DNA of 64,000 nucleotides from assembly GCA_022447925.1 (NCBI GenBank), contig JAKUTS010000003.1, forward strand, positions 1-64,000, given 5' to 3'. Below, piece by piece: positions 1 through 64,000 of this stretch. The number at the start of each line of letters is the position of its first letter. The stretch's first letter is position 1. Source of the DNA: SAR202 cluster bacterium (GTDB lineage Bacteria > Chloroflexota > Dehalococcoidia > Lucifugimonadales > UBA2962). Made by a program: the position numbers and the translations under genes. Below the pieces are notes generated by a model that made no database searches, was not told the origin of the DNA, and saw only the letters and a program-made list of their open reading frames with translations.

Positions 1-1003
1 AAACCTTATCTAAAGTTTCTTCTGCATCTTTACCAGTTACGTTAATGGGTCTTAAGTCAACCAGTACCATATGGGTATCCGTCCCTCCAGAAACAATACG
101 CAAACCGCCGGTGGCCAAAATATCAGCGAGCTTAATTGCATTTTTTACTACTTGGTTCGAGTAATCTATAAAGTCCGCAGACATTGCTTCTCCAAAAGCA
201 ACCGCTTTTGCGGCTATTGTGTTTTCTAAAGGTCCTCCTTGTACGTTTGGAAACACCCCTCTATCTACATTCTTAGCGTGAATTTCTTTAGATAGGATCA
301 TACCGCCTCTTGGTCCTCTGAGGGTTTTGTGGGTAGTTGAGGTTACTACGTCAGCATATGGTACGGGAGAAGGATGTACCTTTGCAGCAACCAAGCCTGA
401 CACATGAGCCATATCAACCATTAATATTGCATTTACCGCGTTAGCTACTTCTCGGAATCGGTTATATTCAAATATCCTCGGATATGCAGTTGCACCAGCA
501 ACGATGATTTTTGGTTTATGTTCCTGAGCTAATGCTAATACTTCATCAATGTTAACTAGCTCAGTTTCCTTATCCACTCCATAGGATACAAAATTATAGT
601 GCTTACCTGAGAAGTTCACTTTACTACCGTGCGTTAAATGACCTCCTTGATCCAGTCTTAGGCCGAGTACAGTATCGCCCGGTTCCAAAAGAGAGTGATA
701 TACAGCCATATTTGCTTGCGCACCAGAGTGAGGCTGAACGTTTGCATGTTCTGCTTGGAACAATGCCTTAGCTCTATCTATCGCTAAGGTTTCAGCAATA
801 TCAATGTGTTCGCAGCCGCCATAGTAGCGTTTTCCAGGATATCCTTCAGCGTATTTATTTGTCATCACAGAAGCTTGTGCTTCCATCACAGATTTGCTTG
901 CATAATTTTCTGATGCAATAAGATTTATGTTTCTGCTCTGCCGGTTCTCCTCCAATTCAATTGCAGAATAAATTTCAGGATCGGATGTTTTTAAGGTGTT
1001 CAA
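1..1003 (-). CDS. glyA: Serine hydroxymethyltransferase, C-terminus cut by window edge
   Basis: Reverse-strand translation from a TTG at 1003 gives [43 protein letters not shown]...[21 protein letters not shown]...[18 protein letters not shown], the canonical SHMT and PLP-Lys motifs; not in the ORF track because it starts with TTG and has no stop in the window. Confidence 0.95.
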
Positions 1004-1291
1004 TTTAGGCTCCAGTTTAATAAGCAAGTCATATTAAGTTGATCATTTAATTTTAAATAGAAAATAATGTATATTGACGGATAAAATATCAATAATAAGA
1101 GCACAAATCCGTGCCTGCATATCTATATTAGCAACTTTAATTCTATGGGTATTTTCAACCGTATTCAAGTTGGATAATTCAACTAAGAACTGGTATAAAT
1201 AACTATTATGTATATATAAATGTTGTTAGTTAAATTATATTTATGCAAATAATAAATAACTTATATACAAATATGCTGCTTTCCACTGCAT

Positions 1292-2308
1292 ATGTTCGAA
1301 AGACAGGGTGATTCAATTCTAAATCTTAATGTTGAGAAATTACTTTTAAATGAAAAAACTATTGATGATTATTACATCAAGGAATGGGATGATTTACTTA
1401 ATCGGGTAGATAGTGCCAGCATGTTTTCTTCTTATTGGTTTTTGTCATCATGGCAAGATGTGTTTGTTCCTAACATGAGTCTCACAATTTTTTTAATTCG
1501 CAAAAATAATTGTTTGGTAGGCATGATTCCTGTCTTGGAAGATGAGTTTCGATTGACGATAGCTGGAGATCCTGAGTTATTCGATTATCAGCAGCTTGTT
1601 ATTCAGAAGGACATGGAAACGGAAGTAATTAATACATTTTTCGATTATCTAGAAAATGAAAGCTGGAAATATTTTGAACTAGCCTCTGTGTCTAACAATT
1701 TGCAGAAAAACATATTGATGAAAATTGCTGACGAACGAGGTTATTCTATAAACAGTGAACAGGTCGCTGTATGTCCGATTTTGGAACTACCAGATTCCTG
1801 GGATGAATACATCTCTACATTAAAGAAAAAATACAGACATGAACTTCGTCGTAAAATCCGACGTATTGAAAGTATGGGAGAGGTTGCTCATATATCTTTC
1901 AGTAATCCATCTAATGAAGATATAAATGAATTTTTTCGATTGATGCGTCTTACCGGAGAGGCGAAATCAGTATTTTTGACCTCGAAAGTAGAGAACTTTT
2001 TTAGGTTATTGATTCAAAATGCATCTAAAAGGAATCACGTCAATTTGTCGTTTCTAGAATTTAATTCACAAAGAGTGGCTGGTTGCATGGTTTTTGATTA
2101 TCAAAATGATTTCATGCTTTACAATAGCGGTTATGATTTTTCGAATCGACAGCTTGGCGCAGGGTTGATTAATAAAGCCTATGCAATAAGAGAAGCAATT
2201 AATTTAGGCAGATCGAGTTTTAATTTTTTAAAGGGGTCAGAGCGTTATAAGTATGAATTGGGAGGTATAGACACACCAGTTCATAACATAGTTATAAAAA
2301 AACATTAA
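1292..2308 (+). CDS. GNAT-fold acetyltransferase, BioF2/CelD-like
   Basis: KKKYRHELRRKIRRIES and GSERYKYELGG motifs typical of BioF2-like/FemAB-like acetyltransferases. Confidence 0.65.
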   Translation: MFERQGDSILNLNVEKLLLNEKTIDDYYIKEWDDLLNRVDSASMFSSYWFLSSWQDVFVPNMSLTIFLIRKNNCLVGMIPVLEDEFRLTIAGDPELFDYQQLVIQKDMETEVINTFFDYLENESWKYFELASVSNNLQKNILMKIADERGYSINSEQVAVCPILELPDSWDEYISTLKKKYRHELRRKIRRIESMGEVAHISFSNPSNEDINEFFRLMRLTGEAKSVFLTSKVENFFRLLIQNASKRNHVNLSFLEFNSQRVAGCMVFDYQNDFMLYNSGYDFSNRQLGAGLINKAYAIREAINLGRSSFNFLKGSERYKYELGGIDTPVHNIVIKKH

Positions 2309-2351
2309 TATGAATACCAAAGAGATAACTTTTATGAAACAAGGTGTGTAA

Positions 2352-3605
2352 TTGGAATATCGAGTAGCATTCCTGAGTTTGCATGGCTGTCCTGTAGCTC
2401 GTTTAGGAGAAAAAGATACCGGGGGTATGAACGTTTATCTAAAAGAAACGGCAAAGCAACTAGGAAAATTAGGAATAAAAGTTGACGTTTTTACTAGAGT
2501 TCATGATCCTAATGATGAGGAAGTAATACAGTTAGGAATTAATGCTAGGGTTATTCATCTAAAAGCTGGAGAATCTACTTATAGAAAAGAAGATTTATAT
2601 CAAGCTGGACCTGAGTTTGTGGAAAACGTTTTACGTTTTCAAAAGCATGAGAACACTGAATATAACCTGATTCATTCTCATTATTGGTTATCTAGCTATC
2701 CTGGAATCACATTATCTAAATTATGGTCAGTGCCTCTGGTTTCTACTTTTCATACATTAGCCAAATTGAAATTGAAGGCAAAAGCTGAAGAAAAAGAATC
2801 GCGCCGTAGAATTACGACCGAGACTGAAGCAATCCTACAGTCCGATGGGATTGTCGTTTCAACCGATTCTGAGATTTCGGATATTAAAGAACTCTACTTT
2901 AAATCAGACAAAACTTTTAAGCACTCTAAAATTAAGGTAATAACCCCTGGGGTTAATCTGGAGATTTTTCGTCCTGGAAACAGGTCAGAAGCAAAGAAAA
3001 AATTAAAGTTATCCACAAGGAAAATGGTTTTATATGCCGGAAGGGTAGAGCCGTTAAAAGGAATAGATATAGCTATTTCTGCCGTTGCTATGCTTGAAAT
3101 TAATGAGGAGGTCGATTTGATAGTGGTGGGTGGAGACTCAACTTCTGCTGATATTGTGGCGGAGCTAAAGGAATTGGCTAGTTCTTTGGGTATATCGGAA
3201 AGAGTCAAATTTGTTGGCTCTATTAGTCAATCTGAATTAGGTGATTTTTATAGGGCTGCTGATGTTCTTATATTTCCGTCCTATTATGAAAGTTTTGGAT
3301 TAGTAGCACTGGAGGCTATGGCATCCGGAACACCTGTAGTTGCTTCCCGGGTCGGTGGTTTAACTAAATTATTAAAGAATGGTGAAACAGGGTATTTAGT
3401 TCCATTTAGATGTGCTGAATCATTTACTGAGAAGCTTGAGGTTATTTTGTCCAACCCTGCATTACAAGATGCAATTAGTTATTCTGCACGACGTGATGCG
3501 ATCGGCTATGGATGGGCAGATTTAGCTAGGAAGCTGGCGGGGTTTTATACTTCACTGTCTGATCAATATAGTTTAGTATCAGATTCGGCCGTAGAAATAG
3601 TTTGA
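2352..3605 (+). CDS. GT4 glycosyltransferase, MshA-like (D-inositol-3-phosphate glycosyltransferase family)
   Basis: DTGGMNVYLKETAKQLGKLGIKVDVFTR, LIHSHYWLSS, FHTLAKLK, ESFGLVALEAMASGTPVVASRVGG; co-linear with actinobacterial MshA as I recall it; TTG start. Confidence 0.8.
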   Translation: MEYRVAFLSLHGCPVARLGEKDTGGMNVYLKETAKQLGKLGIKVDVFTRVHDPNDEEVIQLGINARVIHLKAGESTYRKEDLYQAGPEFVENVLRFQKHENTEYNLIHSHYWLSSYPGITLSKLWSVPLVSTFHTLAKLKLKAKAEEKESRRRITTETEAILQSDGIVVSTDSEISDIKELYFKSDKTFKHSKIKVITPGVNLEIFRPGNRSEAKKKLKLSTRKMVLYAGRVEPLKGIDIAISAVAMLEINEEVDLIVVGGDSTSADIVAELKELASSLGISERVKFVGSISQSELGDFYRAADVLIFPSYYESFGLVALEAMASGTPVVASRVGGLTKLLKNGETGYLVPFRCAESFTEKLEVILSNPALQDAISYSARRDAIGYGWADLARKLAGFYTSLSDQYSLVSDSAVEIV

Positions 3606-3608
3606 TTT

Positions 3609-4529
3609 TTAATGAGTTAAATTGAGCTCGTACCATACCGTTTCCTCAAGTAATTCAAAACCTAATGATAGGTAAAGTTCCCTCGCTGACATGTTGCTGG
3701 CGTCTACCTCTAGAGTCACGTTAGGTATTTTTAGCGATCCTAGGTAGTTTATGCCTGATTGAACAATGTAACGCCCTAGTCCCAAGCCCCTAAGTTCTGG
3801 GTGAATGCCTGTCATCCCTATATATCCATTCGCAGAATCATTCTTTTTAGGTCGATGAGTCCAATTATAGCCGACCATTTCTTGGTTCGAATTTTCGAGT
3901 ATAAGGATTCCATCACTTTCCCATTCAGTCAGCCTCGCTTTAGACGATATTTGGTTGACTGTATTTGGACTAAAGCCCCAGCTTCCTGCAAAAGATTTGT
4001 TTTGTAATTTTGTAAGTTCTTCCTCGTCTTTATCCATATTGAAAAATCTAAGCCGATAACCGGAAGGCGTTTTATCTTCATAAATCACTTGATTCTTTTT
4101 GGTCAGTTTCCAGTATCTTCTTACCGCAGCAAACCCAGCTTGTTCCAAGAGGAATCTTCCGGCGTCATTATTGACCGCTACTTGAATATGCAATATCTGA
4201 GAATTTAATTTGTCTGCGCGTTCGATAGCTGTTTGGAGTAGTTGCCTTCCAATTCCAAAGCGTCTGTACTCCGGATTTACAAATAAATTTGCTACTGCAC
4301 GTTCGATTTTAGCTTCATGCGTGACTCGTAAAATTCCAACAGGTGTATCTTCGATGTCAGCTATAAAGCAATTATTTTCTGGTTCAATGTCCGGTTGCTT
4401 TAAGAATAATTCTTTCGATGTTTGATTAATGTACAGGTCGTTATCAGAAGCTAAACCGTGGTTGAGCATTTCTGTCCACACATCTAATTTATCCCAGGCA
4501 AATGTATTAATTACAGCGATGCTTTGCAT
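3609..4529 (-). CDS. Tandem GNAT-domain acetyltransferase, MshD-like
   Basis: Two GNAT motifs: NPEYRRFGIGRQLL and HPELRGLGLGRYIV, then VTLEVDASNMSARELYLSLGFE; GYNWTHRP resembles MshD GFHWTKVHP. Confidence 0.7.
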   Translation of the reverse strand: MQSIAVINTFAWDKLDVWTEMLNHGLASDNDLYINQTSKELFLKQPDIEPENNCFIADIEDTPVGILRVTHEAKIERAVANLFVNPEYRRFGIGRQLLQTAIERADKLNSQILHIQVAVNNDAGRFLLEQAGFAAVRRYWKLTKKNQVIYEDKTPSGYRLRFFNMDKDEEELTKLQNKSFAGSWGFSPNTVNQISSKARLTEWESDGILILENSNQEMVGYNWTHRPKKNDSANGYIGMTGIHPELRGLGLGRYIVQSGINYLGSLKIPNVTLEVDASNMSARELYLSLGFELLEETVWYELNLTH

Positions 4530-4675
4530 AGAAATGTAATATTAATAGTATTAGTTTTACTTAGCATAACAAGCGGTGGGAGTGTATCAGAGGGATAAAT
4601 CACTAACAATACCTTTTTAGGTAACTGTTAAAATCTCATAGCGTTATTATGATTTTAATTAAAGTTTTTTAATAT

Positions 4676-5386
4676 TTGAGTGGATGGTTATATATGTATA
4701 TTCCAAAAAGTTTTATGGTTATTACCCCGCATCCGGATGACGCTGAGCTAGGTTGCGGTGGAACGATATCCAAATGGATTTCTGAAAAAGCATACGGGGT
4801 TTTATTGGTGTGCACCAATGGAGATAAAGGCTCCGCAGAGCCTCATATGACATCTCAAATGCTGTCTGGTATTCGTGCTGCAGAGCAAGAGTCTGCCTCA
4901 AAAGTACTCGGATTACAGGAAGTTGTATCCTTTGGTTATCCTGATGGTGAGCTGGATGATACAAAAGAATTTAGAGAACGTATCGTGAAGAATATAAGAA
5001 AATATCAGCCAGAAGTTGTGTTATCTACCGATCCTATAAGACAGAGCTTTTATATTCATAGAGACCATAGAATTACAGGTCAGGTAGTTCTTGATGCAAT
5101 CTATCCTTATTCTAGAGATAGATTGTATTATCCTCATCACGAAAAAGAAGGAATTTTAACTCATAAAGTGAAAGATGTTTTATTGTGGGGTTCCGAAAGT
5201 CCTAATGAGATAGTTAATATAACTGAATATATTGATACCAAAATCGAGGCCCTAAGCGAACACTCGAGTCAACTATCAGACATTGATAGTGTGGGTTCAA
5301 GACTTAAAGATAGTGCGAAAAGAGCGGCAGCTAACCAAGATTATCAATATGGAGAGGCCTTTAGGCGTATAGTTTTTCGCCAGTAA
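4676..5386 (+). CDS. PIG-L family deacetylase (LmbE/MshB/BshB-like)
   Basis: HPDDAELGCGGTISKW and HRDHRITG motifs; true start probably ATG at 4694. Confidence 0.85.
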   Translation: MSGWLYMYIPKSFMVITPHPDDAELGCGGTISKWISEKAYGVLLVCTNGDKGSAEPHMTSQMLSGIRAAEQESASKVLGLQEVVSFGYPDGELDDTKEFRERIVKNIRKYQPEVVLSTDPIRQSFYIHRDHRITGQVVLDAIYPYSRDRLYYPHHEKEGILTHKVKDVLLWGSESPNEIVNITEYIDTKIEALSEHSSQLSDIDSVGSRLKDSAKRAAANQDYQYGEAFRRIVFRQ

Positions 5387-5388
5387 CT

Positions 5389-6120
5389 ATGTATGACCTG
5401 CACTCCCATATATTACCGGGGATAGATGATGGTCCTCGAAGTAAAAATGAAAGTTTAGAATTAATTCTTGCGGCTTCACGTAGTGGAATCAAAACATTAA
5501 TCGCTACACCTCATATGAAAGATGTAAATGAGAAAAGGTCAGTTAGATATACTCAAGAAGTACTTAGATTATTACAACAAGATGTTAAAAGCTTGAATTT
5601 AAGTATTAGGTTAAAGATGGGGATGGAGAATCATCTTGCACCAAATACTCCAGATATGTTTAAAGCGGGTAAATCTTTGACAATTAATTCAACTAATTTC
5701 GCATTAATCGAGTTACCGTTCTTTGGTTATCCAGACTATGTTGATGATACTTTACAGGAACTTCAGCAAAACGGCATAACCCCTGTGCTGGCTCATCCAG
5801 AGAGAATCGAGCTTATTCAAAATAACCCTGCTAAATTGGAGCAATTCGTAAATCAAGGTATGGTTTCACAAGTGACATCAGGAAGTTTAATTGGTCAATT
5901 TGGCAAAGAGGTAAAGTCTTTTACAGAAATGCTTGTTACCAAAGGCATGGCACATGTCATGTCATCAGATTGTCACAGACCATTTGGGCGTCGGGCACCT
6001 GATTTACATGTCGGGTATCAAGCTGCATATCGTTTGATCGGAGAGGCTAAAGCCAAAATGTTGGTGTGCCATAACCCTAAGTCGATTATTAATGGAACTT
6101 ATACAAGTCATACATTATGA
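5389..6120 (+). CDS. PHP-domain phosphatase, CpsB/CapC/YwqE-like
   Basis: MYDLHSHILPGIDDGPRS, TPHMKD, VLAHPER, SSDCHRP metal-binding motifs. Confidence 0.8.
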   Translation: MYDLHSHILPGIDDGPRSKNESLELILAASRSGIKTLIATPHMKDVNEKRSVRYTQEVLRLLQQDVKSLNLSIRLKMGMENHLAPNTPDMFKAGKSLTINSTNFALIELPFFGYPDYVDDTLQELQQNGITPVLAHPERIELIQNNPAKLEQFVNQGMVSQVTSGSLIGQFGKEVKSFTEMLVTKGMAHVMSSDCHRPFGRRAPDLHVGYQAAYRLIGEAKAKMLVCHNPKSIINGTYTSHTL

Positions 6121-6525
6121 GTCAAAAAATTCAACAACCTTCTGTGGGGTAAAGGTAATTAAAATAAACTTACTAGTTTGTTTAATTTCATTTGCATATT
6201 TATCCCCTGCAATTTCACCTAAGTATTTAATAGATAATTCCATTAAAAGATCCTCATCTTTGCAATCAGATATTTTTGCATGCCCATTAAACATCACATA
6301 AGAGTATGGCGGATCAGTTTTGGAAATTAAAATTGCGACTCTATTGTCATGCTCAATGTTTCTGACTTTTACTGTTTTAGGCTCAGAAAGTATCAGGTAA
6401 TTCTCACCGTCATACTTGTACCATACAGGAGCTATGTGAGGTGAACCATCAGGCATTAAAGTAACAAGATCAGCAAGGTATTTACCTTTGACAAGAGATT
6501 CGGCACTTTTTGATAAATTGATCAT
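6115..6525 (-). CDS. PPOX-class, possibly F420-dependent, flavin/pyridoxamine oxidase-fold protein
   Basis: LADLVTLMPDGSPHIAPVWYKYDGENYLI...KVRNIEHDNRVAI typical of PPOX F420-dependent family. Confidence 0.7.
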   Translation of the reverse strand: MINLSKSAESLVKGKYLADLVTLMPDGSPHIAPVWYKYDGENYLILSEPKTVKVRNIEHDNRVAILISKTDPPYSYVMFNGHAKISDCKDEDLLMELSIKYLGEIAGDKYANEIKQTSKFILITFTPQKVVEFFDS

Positions 6526-7172
6526 TGCAGGTTAGTATCAGATCCCTTTATTACTTCCAATGCTAAAGACAATATTTGTTTAGACAATGTTTTTTCATCT
6601 AATGTTCCATCTACGATTTTCCACCGATCATGATTTTCATTTGCTAACTCGATAAACCCGTTTCTCACCCTTTGATGAAAGTCATTTGGCTTTGTTTCGA
6701 ACCTGCTCACTTTTCCGGTTCTAGAAATCGTCCGAGCTATCGAGGTTTCAATCGGGCAGTCAATCAATATCGTCAGGTTTGGTACAAAATCGCCGATCGC
6801 ATTCGAATTAGCCTGTTTTATAAAATTAATATCAAACCCAAACCCATAACCTTGGTATGCTACAGTTGAATCAATGTATCTATCACAAATTATGACATTG
6901 TTTGGTTCTATTAGAACAGGGCTAATTCTTTCTGCAACCAGCTGAGCCCTTGCAGCTAGAAATAAATAAAGCTGCGACATGTCAGTTAGGCCAGCATGGT
7001 GTCTTTGGCCGTCATTAAGTATTTCCCTTAAGTTTTCTCCTAAATTGGTACCACCAGGTTCTCTTAATGAAGTAACGTTATACCCTCTACCAAGTAAAGC
7101 CGTTGATAACAGTCTTGACTGGGTAGACTTACCCGACCCATCTCCACCTTCAAGCGTTATAAGAATTGACAT
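6522..7172 (-). CDS. tmk: Thymidylate kinase
   Basis: ITLEGGDGSGKSTQ, REPGGT, DRYIDSTVAYQGYG. Confidence 0.95.
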   Translation of the reverse strand: MSILITLEGGDGSGKSTQSRLLSTALLGRGYNVTSLREPGGTNLGENLREILNDGQRHHAGLTDMSQLYLFLAARAQLVAERISPVLIEPNNVIICDRYIDSTVAYQGYGFGFDINFIKQANSNAIGDFVPNLTILIDCPIETSIARTISRTGKVSRFETKPNDFHQRVRNGFIELANENHDRWKIVDGTLDEKTLSKQILSLALEVIKGSDTNLQ

Positions 7173-7223
7173 GATTAGATCCAGGAGTAATTAAATTTAT
7201 TAATTTTGGGATATTCAACATAG

Positions 7224-8798
7224 TTATTTGTATATGATCACCTTTCTTTTTGGATCACGGCCTGTACTAGTGGACGATATTCCATATCGATCAGCAATGG
7301 CGTGTTGCAGGTGTCTGATGTATGCGCCTTGTGGTGTAAGCTCGATTTCCTTTTTACCCTCTATCACTTCAGATACAGCCTTTTTGACTTCTTGAAGAGC
7401 ACTGGAAATAGCAGGAGTGTCCCTGTTAAAGTCATTTTGACGTGAAATAGCTTTAATGAACTGTTCAATTTGTTGAGAAGTGTTTCTCCTCACTACGTAT
7501 ACCGGTCTGCCTTGATTTTCAGCTTCCCTCAATGCCTTTGTTCGTTTTCGGTAGTAATTTTTAGTGGTTAAAAGTAAGTCTGCATTTTTAATATCATTAA
7601 CAAGTTCAATTTTTAAATTAGAATCAATGATAGCTTTTTGTAATCTGCCTTTATTAACGCCATAGGGCATTATTCTAGTGGTTCTTAAATTTAGTTCAGA
7701 CTCAACGATTTCATTTGCATTGACAGGGTTGTCGCTAAATTTTATTTTTTCCGATATGGCTTTAGTTGACTCATTGTTAAGTAGTATATTTCCCGATTCG
7801 TCTATACTTCTGATTTCAGGCTTAAATAAAGAGTCACGTAAGATTTCATCTACAGTAGAAGCAACATTTTCATGAACTGCTACTAAGTTCCTGCCTTGGA
7901 TTTCAATTAAAACATCAAAGGTTGGTGGAGAACGCCTCTCGAGAACCGTTTTCTGTGTGCGTCGTCTTCTAGCTTCATCGTCACCTAAAGTAACTGTGTG
8001 AATACCTCCGATTAAGTCAGATAGTGTGGGGTTTCTAATTAAGTTTTCCAGGGTGTTTCCGTGAGCTGTGGCAACCAATTGAACACCTCTTTCCGCAATA
8101 GTTCTTGCTGCATTAGCTTCAAGTTCAGTACCTATCTCATCAATTACAATTACTTCTGGCATGTGATTTTCGACAGCTTCAATCATGACCGAGTGCTGTT
8201 CTAAAGGAGTGGATACTTGCATTCGGCGAGCATTTCCTATACTCGGATGAGGGATATCACCATCACCTGCAATTTCATTTGAAGTATCCACTATAACTAC
8301 TCTTTTATGAGCAGTATCAGCAAGTACCCGTGCCACTTCTCTGAGCATAGTGGTTTTACCTATACCAGGACGGCCTAATAATAACGTGCTTTTCCCTGTT
8401 AGAATTAGGTCTTCAATAATTTTTATGGTGCCGAAAACTGCTCTGCCTACTCGCAGTGTTAGTCCAATTATTTTATTCGACCTATTACGAATTGCAGAGA
8501 TTCTATGTAGAGTTCGTTCAATACCGGCACGATTGTCCTCTCCAAAATCTCCAATTCGCTGGGTTATATAATTTATATCCTCGACTGTTACCTCTCTACT
8601 TCCTAGGGAATTTGTACCCGTTGTGAATCTGGCTTGTGGCACTCTCCCTAAGTCGATTACTACTTCTAATAAATGAGTCAATTCCTCAATTGATAGTAGT
8701 GGGTCCTTGATATTACTTGGTAATATCTCGGTTAGAGTCTCAATGTCATGATCCTTTATAGAATCATTAGATGGTTGTTGATTATGTGACAAATCCAA
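7224..8798 (-). CDS. AAA ATPase with C-terminal R3H domain (SpoIIIAA/Ycf45-like)
   Basis: LLLGRPGIGKTTMLREVAR Walker A, EVIVIDEIGTELEANAARTIAERGVQLVATAHGN, C-terminal R3H-like HAIADRYGISSTSTGRDPKRKVIIY. Confidence 0.85.
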   Translation of the reverse strand: MDLSHNQQPSNDSIKDHDIETLTEILPSNIKDPLLSIEELTHLLEVVIDLGRVPQARFTTGTNSLGSREVTVEDINYITQRIGDFGEDNRAGIERTLHRISAIRNRSNKIIGLTLRVGRAVFGTIKIIEDLILTGKSTLLLGRPGIGKTTMLREVARVLADTAHKRVVIVDTSNEIAGDGDIPHPSIGNARRMQVSTPLEQHSVMIEAVENHMPEVIVIDEIGTELEANAARTIAERGVQLVATAHGNTLENLIRNPTLSDLIGGIHTVTLGDDEARRRRTQKTVLERRSPPTFDVLIEIQGRNLVAVHENVASTVDEILRDSLFKPEIRSIDESGNILLNNESTKAISEKIKFSDNPVNANEIVESELNLRTTRIMPYGVNKGRLQKAIIDSNLKIELVNDIKNADLLLTTKNYYRKRTKALREAENQGRPVYVVRRNTSQQIEQFIKAISRQNDFNRDTPAISSALQEVKKAVSEVIEGKKEIELTPQGAYIRHLQHAIADRYGISSTSTGRDPKRKVIIYK

Positions 8799-9699
8799 CA
8801 GCTGTCTCCTCTGCAGCTAATTTTTGAGTGGCGGTAATTGGTAAAACATAGATGTCATAACTAGTACTTTTACACAGATCAATTTCTAATGCAGCTGTAT
8901 GAGCACTAACTTGAAAATCTGGTATAAAAACCTTTACTCCGTCTATCTCATTCAAAACTGTTAAGCTAAATTGTAACAAGTGTTTCAGAATATTATAGTT
9001 ATATTCTGGATTAGCCATCAAAGTAACAATTTGAGTTCGCTTTGATCGATAGGTTTTTAGGTGTGCTTTGATATCAAGATTTTCTACTATTGTATATTCA
9101 TGAGCAATATTTTTATATTGCCCATTTAAATCTTGCCAGTCTGATAGAGTAGGGCATAATAAGGATCTAACTTCTAGCGGTGTGGTTTGGTTATAGAGTC
9201 TATATATGGCTAGGTCATCATTGTCAGATTTTTTTTTAACTTCGACCTCAATTTGATCTAACGTTATTGGTTTGCCTTCAAATAAAGACTCTGTATGTGA
9301 ACGCTTAAAACCAGATTTTTTTAAAAGTTCATCCAAATCGTCATTTTTTTTAATTCTTACAATAATTCTATTAGCTCCGACTTGTGACAACTCCATAGCC
9401 ATCAAGGCAACAAGTGAAGGTAGAGTTTCTATCGGTTTAGTAGCAACCGCGAGTCGAGTTAGCAACCAATTCCTGTTACTTACTATTGGATTTGCGGTTA
9501 TCAGTGATAGGTATTTTGTGTTGATGAATGACCTAGGGTTTTTTGTGCCAATAATCTTATTAATGGAATCAATTAATAATGATAATGGAGATATATTGGA
9601 ATCATCACTAATTGTTGGTGTGCAAGCAAAATTAAAACCAACTCGATTGTATGAAAGTAGGTACTGCAGCAAGTCGGTAAGTTCGAGCATTTTTTGCAT
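8782..9699 (-). CDS. Hypothetical protein, possibly GNAT-like fold in part
   Basis: Long ORF overlapping the next CDS by 17 nt on the same strand; ANRIIVRIKKNDDLDELLKKSGFKRSHTE is weakly GNAT-like. Confidence 0.6.
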   Translation of the reverse strand: MQKMLELTDLLQYLLSYNRVGFNFACTPTISDDSNISPLSLLIDSINKIIGTKNPRSFINTKYLSLITANPIVSNRNWLLTRLAVATKPIETLPSLVALMAMELSQVGANRIIVRIKKNDDLDELLKKSGFKRSHTESLFEGKPITLDQIEVEVKKKSDNDDLAIYRLYNQTTPLEVRSLLCPTLSDWQDLNGQYKNIAHEYTIVENLDIKAHLKTYRSKRTQIVTLMANPEYNYNILKHLLQFSLTVLNEIDGVKVFIPDFQVSAHTAALEIDLCKSTSYDIYVLPITATQKLAAEETAVGFVT

Positions 9700-9708
9700 T
9701 GCTAATAC

Positions 9709-10290
9709 TTATGTCGAATCTTCAATCATTTTTGCAAACAGCAAATGCATTCTAGAGTCACTGGTTAATTCAGGGTGAAAAGCAGTTGCCAAAAGATTTT
9801 TTTGGCGTACCGCAACTGCATTTCCATTATCTAGCTTAGACAGCACTTCCACTTGCTTGCCAACTTTGGTAACTATTGGAGCTCTTATAAATACCGCTCT
9901 GAAAGGCCCATCGTCAATGCCAGATACACTTATATCAGCTTCGAAGCTGTCTACTTGTCTACCAAAAGCATTACGAGTTACTACTATATCCATTAGTTGC
10001 AGAGGATCGGGTCTTTTATCTGTTAATTCAGATGCCATTACGATCATGCCGGCGCATGTTCCCCAAATAGGGAACCCTTTACTAGATTTAGCCTTTAATG
10101 AATCCCGAAATTTATATATGTCAATTAATTGAACTATAGTCGTGCTTTCACCGCCTGGAATTATCAAGCCATCGACAGATTCAAGTTCTTCGGGAAGTCG
10201 TATCTCAACAGACTCCAACCCTACTCTTTCTAGGGCGTGAGAGTGTTCTATAAAGTCACCTTGAACAGCAAGTACTCCTACTCGAACCAT
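9709..10290 (-). CDS. pdxT: Pyridoxal 5'-phosphate synthase glutaminase subunit
   Basis: VGVLAVQGDFIEHSHAL, GLIIPGGESTT, GTCAGMIVMA, ATAFHPELT. Confidence 0.97.
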   Translation of the reverse strand: MVRVGVLAVQGDFIEHSHALERVGLESVEIRLPEELESVDGLIIPGGESTTIVQLIDIYKFRDSLKAKSSKGFPIWGTCAGMIVMASELTDKRPDPLQLMDIVVTRNAFGRQVDSFEADISVSGIDDGPFRAVFIRAPIVTKVGKQVEVLSKLDNGNAVAVRQKNLLATAFHPELTSDSRMHLLFAKMIEDST

Positions 10291-10319
10291 ATTAGTATCT
10301 TGTTGCCTTGTTTATATTG

Positions 10320-11237
10320 CTACCATCCTCGAGTAGCAAGTTGCTCTTCAACAGGCATAGTTCTGACATCCAATCCTCTCATGGCGTCTCCTAATCCAGT
10401 TGACACTTCAGCAATTATGTCTGGGTCTTCATAGTGTGTTGTTGCTTTCACGATAGCATTAGCCATTAGTTGGGGATTATTTGATTTAAAAATACCGGAC
10501 CCAACGAAAACCCCTTCCACGCCAATCTGCATCATCAGTGCGGCGTCTGAGGGCGTTGCTATTCCTCCAGCTGCAAAATTTACGACTGGTAATTTACCGG
10601 TTTCATGGATTTCAGCAACTAGTTCATATGGAGCCTGCAAATCTCTGGCTGTGGCCATCAATTCGGTACTGTCCATATGCTGTATTCTTTTGATTTCCCC
10701 AAGAACTGATCTGGCATGTCTAACAGCTTCAACCACGTTACCTGTACCAGCTTCTCCTTTGGTTCTTATCATTGCTGCTCCTTCACCGATCCTTCGCAAT
10801 GCTTCACCCAGGTTGCGACATCCACAGACAAACGGCACCTTGAAATCATGTTTGTTTATATGGTTGTTTTCGTCGGCAGGCGTTAGGACCTCCGATTCAT
10901 CAACATAGTCTACCCCTAATGCTTCTAATGTTTGGGCTTCAACGAAATGACCTATTCTGGCTTTCGCCATAACTGGAATCGTTACTGCATCAATAATCCC
11001 TTTTATCATAGTGGGATCCGACATACGAGCTACTCCTCCAGCAGTCCTAATGTCTGAGGGTACTCTTTCTAAAGCCATTACCGCACAAGCACCCGCATCC
11101 TCAGCAATTTTTGCTTGATCAGGTGTCACTACATCCATAATGACTCCACCCTTGAGCATTTGAGCTAGCCCAGATTTAACCCGCCATGTAGCGGTTTCTG
11201 TAGCATCTTGCTTTTTTGATTTCGTTTCAGTTGCCAT
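10320..11237 (-). CDS. pdxS: Pyridoxal 5'-phosphate synthase lyase subunit
   Basis: [44 protein letters not shown]. Confidence 0.98.
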
Positions 11238-11305
11238 ATTGTTCTCCTCTTGCTATACACATATTAATAACAGAACATAAAAATATTTTAAGTACTTAGC
11301 AGGCT

Positions 11306-11335
11306 ATTATAAACATTGTTATTATTTATAAGCAA
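11306..11335 (-). promoter_or_regulatory. Putative sigma70-type promoter for pdxST
   Basis: Minus strand TTGCTT-N18-TATAAT upstream of pdxS, which has an AGAGGAGAAC Shine-Dalgarno. Confidence 0.4.
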
Positions 11336-11362
11336 TTTTACTTAGCTGTTTAGGTTTTTATG

Positions 11363-12376
11363 TTAAAAACCAAGTTTAGCAATATAGTTTGCTAAGTCCG
11401 ATGTTCTGCAGCTGTATCCCCACTCATTATCATACCATCCCACGACCTTTACTAGGCTTCCATCCATTGACATTGTCGATGGACCATCGATTATTGTGCT
11501 GTGGGTATTTTGTTTAAAGTCACTGCTTACTAATGGTTCATCGGTATATTCCAAAATTCCTTTAAGATTTGATTCGGCTGATTTTTTATACGCGTTATTT
11601 ATGTCATCTACTGAAGCAGATTTATTTAGAACTACGGTGAAATCGGTTACTGATACAGTGGATGTTGGTACCCTGTAAGCCATTCCATGTATTTTGCCAT
11701 TCAGATGTGGCAGCACCAACCCAACAGCTTTAGCAGCACCAGTTGAGGTAGGTATAATGTTCATAGCAGCAGCACGAGCCCTTCGTAAATCCGAAGCAAC
11801 CTGATCTAAGACTTTTTGATCATTAGTATAAGAGTGTATAGTACTCATCAAGCCATGGTTTATGCCGAATTCATCGTCAAGGATTTTAGCCATAGGGGCG
11901 ATACAATTTGTTGTACAGGAAGCGTTTGATAAAACATTATGTTTATCCGGCTGGTATTGATTTTCGTTGACACCCATCACCATAGTAATGTCTTCGCCTT
12001 TAGCTGGGGCTGATATTATTACCTTTTTTGCTCCGCCCTTTAGATGCCCGGAAGCTTTATCACCACTAGTGAAGAATCCGGTTGATTCGATAACTATATC
12101 AACTCCAAGTTTTCCCCAAGGTAAATTGCTTGGGTCTCGCTCAGCGAGAACCGAAATGGGATATCCTCCAACAATTATAGAATTCTCAGTAAACTCGACG
12201 GTTTCCGGAGACACTCCATAGTTAGTGTCATATTTAAACATGTGAGCATTTGTTTTTGTATCAGTCAGATCATTAATTGCCACCACCTCAAGGGTGTTTG
12301 GGTGACGTTCTCTTATGGCTCTTAATACTTGTCTTCCTATTCGTCCGAAACCGTTTATTCCTATTTTTGTGGGCAT
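11363..12376 (-). CDS. gap: Type I glyceraldehyde-3-phosphate dehydrogenase
   Basis: KIGINGFGRIGRQVLR, SNASCTTNCIAPMAK, WYDNEWGYSCR. Confidence 0.98.
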   Translation of the reverse strand: MPTKIGINGFGRIGRQVLRAIRERHPNTLEVVAINDLTDTKTNAHMFKYDTNYGVSPETVEFTENSIIVGGYPISVLAERDPSNLPWGKLGVDIVIESTGFFTSGDKASGHLKGGAKKVIISAPAKGEDITMVMGVNENQYQPDKHNVLSNASCTTNCIAPMAKILDDEFGINHGLMSTIHSYTNDQKVLDQVASDLRRARAAAMNIIPTSTGAAKAVGLVLPHLNGKIHGMAYRVPTSTVSVTDFTVVLNKSASVDDINNAYKKSAESNLKGILEYTDEPLVSSDFKQNTHSTIIDGPSTMSMDGSLVKVVGWYDNEWGYSCRTSDLANYIAKLGF

Positions 12377-12445
12377 TCGCTTGTTTTATTCTCCCTATTA
12401 TCTAAATTTTATTTTTGACTTTACCATAACTCATATCTAATGCGT

Positions 12446-13783
12446 TCAATTGTCGAAAAAATGTTGGTATGCAGAGTTTCCAGCAAAAGATACTTTTTCA
12501 GAAAGCTCAGCTTCAATGTTCAATAATCGATTGTATTTCGCCGTACGTTCGCTTCTAGCTGGCGCTCCCGCTTTTATTTGCCTGGTTCCGGTTCCAATTG
12601 CCAGGTCAGCAATCATAGTGTCTTCGGTCTCAGCAGATCTATGGCTAATAATCGCGCTCCACCCAGCATCTCTTGTTGTTGATATGGCGTCCAGAGTTTC
12701 CGTAAGTGTGCCAATTTGATTTGGTTTGATGAGTACAGCGTTACTAGCATTTGAAACGATACCGTTTTTTATAATAGATGTATTGGTGGCATATAGGTCA
12801 TCGCCGACAATTTGTACTTTGTTTCCTAATTTAGATGTCATGTTCTGCCAGCCGTCCCAGTCTGTTTCGGACATTCCATCTTCAATGCTAATTAATGGAT
12901 ATTGTCCTACCCAATTATCGTATACTTCAATTAGTTTTTCTGAATTTAGAATTGTATCCACACTAGTTAAATCATAGTGATAGTCGGTATTTGCGGGCGC
13001 AGAAGATGTTTGGAGTTCGGTCGCCGCAACATCAATTGCAATATGGCAATGCTTTCCTGGCTCGTAACCAGCTTCCTCAATTGCGTTAAGGATCCATTCT
13101 AAAGCCTGGCGGTTATTTTTTAGACTAGGAGCAAAACCGCCTTCATCCCCCACAATGGTAGTTTTACCTCTTTGTTGAAGGATTCGCTTTAAATTATGAT
13201 ATATTTCAGCCCCAGCTCTTAGTGACTCTTCATAAGTGTTGAATCCACTAGGAATGACCATAAATTCTTGAAAATCTGTAGATTCGTATGCATGTTTTCC
13301 ACCATTAATAATATTAAACATTGGAACCGGAATAATATAGTCTTCATTAGCCTTTGATCCGCTGTACTGGTCGCCTATGTATGAATATAAGCTCTGTTTC
13401 ATACTAATTGCCGATGCTCTTGCAAAAGCAATAGAAACTGGAAGTATTGAGTTTGCACCTAATCTGCTTTTATCTGATGTGCCATCTATGTCAATCATAG
13501 TTTGATCTAATTCTCTTTGGTCCTTATATAAGTTACCAACTAATTGTTCCCTTATTTCTGATTGAATATTTTGTACAGCTTTTAGGACTCCATAACCTCC
13601 ATATCGTTTTTCATCTCCATCTCTGAGTTCAAGCGCTTCGCGTGAGCCAGTACTAGCACCAGATGGTATTGATGCTCTACCCAAAGAGCCGTCCAGCAGT
13701 TGTACATCAGCTTCCACTGTCGGATTCCCTCTTGAGTCTAGGATTTCTCGGGCAGTTATATTTTTGATCTTAGGTTTATTCAA
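12446..13783 (-). CDS. eno: Enolase
   Basis: AREILDSRGNPTVEAD, GDEGGFAP, ISIEDGMSE, KAGAPARSERTAKYN. Confidence 0.98.
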   Translation of the reverse strand: MNKPKIKNITAREILDSRGNPTVEADVQLLDGSLGRASIPSGASTGSREALELRDGDEKRYGGYGVLKAVQNIQSEIREQLVGNLYKDQRELDQTMIDIDGTSDKSRLGANSILPVSIAFARASAISMKQSLYSYIGDQYSGSKANEDYIIPVPMFNIINGGKHAYESTDFQEFMVIPSGFNTYEESLRAGAEIYHNLKRILQQRGKTTIVGDEGGFAPSLKNNRQALEWILNAIEEAGYEPGKHCHIAIDVAATELQTSSAPANTDYHYDLTSVDTILNSEKLIEVYDNWVGQYPLISIEDGMSETDWDGWQNMTSKLGNKVQIVGDDLYATNTSIIKNGIVSNASNAVLIKPNQIGTLTETLDAISTTRDAGWSAIISHRSAETEDTMIADLAIGTGTRQIKAGAPARSERTAKYNRLLNIEAELSEKVSFAGNSAYQHFFDN

Positions 13784-13793
13784 TTTGTTTATC

Positions 13794-14288
13794 TTACTTT
13801 ATAGATTGATTTAACTTATCTCTTTTTACAGCTGCCTGAATTGCTAAATTGACTGCCTCCGATGGCGACTGGGTCACGGTGAATAATTCATTATCTAGGT
13901 TTTCTTGATCAAAATTCCATGTTCTCAATCCAATCACCGGAATATTGTCTCCCAATGCATGCCCGATTTCAGATAATGTTCCATAAGCCCCGCCGACCGC
14001 AATTACTGATAATCCAGTTTTCACAACTATCACATTTCTTGCATACCCTATACCCGTGCAAATTGGTATATCTACAAATTCGTTAGCAGATAGCGGATCA
14101 TTTCCTGGCAGTATACCAATAGTTACACCGCCCGCTTGTTTTGCTCCTTTACACACTGCTGTCATTACACCGCCCAAGCCTCCACATACAATCATAACTC
14201 CATTTTGAGCCAATTCGTATCCGACTTTAGTTGCAAGTTTTACAAGTTCTTGATTTGCTTCTGATGAGCCAATAACTGCAATAATCAT
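13794..14288 (-). CDS. TIGR00725-type LOG-like Rossmann nucleotide-binding protein
   Basis: IIAVIGSSEANQE, VCGGLGGVMTAVCKGAKQAGGVTIGILPG. Confidence 0.8.
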   Translation of the reverse strand: MIIAVIGSSEANQELVKLATKVGYELAQNGVMIVCGGLGGVMTAVCKGAKQAGGVTIGILPGNDPLSANEFVDIPICTGIGYARNVIVVKTGLSVIAVGGAYGTLSEIGHALGDNIPVIGLRTWNFDQENLDNELFTVTQSPSEAVNLAIQAAVKRDKLNQSIK

Positions 14289-14357
14289 TTAATTCTTTAT
14301 AATATATTCGACTGTTAAAGGTCTCATGTCTACCAGTTTAATAAGGTATGTGTTCAG

Positions 14358-15212
14358 ATGTCTGGCAATTTTAGGAAAACAGTTTTCATTACTGGAGCTT
14401 CATCCGGTATTGGAAAAATAGCGTCGTTATATCTTTGTGAGAAAGGTTATAAAGTTATTGGCTCTAGTAGAAAACTAGGTCGATTGGAAGCGCTGGCTAC
14501 AGAAGCTAATAAAACACGGGAACGTTTCTTCCCTATAGAACTCGACATAAATTTAAAAAATGGAGAGCCAGGATGTATAGAAGAAGTTTTACCAACTTTG
14601 ATAGATCAGCATAATTCAATTGATGTTTTAGTTAACAATGCAGGTTATGGTTTATGGGGCCCTCTAGAAAGCATTTCAGTTTCTGAAATGGAAGATCAGT
14701 TCAAAACTAACGTGTTTGCTCCATTTAGATTGTCTAAACTTTTAATTTCTAATATGCGCGAAAGAGGTTATGGGAGAATAATTAATATCAGCTCAGTAGC
14801 CGGTTGGGTAGCGACACCATTCAATGGGGCGTATGCGTCCTCTAAGTTTGCTTTAGAGGCACAAACAGAAGCTCTTAGAATGGAATTATGGCCATTTGGA
14901 GTGACTGTTTCTTCAATTCAGCCGGGCCTTTTTGATACTGATTTCCAAAGTAACATGGTTCAAGGAATGGATGCTGAATCAGAAGAATTGCCTTATAAAA
15001 ATTTAATAAATCGTTATCGTCGTAAGCACAAAAAATGGCGAAAAGTAATACATGACCCTATCAGAATTGCCAAGCTGATTGAACGGATTATTGAGTCTGA
15101 CAGGCCGCGCTTGAGATACCCAATTGGTTTTGAGGCTAGGGCAGGCATATTAGGATCGAAAATCTTTCCAGAACGGATTTATCAGTGGATGATAAGTCGT
15201 ACTTCAATGTAG
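14358..15212 (+). CDS. SDR family oxidoreductase
   Basis: VFITGASSGIGK, NNAGYG, YASSKFALE. Confidence 0.9.
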   Translation: MSGNFRKTVFITGASSGIGKIASLYLCEKGYKVIGSSRKLGRLEALATEANKTRERFFPIELDINLKNGEPGCIEEVLPTLIDQHNSIDVLVNNAGYGLWGPLESISVSEMEDQFKTNVFAPFRLSKLLISNMRERGYGRIINISSVAGWVATPFNGAYASSKFALEAQTEALRMELWPFGVTVSSIQPGLFDTDFQSNMVQGMDAESEELPYKNLINRYRRKHKKWRKVIHDPIRIAKLIERIIESDRPRLRYPIGFEARAGILGSKIFPERIYQWMISRTSM

Positions 15213-15223
15213 AAGTCTCATAA

Positions 15224-15985
15224 TTAATCAATTCCTTTAAAAAATGAGCTCGATCTAAGTTTTCGGTCTATATGATGATTGATATGCAAGTTAAGAATTT
15301 CATTCACCTCTGATATCACCGATTCAGGTATCGTGAATTGCTCTAAACTTTTTATGTCAGCGTTTTCTATATATCTGAGAACTTTTATTGAATTAACGGA
15401 TAAATTTATAAAAGAACCAATTTGTTTATTTGTACAATTTGGGCAAATAGTCCCCCCAGATGTTGCACTATATAGGTGGTCTTGTTGTGTGAGTTCATCT
15501 CTACATTCGACACATGCTTTATACTCAGGAGCTAGACCAGAAATGAAAAGTAAGTTTAGTTGGTAATACGCCAATAGTTTTTCAGCATTATCTTCCTCGG
15601 TTACATTCAGTCTGCTGATTGTCTGGTCAAGCAGGTCATAAATCATTTCATTGCCTGGTCCTTCTGTTGAAAGGTTTAGGGCTAGTTCAGTAATATTTAG
15701 CGCACAGGACAAAATATTTAGGCTATTATTTATTTTAATCGGGGTTTTTAGTATCTCAACTTCGGTTATTACATCCGTATTTTTCCCTATAGCAAGAGAA
15801 ACTCGAACATTATAAAAAAGCTCTAAGTGCCCAGTAAGTTTACTGGTGGAACGACGCACACCTCTTGCGAAACCTTGGACTTGACCGAGATCTCTAGACA
15901 AAAAAGTTATAAACCGGTCTGATTCACCATAGTTGCGGTATTTAAGTACGATAGCTGTAGTTGTGTAAATGCGTGGTTTGGCCAT
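15224..15985 (-). CDS. recO: DNA repair protein RecO
   Basis: YTTTAIVLKYRNYGESDRFITFLSRDLGQVQGFARGVRR and C-x2-C...C-x2-C zinc site. Confidence 0.92.
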   Translation of the reverse strand: MAKPRIYTTTAIVLKYRNYGESDRFITFLSRDLGQVQGFARGVRRSTSKLTGHLELFYNVRVSLAIGKNTDVITEVEILKTPIKINNSLNILSCALNITELALNLSTEGPGNEMIYDLLDQTISRLNVTEEDNAEKLLAYYQLNLLFISGLAPEYKACVECRDELTQQDHLYSATSGGTICPNCTNKQIGSFINLSVNSIKVLRYIENADIKSLEQFTIPESVISEVNEILNLHINHHIDRKLRSSSFFKGID

Positions 15986-16008
15986 TTAGCCGCCTTAAAA
16001 TCAACTTA

Positions 16009-16617
16009 CTAAAACGGTTGTCTGCCTTCCATTGCTCTTGATAAAGTAATCTCATCCGCATACTCTAAATCTCCACCGACTGGTAAGCCTCTAGCAGGCC
16101 TAGTAATCTTCACCGAAAAAGGTTCAAGTAGTCTTTGGATGTACAGAGCAGTCGCTTCTCCTTCAACGTTAGGGTTAGTTGCTATGATTATCTCTTCTAC
16201 TTCAAGCAATTTCATTCTTTTGAGCAAATCATCAATGCGCAAATCATCTGGTCCAATATCATTCATTGGCGATATGGCTCCATGCAACACATGATACGTC
16301 CCTGTATAAGATCTGGTTTTTTCCAGTGCCCGAACATCTAGTGGTTCTTCAACTACACATATCCTAGTCTTATCTCTGGTGGTGTCGGCACATATTTGGC
16401 ATGGATTATTCTCGGTGATATCGAAACATTCAGAGCAAAAGTCTATTTTTTCCTTAACTGCATTGATTGATTCAGCAAGTTTTATAGCATCGTCTTTTGG
16501 CACTCTCACTAGATAATAAGCCAGTCGTTGAGCCGTTTTAGGCCCTATCCCTGGTAGCTTGTGTAATTCTGTAACTAGCCTTTCAATAGGACCGTTATTT
16601 ATATGGTTTGAATTCAA
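16009..16617 (-). CDS. recR: Recombination protein RecR
   Basis: IERLVTELHKLPGIGPKTAQRLAYYLV, CSECFDITENNPCQIC, TRPARGLPVGGDLEYADE. Confidence 0.97.
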   Translation of the reverse strand: MNSNHINNGPIERLVTELHKLPGIGPKTAQRLAYYLVRVPKDDAIKLAESINAVKEKIDFCSECFDITENNPCQICADTTRDKTRICVVEEPLDVRALEKTRSYTGTYHVLHGAISPMNDIGPDDLRIDDLLKRMKLLEVEEIIIATNPNVEGEATALYIQRLLEPFSVKITRPARGLPVGGDLEYADEITLSRAMEGRQPF

Positions 16618-16622
16618 AGTTA

Positions 16623-16925
16623 TTAAGTAATACCTGGAATGTTTAGGCCGCCAGTGACCGCACCCATTCTTGTAGAAGCCATTTCTTGTGCTTTATCCAA
16701 GGCTTCGTTTATAGCCGCTGTTACTAGGTCTTGTAACAATTCAACATCTTCGGAAATGACCTCTGGGTCTATCATTATAGAGTCCAGGCGCATTTTACCC
16801 GTGACCGTAGCTTTAACTGCTCCGCCTCCAGAAGATCCCTCAACCTTTGCCGACTCAAGCTCAGCTTGTATGGTCATCATTTGTTTTTGTAGTTGTTGTG
16901 CTTGTTGTAAAAACTTTTTGTTCAA
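16623..16925 (-). CDS. ybaB: YbaB/EbfC family nucleoid-associated protein
   Basis: QAQQLQKQMMTIQAELESAKVEGSSGGGAVKATVTGK; between dnaX and recR. Confidence 0.93.
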   Translation of the reverse strand: MNKKFLQQAQQLQKQMMTIQAELESAKVEGSSGGGAVKATVTGKMRLDSIMIDPEVISEDVELLQDLVTAAINEALDKAQEMASTRMGAVTGGLNIPGIT

Positions 16926-18598
16926 TTATCTAATTCCCTTTTGGTGCTTTGTTCAATAATCTGAGCCCCCATCGACTGAGCTGCTCGGATTAGTGGGCTG
17001 CTTAAATCATTATTTATTTTATCTTTTCCGGCATTAACATTATCGTTTTCCAGAATCAATTCATACCGCTTGCCCATGATTTTCTCAAATGAATCACTCA
17101 ATACCTTACGGCTTTCAGGGATTGTCAATTCATGTTCCATTCTCTCTCGATGTGAAGGGTGAGAAAATCCTAGAATAATAGAATTATCTTTGAGTTTTTG
17201 ACTAGTGCAGGTGACCAGTAGTGCCTTCAGGTTGAATTTTTGCCCTTTGGTATATCTTAGTGATTCCAAAATAGCCTGCCACCCATTTTCAAGCTTTTCA
17301 TTAGTTTGATTCTTGTTCGGTGAAGCAGAGTTTGTGGTTTCTGGTGTTTTTATTTGATCAGTGTTTACGGGGCTTGACTCACTAACAGTTTTAGGTGGGA
17401 TTGGTTTTGTTAAATTCTCTTTATCTTTTTTCTCTTCAATTTTTTGTTCCTGTCTTTTTCGTTGTACAGGCCCATCATCAGTATTTTGTGACGTATTAGG
17501 CTCATCTAGAGTACTTATATTTTGAATTAATTCCGTTCCAGTTTCCACAATGGCTAACTCAAGGCTAAGAGGGTTGGATGAATCTGGCTTTAGATCAGGA
17601 TTAGTTAATATTTTCAGACAATTTAAGATGGAATCAAGTTCGAAGTTTTGTGATATAGATTCAATTTTCTGATACACGTCCTCACTAAAACTTGAATCCA
17701 ATTTTATATTTGATTTAATCAAAAGGATTGCTCGAAGGTATTTAATTAAGCCCATATGAACATATCGTAAATCAGTCCCAGAATTAGCTGCAGCGTTGAC
17801 AGTTTCTAATGCTTTAGTAATGTTTTTCTCTAGAAGGAATTTGGTTAAGTCTATGTTGATTGTTTCATCGCCAATATCCATCAGATTTCTAACCTTCGCT
17901 TGAGATATTGGGGGATCATCTGAAACAACTGATTGTTCTAATATGTTTATAGCATCTCGCAAAGCCCCACTGGAGAGGTTGGATATTAAGGTTATAGCGT
18001 CAGCTTCAACATCGAATTCCTCAACTTTGCATATTTCCGTCAACCTATCAAAAATTACCTCAGTAGTAATTCTTGCGAAATCATAGCGTTGGCATCTTGA
18101 AAGAATAGTAGGAGGAATCTTGTGAGATTCTGTGGTTGCAAGTATGAATATCACTTTGTCTGGTGGCTCCTCTAGCGTTTTAAGGAGTGCATTAAATGCT
18201 TGATCAGTTAACATGTGGGCTTCATCTATGATATAAACCTTATGGCTCGCTTCGTTAGGTGCATAACGAGCCTTTTCTCTAAGATCTCGTATGTCATCTA
18301 TACCTCTGTTGCTTGCTGCATCTATTTCGATTAAATCTAATGCAAAACCTTCATCAATTGAACTGCAAATTCTGCATGAATTATTCGTGTTACAAGAATC
18401 CTTAGTTTCGCAATTAATAGATTTTGCTAGTATTCGAGCGGTACTCGTTTTACCTGTTCCTCTCGGCCCACAAAATAAATATGCATGAGCTAATCTGTCG
18501 CTTTGTACCGCCCGACTCAAAGTTTGAACGACATGAGGTTGACCGACAATATCGGCAAATTGTTTTGGTCGCCATTTTCGGTATAGAACTTCAGTCAT
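16922..18598 (-). CDS. dnaX: DNA polymerase III subunit gamma/tau
   Basis: VLYRKWRPKQFADIVGQPHVVQTL, FCGPRGTGKTSTARILAK, DEAHMLTDQAFNALLKTLEEPP. Confidence 0.97.
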   Translation of the reverse strand: MTEVLYRKWRPKQFADIVGQPHVVQTLSRAVQSDRLAHAYLFCGPRGTGKTSTARILAKSINCETKDSCNTNNSCRICSSIDEGFALDLIEIDAASNRGIDDIRDLREKARYAPNEASHKVYIIDEAHMLTDQAFNALLKTLEEPPDKVIFILATTESHKIPPTILSRCQRYDFARITTEVIFDRLTEICKVEEFDVEADAITLISNLSSGALRDAINILEQSVVSDDPPISQAKVRNLMDIGDETINIDLTKFLLEKNITKALETVNAAANSGTDLRYVHMGLIKYLRAILLIKSNIKLDSSFSEDVYQKIESISQNFELDSILNCLKILTNPDLKPDSSNPLSLELAIVETGTELIQNISTLDEPNTSQNTDDGPVQRKRQEQKIEEKKDKENLTKPIPPKTVSESSPVNTDQIKTPETTNSASPNKNQTNEKLENGWQAILESLRYTKGQKFNLKALLVTCTSQKLKDNSIILGFSHPSHRERMEHELTIPESRKVLSDSFEKIMGKRYELILENDNVNAGKDKINNDLSSPLIRAAQSMGAQIIEQSTKRELDN

Positions 18599-19113
18599 GC
18601 TAAATAATCAACTTCTATATGAAGGCTTGATTCACCTAACATGGCATATAGAGTTTTCCTATGCAAGTTTTCCATTTCAATTCTTTCATTTTCAGTTTCA
18701 TGATCGTAACCTAAAAGATGTAAAATCCCGTGAGCTAGTAGAAACGCAACTTCGTCAAGAAAGGATATGTTTTTTGTATCGGATTGTCGCTTCGCTTGAT
18801 GGCTACTAATTACTACTTCTCCAATAACCCCAGGTGCGGCATCATTTTCCTCGCCTGAATATAAACTTATATCGACTGGACTTATATTCGAAAAGGATAA
18901 CACGTCTGTCGTTCTATCTATACCCAAATGTCTGAGATTTAGTTCTCTCATCTTTTGATCATTTGTTATAGCAATTTCTATAGATTTGCTTCTAGTTATT
19001 TTCAGATGATTTAGCGCAGAATCTGTGATCTCACTTAGCCAATTTTCCGTCATGCGATCGTCAACAATAACTATGTCTGGGTCTATAAAAACTGCAGTAA
19101 TTCGTTTTTGCAA
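18595..19113 (-). CDS. ybeY: rRNA maturation RNase YbeY
   Basis: LNLRHLGIDRTTDVLSFS and HGILHLLGYDHE. Confidence 0.95.
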   Translation of the reverse strand: MQKRITAVFIDPDIVIVDDRMTENWLSEITDSALNHLKITRSKSIEIAITNDQKMRELNLRHLGIDRTTDVLSFSNISPVDISLYSGEENDAAPGVIGEVVISSHQAKRQSDTKNISFLDEVAFLLAHGILHLLGYDHETENERIEMENLHRKTLYAMLGESSLHIEVDYLA

Positions 19114-19265
19114 TGGGAACCTTTACCATAATAACTGATGTTAATTGGAAGGTTATCATTTTATTGCAAAACTAGATAAAAATTGTTGCAAGTAAAAACG
19201 AATTAAAAACAGAGATGCAGGTTTAATGGAGAGATTTACGTCTGAAAAAATTAGCGGGTAAAAGC

Positions 19266-20144
19266 CTATTCACCCGAATTAACTTTTGGTGATTCTAGAA
19301 ACGCGAATAATTCAGAGTCGGATGGCAAAATAACAGTTGTGTTTTCGTTAAACACTTGTTGATAAGTTTCTAGGCTTCTTTGGAACCTATAAAATTCAGG
19401 GTCCTGCTCTAAAGCTTCAGCGAAAATTCTTATGGCCTCAGCCTCACCTTCACCTCTTAGAACATTAGCATCTCTTTCAGCTTCTGCAGTTATTATTTGT
19501 GCTTGCTTATCAACATTGGATCGTATTTCAAGATCAGCTTTTGCTCCAGCAGCCCTTTCTGCGTCAGCTATACGTTTACGTTCAGCCTGCATTCTTGCAT
19601 ATACTGCCGTCGCTATTTCATTTGGAAAGTCCGCTCTTTTGATACGTATATCAACAGTTTTCATGCCAAATTCATTCAACTTAGGCAAGACATCATATTT
19701 AACTTCCGCCATTATTCCTTCTCGTTTATCACGAATAATGTCAACTTGATCGTCATCAGCGATTTTTTTACGTAATTCAGAAGCTACAAGGTCATTTACT
19801 CTTGTCAGAGACCTCTGTGAATTTTGAAGTGTTTCCCTAAAAAGCAAAGGGTTCGAAATCTTTGCTATAGCGTATGCGTCAATGACGAGACGCTTTTTGT
19901 CAGCTGTTAACAGGGCATCTGGATTAGCATCGAAAAGCACATTACGCTTTTCAAAATATGTAACTGAGTCAACAAATGGAGTTTTTGATCTTATTCCAGG
20001 GCTAACAATTGTTTGTTTGACGCTTCCAAATCTGGTGACAATTGCTAGTTGTGTTTCATCGACGACGAAGAAACTTTGCGGACCTAGGATACCTACTAAG
20101 ATAACCAATATTACAAATATAATTGCTGATCTATTAATACTCAT
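19266..20144 (-). CDS. hflC: HflC-type SPFH protease modulator
   Basis: SFFVVDETQLAIVTRFG, SPGIRSKTPFVDSV, GEGEAEAIRIFAEAL. Confidence 0.92.
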   Translation of the reverse strand: MSINRSAIIFVILVILVGILGPQSFFVVDETQLAIVTRFGSVKQTIVSPGIRSKTPFVDSVTYFEKRNVLFDANPDALLTADKKRLVIDAYAIAKISNPLLFRETLQNSQRSLTRVNDLVASELRKKIADDDQVDIIRDKREGIMAEVKYDVLPKLNEFGMKTVDIRIKRADFPNEIATAVYARMQAERKRIADAERAAGAKADLEIRSNVDKQAQIITAEAERDANVLRGEGEAEAIRIFAEALEQDPEFYRFQRSLETYQQVFNENTTVILPSDSELFAFLESPKVNSGE

Positions 20145-20146
20145 AA

Positions 20147-21211
20147 CTATTCCGTCAATTGCTCCAGAGAATCGAGTGTTGTATTGTCGCCATTATTCGT
20201 TAATGGTAGGAATTGTAGTAAGTTTCCTCCTACTTCTCCATCAATGATGTACTTTGTAACACCTGGCAAAATAGCCTCCATTGTTTCAAGATACAATCTC
20301 TGCCTGGTTACTTCCTTTGCTTTATTGTATTCAGCTAAAACTGATAGAAACCTGTCGGATTGACCCGTTGCTCCAGCAATCTTTTCCTGTTTGTAAGCCT
20401 CAGCAAGCTGGAGAACACGTTGTGCCTCTCCTAGTGCTCTAGGAATAATGTCAGCCTCATAAGCTTGTGCTAAGTTAATAGTTCTTTCTTTATCTTCTCT
20501 CGCTCTAACCACGTCATCAAACGCATCTTGAACTTGAGATGGAGGCCGCACATTTTGGAGTTTCACTTCAGTAACGTTTATACCTGTATCGTATAGATCA
20601 AGCAAATCCTGAAGAAGTAATTTTGTTTCTGCCTGCACTGATTCTTTTTCAGTTGTAAGCACATCATCTATGTTACGCTGTCCGACAACTTGTCTAACTG
20701 CTGTTTCAACAGCTCCTTTTAGGATTATAGTGTCAGGATTTACAGATTTGAACAGAAATGCTTCTACATCTTTAATGTTGTACTGGATCAACAGTTGAAC
20801 ATCCACGATATTTGTGTCACCGCTTATCATTAAAGATTCAACTGGAATGGGAGTCTCTCCTCTAAAACCAAGTTCTAACCTTCTGATCTCATCTACAGCG
20901 ACTACATTTAAAGTGCCAATTGGAGCAGGGTAGTACCAATGAAGTCCCGGATCCACGCCACCAACAAATCCGCCAGTATCAGTAGCAGTTCTATATTCAC
21001 CAAAGGTTCGAATAGCTGCTTGCTCTCCTGGCTGGACTGTATAGAATCCAGTTCCTAGCCAAATTAAAGCAGATATAGCGAAAATTACAAAAATTATAAT
21101 TCCAGGCAGACTATTTTTTGAAGGACCACCAGAACTACCAAAAATAGACCGCAATCTATTTGCGATATCGTCTAAGTTAATTTCTGGTTCGCGTTGGTTA
21201 TTAGGGTTCAT
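20147..21211 (-). CDS. hflK: HflK-type SPFH protein
   Basis: GFYTVQPGEQAAIRTFG, DPGLHWYYPAPIG; adjacent to hflC. Confidence 0.92.
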   Translation of the reverse strand: MNPNNQREPEINLDDIANRLRSIFGSSGGPSKNSLPGIIIFVIFAISALIWLGTGFYTVQPGEQAAIRTFGEYRTATDTGGFVGGVDPGLHWYYPAPIGTLNVVAVDEIRRLELGFRGETPIPVESLMISGDTNIVDVQLLIQYNIKDVEAFLFKSVNPDTIILKGAVETAVRQVVGQRNIDDVLTTEKESVQAETKLLLQDLLDLYDTGINVTEVKLQNVRPPSQVQDAFDDVVRAREDKERTINLAQAYEADIIPRALGEAQRVLQLAEAYKQEKIAGATGQSDRFLSVLAEYNKAKEVTRQRLYLETMEAILPGVTKYIIDGEVGGNLLQFLPLTNNGDNTTLDSLEQLTE

Positions 21212-21279
21212 TTAGTGAAAAAACCGGCTTTGAATATGCCCTTTAATAAAATTTATTTAATAAACTAATACTAGTATAT

Positions 21280-22485
21280 TTACTCACAAATAAATGGTAC
21301 CACAGTTGAATTAGTATGTGTTCTTTTTGGTGACGCGTCTTGTGCTTTAATATTCAGAAGCGAGTCCTCGAATTCATGATAGCTATCGATTTTAGAGATG
21401 TTTGTTACGAATTCACTTAGACCGTTGAAGTAACTGCGATATTCTTCCACCTGAGGCCCTATTATACTGATCGACCCTGGTCTATCAGCATAAGTTCCAT
21501 AAAAAGCAAAGTATGCTTGATTCAACTTACGTATGGGATATCCGTTTGAGTTAAATACTAATCTTTGGTTTTCCATGTAGCTCTCAGCTTCATCTATTTT
21601 GCCTTCCATAAGCAATTCCTCCACGGTTGTTCGAGTATCCCTCATTTCATTAGAGAAATTAAATTGGCTGTGGGTTTTTAGTTTAGGTTGGTTTATAAAT
21701 TTGCATAAATCTGTTTGTTTACCACTATCAGCCAAAAGCATATTAAACGCGGTTATACCTATCTCCTTTCCTACTATATTTGCTACAGTCTCATTTAAGA
21801 TCTGCATTTCGGCACTATTAAACATATTGAATCCTAAAGGCCTAAAAAATAGAAATGTATGTAGCCATTCGTGAGCTGCCGTCTGTAGGCTCCATAGTAG
21901 GTCATTAGATTTTGTAACGATAACTGGATAAGTCGCGATACCGCCTACAGGAATCACCAGAGATGACAAATTTTCTTGCTTCATGAGTTTATTCTCAATA
22001 TCAATAACTTGCTGCAACGATATGTTGGAGGTTAACAAGGCTTCATCACCTCTCATAATTTTGTCTCTGGGTGAGGTAATTAAAATATACGGCGCTGACT
22101 CGAGAGAAATTGATACAGGAGGGAAAATTATTCGATTTAAATATGTTATACCTTCGAGCTTAATGGCATCACTGATCAAGCTTTCAAAACTGGCTTCGAT
22201 ATCTGGACGAGATAATTGATCCAAGTCATTTTTGCTAGTATCTAAGTATGAATATATGTTTTCTAGGCGATTAGATTTTGATTCGTGATCATTTTTAATT
22301 AACGATTTAATTTTGTAAGACCACTTGTTTGGTAATCTGTGTACCTCCCAGTCTAATATACTGAAAAGGTGATGCCTGCCGATTTCTTCAGGGATATTAA
22401 GCCTATTGACATCCGTAACTAGCAAGGTTCCAGACAAAATAGCTGTAATTAAAATCAACTTTAATAATTTAGTGGAAAGTCGCAT
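21280..22485 (-). CDS. Exported/membrane hypothetical protein with gluzincin-like HEWLH motif
   Basis: N-terminal hydrophobic segment; AAHEWLHTFLFF and ILNETVANIVGKEIG as possible zinc-binding motifs. Confidence 0.6.
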   Translation of the reverse strand: MRLSTKLLKLILITAILSGTLLVTDVNRLNIPEEIGRHHLFSILDWEVHRLPNKWSYKIKSLIKNDHESKSNRLENIYSYLDTSKNDLDQLSRPDIEASFESLISDAIKLEGITYLNRIIFPPVSISLESAPYILITSPRDKIMRGDEALLTSNISLQQVIDIENKLMKQENLSSLVIPVGGIATYPVIVTKSNDLLWSLQTAAHEWLHTFLFFRPLGFNMFNSAEMQILNETVANIVGKEIGITAFNMLLADSGKQTDLCKFINQPKLKTHSQFNFSNEMRDTRTTVEELLMEGKIDEAESYMENQRLVFNSNGYPIRKLNQAYFAFYGTYADRPGSISIIGPQVEEYRSYFNGLSEFVTNISKIDSYHEFEDSLLNIKAQDASPKRTHTNSTVVPFICE

Positions 22486-22652
22486 TAGTACTAAACCTAT
22501 ATCCTCATACTGTGTCTTCAGCTTACACTTCCCTATTATGCTTGCAAGTCACTGAGAAAGTTCAAAAAGCTAATGATTACAAAACAGGTGAAAGATTATA
22601 CTTGTTTTGTTAACAGTTTAAGTTATGGAAGCGTGTAAGTTAGCTTGTTGTT

Positions 22653-23354
22653 TTAACTTTGTCGATACAAAGAAAGAAACCTGGATTCATAATGTTTAAA
22701 AAGACCCCATCTATCTAACTCGGATTTTAAATTATCTCTGTCTTCCATTGATGATGCTTCATTGAATAGTTTTTCAATTCTTTCTATAGCCACTTTCGGA
22801 GCCCCTCCAAAACTTGTTTGTGGTTTCAATAATCCTCTCGCAGAAAACTCTTGAAAATTAGTTGTAGCAGAATTTGAGGTAAACTCATATATGAATTTTA
22901 GTAAAGCTACGTCCCACCATTCATCTACCCCTACCATAACCACTGATAAATCCTGATCCTTTTTATCTAGATCATTAGCTATGTTGTGAGCTATTTCAGA
23001 TGGCTCTCCTTTTACTATCTCAAAATTTTCAGGTTCATTTTTATACTTGTATAAAATACCTGGATGTTGAGGTCCTAAATTCAAAGAAATTTGTTTGAGA
23101 TATTCATAAGCTTCAGGCCTGAAACCTTCTAAATTTAAAGCGTATGTAGGAGTTATAATAGTTGGTTTTTCAGCCAATACTCGACCTTTTCTAACAACGC
23201 CTTCTTGACCACCCTGATCTATTTCTCTATAAATAGGTTCTGTGACTACATAGTAAGCGATGTTGGTTATACCAAATGTGGCTAAATTCTGTTTCGGATA
23301 ACGCACAATCCAAGTTTGTTCAATGGCGCGTATCCAATCTTGTAGGTCTTCCAT
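22653..23354 (-). CDS. Hypothetical protein
   Basis: 233-aa ORF with normal composition and no recognised family. Confidence 0.55.
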   Translation of the reverse strand: MEDLQDWIRAIEQTWIVRYPKQNLATFGITNIAYYVVTEPIYREIDQGGQEGVVRKGRVLAEKPTIITPTYALNLEGFRPEAYEYLKQISLNLGPQHPGILYKYKNEPENFEIVKGEPSEIAHNIANDLDKKDQDLSVVMVGVDEWWDVALLKFIYEFTSNSATTNFQEFSARGLLKPQTSFGGAPKVAIERIEKLFNEASSMEDRDNLKSELDRWGLFKHYESRFLSLYRQS

Positions 23355-23419
23355 ATATAAAATTATATATCTAACTTTGGTTACTTAGTCCAGTATTACA
23401 TGAATAGGAGAAGGCAAAG

Positions 23420-23713
23420 ATGCATGTCACAGTTGTTAAATTGACGTTAATGTTAGATGACATTCATAGTCTAAAAGCCAAAAGAAATACAATTAGACCT
23501 ATAATTGAAAAAGTTAAGTCCAGGCATAACGTATCTATTTCAGAAATCAGCCTACAAGATGATTTCAAAGTTTCTATATTAGGCTTAAGTTACGTATCTA
23601 ATAGTTACGCAAACAACCTGAAAATTATTAATAAAGTATTGGATTTTATTAATTCTCTTTCTGATGGGTTTGCAATAATAGACACCGAAATTGAAACTAT
23701 AACTGGCTTCTAG
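23420..23713 (+). CDS. DUF503 (YlxP-like) protein
   Basis: LTLMLDDIHSLKAKRNTIRPIIEKVKSRHNVSISEISLQDDF. Confidence 0.85.
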   Translation: MHVTVVKLTLMLDDIHSLKAKRNTIRPIIEKVKSRHNVSISEISLQDDFKVSILGLSYVSNSYANNLKIINKVLDFINSLSDGFAIIDTEIETITGF

Positions 23714-23764
23714 TTAATTTGAATATTAAACACTTAAATGATAGAAATTTAAGCTTTCATAAGT

Positions 23765-23841
23765 CGGGGTGTGGCGCAGCTTGGTAGCGCACCTGCATGG
23801 GGTGCAGGGGGTCGCCGGTTCAAGTCCGGCCACCCCGACCA
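23765..23841 (+). tRNA. tRNA-Pro(GGG), CCA encoded
   Basis: Cloverleaf folded by eye: acceptor CGGGGTG/CACCCCG, anticodon arm CCTGC-ATGGGGT-GCAGG, T arm GCCGG-TTCAAGT-CCGGC, ACCA end. Confidence 0.97.
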
Positions 23842-23942
23842 CGAAATATTCATAAGCCCTAATGCTTCGTTTGGAAATAAGACGTAGATTAAATTTTCAA
23901 TACCTATAATCCAAAATCTATTCTTACAATGGGTTTGTATCA

Positions 23943-25454
23943 TTAAGTAAGTGTGCTTACTAATCGCTCGGCAACCATTGCTACCGGTATATTCGTATTG
24001 CCTCTTGGAACATCAGGCATTATAGATGCATCAATCACATATAGATTATCCACTCCGTGAACTTTACCCATGTTGTCTACTACTGCATTTGAATCGGATT
24101 CAGGTCCCATCTTGCATGTACCTACAGGATGATAATAGTGCAATGCTAATTTACGTATATCGTCGATTGAGACTATGCTGCTTGTTTCGATTAGTTCTTT
24201 ACCTATTAATTCGGAAATATCCTTTTGATGTGATATTTCTCTGCTAAGTTCTAACCCTTCCATTAAAATTCCAATATCTTTATCTTCGGAGTCGTTTAAA
24301 TATCCTTGATCGATTATTGGCCGTTCAATTGGATTAGCACTGTTAAGAGCTAAATGGCCGCGTGATATAGGCGCCATATTAGCTGCATAAATTGCACAAT
24401 CCCATTTGCCATTACTGTTCTCAGTAATCCCAGTGACTGGGTATACGTGTAAATCAAAGCCCTCTTTGCAATTCTTGCTTTGGGCTTTAGCTATAGTCTG
24501 CTCGCTATAAACGACATTTCCATTTTGTCTAAACTCTCTCATCAAATTTGATAATAGATCAGTTCCCTGAAATTTTATATTTATAGACGGGTGATCATGT
24601 AGGTTTTCGCCTACGCCATTCAGGTTGATTTGGGGTTTAATTCCTAAGTGAGACAAATTCGATGAGCAGCCAATTCCAGAGCGCATGAGAATACATGGAG
24701 ACTCATAAGCACCCCCAGAAACAATTATTCGTTCAGCAGTAATATTAATACGCTTTTTATTAATAATTGCGTCTACTGAGCATGCTTTATTTCCACGTAA
24801 ATTTATTTTATCGACTAATGCATCTCCAACAATTGATAAATAACCATTTTCTCTTACTGGATCCAGGTAACCGAATGCTGCGTTAAACCTTTGCCCATTC
24901 AAATTATTGACTGGAGATATATCCACTCCATTATCTTCGTACAAGTCATTTAAATTATTGGTGCGGGGTATGCCGGTTTTTTCTATTGCGGTTACACACG
25001 CGCTGTGAAAAGGTGTAACTTCCGACTTTTTGAAATCTCTAACACCTAGGGTTTTATTTGCTTTATTAAAATATGGTAGTACTTCCTTAGCTGACCAACC
25101 TTGATTTCCATAAGATTCCCAGGTGTCATAATCAACATAACTTCCCCATATGGCAATACAGCCATTATGTGAAGAACATCCTCCGATCACTTTAGCTCGT
25201 TCAAGGTTATGATTAGGTTCACCATTCTTGCTTGAACTTTTGTATCCCCAGTCATGTGTTTCTCCAATGACTGTTCCATTAAGTAGATCAACGGGCCACT
25301 TTTTATTATCGAGTGACCCGAAATCTGGTCCTGCTTCTAATAGAACAACATGTTGGTTTTCTTTACTAGCAAGACGACCGGCAATTATTGAACCAGCAGT
25401 TCCAGCACCAATTACTAATGTATCCGCATGTTTTGGAATGTTTGACAATTCCAT
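23943..25454 (-). CDS. GMC-family FAD oxidoreductase (choline dehydrogenase-like)
   Basis: TLVIGAGTAGSIIAGRLAS, KVIGGCSSHNGCIAIWGSYVDYDTWE, HYYHPVGTCKMG. Confidence 0.93.
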   Translation of the reverse strand: MELSNIPKHADTLVIGAGTAGSIIAGRLASKENQHVVLLEAGPDFGSLDNKKWPVDLLNGTVIGETHDWGYKSSSKNGEPNHNLERAKVIGGCSSHNGCIAIWGSYVDYDTWESYGNQGWSAKEVLPYFNKANKTLGVRDFKKSEVTPFHSACVTAIEKTGIPRTNNLNDLYEDNGVDISPVNNLNGQRFNAAFGYLDPVRENGYLSIVGDALVDKINLRGNKACSVDAIINKKRINITAERIIVSGGAYESPCILMRSGIGCSSNLSHLGIKPQINLNGVGENLHDHPSINIKFQGTDLLSNLMREFRQNGNVVYSEQTIAKAQSKNCKEGFDLHVYPVTGITENSNGKWDCAIYAANMAPISRGHLALNSANPIERPIIDQGYLNDSEDKDIGILMEGLELSREISHQKDISELIGKELIETSSIVSIDDIRKLALHYYHPVGTCKMGPESDSNAVVDNMGKVHGVDNLYVIDASIMPDVPRGNTNIPVAMVAERLVSTLT

Positions 25455-25598
25455 AATTTGCCCTTTTTGTTTTACTAACTAAGAATTGATTCTAAAGCTA
25501 TGATTTAGCAGGTTATGTTAAATTTAGCATATTGATAGTGAGTCGGAAAATATTCTATGTTAAATATGTGGATCATTTCTGATTAGGAGAAAAAATAG

Positions 25599-26708
25599 TT
25601 GAAGTCGTCTGTTAATGTAGCAGTAATTGGTGGAGGCATAATTGGAGCTTCCACAGCATTTTATCTTTCTCAGTTGGGTTCGAAAGTGACGGTTTTTGAG
25701 AAAGACGAGCCTGCATCTGGAGCAAGTGGACATTCATTTGCATGGATTAATGCCTTCAATAAATTTCCTCGATCGTACCATGACCTTAATCATGATTCCA
25801 TGGAGCGGTGGGGTCGTTTTGAAAGGACTTTAAATCAAGATATTGGGTTGAAATGGGGAGGTAATGTTACTTTTGCTATAGACTCAAAAAGCGGAGATAA
25901 GCTTTACCAAGATGTTAATCGATTACAAAAATGGGGATACCCCTCTAGGCTCATAACGCAAAAAGAATTGCTTGAGCTTGAGCCATCACTGGAAATACCC
26001 GAATTTCACTCTGCTGCATACACTTGGTCAGAGGGGCATGTAATGCCTGGCAAAGTTATTCAAGCTTGCTTAAACAGAATTGTCGAAAATGGTGGAAATG
26101 TAATGTTGCATAGTCCAGTAGATGCAATTAGCGAAGATGGCTCAGGGGTTTCAGTTCTAAGTGAGGGACAGGTGCACAAATTTGATGTAGCTGTAGTTGC
26201 AGCAGGTATAAATTCAAGTAAATTGTGTGAATCCTACGGTGTAAAATTGCCTCAACGTGTTAGCCCAGGAGTAGTTGTTAAGACCAATTCAATCCCTCAA
26301 ATATTACGATCATTATCGGTACTGCAGATTCTCAATGGAGCAGGTCGAATAGAACAAATACATGTCAGGCAGGATGCAGACGGCGTAGTCATGATTGGCA
26401 CAGGCAGCCAAGAACATGAAACGACAGATGACTCTCCGGAACATGCGAACAGTTTAATTGAAGAAGCCGCTAGATATATAACAAGATTAAAAAATGTATC
26501 CCCCGTTATAGTACCGGTAGGCTTTCGTCCAATGCCAATCGATGAACTTCCTGTTATAGGATGCACACCTAAAGCACCTAATATCTATGTTTTATTGATG
26601 CATAGCGGAGTGACGCTAGCCCCACTAGTAGCTGAGTTAGCTGCAATGGAGATTGTAGAAAATACTGAAGTAGAAATCTTGTCGAATTATAGACCTACCA
26701 GATTCTGA
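25599..26708 (+). CDS. FAD-dependent oxidoreductase, DAO/glycine-oxidase family
   Basis: VAVIGGGIIGASTAFYLSQLGSKVTVFEKD; GFRPMPIDELPVIGCTP. Confidence 0.9.
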   Translation: MKSSVNVAVIGGGIIGASTAFYLSQLGSKVTVFEKDEPASGASGHSFAWINAFNKFPRSYHDLNHDSMERWGRFERTLNQDIGLKWGGNVTFAIDSKSGDKLYQDVNRLQKWGYPSRLITQKELLELEPSLEIPEFHSAAYTWSEGHVMPGKVIQACLNRIVENGGNVMLHSPVDAISEDGSGVSVLSEGQVHKFDVAVVAAGINSSKLCESYGVKLPQRVSPGVVVKTNSIPQILRSLSVLQILNGAGRIEQIHVRQDADGVVMIGTGSQEHETTDDSPEHANSLIEEAARYITRLKNVSPVIVPVGFRPMPIDELPVIGCTPKAPNIYVLLMHSGVTLAPLVAELAAMEIVENTEVEILSNYRPTRF

Positions 26709-26845
26709 ACAGCAAAACGTTTATCCAGCTGAATTAAAGTCACAAAAATCATTTTAAATTGTACAAAAAGAAGGATTATAAATTAGCGAATAGTTGGATA
26801 ATTCGGTCAGATATATATAGGTATGTATGCCAAGGAGGTAATTTA

Positions 26846-27541
26846 ATGCGGCGCGCAATATTAGTTTGGTGTTCGGTTGTTGTAGCTGGTTTCGTAGGAC
26901 TCTCCTTATTTTTAATAGTGTCTGCAGTTACCGATTCAGCCGATTCTGCTGATCAGCAAATAGCACGTGCTCGGCAGATTGATGGAGATGGGATACAAGT
27001 TCATGGTAATTGGGACTTAGAAATATATGACTCGAGTGGCATGTTGTTGGAAACTCATGTTTTTCAGAATGAATTAACCACAGAGGCAAAGCCAATATTA
27101 ATAGATTTCCTTCGTGCATCATGGCCGGAAACTCATGGAGTCACAAAATGGGATTTATTGGGTTATGGATTTAAAAGATATGGGGTTCCATACCAACCGT
27201 GGAGTTCTGGGAATCTAGATGAGTTACTTAGTTATTCTGTAAACGACCTTGCAGGATCTGATATCGAAACTGTTTTCATGTCCGGAGATGATACTGGTGC
27301 TGAGTGTGATGATACACTTTCCACTGCCCCTGCTGGAACAACAGTACTTATGCTGTCAATGTCATGCACTTTTAACCAGGATGCAAATATAGGGTATTTT
27401 TCAACATATTTCGAATATTATGTTTCAAGTCCAATTGAGGATTTTAAATATAAAAAGTATCTTACATATAAGAGATTAGACCCCATAATTGTTCTGGCTG
27501 GCCAAAAAGTGTCGGTCAACATGAACATTTCTTTCGAGTAA
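26846..27541 (+). CDS. Hypothetical secreted/membrane-anchored protein
   Basis: ATG at 26846 preceded by AAGGAGGT (26832-26839), better than the ORF-track start at 26759; MRRAILVWCSVVVAGFVGLSLFLIVSAV signal/TM. Confidence 0.65.
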   Translation: MRRAILVWCSVVVAGFVGLSLFLIVSAVTDSADSADQQIARARQIDGDGIQVHGNWDLEIYDSSGMLLETHVFQNELTTEAKPILIDFLRASWPETHGVTKWDLLGYGFKRYGVPYQPWSSGNLDELLSYSVNDLAGSDIETVFMSGDDTGAECDDTLSTAPAGTTVLMLSMSCTFNQDANIGYFSTYFEYYVSSPIEDFKYKKYLTYKRLDPIIVLAGQKVSVNMNISFE

Positions 27542-27545
27542 AGTC

Positions 27546-28301
27546 ATGATTAGATTTGTGGCTTCATTGATCGTGTTTGGCATGCCATTGCTTTTTTTGA
27601 ACGGTGTTGTTTTTGCAGAGGAACCAGATATAGAAATTAATATCAATGAAACAATCTCTGTAGGCGATAATAGAAATGCTGAGCAGGATTCCTTTAAAGA
27701 GGAAATTCGCGTTAAGGAAACTTTTACCTCGGATACTGATATAGAAACAGAGTCGATTAACTTGGTTGATGAAATGGATGTTGAAGTTTTTGGTCAGCCA
27801 ATTAAAGTGAAGACTCCTGTTGTATTGGAAGATAAATCTGTGGAAAAGAACGATCTCGAGTCAACAGATTTAAATGGATCAGAGGAGATTGGAAAAACTA
27901 AGGATGAATCTTCCACAGGCCAAAAAGAACTTAGTGAAGAAACAATAAAGGATTCGGGTCGTAAAATAAAAGTTTCGTCTGGGTCCAGCAAAGATTCTAG
28001 CGAAGACTTCAGTTCTATTGATACAGATACTGATGATGAACAAAAGATTTCTGAATATCTCGAACCTGATGAGCTATCCGATCTGAATACAGCTGAAATA
28101 GGGCAGGAGTATAGTATTGATTCTAATACAAACACCGAGAGTAAAGGTGAGGAAACGAGCACACCACTAGTATCGGAGTCTGAAGTTAATGAAGGTGCTA
28201 ACGGCTCCTGTTCTTCAACCCACAATCAAGGATTTGATGCTTCAATAATTGTAATGAGCATGTTGTTTGTACCTATTGTCTTTAGGCGATTGCGACGTTA
28301 G
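27546..28301 (+). CDS. Acidic, low-complexity surface protein with signal peptide and C-terminal Cys/TM/Arg tail
   Basis: N-terminal signal MIRFVASLIVFGMPLLFLNGVVFAEE; Ser/Glu/Asp-rich middle; C-term NGSCSSTHNQGFDASIIVMSMLFVPIVFRRLRR. Confidence 0.7.
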   Translation: MIRFVASLIVFGMPLLFLNGVVFAEEPDIEININETISVGDNRNAEQDSFKEEIRVKETFTSDTDIETESINLVDEMDVEVFGQPIKVKTPVVLEDKSVEKNDLESTDLNGSEEIGKTKDESSTGQKELSEETIKDSGRKIKVSSGSSKDSSEDFSSIDTDTDDEQKISEYLEPDELSDLNTAEIGQEYSIDSNTNTESKGEETSTPLVSESEVNEGANGSCSSTHNQGFDASIIVMSMLFVPIVFRRLRR

Positions 28302-28313
28302 AAAAAACTAAAA

Positions 28314-28787
28314 TCAAATCTGTTGATTGTGATTTAATGGATCGAGAATTACAACTGGGATAGTTCGTCCCGAAAGTTCTTCATACTTACCAAAGCTGGG
28401 ATAGAATTCTAAAAGTTTTGGCCAAACCACCACCCGTGTTTTAGCATCGGCAACTGTAGCCGTTGCAGCTAATTTTTTGCGAGGTATATGTACTGTTACT
28501 TTTCCATCTTCTTTTATGTTTAGTAGCCAAGCAGGCGGTTTGGGATTGCCTCCAAATGATGCAACTATTAAATACTTATTTTCCCATTCAAGATATATCA
28601 AGGCAGAAGTTCTGAGTTTTCCGGTACGCCTTCCTTTTGTGGTTAGAAGTAAACTTGGTAGTCCAGCAAGCGAGCCGAGTAGCATGCCATTTGTTATGCG
28701 AAATAATATTATGTGGATCGAATTAAAGAGTCTTATTAGAACATAATTTTGTGAAAATAAATCTTGAATTTGTTTTAGGAATAACAT
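28314..28787 (-). CDS. Nitroreductase/deazaflavin (F420)-dependent oxidoreductase, Ddn-like
   Basis: LLLTTKGRRTGKLRTSALIYLEWENKYLIVASFGGNPKPPAWLLNI. Confidence 0.85.
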   Translation of the reverse strand: MLFLKQIQDLFSQNYVLIRLFNSIHIILFRITNGMLLGSLAGLPSLLLTTKGRRTGKLRTSALIYLEWENKYLIVASFGGNPKPPAWLLNIKEDGKVTVHIPRKKLAATATVADAKTRVVVWPKLLEFYPSFGKYEELSGRTIPVVILDPLNHNQQI

Positions 28788-28969
28788 GTTTATACTGGAT
28801 TATGAGTGTTGCAATTGAGTAATCAGGTGCTTACTAATCATACTATGCATTATAAAAATATAGTTATCTATTGTTAAATGCTTGAGACTACAGGATTCTA
28901 TTTGACAAAAACGTTTTTGAATCAGAGTTATAATTGCTTCAGCTGATATTTTATATATGAGTAATTTTA

Positions 28970-29242
28970 TTGTTCTTAAAAGTGGAATTAGTGAAACGTG
29001 ATCAATTATTTAATGGTGTTTTAATTGCCTTATTGATATTTGTTGGTTTTATATACACCAATTGGATGGATAAGCTTATTTTCGGAATCTTTTGGGTCGT
29101 TCTGTCTGGGGTTTTCATAGTTCGAGCAATAGAATTGATGGAGCGCCCACATTTTAGTAAGACTGTACTTAAAAGATCTCAGTATTTGATAACTGCCGTA
29201 GCTCTTATATTTATGATTGTCGGATTGCTTCGATATTCTTAG
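28970..29242 (+). CDS. Small membrane hypothetical protein
   Basis: 90 aa with about three hydrophobic segments; TTG start uncertain. Confidence 0.5.
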   Translation: MFLKVELVKRDQLFNGVLIALLIFVGFIYTNWMDKLIFGIFWVVLSGVFIVRAIELMERPHFSKTVLKRSQYLITAVALIFMIVGLLRYS

Positions 29243-29285
29243 TTATAAGTTCGTGAATCATAATTGAGTACTGTATACGGTTAAA

Positions 29286-30485
29286 TTAGTCCTGATACAC
29301 TTCCACCGATGCTAGCATCCCATCTTTACCTACTCCAGCCATAATTAGTACCCTTCCGTCAGACAGTCGTGTGACAGCTGGTCGAATTCGACCAGTATTT
29401 AAAGTTCCAGCAATACTCCAAGCTAACGTATTAGGATCAAAAATCTCGGTATCTGTAAGATAGCCAATTCCGCCAGTAACTAATACCGTTCCATCTCTTA
29501 AAAGTAAAGCGGCATGGTCACCTCTGGACGTGTTAGTTTCGCCTGCAAGTGTCCATGTATCTGTCTCTGGATCGTATATCTCAGCCAATGTTAATTTGCC
29601 TTTACCTCCAACCACTAATACCTTTCCATCCGATAAAACAGTTGCCGTATGGGCGACTCTACCCTTTGTCATGTCCGCACCAAATTTCCAAGTGTTTGTA
29701 TTTGGATCGTAGATCTCTATGGACTTCAAGTACGGTCCATCTGTTTTTCCTCCACCTATAACTAAAACTTTTCCATCGTTGAGAACCAATGCTGAGTGGT
29801 TAGCTCTCTTTTCCGACATTGGAGCAGCTTCTGTCCATGTTTCCAGCTCAGGATCAAATATCTCTGTTTCTTTACTTAATGCAACTTGAAATCCGACGTC
29901 CTCATCATAAGACGAGCCACCTATAACCATGAATCTACCGTCATTTAAAGTCACCGCACCCATTTCATTATGAGATCTGATCATGTCTGGGCCCATGCTA
30001 AAAGTTCCAGTATCTGAATCCAATATCTCAGTTGAGATTAAAGGATCTCTGGCACCACTTAATCCACCTATAACCATAACGTTGCCGTTTGGCAGCTCGA
30101 AGAGAACAGGAGACATACGCTCTTCCTTCATTTCACCAGTGAATGTCCACTGATTTTTAACGGGATCAAATATCTCAACAGTACGATTGAAATTCCCGCT
30201 TTGTGCTTGCATGCCTACTTCTTTTCCTCCTGCAGCAATTAAGTTTCCATTACTTAAAACTAATAATGCAAAACGATCACGCTTAGACTCCATAGCTTGC
30301 CCTAGTTCAAATGACAGAGACTTTTTGCCGACGTCTCCTTGTGCCACAGCATCCGATTCGTTTGAAATTGTCCGTGATTCTGACGTTTCTTCAGCCCCGC
30401 AGGATATTACTATTAAAGTCAGAATAACTGATATAGCCAAATATAATAATTTGTTATTAATCGGTATGTGGTTAGAGGTAGTCAT
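29286..30485 (-). CDS. Kelch-repeat lipoprotein
   Basis: Lipobox LIVISC; repeats such as LNDGKVLVIGGGKTDGPYLKSIEIYDPNTNTWKFGADM and LSDGKVLVVGGKG...EIYDPETDTWTLAG. Confidence 0.9.
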   Translation of the reverse strand: MTTSNHIPINNKLLYLAISVILTLIVISCGAEETSESRTISNESDAVAQGDVGKKSLSFELGQAMESKRDRFALLVLSNGNLIAAGGKEVGMQAQSGNFNRTVEIFDPVKNQWTFTGEMKEERMSPVLFELPNGNVMVIGGLSGARDPLISTEILDSDTGTFSMGPDMIRSHNEMGAVTLNDGRFMVIGGSSYDEDVGFQVALSKETEIFDPELETWTEAAPMSEKRANHSALVLNDGKVLVIGGGKTDGPYLKSIEIYDPNTNTWKFGADMTKGRVAHTATVLSDGKVLVVGGKGKLTLAEIYDPETDTWTLAGETNTSRGDHAALLLRDGTVLVTGGIGYLTDTEIFDPNTLAWSIAGTLNTGRIRPAVTRLSDGRVLIMAGVGKDGMLASVEVYQD

Positions 30486-30512
30486 ATTTTTGAACCTTAA
30501 TTCGATTTATTT

Positions 30513-31016
30513 TTAATCGTCAGACCCATCAATTGCCTGCGTGTTGGAGCTTCGTTTAATAACCATTTTACTTATGTATGAGAGCTTAAACATAATTAAT
30601 GATATCGATAACCAAAAAGTAACTAGCCCGCCATAAAGTCCAACCAGAATAACCCATTTAAAAACAAGCCAATCAGTGCCTGTTTTTTGATCTCTAAATT
30701 CTGGTACTAGTCCTGATATGACAAGAAATCCTGCTGTGGCAATTAGCGCGAGAATCGCAGCAATATCATATGTATGCTCATTTGAATTATTTCTACTCGA
30801 GAGTTTTATTGCAAGGCCAGAGACCAAGATAGTAATAATTGGTAAAACATAAGGAAATGCCGACCCTGTTGCAGAATCCTGATTGTTAGCAAATGATGAG
30901 AACCAAAAGAATATGGATACTGCAGCAAATCCAGTTGCAACCAATCCGAAAATCAATATTAAAGAATCAAAAAGCTTCATTGAGTTCTTAGTTAGTGTAA
31001 GTAAGTTAATATTCAT
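30513..31016 (-). CDS. Hypothetical membrane protein
   Basis: Several predicted TM segments by eye; no recognised family. Confidence 0.55.
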   Translation of the reverse strand: MNINLLTLTKNSMKLFDSLILIFGLVATGFAAVSIFFWFSSFANNQDSATGSAFPYVLPIITILVSGLAIKLSSRNNSNEHTYDIAAILALIATAGFLVISGLVPEFRDQKTGTDWLVFKWVILVGLYGGLVTFWLSISLIMFKLSYISKMVIKRSSNTQAIDGSDD

Positions 31017-31158
31017 AATAATCCTTACTTATTTTTCCATAATACTGCGTTTTAACCAAGCATTAGTTAAAAGACCTGATTTAACTTTAAGTTGATTGAC
31101 GCTTTTTATTAACCAAAATAAACTCATTATTTATTCTCATAAGAACTGAAATTATTAA

Positions 31159-32217
31159 ATGAACACTAAAGAATTTAATGGACAGATTAATACTGTATTA
31201 GGTCCGATATCTCCAGAAGATTTAGGAGCGACCTTAACACATGAACACCTGTTAACTAGTCTGGATTGTTACTACCAAACTCCAGAGGAATCATCACAAC
31301 GTCTGTTAGCTAGTGAAAAACTTTCGTTTAAAAATATTGGCAAAATGCCTGGTAAATGGCTTCATCATCCTGAATCTATGAACTTGTCAGATATATCAAT
31401 TGCTATTGAAGAGGTTATGGACTGGAAACTAGAAGGCGGAGGTGCAGTTGTGGATGCAACATCGATTGGCATAGGAAGAGACCCAATGGGCTTGGCTAAA
31501 ATTGCAAGAGCTACGGGACTCAACATAATCATGGGATGCGGTTACTATTTACCTTCGAGCTACGCTGTAAACATGGATTTTGTAACACAAAAAGATATTG
31601 AGATTGAGATTGTAAATGATTTGATAGCTGGAGTAGGCGGTACAGGGATAAAGAGTGGAATAATAGGAGAAATTGGGTGCGACTTTCCTTTAACCAAAAA
31701 CATCAAAAAGGTTTTATGCGCTGCTGTTGAAGCGCAAAAAGTTACAGGAGCTCCTATTTTGATTCATCCAGGTCATAGCCCTCATGCACCAATTGAGATA
31801 GTTGAAATTTTACTTAAACATGGTGCAGCAAGGGACAATATAATCATTGGTCATCTAGATGCCAGGATTGTCGATTATTCAATTTTGCCAGAGTTAGGTA
31901 ATACTGGCGTGTTTTTAGAATTAGATACCTTTGGCATTGAAGACACTGAGTTTGGTGGTAGTCATATGGCAAGCGATATTCCTAGTGATTTTCAACGCAT
32001 TGAGATGGTTAAGTTTTTAATCGATAACGGTTATGAAGACCAAATTTTGATAGCACATGATGTCTGCGACCAGTGGAGATATAAACGTTTTGGTGGCAAA
32101 AACTATGGTCACATTTTAAATTCTATAGTTCCAAGGATGCTTGTTCATGGAATATCAAGAAAACAAGTAAAAAAAATAATATATGATAATCCAGCTCGTT
32201 CATTAACTTTTAAATAA
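31159..32217 (+). CDS. Phosphotriesterase-family metal-dependent hydrolase
   Basis: LGATLTHEHLLTSLDCYY, IIGEIGCDFPLT, ILIHPGHSPHAP, IIGHLDAR, ILIAHDVC. Confidence 0.88.
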   Translation: MNTKEFNGQINTVLGPISPEDLGATLTHEHLLTSLDCYYQTPEESSQRLLASEKLSFKNIGKMPGKWLHHPESMNLSDISIAIEEVMDWKLEGGGAVVDATSIGIGRDPMGLAKIARATGLNIIMGCGYYLPSSYAVNMDFVTQKDIEIEIVNDLIAGVGGTGIKSGIIGEIGCDFPLTKNIKKVLCAAVEAQKVTGAPILIHPGHSPHAPIEIVEILLKHGAARDNIIIGHLDARIVDYSILPELGNTGVFLELDTFGIEDTEFGGSHMASDIPSDFQRIEMVKFLIDNGYEDQILIAHDVCDQWRYKRFGGKNYGHILNSIVPRMLVHGISRKQVKKIIYDNPARSLTFK

Positions 32218-32227
32218 CGGATTTAAG

Positions 32228-34573
32228 ATGAAATTTTCAGAAGACAGTTTGCAAATAGGATTACCTGATACAGATTCTAATTTCGATTTAACTGGTTTGA
32301 CATCAACGGTTGAAATCAGACGAGATAAATATGGTATACCTCATGTAAGAGCTAATAATGTGAAAGATGTTTTTTTTGGCCAAGGATTTGTGACTGCCCA
32401 AGACCGTCTTTGGCATATGGATTATGATCGAATGCGCGCATATGGAAGGTGGGCAGAATATGCTGGTGAGCAAGGATTGGAGAATGATTTATTTACAAGG
32501 CCATTGCAGATATATTCATCTGTTATCCGTGATTACGCTGAACTAGATGAAAATACAATCGAGATGCTTGATGCATATGCGTCCGGCGTTAACGCATTTA
32601 TTCATTCCGCTAAAGATTTGCCCGTGGAATATGAATTAATTAATTCGACGCCCGAACAGTGGTATCCGTGGGACTGTTTGGCTGTTTACAAAATAAGGCA
32701 TGTAATGATGGGTGGATTTGAACCGAAGTTAACTAGGGCACGATTAGTTAACGAAATTGGCCCAGAAAAGACATCTGAATTGTATAAAGGTTATCAACCA
32801 AACCATTTGTTGGTTGTTCCGCCTGGGCAAATATATTCAGGCCCATATGCAAAAGGGGAAAGTATATTTAAAGAAATGAGTCAACACATCTTAGGTTTAA
32901 CAGAACCGGATTCAGGCTCGAATAGTTGGGTTTTGGACGGCACTAGAACGAAAAGTGGATTACCTTTGATTGGTGGCGATCCTCATAGAGGTCTCGATGT
33001 GCCAAATGTGTATTATCAGAATCATCTTGCTTGCGATGAATTTGACGTTATAGGGATGTCTTTTCCAGGGTGTCCGGGATTTCCCCATTTTGGGCATAAC
33101 AACAATGTGGCTTGGTGTGTAACTCATGCCATGTCAGACTATCAGGATCTTTATATTGAGAAATTTAACCCGAATGACGCGAGCCAATATGAATACGAAG
33201 GTAAATGGCTCAATGCTCAAATTATTCCTGATACGATAAAAGTTCGTGATTCTCATGATCGATCGATTGAACTAGTATCTACAATACATGGACCAATTAT
33301 CTCAGGTAAACCCGCTGACGGAAAAGCAATAGCAATTAAATATACCGCCCTCGAACCTGACAATAAAAACGCAGATTCGATCAGGTCTATGCTTTCAGTA
33401 GAAAATGTAGATCATATGGACGCTTGTATGAAGGATTGGGTCGATCCTTGTAATAACTTTGTTTTTGCTGACGTCGAAGGATCAATTCGGTACTTAAATC
33501 GGGGTAAGATACCGATTCGGCCTGAGCAAAATGTTTGGTTACCTGTGCCTGGTTGGACCAGTGAGGGAGAGTGGGATGGTTATGTAAAACACGAAGATCT
33601 TCCTAGAATTGTTAATCCTGAGGTAGGCTTTATTGTCACAGCTAATCAAAAGATTGTAGACGATAACTACCCCTATCTACTCTCTTTAGACTATGCTCCG
33701 GGATATAGGGCTCAGGTAATTCATGATTTAGTTAAAGATCTGAAGAATGCTGAATTAAAGGACATGACTGAAATACATTCAGCATGTCGATCGATTCCTG
33801 CTGAAGTTTATTGCAGCTTACTTAAAAACGTAGACTCTCCAAGCAAAAGATTCGAAGAAGTTAAAAACTTGTTGATTGATTGGGATGGATCTATGAATAA
33901 GGAGTCCATTGAACCTACGATTTATTCAGCTATGAGAATCACATTAAACAAAAAGCTTGTAGAACATAATTTAGGTGATATCGCAGAGAGTGCTGCGAAT
34001 GCTGCAGGCAGTGGCACGGGTATACCTGGCCTGATGAGACAATTAGAGGCTTTGTTTGTAGCTCATGCGAAAGACAACAATACCGAGCTATTACCTGATG
34101 GTTTAGAGTGGAGTTCATTAGTTAAAGACTCTCTTGTCGATGGGGTTCAATGGTTAACTGAGTGGATTGGAGAGGATATCCATTGTTGGAAATGGGGTAA
34201 TGTTCACAAGACTGATCCTACTCACACACTATCAGATACTTTTCCTGATATATCTGATTCATTTAATCCACCCTCTATAGGTTTAAGTGGAGATGGCGAC
34301 ACACCGCACGCTGGATTTTTTGGACCAGCTAAACCATTTAATATAATGTCTACTTCAGTAGCACGATATGTGTTTGATTTGTCTAATTGGGAGCAGTGCC
34401 ATTGGATCGTTCCATTCGGATCCTCTGGCCACCCAGGCAGCATACATTACTATGACCAGATGGAGATGTGGAGTCAGAGCAAGCTGATACCGATGTTTTA
34501 CGATTGGCAGGTTATTAGAGACAATTCAATATCGTTTCAGGTTTTAAAGCCTTTAACTAAGGGAGATAAATGA
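32228..34573 (+). CDS. Penicillin acylase family (Ntn) hydrolase
   Basis: GSNSWVLDGTRTKSGLPLIGGDPHR nucleophile region; EIRRDKYGIPHVRANNVKDVFFGQGFVTAQDRLWHMD. Confidence 0.93.
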   Translation: MKFSEDSLQIGLPDTDSNFDLTGLTSTVEIRRDKYGIPHVRANNVKDVFFGQGFVTAQDRLWHMDYDRMRAYGRWAEYAGEQGLENDLFTRPLQIYSSVIRDYAELDENTIEMLDAYASGVNAFIHSAKDLPVEYELINSTPEQWYPWDCLAVYKIRHVMMGGFEPKLTRARLVNEIGPEKTSELYKGYQPNHLLVVPPGQIYSGPYAKGESIFKEMSQHILGLTEPDSGSNSWVLDGTRTKSGLPLIGGDPHRGLDVPNVYYQNHLACDEFDVIGMSFPGCPGFPHFGHNNNVAWCVTHAMSDYQDLYIEKFNPNDASQYEYEGKWLNAQIIPDTIKVRDSHDRSIELVSTIHGPIISGKPADGKAIAIKYTALEPDNKNADSIRSMLSVENVDHMDACMKDWVDPCNNFVFADVEGSIRYLNRGKIPIRPEQNVWLPVPGWTSEGEWDGYVKHEDLPRIVNPEVGFIVTANQKIVDDNYPYLLSLDYAPGYRAQVIHDLVKDLKNAELKDMTEIHSACRSIPAEVYCSLLKNVDSPSKRFEEVKNLLIDWDGSMNKESIEPTIYSAMRITLNKKLVEHNLGDIAESAANAAGSGTGIPGLMRQLEALFVAHAKDNNTELLPDGLEWSSLVKDSLVDGVQWLTEWIGEDIHCWKWGNVHKTDPTHTLSDTFPDISDSFNPPSIGLSGDGDTPHAGFFGPAKPFNIMSTSVARYVFDLSNWEQCHWIVPFGSSGHPGSIHYYDQMEMWSQSKLIPMFYDWQVIRDNSISFQVLKPLTKGDK

Positions 34574-36459
34574 GCAATAATCAATATCAGGGGTCAGTAC
34601 AATCGTATGACTCCATCTGTGACCAAAATGTTACGGTTACTGCCCGTGATGGAATTAAGCTGGCTACAGACATATATTTTCCAGCTGCAAATGAAACTAA
34701 AGTAAACGGTAAGTTTCCGGTGATCTTGGAACGTACTCCCTATGATAAATCTTCTCCATCTAACGTATACAAAGCTAAATTTTTCGCCCGACGCGGTTAT
34801 ATATGTGCTATCCAGGACGTGAGAGGCAGGTTCCAATCTGGAGGCATATGGTATCCATTTGCTAAAGAAGCAAATGATGGATTCGATACAGTTGAGTGGT
34901 TAGGTACGCAGAGCTGGTCTGATGGCAAAGTCGGAACTATGGGTGATTCATATGCAGGTAGTGACCAGTCTGCTCTTGCAACCTTAAATCCCCCCCATCT
35001 GTCAACGATGATAGTAGCTGTAGGTGCTTCCAATTACTTTCATTCATCTATGAGGCAAAACGGGGCGCTTGAGCAACGTTTTCACATATACACTTTTCGG
35101 ATGGCTGCAAATAGTAAAGAAGCTGAGGCTAATCCAGCTATAAAAAAACACCTTCAGAAAATTTGGCCTGATGGACTTAGGGAAATAATTAATACTTTTC
35201 CAGTGCGGAAAGGCTCAACGATTTTGAGAGAGTTGCCGAATTATGAACAGTGGGCAGTGGATATATTAACCAACGTAAAGTACGACGAGTATTGGAAACA
35301 ACGAGGATATGCAATAAACGAATATATCGAAGAGCATGCGGACGTACCATCTTTATACTTGGGAGGCTGGTACGATACTTATCCAAGGAACACGATACAA
35401 AACTTCCTAGATTTCTCGGCTAATAAGGACTCTGATCAAAGACTTTTAATGGGCCCATGGACACATGGAGAATATGAGGTTACATATGCTGGAGATTCTG
35501 ATTTCGGCATAGAATCACATATAAATTACAACGACTTAAAACTTAGCTGGTTTGATCATTATTTAAAAGGCATGGATACTGAGGTATCTTCATGGACTAA
35601 CGTTAAATTTTTTACTATGGGTACTGGGGATGGAAATATTGATTACGAGGGTCGACTGAGAAGAGGAGGTTATTGGAGAACTTCCTCAGACTGGCCTCTA
35701 AAGTCTACAGAATACAAAGAGTTTTATTTAGATCGAAACGGCAGGCTCACTGCGGAAATACTTGATTTAGATAACGAGAGTTATAGCACGTTCACTTTCG
35801 ATCCTAAGAATCCAGTTCCTACCATAGGAGGTTCATTATCAGCTGCGGCTCCATGGCTGTGTCCAGGCGCATTTGACCAAAGAGGCGACCCTGATCGTTT
35901 TATTGGTAGCAATAATAAATTACCGTTAAATTCCAGGGACGACATTTTGACTTTTCAGACAGAAGAATTAGATATAGATACGGAGGTAACTGGGCCTATT
36001 AAGGTTAAGTTATGGATTGCATCTTCAGCCAAAGATACTGATTTCACGGTAAAGCTGATAGATTTATTTCCTTCCACAGATGAATATGTTGAAGGTTTGG
36101 CGATCAATATTACTGATTCCATTATGAGGACGAGATTCAGAAATGGATGGGAAAAGGAAGAGTTAATGGAGCCAGGAACTCCTTACCTTATCGAATTTGA
36201 TCTTTTTCCCACTTCGAATATATTTAAAGCCGGTCACAGGATACGGATTGATGTTTCTTCTAGTAATTGGCCTCGATTTGATGTTAATAACAATACAGGT
36301 GGCAAGATAGGTATAGATAAATCATATATCTCTGCAGAGCAGACTGTTTTTCATAATCAAATGATGCCTTCATGTGTGATTTTACCCTTACAGCCTTCTC
36401 GGCATTTAATTCTTCCAGATCCATCAATGGGCCATATTGGGTCGCCTACCGGAATATAA
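34570..36459 (+). CDS. CocE/NonD (X-Pro dipeptidyl-peptidase-like) hydrolase
   Basis: ERTPYDK, QDVRGRFQSGG, GDSYAGSDQ nucleophile elbow; 4-nt ATGA overlap with upstream CDS. Confidence 0.92.
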   Translation: MSNNQYQGSVQSYDSICDQNVTVTARDGIKLATDIYFPAANETKVNGKFPVILERTPYDKSSPSNVYKAKFFARRGYICAIQDVRGRFQSGGIWYPFAKEANDGFDTVEWLGTQSWSDGKVGTMGDSYAGSDQSALATLNPPHLSTMIVAVGASNYFHSSMRQNGALEQRFHIYTFRMAANSKEAEANPAIKKHLQKIWPDGLREIINTFPVRKGSTILRELPNYEQWAVDILTNVKYDEYWKQRGYAINEYIEEHADVPSLYLGGWYDTYPRNTIQNFLDFSANKDSDQRLLMGPWTHGEYEVTYAGDSDFGIESHINYNDLKLSWFDHYLKGMDTEVSSWTNVKFFTMGTGDGNIDYEGRLRRGGYWRTSSDWPLKSTEYKEFYLDRNGRLTAEILDLDNESYSTFTFDPKNPVPTIGGSLSAAAPWLCPGAFDQRGDPDRFIGSNNKLPLNSRDDILTFQTEELDIDTEVTGPIKVKLWIASSAKDTDFTVKLIDLFPSTDEYVEGLAINITDSIMRTRFRNGWEKEELMEPGTPYLIEFDLFPTSNIFKAGHRIRIDVSSSNWPRFDVNNNTGGKIGIDKSYISAEQTVFHNQMMPSCVILPLQPSRHLILPDPSMGHIGSPTGI

Positions 36460-36472
36460 TAGATTACAAAGA

Positions 36473-38011
36473 TTAGTTCAGCGCTTCCGCTTTAAATACA
36501 TAAGCGTCGCCAACTTTTTCTATAAGATTCCACGAATCTTTAATTTTTTGGATTGATGGGTGATTTTTATTAAAAACTAATTCGCGATCACAATTGTGGA
36601 ACAGGCTGCCGTCTAGTATGGAATCCTCTGTTATTAGATTTTGCTTTACCATTAGGCTTAAAGCAGCAGCTCCCCATTTGTCTGGTTCTGCATCATAAAT
36701 CTGTTCTCCGCTGCGTTTAAAAGAATGATAAGCGATATCTAGAATTTGACTAAGGTAATTTGTTTTGTCATGAATTTCAGCGACTAACCATGTGGCAAAG
36801 TAATGGGCTGCACCTTCCATAAGCCATCTGGTATTCGAGTTTCTCGGATCCCTCTCCCTCATGTCTTGACATTTCCCTTCCATTTCTAAGTCTTGCTGAA
36901 ATGCATGATATAACTCGTGAATTAAAAAGTTTTGGAAATTCTCTAGTGGCTCGTAAGATCGCATATTTTCAGTTACGCCCATTGCAACAATCCGGGTTTC
37001 TTCACATACCCCATGCATTGTGGAGGCATCTGCTCCATTTTCAAGCCAACTTCTGTAATCACTAAGATTGCGTCTAATGTCTCTACTATCGAGGCAAGGA
37101 TCACCGGCAAACCAATCCTCCACTTGGTCTAGAATAACCTCGATATCATTTTGAGTTAACAGTACTTCATGTTCCACGAATACTTGATCAGCATAATCCG
37201 ATCTAACAGGTTTCTCTGGCCTTTTCATTTCTCCTACGGGATAGATAAAGAAAAGAATCCTTGCTCTCCTGTTTTTCATTTTCGATTCCGCTAGATTAAT
37301 CCAGTTTTCTAGATCATTAATAGAGTAATCAGTATAGTTAATGATTTTGATTCCTGGAAAACTAGAATTTTGGCCCGCCTGCGCCTCAACGGTACTGTTT
37401 TCATCTTTATCGTAGCTTGAATCGATAAATTCCATTTCCACTGCCATTTTGCAAGCTTGTCTTAACTGATCATCTTCTAAGATTTCACAATTGATACTAC
37501 CCATTGACTCCATCAAATCTATGATATCTTCGATGTCCATGCCCTTATCTGCAGCAATTCGACACATATCTCTTTGCTCCAAATCAACAATGTCATCACA
37601 AATATCTCTGGACCTGCTCAATGCCTTTAAAAGGATCTTGTCCATCTCATGCAGTTCTTGGTCAATATCCAAGTCTTCCGTGGCGACAATTTCTTCTTCT
37701 GGCTCAGTGATTATTTCTACTTCTAATGAGTTCGTTTCGGCTTCCTCGAAAACATCAGTGCTCGATTGTTCCGATAGTGTCTGTTTTTCGTCATTTTCTG
37801 GAGCGAAATTACTTTTCTCAAGCTCGATGTTTTCGTTTTCGGGTTTATTTGATGATTCGATAGTTAGTTCAGTATAAACCTCTTCTGTTGGACTGAGCTC
37901 GCTATCTATTTTGGTCCTATTATTTTCTGAGCACCCTAATAATATTAATGCCAAAATCAGTAATAGAGTAAAGCATGAATTTTTTATTACGTGAACGGAT
38001 TGATTGCTCAT
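36473..38011 (-). CDS. Hypothetical lipoprotein with HELYH gluzincin-like motif
   Basis: Lipobox ALILLGCS; FLIHELYHAFQQD followed by WLMEGAAHYFATWL. Confidence 0.65.
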   Translation of the reverse strand: MSNQSVHVIKNSCFTLLLILALILLGCSENNRTKIDSELSPTEEVYTELTIESSNKPENENIELEKSNFAPENDEKQTLSEQSSTDVFEEAETNSLEVEIITEPEEEIVATEDLDIDQELHEMDKILLKALSRSRDICDDIVDLEQRDMCRIAADKGMDIEDIIDLMESMGSINCEILEDDQLRQACKMAVEMEFIDSSYDKDENSTVEAQAGQNSSFPGIKIINYTDYSINDLENWINLAESKMKNRRARILFFIYPVGEMKRPEKPVRSDYADQVFVEHEVLLTQNDIEVILDQVEDWFAGDPCLDSRDIRRNLSDYRSWLENGADASTMHGVCEETRIVAMGVTENMRSYEPLENFQNFLIHELYHAFQQDLEMEGKCQDMRERDPRNSNTRWLMEGAAHYFATWLVAEIHDKTNYLSQILDIAYHSFKRSGEQIYDAEPDKWGAAALSLMVKQNLITEDSILDGSLFHNCDRELVFNKNHPSIQKIKDSWNLIEKVGDAYVFKAEALN

Positions 38012-38052
38012 ATTGTTTTACTTTTGACCTTATTAAAAGTTGTTTCCAAATA

Positions 38053-38388
38053 TTAACGACCCATCATGTGTGCGAAACAGTCATCAATCGATATTTCTTT
38101 ACCTCTCATGTGTTGTTGTTCAAAGTGCTCGAACCAACCTAATTCTTGTATTCTTTTCTCAAAAATTTCTACTGTTTGTTTGTCTGGCATTTGCCATAAA
38201 GCGAGATATTCATAATCAAGTCGTTCAGCAGTCTCTGGGTCATTAATTGCCCAGCCGATAGCCTTGCAATCTGGCTCCAAAATATCCTTCACACCATCAC
38301 TTATTTTTTGAAAGAACTCTGATCTTTCGGTTTCTGATAACGCTAACCAAGATTCTTTTGCGCTCCATAACTCGAGGAATAAATACAT
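38053..38388 (-). CDS. Hypothetical protein (DUF6616-like)
   Basis: 111-aa ORF MYLFLELWSAKESWLALSETERSEFFQKI...; family assignment tentative. Confidence 0.5.
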   Translation of the reverse strand: MYLFLELWSAKESWLALSETERSEFFQKISDGVKDILEPDCKAIGWAINDPETAERLDYEYLALWQMPDKQTVEIFEKRIQELGWFEHFEQQHMRGKEISIDDCFAHMMGR

Positions 38389-38573
38389 GATATTGTCTCT
38401 CCTAGTACTACTGTTTAAATGTCATGTAAAGAAGTTTAGCTATATGTTCTACGCACATCAACTATTGTGATATGGGATAAAAGATTACTCAAAATGTTTT
38501 TGTTATTGGTATAATTATTTTTGTATAGCAGCTTATATTAGCGCATCATTTTTGAAATGAGAGGCATATAAAT

Positions 38574-39669
38574 ATGCAAGATAAATATCAGGAAATTAAA
38601 CTTATTCGCCAACGCGTATCTGATCTAATGGTGCGTCTTTGACGTTGAGTCAAAACAAACAGCGATAAATGAGCTAGAAAAAGAAGCATCCTCATCTGAA
38701 TTTTGGACTGATTCAAAAGTTGCACAAAATAGTATGAGAAACTTGGCCCAATTAAAAAAACAGGTGAATGATTGGAACACTTTATTTTCTGAAGTGGACG
38801 ATTTGGCTGAATTCACTAAACTCTGTATAAGTGAAGAGGATTCTTCAATGTTTGAATCCATTACAGATGACTTGCTTATGGTTAGGACCAAATCGGAACG
38901 CTTAGAGTTGGATTTATTCCTGTCAGGAGAATACGATAATCGAAATGCCATATTGACATTGCATGCAGGCGCAGGTGGAGTCGATTCACAAGATTGGGCG
39001 GAAATGCTTTTGCGAATGTATTCGCGATGGTCTAATTCTGCTGGAAATACAATAGAGATACTTGAATCATCTCCAGGTGATGAAGCTGGAATAAAAAGTG
39101 CTACATTGCAAATAAAAGGAGACAATGCCTACGGATATTTGAAAGCTGAAAAAGGAGTTCATCGTCTCGTTCGGCTTTCTCCATATGATTCCGATCATGC
39201 TAGACATACATCCTTTGCTTTAGTAGAGGTGGTGCCAGAGGTGGAAGAGGGGGTTGATATCGAAGTTGATACAGATGATTTACGGATTGACGTTTTCAAA
39301 GCTGGAGGGGCCGGCGGCCAGAGTGTCCAAAAGAATTCTACCGCTATTAGAATAACTCACATTCCTACGGGTATAAAAGTATCATGCCAAAACGAACGAT
39401 CTCAACACCAAAACAAAGTAATTGCCATGCGTATATTGGTGTCACGTTTAGCAGATTTGCAGCGAATACAACGTGAAAAACATATTTCTGAAATCAAAGG
39501 GAAGCATGTCTCTGCGGAATGGGGAAATCAGATCAGGAGCTATGTATTACATCCATACAAACTAGTTAAAGACCATCGAACCGGAGAAGAAACTGCAGAT
39601 GCTGACGGTGTATTGGACGGAGACATTGATCAGTTTATTAGGTCTTATCTCACGTCAACCGTTGGATAA
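38574..39669 (+). CDS. prfB: Peptide chain release factor 2 with programmed +1 frameshift
   Basis: ATG 38574 frame MQDKYQEIKLIRQRVSDLMVRL-TGA (38640-38642) in context CTTTGAC; +1 frame resumes LDVESKQTAINELEKEASSSEFWTDS and continues to GGAGGQSVQKNSTAIRITHIPTG. Confidence 0.95.
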
Positions 39670-39752
39670 ATGATTTAATATGGGCAACTTTATTCACTGC
39701 TCAGTCGTTGTAATTAGTGAAGGAAAAATAAACATAAAACATTGGAGCTAAC

Positions 39753-41408
39753 ATGAAGAAGTTCGGTTTATTTATAGTATTTTTATCTATCGCATTAATT
39801 GTTGGTTGTGGAGACGGTTCTACTTCCGAAGAAATTCCAGCTGTAGCAGAGCAGGAAATAAGGCTGACGGATGCGATTCCGGAAAACCCTGTTAATCAAC
39901 CAGTTGCGGAAGGTGTCTTTAGGCGGATATGGTCTGATCCACCGACACTTGATCCAGCACTAGTATCAGACACAACTTCTATGGGTATTGTTGCTGAAGT
40001 TTTTAGTGGTTTAGTGACATTAAACACTGATTTGAGGCTTGAGCCAGATTTGGCAGAAAGTTGGGAGATTAGCAGTGATGGAACTGTTTATACATTTAAA
40101 ATTAGCGAGAATGCCAAATTTCATAATGGTAAGCAGGTAACTGCAACAGATTTTAAGTGGTCTTTAGAAAGAGCTGCTAATCCGCAAACAGTATCACCAG
40201 TTGCTGAAACATATCTTAACGATATCGTCGGTGTAATGGATGTAATTGAAGGCAGAGCGTCAGAGATAACAGGAATTAAAGTAATAGATGATCGAACTTT
40301 ACAGATTACTATTGATGCTCCAAAGGCATATTTTCTAGCTAAATTAACCTATCCCACCGCATTTGTCGTTGACCGGGAAAACGTAGAGTCTGGTGGTCAG
40401 ACTTGGACTGATGAAATTAACGGCACAGGTCCATTTAAACTCAAAGAATACAAAATTGGTGAACGAATTGTTCTAGAAAGATTTGATAATTTGGATGAAA
40501 ATGCGGGTGGTGTTGATTTAATTGTTATGAATCTGGCCGGCGGCCAGTCGATGGCAATGTATGAAAATAACGAAATAGATATAACTGGAGTAGGACTTTT
40601 TGATTTGGAACGAGTTCTAGATCCTAATGAGCCATTGAATCGTGAATTAGTGATAGCTCCACCAGATTTTTCCATTTCATATATTGGTTTTAATACGCAG
40701 ATGGCACCGTTTGATGATGTGAAATTTAGACAAGCGTTAAACCATGCAATAGATAAGAAGTTAATTGCTGAAGAAGTTTTATCGAATCTTGTAACACCAG
40801 CTTATGGGATATTACCTCCAGGTTTTCCTGGATATAACGAACAATTAGAAGGTCTAAGGTATGATTCGGAATTAGCTAAACAGTTGCTAGCGGAATCAAA
40901 GTATTCAGACGGTGCAACAAGGCCTAGAATTGTCGTTACTGTTCCAGGAAGAGGCGGGAGTGTTGGCCTTGATATGGAGGTAATTTTAGAAATGTGGAGG
41001 CAGGTTTTGGGGGTGGAAGTGGAAATTCAGCAGGTTGAATGGGCCACATATTTAGAAGACTTGAATCAGAATAAATTCCAAGCATTTGCTGGGCTTGGAT
41101 GGGAAGCAGATTACCCTGACCCACAGGATTTTCTAGACATATTGTTTCATTCTGACAGCAAACTTAATCATGGTAAGTATTCCAACGGTCAGGTTGACTT
41201 AATCTTAGAAAATGCCCGGATCAACCCAGACCCAGTTGACAGAGTTGAACTCTATCAAGATGCTGAGCAATTAATAGTTACGGATGCTGCTTGGGTTCCC
41301 TTATGGTTTGAAGGAGAAAGGCATGTTTTAATCAAACCTTACGTAAAAGGTTATAGATTAACACCAATGACGGTGCCTAAACTAAGCCAGGTCAAGATAG
41401 AAAAGTAA
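39753..41408 (+). CDS. ABC transporter substrate-binding lipoprotein, family 5 (peptide/opine type)
   Basis: Lipobox ALIVGCG; DPPTLDPALVSDTTSMGIVAEVFSGLVTLN, LAESWEISSDGTVYTFKI. Confidence 0.93.
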   Translation: MKKFGLFIVFLSIALIVGCGDGSTSEEIPAVAEQEIRLTDAIPENPVNQPVAEGVFRRIWSDPPTLDPALVSDTTSMGIVAEVFSGLVTLNTDLRLEPDLAESWEISSDGTVYTFKISENAKFHNGKQVTATDFKWSLERAANPQTVSPVAETYLNDIVGVMDVIEGRASEITGIKVIDDRTLQITIDAPKAYFLAKLTYPTAFVVDRENVESGGQTWTDEINGTGPFKLKEYKIGERIVLERFDNLDENAGGVDLIVMNLAGGQSMAMYENNEIDITGVGLFDLERVLDPNEPLNRELVIAPPDFSISYIGFNTQMAPFDDVKFRQALNHAIDKKLIAEEVLSNLVTPAYGILPPGFPGYNEQLEGLRYDSELAKQLLAESKYSDGATRPRIVVTVPGRGGSVGLDMEVILEMWRQVLGVEVEIQQVEWATYLEDLNQNKFQAFAGLGWEADYPDPQDFLDILFHSDSKLNHGKYSNGQVDLILENARINPDPVDRVELYQDAEQLIVTDAAWVPLWFEGERHVLIKPYVKGYRLTPMTVPKLSQVKIEK

Positions 41409-41466
41409 TCAAATAACAACTGGAAGATAACTATTAATCAATATAATCATCTAGCGGGTACGTGAA

Positions 41467-42396
41467 ATGTGGATCTATATCGTTCGCAGATTGGTGTGGA
41501 TCCCGATTCTTCTTTTATTTGTGTCGTTAGTTACCTTTGCTCTGGGTAGATTTGGACCTGGTGACCCAGTTGTTGTGATGCTAGGTAATCGTTATGACGA
41601 AAGTACAGCTGAGCGATTAAGGGATGAACTAGGATTAAACAGGCCGTTCGTAGTCCAATACGGTGATTATATGTGGGGTTTTTTTAGAGGTGATTTTGGA
41701 GAGAGTCTTAGATTTAGGGGTAGGCCGGTACGTGATTTAATACTTCCGAAGATGTGGGTATCGGCCCAGCTTGGTTTTGCTGCTTTGATAATTAGCGTCG
41801 GTGTAGGTTTGCCACTTGGCTTTTATATTGCAACTCGCCAAGGTAGTTGGATTGATCCGACATCTGTAGCCTTGAGTCTTTTTATTATGTCTATTCCAGT
41901 AATGGTAATTGCCCCGGCATTACTTTGGGTAGGGTGTCTCAAATTAAGTTGGTTTCCATGCTCCGGATGGGGTGGTTTCTTTGATTCTCGATTGGTAATA
42001 CCTGCAATTGTAATGGGAGTACCTGGTATAGCAGGCATGACAAGGATTATGCGTGCCAGTACGCTGGACGTGTTAGGTCAGGATTTCATCCGTACAGCTC
42101 GAGCTAAGGGTCTTTCTAATTGGAAAGTCAATTCAGTTCATGTTTTTCAAAATGCGATGATCCCAATAGTGACTATTTTGGCCTTCTCTTTTGCAGGTCT
42201 AATAGGAGGAGCTTTTATTACTGAAACTATTCTTGGAATTCCTGGAATAGGTAGATTCGCGGTTGACTCAATTTTTGATCGTGATTATCCAGTAATTATG
42301 GCTATTACTTTAATTGGATCGATAGCTTTTGTCATTGCGAATTTAATTGCGGACATATCTTATGCATTTATTGATCCTCGAATAAGGTTGAATTAG
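41467..42396 (+). CDS. ABC transporter permease, DppB-like
   Basis: YIVRRLVWIPILLLFVSLVTFAL..GDPV; DFIRTARAKGLSNWKV. Confidence 0.93.
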   Translation: MWIYIVRRLVWIPILLLFVSLVTFALGRFGPGDPVVVMLGNRYDESTAERLRDELGLNRPFVVQYGDYMWGFFRGDFGESLRFRGRPVRDLILPKMWVSAQLGFAALIISVGVGLPLGFYIATRQGSWIDPTSVALSLFIMSIPVMVIAPALLWVGCLKLSWFPCSGWGGFFDSRLVIPAIVMGVPGIAGMTRIMRASTLDVLGQDFIRTARAKGLSNWKVNSVHVFQNAMIPIVTILAFSFAGLIGGAFITETILGIPGIGRFAVDSIFDRDYPVIMAITLIGSIAFVIANLIADISYAFIDPRIRLN

Positions 42397-42398
42397 AT

Positions 42399-43355
42399 TT
42401 GAAGCTCGAATCCTTTTTTCATCTTATAAAAAGTAACGATCGGCATTTGCCCAGATTCATCCAGCGTTTGCTTCGTAAAAAAATTGCGATGGTATGTATA
42501 TTGGCACTTGTAGTTCTTTATACCTGTGGCATATTTGCGGAATGTGTGAGTCCGTATGGTTATACAGATCAAGATTATTCATCTATATTACAATCTCCAA
42601 ATTCTGATCACTGGGCAGGTACAGATAGGACAGGCAGAGATGTGTTAACCAGGACATTATGGGGGGTTCAAAACACATTGATACTCACTGTTGTAGCAAT
42701 GTTAACTGGCGGGTTAGTAATAGGATTAACATTGGGTCTAGTTGCAGGATACATGGGTGGTAAAACAGACGGTGTAATAATGCGTGTGGGGGAGGTTTTT
42801 GCATCATTCCCAGATATTTTATTGGTAATAATTCTTGCTGCTACGTTAAGGCCCAGAATTTTGGAATTAGCGCGGTGGTTGGAAGATACCACAGCCCTTG
42901 AGGGAATTGTAAGGACTGGTGTCGTAGACTATTTTGTAGTTTCTTTTGCTCTGGTTGCTTTCGGCTGGGTGGGTATGGCGAGATTAGTTCGGGGTCAAAT
43001 ATTGGCTTTAAGGGAGACAGATTATATACAGGCGGCAAGGGCGATTGGAGCGTCGACAAAGCGTATTTTGTTCATGCATTTACTACCGAATTGTATTAGT
43101 GTGATTGTTGTAACGGTCAGTATGGGTATGGGTGCATTAACTGGAACAGAGATTGTGCTCAGCTGGCTTGGGTTAGGTATACAACCTCCAAGGCCAAGTC
43201 TTGGAACGATGCTTTTGGGAGCAGGGAATATTGGCACCTTGCGTGATACCCCCTGGGAATTACTAGTCCCGGGATTGGCAGCTTTTATAATGGTGGTTGC
43301 TTGGAATTTGCTTGGAGATGCATTAAGTGATGCATTAAATCCAAGAACCCGTTAA
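42399..43355 (+). CDS. ABC transporter permease, DppC-like
   Basis: HWAGTDRTGRDVLTRTLWG; DYIQAARAIGASTKRILFMHLLPN; LSWLGLGIQPPRPSLGTML. Confidence 0.93.
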   Translation: MKLESFFHLIKSNDRHLPRFIQRLLRKKIAMVCILALVVLYTCGIFAECVSPYGYTDQDYSSILQSPNSDHWAGTDRTGRDVLTRTLWGVQNTLILTVVAMLTGGLVIGLTLGLVAGYMGGKTDGVIMRVGEVFASFPDILLVIILAATLRPRILELARWLEDTTALEGIVRTGVVDYFVVSFALVAFGWVGMARLVRGQILALRETDYIQAARAIGASTKRILFMHLLPNCISVIVVTVSMGMGALTGTEIVLSWLGLGIQPPRPSLGTMLLGAGNIGTLRDTPWELLVPGLAAFIMVVAWNLLGDALSDALNPRTR

Positions 43356-43357
43356 AT

Positions 43358-44752
43358 TTAGGATTTTCGTCTAAAGCGGCGCGTGCTAATTACGGCAATA
43401 AATAAGAACATCGAAACCACGCCGATTTCAGTCCCATTGTCAGATTGAGTGTTACAAGAGCCAGAAGTGGATTGTAATTGGGTAGACTGGTTATTATCAA
43501 TTGAGTCTGCAACAGTCCGTCCTCCAGCCTTTGGAGTTAAGGTGAACGCTTCAACTGTTGGGTAGCTAACAGCTGTGGGCTTAGATTCAGCTATATTGGG
43601 CGGTACGTATGGACTAGCGCCTAATTCACTTCTCCATGCGTTGGTGAGTTCAAGGCGATCCATTCCATATACGGACATTAAAGCATCATCCATGTTCGTA
43701 CCGTCTTGGTGCAGCTTTAATAGCTGGCGCATTCCTGAGTTGCCTTCAAGAAAAATCATGTATTCCACAATACTTCTCGATTGTCCATAGAAAATTATGA
43801 TGTCTTCGGGATCACCTGGCAAAATCTGCATAAAAAGGTGGGGCAGCAATCTATCTGCTGCTATAGCAAATTCTAAAGCGTAGCTGTATGAATACCCGGG
43901 TTCAATATTCCCGTATTCAGCTAATCCTTCATGGAGCCATGAGGGTATTCTACGAAATATGCTGTGACCTGCCCGGTGATTTAAAATATGGGTTACTTCA
44001 TGCGAAGCTGTTCCATTGGCCATAGATCCGCCAACAAGTATCACTAAACTACCCTCTTCATTGAATGCCATGCCTTCTGTTATTAATTCTCTTCCAACTG
44101 CTGCGCTACCAATCGGCAGGGCATCTAGCATTTCTTTTTGGTTGTTATATAACGTTACTCTAATAGGTTCGCTAGTCTCAGCGCCAAGAACTGGTCCCAT
44201 ATTTTTTAAGGTGTCAATGATTACTTGTAATATGGTTTCTGCTCTTGATTGAATCGGACCATGGAATGCTACAGTAACTTCATCTTTAGATACTCGATCC
44301 CAGTCAAATCGAGCATCCTCATAAATAAGTTCTTGAGGTTCAGTATTATAAACATTTTGATTGGAATCTTGGATTTCAAACGTGTATTTTATTATTGTTT
44401 CTGGCGGTATATATCCAGCTAGGGTATTGGTACTATAAAACAACTCAGCATTAACTGTATCGGCAGGGTCATATGAAAGATATTCATAAACTCCAGTGGT
44501 TATTAATCCTATCTTGAACCTAACAGCTATTGATTCAATCTTGCTTGTCGATGTCGCTTTAACTTTAAATCGGATTCCTTTTGGGAATTCACTTGTTGCT
44601 GAAAAATCGATCACCTCGATAGGGGGATTGGTAGCATTAATGGAAGTCGTTGGCAGGATTAGTAATAAACCAAAAACTAAGATTAATATTGATGCTGATG
44701 AAATATTTTTAATACAAGTTGGGATCATATTTTGCCATGATAACTGATTCAA
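43358..44752 (-). CDS. Exported peptidase-MA-like protein with C-terminal Cys/TM/Arg tail
   Basis: N-terminal signal/TM; GTASHEVTHILNHRAG and WLHEGLAEYG; C-term SGSCNTQSDNGTEIGVVSMFLFIAVISTRRFRRKS. Confidence 0.75.
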   Translation of the reverse strand: MNQLSWQNMIPTCIKNISSASILILVFGLLLILPTTSINATNPPIEVIDFSATSEFPKGIRFKVKATSTSKIESIAVRFKIGLITTGVYEYLSYDPADTVNAELFYSTNTLAGYIPPETIIKYTFEIQDSNQNVYNTEPQELIYEDARFDWDRVSKDEVTVAFHGPIQSRAETILQVIIDTLKNMGPVLGAETSEPIRVTLYNNQKEMLDALPIGSAAVGRELITEGMAFNEEGSLVILVGGSMANGTASHEVTHILNHRAGHSIFRRIPSWLHEGLAEYGNIEPGYSYSYALEFAIAADRLLPHLFMQILPGDPEDIIIFYGQSRSIVEYMIFLEGNSGMRQLLKLHQDGTNMDDALMSVYGMDRLELTNAWRSELGASPYVPPNIAESKPTAVSYPTVEAFTLTPKAGGRTVADSIDNNQSTQLQSTSGSCNTQSDNGTEIGVVSMFLFIAVISTRRFRRKS

Positions 44753-45360
44753 TTTCTCTTACTAATCTGTCTAACAACTATTAAAAACCTTTGGATAGAA
44801 GTAATAATAGTTACAACGGCTAGTATGCCCATAATTATTTCGAGCATGGTTAACCACCAGTTTGCGACTAACAAGCCAATAAAAAGGCATATAATCCTTT
44901 CTGGTCTTGCCATTAATCCCGTTTTACATTCTATTTTTAAAGCTTCCGCTCTGGCACGAATATAGCTAACAGTTAAAGACCCGCCTAATCCAACTAATGT
45001 GAGTGAGGCCCCAACTGCGTTATCGTTCATGCTGAAGTATATTGTTAAGCCCAAAAATATAGCTATTTCACCGATTCGATCTGATAGTGAATCAATAAAA
45101 GCACCTAATTTAGTCACATTGTCGGTCAATCTTGCGACTGCACCGTCAAATAAGTCCATTATTCCGGATAAAAGCATAATAATGGCTGCAAAGAGAAAAT
45201 GATTATTAATTGATGTGTCTGCAATTAAATAGGCGCTAACAATTGCAAGGGCTAGTCCGATAAGGGTGACCAAATTTGGTGAAAGTCTTAATTTAATTAA
45301 GAATTTTGCTATTGGAATTTCAAAATATCTTGCAGTAATGTTTCTTATTTTATAAAGCAT
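44749..45360 (-). CDS. CDP-alcohol phosphatidyltransferase (candidate PI/PI-phosphate synthase)
   Basis: DLFDGAVARLTDNVTKLGAFIDSLSD matches D-x2-DG-x2-AR-x8-G-x3-D-x3-D. Confidence 0.9.
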   Translation of the reverse strand: MLYKIRNITARYFEIPIAKFLIKLRLSPNLVTLIGLALAIVSAYLIADTSINNHFLFAAIIMLLSGIMDLFDGAVARLTDNVTKLGAFIDSLSDRIGEIAIFLGLTIYFSMNDNAVGASLTLVGLGGSLTVSYIRARAEALKIECKTGLMARPERIICLFIGLLVANWWLTMLEIIMGILAVVTIITSIQRFLIVVRQISKRN

Positions 45361-45375
45361 TAAAATCTAAAGGCG

Positions 45376-46578
45376 TCAGATTGACCAGACGATTGGGCGA
45401 TCAGTACTTTTAACTTTACCACTTTTCGTCACATTTAATTTTAATTGTTTTTTATAAACCTTGAGTACTTTGTCAGTTACTTTTGCCCAGTTATATTGTT
45501 CGACATCTTTATTGCCAGATGCGATTAATTTTTTAGTTAGCTTTTTATCTTCAATGAGCCTGGATATGCTTTTAACTATCTCATAGGAGTTTTTTGGGGG
45601 TACTAATAAACCATTTCTCTCATTAGTTATTACACTAGAATACCCCTCTATATTTGTTGCAACTAATGGAGTGCCCGCAGCCATGGCTTCAATTAGTACG
45701 ATACCGAAACTTTCATTTCCGGTAGCCGGACTACAATAAATATCTGCAGTTTTATAAAAGGATGCTTTGATTTCGTCAGAAACACTTCCTACAAAAGTGA
45801 TGTCTTTTAAGTTTCTTTCGCTCATTATCCTGTAACAGTCACCATCAGGTTCGCCTGAGCCTACCACGATCAGTCTTAGTTTTGGGTAATCCCATTTTAA
45901 AGTTCCATATGCTTCTAATAAATATTTTAGTCCTTTGCGCTTAGCCAGAGCTCCCACCCACAATAGATTTATATGATCGTCTTTATATTTTTCAAGCGGA
46001 AGTGCACGTGAATAAAATTCGACATTGACTCCGTTTGGAATGATGTCATATTCACCTGGATAATGTTGGCTTATGAATTGTCTAGCAGGTTCCGAAACAG
46101 CGATTTTCCCATGAAGTCTTTTGAAATATGGATTACCTACCCAGCTAAGGCCCATACGATACACTTTATGTCCGCCGTATGTATGGAATGTGCCTATATT
46201 AACTGAATTTGACAGAGCTAAGGTATTGACCGTAAGGGAGCCTGCGAAGGGTTCATGAAAATGTAAGACATCAAAGTTTTCATTTGCAAGCATTGCTTGA
46301 ATTCGCCGTCTATTCCAAAGAGATACCGATACCCTTGCCCAATTACCACCGCTGGGAATAATGATAGGTCTATCAAATGGGATGAAATCCAAGTCATCAA
46401 TTAAATCGTTTTTAGAACAAGGGGCAATTATTTTGACAGTATAGTCGCGGCTGCGAAGTTCAGTAGCTAAATTCTGAACGTGATCCCGTACTCCGCCATG
46501 AGCTGAATGATCATATGCTGAAACTATACCGATTTTTATCGGAGCTTTCGTTTTGGAGGATAATATTTGTCGATTCAA
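45376..46578 (-). CDS. GT4 glycosyltransferase, PimA-like
   Basis: GGVRDHVQNLATELRSRDYTVKIIAP, FDVLHFHEPFAGSL, GTFHTYGG, ESFGIVLIEAMAAGTPLVATNIEGY; resembles mycobacterial PimA as recalled. Confidence 0.82.
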   Translation of the reverse strand: MNRQILSSKTKAPIKIGIVSAYDHSAHGGVRDHVQNLATELRSRDYTVKIIAPCSKNDLIDDLDFIPFDRPIIIPSGGNWARVSVSLWNRRRIQAMLANENFDVLHFHEPFAGSLTVNTLALSNSVNIGTFHTYGGHKVYRMGLSWVGNPYFKRLHGKIAVSEPARQFISQHYPGEYDIIPNGVNVEFYSRALPLEKYKDDHINLLWVGALAKRKGLKYLLEAYGTLKWDYPKLRLIVVGSGEPDGDCYRIMSERNLKDITFVGSVSDEIKASFYKTADIYCSPATGNESFGIVLIEAMAAGTPLVATNIEGYSSVITNERNGLLVPPKNSYEIVKSISRLIEDKKLTKKLIASGNKDVEQYNWAKVTDKVLKVYKKQLKLNVTKSGKVKSTDRPIVWSI

Positions 46579-46620
46579 TTCGACTTCTTTCGTTTTATGT
46601 TAGAACGCTTTTAATCCTAG

Positions 46621-47700
46621 CTATTCAGTTCCCGATATAAAGTTCTCAACCATTGTTCTAGCTTCTGAATCAGTATATTGATCTAGAGGTGATTTCATGA
46701 AATATGCAGATGGCCCAGCAATTGGACCGGATTCCCCACGATCTAATCCAATTTTTGCACATCTTATTGCATCAATTACTACACCAGCTGAATTTGGGCT
46801 ATCCCAAACCTCAAGCTTTAATTCCATATTTAGTGGTGCGTCACCGAATCCTGTGCCTTCCATTCTGATGTAACACCATTTTCTATCCTTTAACCAAGGC
46901 ACATGGTCACTGGGACCAATGTGGATATCTTCTTTTTTCATTTCATAGTCAAGCTGAGACGTCACAGACTGTGTTTTAGATATCTTCTTTGTTACTAAAC
47001 GGTCTCTTTCAAGCATATTTAGAAAGTCGGTGTTTCCGCCGAAGTTAAGCTGATAGGAATCATTTAATTTAACTCCACGATCCATCATTAGCCTGGTTAG
47101 TACACGATGGACTATTGTTGCGCCAACCTGAGATTTAATGTCATCGCCAATTATAGGTACTCCGGCTTCTCTAAACCTTTGTTGCCAATAATCTCCTGCA
47201 CCGCTTGCTATGAAAACGGGTACACAATTTATAAATGCGCATTTTGCTTGAAGTACTTGTTCTACATACCATTTTGTGGCCTCTTCAGACCCTACGGGTA
47301 AATAATTTATCACCACATCCACTTCTTTTTCACGCAGGATATTCGCGACGTCATCTGTGCTACCATCCGATTTCTCAACAACCTCTGACAGATATTTGCC
47401 AATTCCATCGTGTGTCATGCCGCGTTGAACCTTTACGCCTAGATTTGGTACGTCGGCAAATTTAATTGTATTGTTTGGCTCAGCAAATATAGCCTCAGAT
47501 ACGTCTAGGCCGACTTTGTTTTTATCTACATCAAAAGCAGCTACTATTTTAATGTCGCCTATGCCATATTCTCCAAGCACAGGATGCATGAGGCCAGGTA
47601 CTTCTGAACTAGAATCAGAGTCTGCATATTTACTAATCCCTTGTACTAAGGATGATGCGCAGTTTCCTACTCCGATTATTGCAACGTTAATGTTTCCCAT
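46621..47700 (-). CDS. ino1: Inositol-3-phosphate synthase, actinobacterial/archaeal-type
   Basis: [75 protein letters not shown]. Confidence 0.95.
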
Positions 47701-47943
47701 ATTTCTCCCAATTATGCACAGCCTTTAAGTATTCATTTGATTTGAGGTACTATGATGGCTGCAATCAGTGATATTTATTCTTAATACAAATTTATTGTTA
47801 ATTGTATACGCAGAATTAACTACATGCACTAGCTGACAGGTTAAAAAAACTGCAGCAATAAGACATACAGCATCTTAGCATCAGTTTTATGCCAGTAACA
47901 AGTTTAAATCATCCCTACTTTTTTTCCGTTATAAAGTATATTT

Positions 47944-49134
47944 TTATATAACTCCATTATGTTTAAGAGACTTTATTTGGTTCAGCTCTATACCTAGTAA
48001 TTCTGTTAAAACTTCTTCAGTATTTTGGCCGAGTAGAGGAGGGGGAGTTATATCGATTTCAGAGTTGCCGACTTTGATTGGGCAACCAATAGCTTTGTAT
48101 TCACCTCGATCAGGATCATTCAAATTAACAATCATTTGACGCTCTGATAGATGTTCATCATTTAATAGCTCTACCGTGTCTTTTACAGGACTACATGGGA
48201 TTCCCAAATCGCTCAGTATTTCCATAATTTCGTTTTTTGAATGAGTCTTTGTCCACGCAGCAATAATTTCGTATATCTCATCAGCATGTTCTTTGCGACT
48301 ATCTTCAGTTTCGTAAATTTTGTTTCCAATCAAATTAGAATTACCAGAAAGTGCTAGCAGGCTTTCCCATGCATCACCGGTAATAACCATAGTTACATAG
48401 TCATTAGGCCCATTGGGCCTGCATGGGAAAACACATTTTGGACTATCCCAAACACTGTTTCCGGACCTTTTAACTGCTTGGCCATCATTAAATGTTTCAA
48501 CAAATCGCACTCTCAGCAGATTTAGCACAGCGTCCTGCATCGATATATCGACAGATGGAGCTTCGCCGCATAGGTCTCTTTGTCTCAAGGCTGCAAGAAT
48601 GCCGATTGCGCAATGTAACCCAGAACCCGAATCACCAATGCCTGTTGAAGTAAATAATGGAGGTCCTTCATTGAAACCGTTAGTGCTCATCGCACCGCCA
48701 GCAGCTTGAGCGACATGCTCATAGCTTTTTAAATTTGAATTTGGCCCACTATTTCCGAATCCCTTTATCGAAGCATAAACAACATGAGGATATTTTTCAT
48801 TAAGATAGTTTTTGCTTAGACCAAACTCCTCCATGCGCCCAGGTGCGTAATTTTCGATAACGACATCCGAGATTTCTAGCAACTTTTTGAATATAGAGAT
48901 TCCTTCTCGATTTTTCAAATTTAGGGTCATGCTTTTTTTATTGGCATTAAAAACCAGGAAGTAAAAGCTATCAATATTTTCATTGCCAGCCATTTCCCAA
49001 CGGGTTCTATCTCCTTTCCCTGGCTCCTCAATTTTGATGACATCTGCGCCTAGCCAAGCTAATAATTGAGTGCATGATGGGCCAGCTTGAACCTGGGTTA
49101 AATCAAGGATTCTGACACCGTTTAATGGCAACAT
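47944..49134 (-). CDS. CaiB/BaiF-family CoA-transferase
   Basis: LPLNGVRILDLTQVQAGPSCTQLLAWLGADVIKIEEPGKGDRTR. Confidence 0.95.
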   Translation of the reverse strand: MLPLNGVRILDLTQVQAGPSCTQLLAWLGADVIKIEEPGKGDRTRWEMAGNENIDSFYFLVFNANKKSMTLNLKNREGISIFKKLLEISDVVIENYAPGRMEEFGLSKNYLNEKYPHVVYASIKGFGNSGPNSNLKSYEHVAQAAGGAMSTNGFNEGPPLFTSTGIGDSGSGLHCAIGILAALRQRDLCGEAPSVDISMQDAVLNLLRVRFVETFNDGQAVKRSGNSVWDSPKCVFPCRPNGPNDYVTMVITGDAWESLLALSGNSNLIGNKIYETEDSRKEHADEIYEIIAAWTKTHSKNEIMEILSDLGIPCSPVKDTVELLNDEHLSERQMIVNLNDPDRGEYKAIGCPIKVGNSEIDITPPPLLGQNTEEVLTELLGIELNQIKSLKHNGVI

Positions 49135-49161
49135 AACGTTAAGCTCCTAATCCAATCTGTT

Positions 49162-50226
49162 TTAACCGGCTCCCGGTCCGCGTTCCATCGAGAATGGTTG
49201 CCATCTGATTAGCTTGGTATTAGGAAGGACATGAGGGTTTACGCAAGTTCTCGGCCATTTTCCAGACAAAACTAAAGTCAACTCTTGCCCGACTCTTCGC
49301 CGGGTTTCAGGACCCATCCTAAGAGAAGCTGATGCAACATGTGGGGTGATAATCACGTTATCCATTTTGAGTAAAGGGTTATCAGGGCTGGGGGGTTCTG
49401 TTTCTAAAACATCTAACCCTGCGCCAGCTATCCAGTTATTTTGTAGAGCTTTGATCAAAGCTTGTTCGTCTACAGTCGTGCCGCGACCTGTATTAATAAA
49501 CAGAGCATCATTTTTCATTAGTTTGAATTGTTTAGTAGACATCATCTGTTGTGCTTCTGTTGTGGACGGTGCATGCATGGATACTATATCTGAACGTTTC
49601 AATAAATCGTTTAAGCTGACAGGCTCAACTCCGTACTCTGACATTTTAAGTTCTTCAATATATGGATCATAAGCCAACATCCGGACACCGAAAGGCGCAG
49701 CTCTTTGAGCCGTTAAACGTGCAACATGACCGAATGAAATAAAGCCTAGGGTTAGCCCGTATAGTCTAGGGAGAGTAGATAGAGCAGGACGACCCTCCTC
49801 CCATCTTCCATCCCTTGACATTCGGTCTTGTACCAAAAGTCTACGAAATGTAGCAAGTATCAGCATCATTGCATGATCAGCAACTTCTTCAATGAATGTA
49901 TCAGGCACGTTTGTAACAGGTATGTTGTGCTCAGTAGCTGCATGAACGTCAATGGTGTCTGTACCAACACCTCCCATAGAAATGACTTTACATGATTCTA
50001 GGTTTTCAATTATTTTCCTTGTGATTTTTCTGCCTCTAGCTATGATGGCATCTGCGTAACGTACGGCATCTATAAATTCATCTTCTGACTCAGCGTCAAC
50101 TTCTATTATTTCGGCGTCAATTGCACTCAGTGCTTCCATTTCAAGATCGAATTTTCCATCAGCCATATCGAAAGTAACTTTACTAGGTTTTTGGGTGTAA
50201 ATTTTATATTTAGACATTTTCCTCAT
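49162..50226 (-). CDS. D-2-hydroxyacid dehydrogenase (NAD-binding)
   Basis: GLTLGFISFGHVARLTAQRAAPFGVRMLAYDPY, INTGRGTTVDEQALIKAL, GAGLDVLETEPP. Confidence 0.92.
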   Translation of the reverse strand: MRKMSKYKIYTQKPSKVTFDMADGKFDLEMEALSAIDAEIIEVDAESEDEFIDAVRYADAIIARGRKITRKIIENLESCKVISMGGVGTDTIDVHAATEHNIPVTNVPDTFIEEVADHAMMLILATFRRLLVQDRMSRDGRWEEGRPALSTLPRLYGLTLGFISFGHVARLTAQRAAPFGVRMLAYDPYIEELKMSEYGVEPVSLNDLLKRSDIVSMHAPSTTEAQQMMSTKQFKLMKNDALFINTGRGTTVDEQALIKALQNNWIAGAGLDVLETEPPSPDNPLLKMDNVIITPHVASASLRMGPETRRRVGQELTLVLSGKWPRTCVNPHVLPNTKLIRWQPFSMERGPGAG

Positions 50227-50400
50227 ATCACTGGTTTTAGGTATATTTTCATTACTTTGGTTTTAACTTAACTATCTTACAGAATAATGGTGATTAAAGT
50301 ATGTTGTCCAGCATTTTGTAGAAGGTGATCTTGACATGCCGGTAAAGCCGTTGCTAGCATTCTATCGATGAATGTGTCTAATCACATTAATTTCTCTTTA

Positions 50401-50442
50401 AAAGTAAACTTAAGCGCATTACGCGCTGGAGATATTTACTTT
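50401..50442 (+). promoter_or_regulatory. Possible structured element in the glmU leader
   Basis: AAAGTAAA-CTTA-AGCGC-ATTAC-GCGCT-GGAGATA-TTTACTTT: two nested perfect inverted repeats 38 nt upstream of the glmU start. Confidence 0.35.
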
Positions 50443-50479
50443 CTATCTATGCATTTCAAAAAAGTAAGGTATACGAGTT

Positions 50480-51811
50480 ATGAATGAACCTGTTGTGGTT
50501 TTAGCTGCAGGTAAAGGCACTCGCATGCACTCTAGTTTGCCAAAAGTTTTACACCCTGTTTGTGGAAAGCCCATGATTTCTTACGTTTTGGATGTTGCTG
50601 AATCTGTTTCGAACACTGAAATAATAGTTGTGGTGCCAAAAGAAAATGGTCATATAAAGGATGTTGTTGGAAATACGGTTTCATATTCCATTCAAGAAGA
50701 GCCAGTAGGTACTGGTGATGCTCTATTGAGTGCTAGAAGATTATTAGATGGTCATAATAATGTGATTGTCATGTCTGGTGATGTGCCTTTAGTGCCAACT
50801 GAACTAATAAGTACGCTCATTGCAAAACATCATGAAACTCATGCCTGCGTAACATTAATAACCGCAGATGTCGAAGATACAGATGGATTAGGTAGAGTTG
50901 TTCGAAATCCTGATGGATCTATATCAAAAATTGTTGAACACGATGATGCATCTGTGGATGAGTTAGGTATAACTGAAATCAATGCTGGGATATATTTATT
51001 TGACACTAGCTGGTTGTGGGATGTGCTTACTAGGGTGCCTAAATCTAAATCAGGAGAGGTTTACTTAACTTCGCTAATTGATTATGCCGCAACTGATAAT
51101 AAGACTGTGTCTACAGTTAAGGCAGATAATGAGTATGAAGTGTTAGGTGTTAATAATCAAATTCAGTTATCAGTTGCGGAAGGGTATATGCGCGAGAAGA
51201 TCAATATGGCGTTTATGTTGAATGGAGTTACAATACCTGATCCAAAATCTGTTTATATTGATTCTGATGTTGTTATATCCTCCGGTACAACTATAAATCC
51301 AAACACACACATATTAGGTAAAAGTAAAATTTCTGCGAGATCTGAAATTGGCCCAAATACCGTAATCAAAAATGTTGTGGTTGGAAAGGAATGTAAAATT
51401 GAATCTTCATATATATCCGACTCAAATGTTGAAAATGGAGTCTCCATAGGGCCATTTAGTAATATTAGAGCGAATACATTACTCGGTAGTAATGTTAGGG
51501 TCGGAAATTTTGTGGAAATCAAAAATAGTAAAGTGGCAGAAAATACGCGCATACTGCACCATAGTTACATTGGGGATGCAGAGATCGGGAAAAATGTAAA
51601 TATAGGAGCTGGCAGTATCACGTGTAATTTTGATGGCTCCAGGAAGAATTATACTGAAATTGGTGATTCAGCATTTATTGGCTCAAGTACTATGATGGTT
51701 GCCCCTGTAAAAATTGGAATTGGGGCGAAAACTGGGGCTGGAAGTGTAATTACTAGTGATGTGCCAGATGGAGTTAGTGTTATGGGTGTTCCGGCTCGTA
51801 TCAAAAAGTGA
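50480..51811 (+). CDS. glmU: Bifunctional UDP-GlcNAc pyrophosphorylase/GlcN-1-P acetyltransferase
   Basis: VVLAAGKGTRMHSSLPKVLHPVCGKPMI; C-terminal left-handed beta-helix hexapeptides; NIGAGSITCNFDG. Confidence 0.97.
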   Translation: MNEPVVVLAAGKGTRMHSSLPKVLHPVCGKPMISYVLDVAESVSNTEIIVVVPKENGHIKDVVGNTVSYSIQEEPVGTGDALLSARRLLDGHNNVIVMSGDVPLVPTELISTLIAKHHETHACVTLITADVEDTDGLGRVVRNPDGSISKIVEHDDASVDELGITEINAGIYLFDTSWLWDVLTRVPKSKSGEVYLTSLIDYAATDNKTVSTVKADNEYEVLGVNNQIQLSVAEGYMREKINMAFMLNGVTIPDPKSVYIDSDVVISSGTTINPNTHILGKSKISARSEIGPNTVIKNVVVGKECKIESSYISDSNVENGVSIGPFSNIRANTLLGSNVRVGNFVEIKNSKVAENTRILHHSYIGDAEIGKNVNIGAGSITCNFDGSRKNYTEIGDSAFIGSSTMMVAPVKIGIGAKTGAGSVITSDVPDGVSVMGVPARIKK

Positions 51812-51899
51812 ATAAAGGGGGAATAAGGCACAAAAGTGTCATGTATTAACGCGCCTTCCACGTTGTTTGTAGGAAGGTTGAGAAAAATAAATTATATTA

Positions 51900-53168
51900 G
51901 TGAATACTGTGTCTAGTATTTTATTAGCAGTTTCACTTTTCCTGTATTCATATTTTACATTTGTTCAATATGGCCTTATAGCTATTCTGAAGAGTCAAGC
52001 TATAAGTAACAAGAGTTCATCTGATGACGGCAACGGCGGTGTTAAATTTTCTGAAGAACAAATCAGGTTAACTTTAGGAGGTTTACGTGTACTAGCTTTT
52101 GGTTCAATTGGATGCTCCTTTATTACAGCATCATGGATAGTTTTTGATAGCACTGAACACATATGGGTTTGGCTGCTCGTTGCATCTATCTTAAATTTCG
52201 TCGTAATACTTATATTAAGATCTGTATCTATAAGTGTTGCTCATGTCGCTTCTAACGTAATTAGTAATCTTAGTCCGTCTCTGATTAAGCTTTTTGGCTT
52301 AATATCTTTCATATCTGTGCCGATTGATATTATGTCGCAAAGCTTAATTCGACTATTGAAAATACTTTCTAAATCTCAAAAGTTGGATAATATATCGCCT
52401 TCTGAAATTGATTCATACTTTGAAATGGAAGGAGAATCTCTGGATGAGAGGGAAGTTAAAATGATCCAAGCTGTAGTTAGACAAGACAAAACTGTTGTTA
52501 GAGAGATTATGGTTCCAAGAGTAGACGTTACTGCTGTTGAGATCGACACACCTATTGTAGAACTTGCCGACATTATGCTTGAATCTGGGCATAGTAAGAT
52601 TCCAGTTTTCACAGATGAGTTGGATCAAATATCGGGAGTTGCATATTCAATGGATTTAATAGGTGCTTTAAAAGCTCAAGGAAGTGATGTTGTTAAGCTG
52701 GACACTTTGCTTCGTACGCCTCTTTTGATACCTGAGTCTAAAACATTGGAAGGTTTACTTAGAGAGTTTCAAGACAAAAGGGTTCAGTTAGCGATTGTTG
52801 TTGATGAATATGGCGGTGTATCGGGAGTGGTAACAATCGAAGATTTATTAGAAGAAATTGTTGGTGAAATAGAAGATGAATTTGATATAGATGAGCCAGA
52901 GATAGTTAATTTATCTGACTATACCGACAAAGATGATCATCTTGATTTATTAATAGATGCACGTGTGAGTATTGATCAGTTGGAGGAATTAACAGGAATA
53001 GTTGTGAAAGGGGAAGGGTTTGATACTTTAGGTGGATTAGTTTTAGACCTTTTAGGTCGAATGCCAAATAAAGGCGATACAGTTGAATATAATGGCATAA
53101 TCATCCATGTTGTATCAACGTCTGGACGTAGGCTTAAAAGACTGCGGGTAAACAGGACTTCTAGTTAA
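51900..53168 (+). CDS. Hemolysin/CorC-type (DUF21-CBS-CorC_HlyC) membrane protein
   Basis: VREIMVPRVDVTAVE, HSKIPVFTDELDQISGV, VDEYGGVSGVVTIEDLLEEIVGEIEDE. Confidence 0.93.
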   Translation: MNTVSSILLAVSLFLYSYFTFVQYGLIAILKSQAISNKSSSDDGNGGVKFSEEQIRLTLGGLRVLAFGSIGCSFITASWIVFDSTEHIWVWLLVASILNFVVILILRSVSISVAHVASNVISNLSPSLIKLFGLISFISVPIDIMSQSLIRLLKILSKSQKLDNISPSEIDSYFEMEGESLDEREVKMIQAVVRQDKTVVREIMVPRVDVTAVEIDTPIVELADIMLESGHSKIPVFTDELDQISGVAYSMDLIGALKAQGSDVVKLDTLLRTPLLIPESKTLEGLLREFQDKRVQLAIVVDEYGGVSGVVTIEDLLEEIVGEIEDEFDIDEPEIVNLSDYTDKDDHLDLLIDARVSIDQLEELTGIVVKGEGFDTLGGLVLDLLGRMPNKGDTVEYNGIIIHVVSTSGRRLKRLRVNRTSS

Positions 53169-53171
53169 GGG

Positions 53172-54089
53172 TTATTTTTCTGCAACAACAACTAATGGCC
53201 AAGTCGCTATAGACCCTTTGTCTCCAATTGCAATAGCAGTGTATACGCCAGCGGACAAATCAATAATCGGTTCCAATATTATGGTTCCACTGGAGTCGGC
53301 ATCACGAGCAACCAGGAACTCAGGTCCGCCAACTATTCCGAGAGTTACACGTTCATTTGATTCGAATCCAGAACCCCAAAAGCTATTACGAGTCCCGCTC
53401 ACGGCTACAGTTGCTACTATCGAAGCTTTCAAGTCGTCTTTTAAGGCTTCAAAGTTCGCTTCTGTATCATCAGCTTTATCGGTGACAACAATTAGTGGAT
53501 CTATGCTGGATTCAATAGATAATGGTGCGTTTGCTATGCTTCCACCAGATCCCTTTGCACTAACCGTGTATACCTCATCCAGCTTAATTCTAGATAGAAC
53601 CCGTGGGTCCGCGTCTATATTTTCAATCAAAACCTTAAAAGCTCCACTTAAGCTAGTTACAGTATCCGATAGAACAAGTTGTAGGGAATCATCAATTTGA
53701 AGTGAGATTATTACATTTTCGTTAGGGTTAAAGCCAGAGCCAAAAATCTCTAAACTATCATTTAACGTAGTTAAATTTGGCCGAATTTCTGTTTCTATCA
53801 AAATTGAGGCTCGAAGTTGCGACTCTACAGTTTCGGAAACACCTTGTTCACCTGGCGGTCCAGGAAGACCCGGTAAACCTCTGTTGCCTGGTGGTCCAGC
53901 TGGGCCCGGGTCTCCTTGTTGTCCTTGTTCACCTTCTGGCCCGGTTGGCCCATCAACGCCGATTGGACCGGCAGGACCGGTGCATGAAATAAGTAGCAGC
54001 AATGAAATACATGTTAGTAAAACTAAAAACAACTTAAATAAATGAATGACCCTGGAATTTAGTTTTAATTTCATGTTAATTCGCCTCAC
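53172..54089 (-). CDS. Collagen-like (Gly-X-Y) lipoprotein
   Basis: Lipobox LLISC followed by [46 protein letters not shown]; start probably ATG at 54074. Confidence 0.85.
53844..53978 (-). repeat. Gly-X-Y collagen-like repeat tract (about 15 triplets)
   Basis: Direct reading of the translated protein. Confidence 0.85.
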
Positions 54090-54151
54090 ACTATAAATTG
54101 TGTGGCTTTAAGGGATGTTATTGGAAGGGGAGTTTAGGTTAAGTTTTTAAT

Positions 54152-54205
54152 ATTAATAAGAAAAGGCCCCTGAATATTGTGATTCAGGGGCCTTTTCTTA
54201 TTAAT
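54152..54205 (-). terminator. Perfect 24-bp inverted repeat, likely intrinsic terminator
   Basis: ATTAATAAGAAAAGGCCCCTGAAT-ATTGTG-ATTCAGGGGCCTTTTCTTATTAAT just 3' of the 54226-54786 CDS. Confidence 0.85.
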
Positions 54206-54225
54206 TAACTAGTTTAGCGGATTTA

Positions 54226-54786
54226 CTATTTACTACCTACTAGTAAAGGCGCAGTTGCTGTGGTCTTCTTTGAACCATTTGCCCAAAGAGTGTAAAGACC
54301 GTCGGCTAGTGCACTTACATCAATGTCCGCTTGAAATGATCCATCTACGTTAGCAAATTGACTACCAAGTACAACATCGTCCGCCATTAAAGTTATGGCC
54401 TCACCAAGCTTAAATCCGGAACCATACACAGTAGCTGTGCCACTGGTGGCTTGTGTAGCTACTACACTGGCTACGCCGTTAACAGCGTCTCGTCCGTCTC
54501 GTCCATCTTCACCCGCAGGTCCAGCTGGGCCTGAAGGACCATCTGATCCTGGAGATCCTGGAGGTCCGGATGCACCTCTGGCTCCTTGTTTACCTTGTAC
54601 GCCTTGCATACCTTGGCTACCTGAAGATCCGTCACTGCCATCTATGCCTGCGGTTCCTTGTGAACCAGGTGCGCCGGCAGGACCTTGAGGTCCGGCAGGA
54701 CCGGTACAAGCCACTAAGGCTATTATTGCTAGACTGGAAACTATCAGGGCTAGGGTAGTGCCCTTACCACTAATGAGCTTTTTCAT
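54226..54786 (-). CDS. Collagen-like (Gly-X-Y) lipoprotein
   Basis: Lipobox ALVAC followed by about 24 GXY triplets, then GSGFKLGEAITLMADD Ig-like C-terminal region. Confidence 0.87.
   Translation of the reverse strand: MKKLISGKGTTLALIVSSLAIIALVACTGPAGPQGPAGAPGSQGTAGIDGSDGSSGSQGMQGVQGKQGARGASGPPGSPGSDGPSGPAGPAGEDGRDGRDAVNGVASVVATQATSGTATVYGSGFKLGEAITLMADDVVLGSQFANVDGSFQADIDVSALADGLYTLWANGSKKTTATAPLLVGSK
54487..54702 (-). repeat. Gly-X-Y collagen-like repeat tract (about 24 triplets)
   Basis: Direct reading of the translated protein. Confidence 0.87.
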
Positions 54787-54905
54787 TTGACCCCCCGGAT
54801 CGAAAAATTTGATTTAACTATTATACATAAAGCCGCCTATTAAATCACATGCAGCAGCCTTATCTCAATTAACAATGCCTCAATTTAAGGCAGAATGTTA
54901 TCTTT

Positions 54906-55037
54906 TTAATTAGTACTTTTTAGGTACTGGCAGCCCCATCTTAGTAATCCGTGCGGCTCGATGTCAAGTCCTTTAGGGTCTGTTGATTCAGATACAATCG
55001 AGTTTTTAATGTGTCTTAAGTTTATTTCATTAATCAC
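54906..55037 (-). CDS. Possible small protein, 43 aa
   Basis: GTG-started ORF MINEINLRHIKNSIVSESTDPKGLDIEPHGLLRWGCQYLKSTN; higher GC than flanks; below ORF-track length cutoff. Confidence 0.35.
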   Translation of the reverse strand: MINEINLRHIKNSIVSESTDPKGLDIEPHGLLRWGCQYLKSTN

Positions 55038-55183
55038 ATGCTTAAGTTTGATAAAGATAAATTCAATAATAAACTTTTATTCAATAAATTAAATATCTAA
55101 CTTTTCATCGATAGAGGGAGCTTGATTCATGTATAATTTAGCTAGATTTTTTTGCCACATCCTGACTGGAATTTAAATAACAC

Positions 55184-56419
55184 TTGCACGATGAAATTAT
55201 AAGATTAATGTTTCAGCTTGCCATCATTTTGGCTGCAGCCAAAATTGGAGGTGAGATATCTGAGCGTTATTTGAAGATCCCATCTGTTTTAGGTGAACTT
55301 GCTGCAGGTATATTAATTGGCCCGTTTGCCTTAGGCGCCATCGATATTTGGAGTTATGGTCCAATGTTTCCACTAGATCATTCCTCAAGTTCACACAGCG
55401 TTCCTGTGTCTCAAAGTATGTGGTCGATTGCTCAAATTGGCTCAGTGGTCTTGTTGTTTGGTGCTGGTCTAGAGACAGATCTACGGCAGTTTATGAGATA
55501 TGCAAAACCTGCATTAATTGTAGCTATTGGTGGAGTTATCATTCCGTTTGCATTGGGAGCGGCCGTTACGGTTTTGTTTGGATTTGCTGATGGATTCAGT
55601 GACCCTAAAGCGCTTTTCATGGGCACTATTTTGACTGCTACTTCAATCGGTATATCCGTCAGAGTATTGGGAGACATGCGCGTTTTAGATACCCCGGAAG
55701 GAATAACAACTCTGGCAGCAGCAGTAGTCGATGATATTTTAGGCATCCTAGTCTTGACAGTCGTAATTGGAATACATTTAACTGGAGGGTTTTCTGCATC
55801 GTCAGTCGGTATAGTGGCTCTAAAAACCATAGGATTTTGGTTGGTTTTGACAGGATTAGGTTTACTCTTGTCAAAACATATTTCCAGATTTTTTGACCGT
55901 TTCAGAGTTTCAGGAGCTGCGTTGGCATTATCTTTAGCCTTAGCTTTCTTGGCCGCGGCATTAGCCGAAAGTTTCGGATTGGCAATGATTATAGGCGCTT
56001 TCTCAATAGGCTTAGCTTTATCTGGAACTCCTCTGGCTCATCGTTTAGAAGATCCATTACGTGGTGTATACAATGCTCTAGTACCTGTATTTTTTGTAGT
56101 AATGGGAATGATGGTTGATGTAACTCAACTTGGTGATGTTTGGGTGTTTGGACTTGTCGTAAGTGTATTAGCAGCCGTTGGCAAAATAGCTGGCTCAGGA
56201 TTGCCTTCTCTAATGTGTAAGTTCAGCAGAGCGGAATCTTGGAGAATTGGAGTGGGTATGATGCCAAGAGGTGAAGTTGCACTAATAATGGGTGGAGTAG
56301 CATTTGGTCAGGGCTTGATAGGCCAGGACTTATTTAGTGTATGTATTATTATGACAATAATTACTACATTATTGGCTCCCTTAATTTTGGTTAGATCATT
56401 TAAAAATAAATCTACATAA
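55184..56419 (+). CDS. CPA2-type cation:proton antiporter (Kef-like membrane domain)
   Basis: AAAKIGGEISERYLKIPSVLGELAAGILIGP, LLFGAGLETDLRQF, ALAESFGLAMIIGAFSIGLALSG, MMPRGEVALIM. Confidence 0.92.
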   Translation: MHDEIIRLMFQLAIILAAAKIGGEISERYLKIPSVLGELAAGILIGPFALGAIDIWSYGPMFPLDHSSSSHSVPVSQSMWSIAQIGSVVLLFGAGLETDLRQFMRYAKPALIVAIGGVIIPFALGAAVTVLFGFADGFSDPKALFMGTILTATSIGISVRVLGDMRVLDTPEGITTLAAAVVDDILGILVLTVVIGIHLTGGFSASSVGIVALKTIGFWLVLTGLGLLLSKHISRFFDRFRVSGAALALSLALAFLAAALAESFGLAMIIGAFSIGLALSGTPLAHRLEDPLRGVYNALVPVFFVVMGMMVDVTQLGDVWVFGLVVSVLAAVGKIAGSGLPSLMCKFSRAESWRIGVGMMPRGEVALIMGGVAFGQGLIGQDLFSVCIIMTIITTLLAPLILVRSFKNKST

Positions 56420-56476
56420 ATGAAAAGTCATGAAGATATAAACAAAGGCAAATTTGTTTTAGTAAAGGAGATATAG

Positions 56477-56863
56477 ATGCAAGATACATATGAAGTTGTT
56501 GTTACTCAAGCTGGCAAAACCATGTTTCAAGAGGCTTTCTACAATTACATGGCTTTATTGGGTTTTGCTCATATGAGCATCGGCGGACGTCTCGGCGGTT
56601 TAACTTCATATGATTTTACATCGGATTCTGGAACCGTGAGCCTGGATATAACTAATGTAGACCAAAGCCATTTCAAGCTAACAGTACATTCAACAAATAT
56701 TTCTGTACAACCACTTGTTTTGGATGCACTCACTGAAGGTGTTGCTGATTTCCTTGAGCCATTTTATGACAATTTAGATGTAGATTCTGCGGGGTCAAAA
56801 CTAAGGAGTCTTATATCTCAGCTTCGCGACTCTTTCGAACAAACAATCAACATACTAAAATAA
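56477..56863 (+). CDS. Hypothetical protein
   Basis: 128-aa ORF with AAAGGAG Shine-Dalgarno before ATG; no recognised family. Confidence 0.65.
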   Translation: MQDTYEVVVTQAGKTMFQEAFYNYMALLGFAHMSIGGRLGGLTSYDFTSDSGTVSLDITNVDQSHFKLTVHSTNISVQPLVLDALTEGVADFLEPFYDNLDVDSAGSKLRSLISQLRDSFEQTINILK

Positions 56864-56878
56864 AAGAATCCGTTCATA

Positions 56879-56951
56879 GCCCCCGTAGCTCAGAGGATAG
56901 AGCACAGGTTTCCTAAACCTGGTGTCGTGCGTTCGAATCGCACCGGGGGCG
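56879..56951 (+). tRNA. tRNA-Arg(CCU)
   Basis: Cloverleaf folded by eye: GCCCCCG/CGGGGGC acceptor, anticodon arm CAGGT-TTCCTAA-ACCTG, T arm GTGCG-TTCGAAT-CGCAC; CCA not encoded. Confidence 0.96.
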
Positions 56952-57016
56952 CGTTTATTCTTCACATACTAAGTAGTTTTTATTAAAATCGTTGCAATCA
57001 ATAAGGAAATACATTT

Positions 57017-57196
57017 ATGGGGCGCGGAACTTGGTATTATGAGGGGCATCCTCCAACTTGCACTTGTGTCAAATGCAGTACAGAAAGATCTAAAGATTCA
57101 TTGACCGATCAGGTGGTTAGATTTTTGTTGGACAAATCGATTATGATGCCGGTTCGATATGTTAGGTTTGTTTTAAGAGCTTTACGTATTATTTAA
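57017..57196 (+). CDS. Small Cys-rich (CxCxxC) protein, 59 aa
   Basis: MGRGTWYYEGHPPTCTCVKCSTERSKDSLTDQVVRFLLDKSIMMPVRYVRFVLRALRII, with AAGGA upstream; below the ORF-track cutoff. Confidence 0.6.
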   Translation: MGRGTWYYEGHPPTCTCVKCSTERSKDSLTDQVVRFLLDKSIMMPVRYVRFVLRALRII

Positions 57197-57225
57197 CTCG
57201 GATATCATCAAATATGATGAATATA

Positions 57226-57885
57226 CTACCTATCAGAAATATCCCATTTTTTTCCAGTGACCATGAATATCGTTCTTTCTGATATATTTGTAGCCCGATC
57301 TGCTATTCTTTCAAGATCATGAGCTACCCATAATAAATAGGTAGCACGTTGGATATTCTTTGGATTTTCAATCATCATCAGCACCAACTCACGATATATT
57401 TGATTGTATAGAGCATCTACATCATCATCCATCAATATAACCTGTTTAGCTCCTTCTACGTCTCTTGATACAAGAGTTTCTAAACTTAATCGGAGCATGT
57501 TGCTCGCTAAATCTCCTATTCTTGGTATATCAATTAATGGTTTAAGCAGAGCCTCTTCTCCGATTCTTGAACTGATTTTGGCTATTCCTTCTGCATAATC
57601 CCCCATTCTTTCTAACTCGCTCGAAACTAGTAAAAGAGTCACTATTGTTCGAAGATCTCCAGCAAGAGGTTGCTGAGTTGCCATTAAATCAATGCAAGTC
57701 TCCTCTATTTCCACAGCTTTATCGTCAATTGCATCATCATCTGTAATCACTTCTTGCGAGAGTTTGAGATCACGGGTTTTCAACGCATCTAGTGATAAAA
57801 GTACCGATTTCTGAACCATGCTACCTAACGATAAAAGTTCGTCCATTAAGGTGTTAAGTTCTCTATCAAAATCTGTTCTAGCCAT
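57226..57885 (-). CDS. phoU: Phosphate transport regulator PhoU
   Basis: ARTDFDRELNTLMDELLSLGSMVQKSV, LLLVSSELERMGDYAEGIAK, VAHDLERIADRATNI. Confidence 0.95.
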   Translation of the reverse strand: MARTDFDRELNTLMDELLSLGSMVQKSVLLSLDALKTRDLKLSQEVITDDDAIDDKAVEIEETCIDLMATQQPLAGDLRTIVTLLLVSSELERMGDYAEGIAKISSRIGEEALLKPLIDIPRIGDLASNMLRLSLETLVSRDVEGAKQVILMDDDVDALYNQIYRELVLMMIENPKNIQRATYLLWVAHDLERIADRATNISERTIFMVTGKKWDISDR

Positions 57886-57910
57886 TGTATTGTCCTTTAA
57901 TAAAGGTAAA

Positions 57911-58717
57911 TTAACTAAATCGACCTGTTATGTATGCTTCTGTTCTTTCTTCTGTTGGGTTAGTAAAGATTTGTTGTGTGTCTCCAGTTTCTACCAGATA
58001 TCCGGCACGATCATCTCCGACCATGAGGAAAGCTGTTTCATCAGATACTCTTGCTGCCTGTTGCATGTTATGAGTGACGATAATTATTGTATATTTTGAA
58101 ATCAATTCGCGAATTAGCTCTTCGATTGCTAGAGTAGCAATTGGATCTAGTGCCGAACATGGCTCATCCATCAGAACAATGTCAGGTTCAATAGCGAGAG
58201 CTCTAGCTATACATAATCGTTGTTGCTGACCACCGGATAAAGTTAGACCACTATCTTTTAATCGATCTTTAACCTCGTCCCATAGGGCAGCCTGTTTTAG
58301 TGATTTTTCCACAGCTTCTTCAATATCACCTTGATATCCATTGATCCTAAGTCCAAAAGCAACGTTATCATATATTGATTTTGGAAAAGGATTTGGTTTC
58401 TGGAACACCATTCCAATAGAGGATCGTATTTCTGTTGCGTCAACTCCTGAGGAATATAGGTCTATGCCGTTATAAACAACTTCACCTTCCACTGAGGCAG
58501 ATAATACAAGATCATTCATTCGATTGAAGCATCTTAATAAAGTGCTTTTGCCGCAGCCTGATGGACCTATCAAAGATAAAACCTTATTCTTTTTGACGCT
58601 CAAGTTAACGTCTTTTACTGCTCTAAAATTGCCGTAATAAACGTTCAAATTCCGAGCACTTATAATGGTGTCTTCTTTGGATGGTTTTAGATTTGTATTT
58701 GTTATTTCATTTTTCAT
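57911..58717 (-). CDS. pstB: Phosphate ABC transporter ATP-binding protein
   Basis: [57 protein letters not shown]. Confidence 0.97.
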
Positions 58718-58719
58718 AT

Positions 58720-59610
58720 TTATTCTTCCGATTGTTTTTGGTATCGATTTCTTAAATATATTGCTATTGAGTTCATTCCAAGCAGTATAAGTAATAAAAT
58801 GATTATGCCTGCCGCGGCCAGACCTCGAAATTCATCTTGAGGTCGAGACACCCAGTTGAAAATTTGAATTGGCATTACAGTGAATCTAGATAATGGGTTA
58901 GTTGGAATGAATGTTAGGTAAACTAAGGCGCTAATAGCGATAATGGGAGCCGCCTCACCGATTGCCCTCGACAATGCTAAAATCACTCCGGTTAAAATGC
59001 TTGGCATAGCTGATGGTAGTACGACGCTTTTTTGAGTTTCCCATTTAGTTGCCCCTAGGGCATATGAAGCTTGACGATATGAATCTGGCACAGCCTTAAT
59101 TGCTTCTCGAGATGCTAGTATAACGATTGGTAGTACTAATAAGGCTAGAGTTAGAGCGCCAGCTAAAACTGCTCGTCCGATTGACATCCATTGTACAAAC
59201 AGCGCAAGTCCAAGAAGGCCATACACAATAGACGGAACGCCAGCCAAATTAGATATATTTATTTCGATAATTTGAGTGAACCAGTTTTTAGGAGAATATT
59301 CTTCTAAATATACTGCTGCACCTATTCCAATTGGCACGGTGAAAACTCCCGTTAATGCTATAGTCCAAATTGTTCCAAAAATCGCTGATTTCATTCCCGC
59401 TAATTCTGGATGTCTGGAAGGGAAATTAGTGATGAAATGCCAGCTTAACCAGTCCACACCATCAAATAGGATTCTAATTAATAAGACTAGCAGGCCGGCA
59501 ATTCCAATCAAAACACATGATAGCAACAAGAAATATATGATTTGGCCAAATCTTTTGCGCCTTTCCAGGTTTGAATTAAATTGGGATTGTTCAATTGGAA
59601 TCTTATTCAT
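58720..59610 (-). CDS. pstA: Phosphate ABC transporter permease PstA
   Basis: [58 protein letters not shown]. Confidence 0.95.
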
Positions 59611-60535
59611 ATTTTTGTTGCCATTTCTTCACTACCAAACTGCCAATTAAATTCATTATCAAAGTAATACAAAACAGTAAAAGTCCAACTGCAAATATTG
59701 TGTTATATTCTAAAGATCCAAATGGCGCCTCCCCGAGGCTAAGTTGCACAATATACGCGGTCATGGTTTGGATACTCTCTATAGGATTAGCTGTTAATCT
59801 AGGAGTTGCTCCAGCCGCGATTGTTACTAACATGGTTTCACCGATTGCTCTTGAGATAGCTAATATGAAAGAAGCTATTATTCCGGATAATGCTGCGGGA
59901 ACTACTACACGGAGTGCAACTTCGAATTTTGTTGCTCCAAGTGCATAAGCCCCGTTTCGTAGAGATCTAGGAACAGACATCATCGCATCTTCGCTCAATG
60001 ACGAGACCATGGGTATGATCATGATTCCCATCACTAAGCCTGCGCTAAGCGCATTAAATACGATCATATTAGGAATGATTTCTTGAAGATATGGAGTTAC
60101 AAAGGTTAGGGCGAAGTACCCATATACGATTGTAGGTACTCCTGCTAATATTTCTAAAATTGGCTTAACTATGCGCCGCACACGATCGGCTGCATATTCA
60201 GATAAATAGATCGCCGCTCCAAGCCCGACTGGAGCAGCAAAAAGTATTGCGATGACTGAAACCAACATCGTTCCACCGACAAGCGGTAAAACTCCGTGAG
60301 CTCTAGGTTTTAAAATTGGAGACCATCGGGTACCTGTAAGGAATTCCCAAAGTGAAACTTCCATAAAGAAGTTCCATCCTTGAATGACCAAGCTAACAAC
60401 TATACCAATAGTTGTAGCGATAGAAACTAGGGCGCATGCTAGCAAGATCCATTTGATAGCTTTCCCTTCTATATAGGATCTAGGGCTGCGTTTATAAAGT
60501 TCTGATCTAAGGCCGATGTTTTTATTTTTATTCAA
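59603..60535 (-). CDS. pstC: Phosphate ABC transporter permease PstC
   Basis: [62 protein letters not shown]. Confidence 0.95.
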
Positions 60536-60671
60536 CTAATTTAACTAGTTCAGATGATCATAATTTTTTAAAAATGTACAAGTGTATGTTTTGAATATCG
60601 TAAAAATTAATTGACTATCTTTTTGTTTCATCTGACTATCGTTAGAGACTATATCTACTTTCTATGTAGTC

Positions 60672-60710
60672 GTTTAATAATGAATTAAATTTTTGTTAAC
60701 AGAGTGTTAA
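60672..60710 (-). promoter_or_regulatory. Putative PhoP/PhoB-type operator upstream of pstC
   Basis: Minus strand TTAACA-CTCTG-TTAACA-AAAAT-TTAATT-CATTA-TTAAAC: four hexamers at an exact 11-bp period. Confidence 0.6.
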
Positions 60711-60718
60711 AAACCTAT

Positions 60719-62104
60719 TTAATTTCTAGGTAGTTTGAAAGAAAATCTAGACCCTGAGCCCAGTTTACTTTCAACCGATAGAGATCCTTTATGCGCCATT
60801 ACAATATGTTTGGCTATTGCTAAGCCTAGACCGGTTCCTGTTCCTGTTCTTGAAGGATCAACCTTGTAAAATCTTTCAAAGACATGTTTTTGATCTTCCA
60901 AGTCAATTCCAGGTCCATCATCCGCAACCGTAACCTCAACCAGGCCTTCAATTTGCGATGTTGTAATAATTATCGAACCGTTATCAGGTGTAAATCTAAT
61001 AGCATTATCCAAAAGATTTATAATTACCTGAATTATCTTCCTCTTATCTGCTAAAACATCTAAATCAACACAGGGATTAGGGCAAGATACAGCAATATGT
61101 TTTTCTTTGGCTTTGTGCTCTAGACTCCTTGCCACATTAACAATTAAGTCGTTTATATTTATTGTTTCTATGTTCATATGAGCGCTACCGCTCTCTAAAG
61201 TGGACAACTCTAAGAGTTCACTAACAAGTTGATTCATTCGGTCTATATCTGTATTTATTCTTGATAGATAATCTTTAGATATATCTCTGTCATCAATTGC
61301 GCCACCTATAAGGGTCTCGATTAAAGCTTTTACAGATGCAAGCGGACTCCGAAGTTCGTGGCTAACATTACTTACAAATTCTCGGCGAGTGTTTTCGATA
61401 TTTTGATATTCTGTAATATTCCTTAAAGTGACTAGAACACCTTCAGAGCCCAGGTGTTTTATAGGTGTGGCTATAGTATTCACAATAATTCTGTCTGGTT
61501 GAAGCAAGATATCTTGACTAAGAGTTTCGGCATGCCTAATTGTGTTCAAAATCATGGTTCGTAATTCATGATCCCATATATGCCCCAGAGATTCATAATT
61601 CTTTGACTTAGCTAATTTGCTAGGTTCGTCTAAACCAACCCCGAGCAATTTTTGTGCTGCAGGATTCATTAAAATTATTTTGGCTTCAGAGTCAGCAACT
61701 ATGACTCCATCATTCATTGTTTCTAGTACTGCCGATAGCGTGAATCTTTCACTTTCTAATTCTCGTAAATTATTCCTCATGGTTTTAGCCATTACATTAA
61801 ATGAACTAGCAAAATTTTTTCTATCTTCATCTCCTTGAGTTGGAAATTGATAGTCTAAATTTCCTCCGGCTATCGAGCGCGCACCTTCAGAAAAATCGTT
61901 AATAATTGTTGATGTTTTAGTTCGAATTATTACGCCGATTATTGAGGATGAAATAATGATTATGATACCGGAAATAATTGTTGCTAAAACTACGTGTGCA
62001 TCTTTAGAGTTGATTATGTAAGCAACTAGACCAACCAAAATGATTGTGATCAAGATGGTATATGAAACAATCCACTGCCATTGTAAAAATTTAGGTATAT
62101 TCAC
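60719..62104 (-). CDS. phoR: PhoR-like sensor histidine kinase (HAMP-PAS-HisKA-HATPase)
   Basis: REFVSNVSHELRSPLASVKALIETL, VADDGPGIDLEDQKHVFERFYKVDPSRTGTGTGLGLAIAKHIV. Confidence 0.9.
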   Translation of the reverse strand: MNIPKFLQWQWIVSYTILITIILVGLVAYIINSKDAHVVLATIISGIIIIISSSIIGVIIRTKTSTIINDFSEGARSIAGGNLDYQFPTQGDEDRKNFASSFNVMAKTMRNNLRELESERFTLSAVLETMNDGVIVADSEAKIILMNPAAQKLLGVGLDEPSKLAKSKNYESLGHIWDHELRTMILNTIRHAETLSQDILLQPDRIIVNTIATPIKHLGSEGVLVTLRNITEYQNIENTRREFVSNVSHELRSPLASVKALIETLIGGAIDDRDISKDYLSRINTDIDRMNQLVSELLELSTLESGSAHMNIETININDLIVNVARSLEHKAKEKHIAVSCPNPCVDLDVLADKRKIIQVIINLLDNAIRFTPDNGSIIITTSQIEGLVEVTVADDGPGIDLEDQKHVFERFYKVDPSRTGTGTGLGLAIAKHIVMAHKGSLSVESKLGSGSRFSFKLPRN

Positions 62105-62814
62105 CCGTCAAACCGATATCCTATGCCTCTCACAGTAACTATTCTCAGAGGTTTTTCTGGGTTCGTTTCTAATTTTTGTCTGAGCCAACTTATATGGACA
62201 TCTACTGTTCGAGTGTCTCCAATGTAATCATGGCCCCATAAAGCCTCAAGAATTTGGAGCCTTGTTAAGGCCTTTCCTTTGTTACGCATAAAAAACGTTA
62301 GTAAATTGAACTCCCTTGGACGTAAATTGAGTTGAACATCGTTTAGTTTGGCTGTGTAGCTGTATGTATCGACTACTAAGTTTCCAAAATTTAAAATGTC
62401 GGTGGCGTTTGCTTTTGTGGTGCCATTTTTAGAGCTCGAATGACGTAATTGTACTTTTATTCTTGCTATTAATTCACGCATGCTAAAAGGTTTCGTGATG
62501 TAATCATCTGCACCAAGTTCAAGACCTAATACCTTGTCGATTTCTTCCGTTTTGGCTGTAAGCATTATTATTGGGACATTATTTTCTTCTCTGATCCTTT
62601 TGCATACTGTGAGCCCATCCATTCCTGGAAGCATTATGTCGAGTAAAATCAGATCTGGGCTATGATTTTGGGCTAGGGTTAAAGCTAGATCTCCATCATC
62701 TGCCAGAATAAGACGGTAGTTTTCTTTTTCAAGGCTATATCTAAGAGCTTCTTGAATATTTGGATCGTCTTCAACCACTAGGATAGTCTTTGGATCTTTT
62801 TCGCGATCACTCAT
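62101..62814 (-). CDS. phoB: PhoB/PhoP-like OmpR-family response regulator
   Basis: LVVEDDPNIQEALRYSLEKE, LLDIMLPGMDG, DDYITKPFSMRELIARIK, winged-helix C-terminus. Confidence 0.9.
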   Translation of the reverse strand: MSDREKDPKTILVVEDDPNIQEALRYSLEKENYRLILADDGDLALTLAQNHSPDLILLDIMLPGMDGLTVCKRIREENNVPIIMLTAKTEEIDKVLGLELGADDYITKPFSMRELIARIKVQLRHSSSKNGTTKANATDILNFGNLVVDTYSYTAKLNDVQLNLRPREFNLLTFFMRNKGKALTRLQILEALWGHDYIGDTRTVDVHISWLRQKLETNPEKPLRIVTVRGIGYRFDG

Positions 62815-64000
62815 ACCTTAATGCCTCAGCAGGTGACACCTCTGATGCTTGAAGCGCAGGAATTAAAGTTGTTAATAATGACATTAAGTAAGCTCCAATC
62901 CCAATCAAAGCGAACTTTACCCAGGGGATGATTGTTTTTATGTCTGGGTCTGCTGAGTCTCTTATGTCAGCCATTACATTGATTCCCGTAACTATTCCCA
63001 AAATTATTCCGATCAATATGCCCATTATACCTATAAAAGAAGATTCTCCAATAAACGTCAGTAATACGTTGCGTTTTGAAAAACCTATTGCCCGCATTAC
63101 ACCGATTGCATGTCTTCTTTCTACTACAGCTCTAGCACTAATAACGCCTAAGGATACAATTCCCACAACTAGACCAAGCAACATGAATCCAGTTAAAAGA
63201 TCAAAGAAAGATCTTTGTTGGCTTTGCAGCTCTATCAATGTTTCTTCTAAATCGAGAGTTTGAATGGCATGTTCAAATAATCCTGACTCTATTGCTACAG
63301 ACGGATCAGGGTAGCCTTCTTCAACTCTGAACAAATATCTAGTTGCATCTGAATTTATTCCAGTTTTATCAAATAGGAATTCTTGGCTTGTAAATATGCC
63401 GCTTGGTAATATAGGGCCATTATCCGTGAATTGATCGAGCACGCCTATAACTGTTACTTCATATTCGCTGCCACTTTCTAAATCCCTGATAGTCACTTTG
63501 ACTTCGTTCATAAAATCATTTTCAATAAATAATTCTTCAACATCTAGAGTTAGGTTGTCGTTTTCAGAATCAAAAGCAAAGCTATTTTTTGTTGGTATCA
63601 TTCCTGAATCTACGACTGCAAGTCCAGGGTTATTTTTTAAATCTTCCCACACAGCTTTTGAATCAAATCCATTTTCAGTAATATATTTTTCCGTTGCTAA
63701 ACTTATTCTAAATTTATTAGATTCCATGAAACCATTATCTACACCAGTGATGTTTGTAGTTATAAAGTCGGTTTGATTCGAATCTACTACCAAACCTTCT
63801 GTGTCCCTAACGGTTCTGAAAGTACTGACCTCCGTGATAAACGAAAGTTCTTCGGTGCTATCGATTTTCTCCTCGATATTTTTAATTGGGTTTAAATCAC
63901 TTAAAACATATCCCACTGTGTCGTATCCGCCGGCAAACCTTTCTCTATCATTTAAAAGGTTATTAAAACCTTCAATTACCATAGAGTTAACCAGAACTGC
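62807..64000 (-). CDS. FtsX/MacB-type ABC transporter permease, N-terminus cut by window edge
   Basis: RAVVERRHAIGVMRAIGFSKRNVLLTFIGESSFIGIMGILIGIILG; frame stays open upstream of the listed Met (AVLVNSMVIEGFNN) to the window end. Confidence 0.88.
   Translation of the reverse strand, partial: AVLVNSMVIEGFNNLLNDRERFAGGYDTVGYVLSDLNPIKNIEEKIDSTEELSFITEVSTFRTVRDTEGLVVDSNQTDFITTNITGVDNGFMESNKFRISLATEKYITENGFDSKAVWEDLKNNPGLAVVDSGMIPTKNSFAFDSENDNLTLDVEELFIENDFMNEVKVTIRDLESGSEYEVTVIGVLDQFTDNGPILPSGIFTSQEFLFDKTGINSDATRYLFRVEEGYPDPSVAIESGLFEHAIQTLDLEETLIELQSQQRSFFDLLTGFMLLGLVVGIVSLGVISARAVVERRHAIGVMRAIGFSKRNVLLTFIGESSFIGIMGILIGIILGIVTGINVMADIRDSADPDIKTIIPWVKFALIGIGAYLMSLLTTLIPALQASEVSPAEALRYE

Follow-up and report, generated by a model that had tools for sequence, protein, structure and literature searches.

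Can a bacterium outside the Actinobacteria carry a mycothiol-type pathway, and which enzyme could add the cysteine in a genome that lacks MshC? Mycothiol has been called unique to Actinobacteria (PMC4935862), and in the literature searched neither genes for mycothiol biosynthesis in Chloroflexota nor thiol synthesis with a FemX-type step turned up; a mycothiol-dependent maleylpyruvate isomerase does appear, by annotation, in one SAR202 paper. The question is raised by positions 1292-6120 of the window, i.e., the whole stretch of 64,000 nucleotides analyzed here. Its host, a SAR202-type member of the Dehalococcoidia (Chloroflexota) with a genome completeness of 86.7%, is indeed non-actinobacterial, as the first-pass annotation had supposed. 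That annotation had read the interval as a mycothiol-like locus encoding an MshA-like GT4, an MshD-like tandem GNAT, an MshB-like deacetylase and a further BioF2-like GNAT. All four are real open reading frames lying where it had placed them, and its interpretation as a whole was partly supported. It overlooked a PHP phosphoesterase paired with the deacetylase, the unnamed fifth gene that completes the interval, and it did not recognize the BioF2-like GNAT as the most informative gene of the locus, a status due to its alternation with MshC across the phylum.

Organization of the locus

The BioF2/GNAT_6 gene (1292-2308, + strand) is located upstream of the GT4 gene (2352-3605, + strand), from which it is separated by 43 bp. 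Of the Dehalococcoidia loci seen, nearly all have BioF2 immediately 5' of the GT4, among them each one whose contig extends upstream of the GT4, and this gene order is thus far beyond chance. The adjacency is also present in many families beyond Dehalococcoidia, while Dehalococcoidaceae and others exhibit a BioF2-GT4-PIGL run with PIG-L in third place. BioF2 was detected in 54 of the 59 genomes of the window's order, and a comparison with a plasmid collection returned three weak GNAT matches only.

The GT4 and the inositol acceptor

Profile searches identified the GT4 as MshA-like (TIGR03449, 8.6e-108), its 360.8 bits being under the equivalog cut-off of 462.5 but well above the 105 bits obtained with the BshA model, and its best PDB matches are 3c48/3c4q. 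In the tree, actinobacterial MshA is nested among the Chloroflexota GT4s (support 100/97), and the sucrose-phosphate synthases and exopolysaccharide enzymes, with which the GT4 might have branched had the first-pass annotation been mistaken, fall outside this group (99/95). The predicted inositol-phosphate pocket comprises Met24, Asn25, Lys78, His109, Tyr110, Thr134, Arg154, and Ser317. Four of these (Lys78, Tyr110, Thr134, and Arg154) had been picked out by eye, and the alignment bears them out in 43/43 Dehalococcoidia GT4s. The pocket residues are common to BioF2-type and MshC-type genomes and differ in sucrose-phosphate and exopolysaccharide enzymes; for example, the homologous GT4 Tll1590, a cyanobacterial sucrose-phosphate synthase of a separate clade, has Gln24, Arg78, Asn109, Ser134, and Pro317. 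The GT4 is thus a true member of the MshA clade, predicted from its sequence to transfer GlcNAc from UDP-GlcNAc onto inositol phosphate. An apparent case of BioF2 without GT4, in genome G098, was rejected, as a divergent GT4 lacking Met24, Asn25, and Lys78 adjoins BioF2 there.

The placement of the GT4 also bears on a polysaccharide or surface-glycan cluster, in which an exopolysaccharide GT4 would be accompanied by a protein resembling FemAB/CelD, a deacetylase acting on sugars and a regulatory phosphatase of the CpsB kind. CelD/FemAB proteins are found in exopolysaccharide systems, and one neighbor does belong to the CpsB/CapC family. However, this explanation, already disfavored by the separation of the GT4 from exopolysaccharide and sucrose-phosphate enzymes in the tree, appears very improbable, given that the locus is not flanked by genes for capsule export or a polymerase and that other classes pair the same GT4 with an MshC-clade enzyme.

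Regarding the acceptor, the window does contain an ino1 (myo-inositol-1-phosphate synthase; 46621-47700, - strand; PF01658, 6.8e-37), which had been proposed as its source. The gene is better explained by its neighbors, since it forms a run with a CDP-alcohol phosphatidyltransferase, likely a phosphatidylinositol-phosphate synthase (44749-45360, - strand; PF01066, 1.1e-18), and a PimA-like GT4 (45376-46578, - strand; PF00534, 9.4e-38), so that its presence can be accounted for without a thiol. The same run was found at a second locus (L186). Ino1 is carried by 184 of 201 Chloroflexota genomes, including most of those without the GT4, and it is therefore uninformative as a test of the acceptor.

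These phosphatidylinositol genes would also suit an inositol lipid pathway, in which glucosaminyl-phosphatidylinositol, of the kind found in GPI anchors, would be produced by the GT4 and PIG-L and then acylated on its glucosamine by BioF2. GlcNAc-PI deacetylase belongs to the PIG-L family, and in genome G048 phosphatidylinositol genes are located approximately 16 kb from the BioF2-GT4-PIGL run. We nevertheless regard such a pathway as improbable, because the GT4 falls in the MshA clade with a pocket for a soluble inositol phosphate, about 90 genomes pair it with MshC-type cysteine ligases, and Ino1 is widespread irrespective of the GT4.

Absence of MshC and its alternation with BioF2

No MshC had been visible in the window, and the absence extends to the genome, in which the sole CysS homolog is the cysteinyl-tRNA synthetase (CysRS), situated in an ispD-ispF-cysS run; this protein (L001) had been considered as a hidden MshC and was rejected. 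Among the matches listed for the 59 genomes of the order there is no MshC-type paralog of about 400 aa, and in the class sample such a paralog was found in none but G146, which carries an MshC-clade gene plus BioF2. G146, as a member of the same class, and the incompleteness of the window's genome are what could be said for a canonical mycothiol pathway with an ordinary MshC in the missing 13% and an unrelated BioF2. Set against the absence across order and class, this is the explanation to which we assign the lowest probability of all. The corresponding bacillithiol enzyme BshC (PF10079) was detected in 0/201 Chloroflexota genomes in a search that included three positive control genomes.

In other Chloroflexota, the second CysS paralogs examined, about 44, join Mycobacterium smegmatis MshC in one clade (100/99), apart from CysRS. 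Because the profile scores of MshC-clade and CysRS proteins overlap without separation, they were assigned through trees built from the lowest-scoring proteins. The extra CysS copies of about 730 aa in four BioF2-type families (f52, f50, f58, and f43) were rejected as MshC, as they group with CysRS. The pathway type is hence phylum-wide, with MshC-clade genes in many other Chloroflexota and MshD in few.

Across the phylum, BioF2 and MshC alternate. The GT4 was present in 141 Chloroflexota genomes, which after tree checks comprised 84 with MshC only, 49 with BioF2 only, 6 with both and 2 with neither. The raw counts (83, 43, 12, and 3, respectively) yielded a Fisher p of 1.4e-21, uncorrected for kinship. 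When kinship was corrected for, about five pairs differed in both traits, all in the expected direction (p = 0.0625). On the GT4 tree the BioF2 state changes at least eight times, with six of the changes forced by well-supported branches.

Predicted fold of BioF2

The window protein matches PF13480 (8.5e-22) and, weakly, PF04339, while a relative (L191) reaches PF02388 at 23.6 of 24 bits; a search of the PDB sequences with the BioF2 profile retrieved no homolog. Its AF2 model (pLDDT 92.5) predicts a FemX-like double-GNAT fold, and the best Foldseek matches are FemX (TM up to 0.69), A-PGS/MprF, and Sbb17/Sba18 (TMt 0.71-0.73), the last being aminoacyl-tRNA-dependent enzymes whose structures were determined in the presence of streptothrisamine, an amino sugar compound. 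Acetyl-CoA GNATs in the same list reached 0.28-0.52. Residues 179-195 form a strongly basic helix that the family retains, and Lys320, which follows Tyr319, is invariant. For FemX, a positively charged helix is believed to hold the tRNA, and the active site employs Lys305. Orf11 of the BD-12 pathway is an earlier example of an enzyme that acylates an amino sugar in a tRNA-dependent manner (PMC12945691), the kind of substrate proposed here for BioF2. The predicted double-GNAT fold is shared with FemABX proteins, including Orf11, Sbb17, and Sba18, and the basic helix and the conserved lysine after an aromatic residue may be counterparts of theirs. In contrast, sequence identity is about 10%, BioF2 goes with a deacetylase and a GT4 of the MshA type, and the proposed amino acid is cysteine.

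A fold of this kind indicates amide-bond chemistry and not which amino acid is used. The same GlcN-Ins backbone could accordingly bear a non-cysteine cap, with BioF2 acting as an acyl-CoA or other aminoacyl-tRNA transferase, a product that is no thiol, and the anticorrelation with MshC reflecting two end uses. The motif RQLGAG, read at the CoA-loop position in the window protein as well as in L032 and L033, its two nearest relatives, the co-occurrence of BioF2 and MshC-type genes in six genomes, and the Dehalococcoidaceae, in which no MshD relative was found at the 1e-15 level, would fit such a cap. We consider it unlikely, although well worth weighing, since BioF2 and MshC-clade proteins have repeatedly taken each other's place with the same GT4 as partner, the folds nearest to BioF2 are aminoacyl-tRNA enzymes, SAR202 loci have an MshD-like neighbor, and the acetyl-CoA motif [RQ]xxGx[GA] is mostly missing from the family (present in 3/27 members).

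The deacetylase, the phosphoesterase and the tandem GNAT

The PIG-L family zinc deacetylase (4676-5386, + strand; PF02585, 2.5e-30) has intact and invariant HPDD and HxDH motifs and is predicted from its sequence to convert GlcNAc-Ins to GlcN-Ins. Its supposed likeness to MshB in particular was not upheld, as it scored 95.2 bits on the NCBIfam BshB1 model (cut-off 182.5) and 36.1 on MshB. The CpsB/CapC-type PHP phosphoesterase (5389-6120, + strand; PF19567, 8.5e-54) starts 2 bp past PIG-L, and the pair is retained in most SAR202 loci, even where relocated or inverted (L047 and L058). Its position, which is the basis of the assignment, makes it a candidate phosphatase for the MshA product.

The tandem GNAT (3609-4529, - strand; TIGR03448, 9.2e-32) is related to MshD, mycothiol synthase (2c27) being its best PDB match, but the likeness claimed for it is weak, at 110.5 bits against a cut-off of 163.1. 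The MshD-like gene adjoins the GT4 in most SAR202 loci and is not beside it in Dehalococcoidaceae. MshD exceeded the curated cut-off in four Chloroflexota genomes, in one of which it is located about 3 kb from an MshC-clade gene. Judging from its sequence, the tandem GNAT of the window is predicted to N-acetylate the cysteinyl amine.

Proposed pathway

With confidence a little better than even, we read the locus as a mycothiol-type pathway in which BioF2 replaces MshC, Cys-tRNA being the most likely donor, a reading drawn from sequence and structural models. The computation establishes which genes are present, the MshA affiliation and pocket of the GT4, the lack of MshC and BshC, and the BioF2-MshC alternation; from these we infer the following steps, together with the cysteine donor and the product. 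The GT4 would link GlcNAc to inositol phosphate, a phosphatase, perhaps the PHP protein, would strip the phosphate, and PIG-L would take off the acetyl group to yield GlcN-Ins. The FemX-fold BioF2 would then add cysteine to the glucosamine amine, most likely from Cys-tRNA, and the MshD-like GNAT would acetylate the cysteine, so that mycothiol or a closely related compound results. More tentatively, and at somewhat less than even confidence, we propose that a FemX-fold tRNA-dependent cysteinyltransferase makes Cys-GlcN-Ins from Cys-tRNA, and that MshC and BioF2 have replaced one another on several occasions within Chloroflexota, obligate anaerobes like Dehalococcoides among them.

Several observations were counted against this best explanation, namely the six genomes with both BioF2 and an MshC-type gene, the two with neither, the small number of informative pairs (about five) once kinship is corrected for, the MshD-like score below cut-off and the absence of that gene from beside the GT4 in Dehalococcoidaceae, a PIG-L that is not specifically MshB, RQLGAG in the window protein and its two nearest relatives, the incomplete genome, and an Ino1 distribution that says nothing about the acceptor.

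Compared with the actinobacterial mycothiol pathway, the locus has in common a GT4 of the MshA clade whose acceptor pocket is the same, a deacetylase of the PIG-L family and an MshD-related tandem GNAT. It differs in having a FemX-fold protein instead of MshC, in the clustering of its genes within 5 kb, in the pairing of a phosphoesterase with PIG-L, in a PIG-L that is not nearest to MshB, and in its non-actinobacterial host. Bacillithiol synthesis (BshA, BshB1, and BshC) follows the same GT4 and PIG-L logic, and it is on BshB1 that the PIG-L scores best; however, the GT4 is of the MshA type and BshC is missing throughout the Chloroflexota surveyed.

Implications

If the proposed pathway is true, the range of mycothiol would widen beyond Actinobacteria, and the origin of the thiol would perhaps be moved as well, given the nesting of actinobacterial MshA among Chloroflexota sequences. 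The phosphatase step of mycothiol synthesis is without an assigned enzyme (PMC7278568), and the PHP phosphoesterase is offered as a candidate for it. A low-molecular-weight redox thiol whose amino acid is drawn from the machinery of translation would constitute a new use of aminoacyl-tRNA. Finally, a likely thiol would be named for abundant deep-ocean bacteria and for organohalide-respiring anaerobes, the addition of cysteine being the task of another enzyme in SAR202 and Dehalococcoides.

Gene Content of the Locus

The first-pass annotation proposed a mycothiol-like locus of four genes, all of which are present, namely a BioF2/GNAT_6 protein (1292-2308, forward strand), an MshA-like glycosyltransferase of family GT4 (2352-3605, forward), a tandem GNAT (3609-4529, reverse) and a PIG-L deacetylase (4676-5386, forward); the correct count, however, is five, with a CpsB/CapC-type PHP phosphoesterase (5389-6120, forward) in addition. 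An F420-dependent PPOX-class oxidoreductase (6115-6525; TIGR03618 above cut-off) adjoins the locus and is retained in several SAR202 relatives.

The nearest named relatives are SAR202 and other Dehalococcoidia genomes (64-82% identity in the GT4), and the top PDB match of this GT4 is MshA of C. glutamicum. Against the MshA model the GT4 reaches 360.8 bits, below the cut-off of 462.5, compared with 115 on sucrose-phosphate synthase and 105 on BshA. The inositol-phosphate residues noticed earlier by eye (Lys78, Tyr110, Thr134, Arg154) are conserved in the alignment of all 43 Dehalococcoidia GT4s. A grouping with sucrose-phosphate or exopolysaccharide enzymes had been named as the main ground for rejection, and the MshA reading survives it because both residues and tree side with MshA: Met24, His109, Thr134 and Ser317 are in the MshA state, whereas cyanobacterial sucrose-phosphate synthase carries Gln, Asn, Ser and Pro; actinobacterial MshA falls inside the Chloroflexota GT4s (100/97), with the sucrose-phosphate and exopolysaccharide enzymes outside this group (99/95). 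As judged from sequence, the GT4 is likely an MshA-type enzyme. MshA-like GT4s occur in 141 of the 201 Chloroflexota genomes surveyed, none above the curated cut-off.

The PIG-L protein has intact HPDD and HxDH motifs, but the suggested resemblance to MshB is not specific, its closest relatives being diacetylchitobiose deacetylase and BshB1. The run BioF2-GT4-PIG-L recurs in Dehalococcoidaceae and in families outside Dehalococcoidia. The PHP gene starts 2 bp 3' of PIG-L, and the pair is retained in most SAR202 loci. Since the phosphatase acting after MshA has been described as unidentified (PMC7278568), the PHP protein is, by its position only, a candidate for this step.

Ino1, regarded earlier as a possible source of the acceptor, is indeed in the window and compatible with a mycothiol-type route. 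It is not diagnostic, however, as it lies in a run with a PimA-like GT4 and a CDP-alcohol phosphatidyltransferase (44749-47700) and is found in 184/201 genomes. This run, likely for phosphatidylinositol and PIM-type lipid synthesis in the SAR202 genome, is also present in L186, approximately 16 kb from that genome's BioF2 locus.

MshC and BioF2 in Chloroflexota

A search with the MshC model revealed a second, short (~400 aa) CysS paralogue in most Chloroflexota classes outside Dehalococcoidia. In trees these paralogues join M. smegmatis MshC (100/99), separate from CysRS; most share a GxTPYDxxHxGH-type signature and retain the Cys, Cys and His of the zinc site. Where scores on both models are available, the paralogues attain 372-408 bits on the MshC model (cut-off 485) and exceed the CysRS cut-off, and would therefore be labelled CysRS by routine annotation. 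MshD exceeded its cut-off in four genomes; in one, G097, MshD above the NCBIfam cut-off lies ~3 kb from an MshC-clade gene (L181, 3630-4991 and 8290-9573). Genomes of family f22 (G008, G021, G040, G083, G099, G107) carry an MshC-clade paralogue, confirmed for loci L136 and L137, and no MshA-like GT4 at E 1e-60; its acceptor may differ. BshC was found in none of the 201 genomes.

The reported lack of an MshC-like ligase extends to the assembled genome that holds the window (1.58 Mb, 44 contigs, 86.7% complete), where the sole CysS homologue is CysRS (L001, ispD-ispF-cysS run). BioF2 orthologues (≥250 bits) occur in 56/201 genomes, 55 of them with GT4. In the other, G098, of the window's order, BioF2 adjoins a highly divergent GT4 and forms a run with it and an MshD-like gene (L185, 5758-8682); this GT4 has lost pocket residues Met24, Asn25 and Lys78, possibly reflecting a changed acceptor.

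Among GT4 genomes, 83 had at least two CysS/MshC hits without BioF2, 43 the reverse, 12 both and three neither (Fisher p = 1.4e-21, uncorrected for kinship). On the basis of trees, six genomes from the group of twelve (four in family f52, plus G137 and G153) were reassigned to BioF2-only, because their extra CysS copies sit in the CysRS clade, and G062 was reassigned to MshC-only. The resulting counts are 84 MshC-only, 49 BioF2-only, six both and two neither, with ~44 second copies placed by tree, 20 low scorers from the bottom of the range among them, and the remainder classed by hit count. BioF2 changed state at least eight times on the GT4 tree, six of these forced by supported branches, and both types occur within families f21 and f28. 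No independent pair ran in the wrong direction, with only ~5 informative (p = 0.0625).

In the window's order BioF2 is present in 54/59 genomes and GT4 in 52/59, nearly always adjacent, and no ~400-aa MshC-type paralogue was listed among the 59. In 28 of them a second CysS hit comes from a long frame, 727-955 aa in length and scoring 194-239 bits, likened by length and score, rather than by tree, to CysRS-clade fusions. One such fusion, ~730 aa long and placed in the CysRS clade, combines a CysRS paralogue with a glycosyltransferase domain of family 2 (PF01406 + PF00535) and is seen in L159:1510-3702 (G137) and in L153, L155-L158 and L160; it is common in BioF2-type lineages and was not seen in the window genome.

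Proposed Role of BioF2

The AlphaFold2 model of BioF2 (pLDDT 92.5, pTM 0.88) gave Weissella FemX as top Foldseek matches (TM up to 0.69). A-PGS/MprF and Sbb17/Sba18 also scored high, the latter being aminoacyl-tRNA-dependent peptide synthases with structures containing streptothrisamine (TMt 0.71-0.73); acetyl-CoA GNATs among the matches listed scored 0.28-0.52. Sequence identity to these fold matches is ~10%. Two features are conserved in BioF2: a basic helix with the pattern KKxRHELRRKxRR, whose net charge ranges from +4 to +6, and the stretch FLKGxERYKYxLGG, in which Lys320 is invariant. Only 3/27 members, the window protein among them, carry the acetyl-CoA loop motif. A positively charged helix and Lys305 have been described for FemX, and Lys329 for DhpH-C (2026 review, PMC12945691). 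Orf11, a Gly-tRNA-dependent enzyme, acylates streptothrisamine (2026 review, PMC12945691); the chemistry proposed for BioF2 is the same tRNA-dependent acylation, but would place cysteine onto GlcN-Ins. We consider that BioF2 probably carries out the step done elsewhere by MshC, and suggest more tentatively that it could use Cys-tRNA to do so.

Because MshC was searched for and only CysRS was recovered, the pathway is not classed as canonical mycothiol synthesis, although it appears to be one that works like it.
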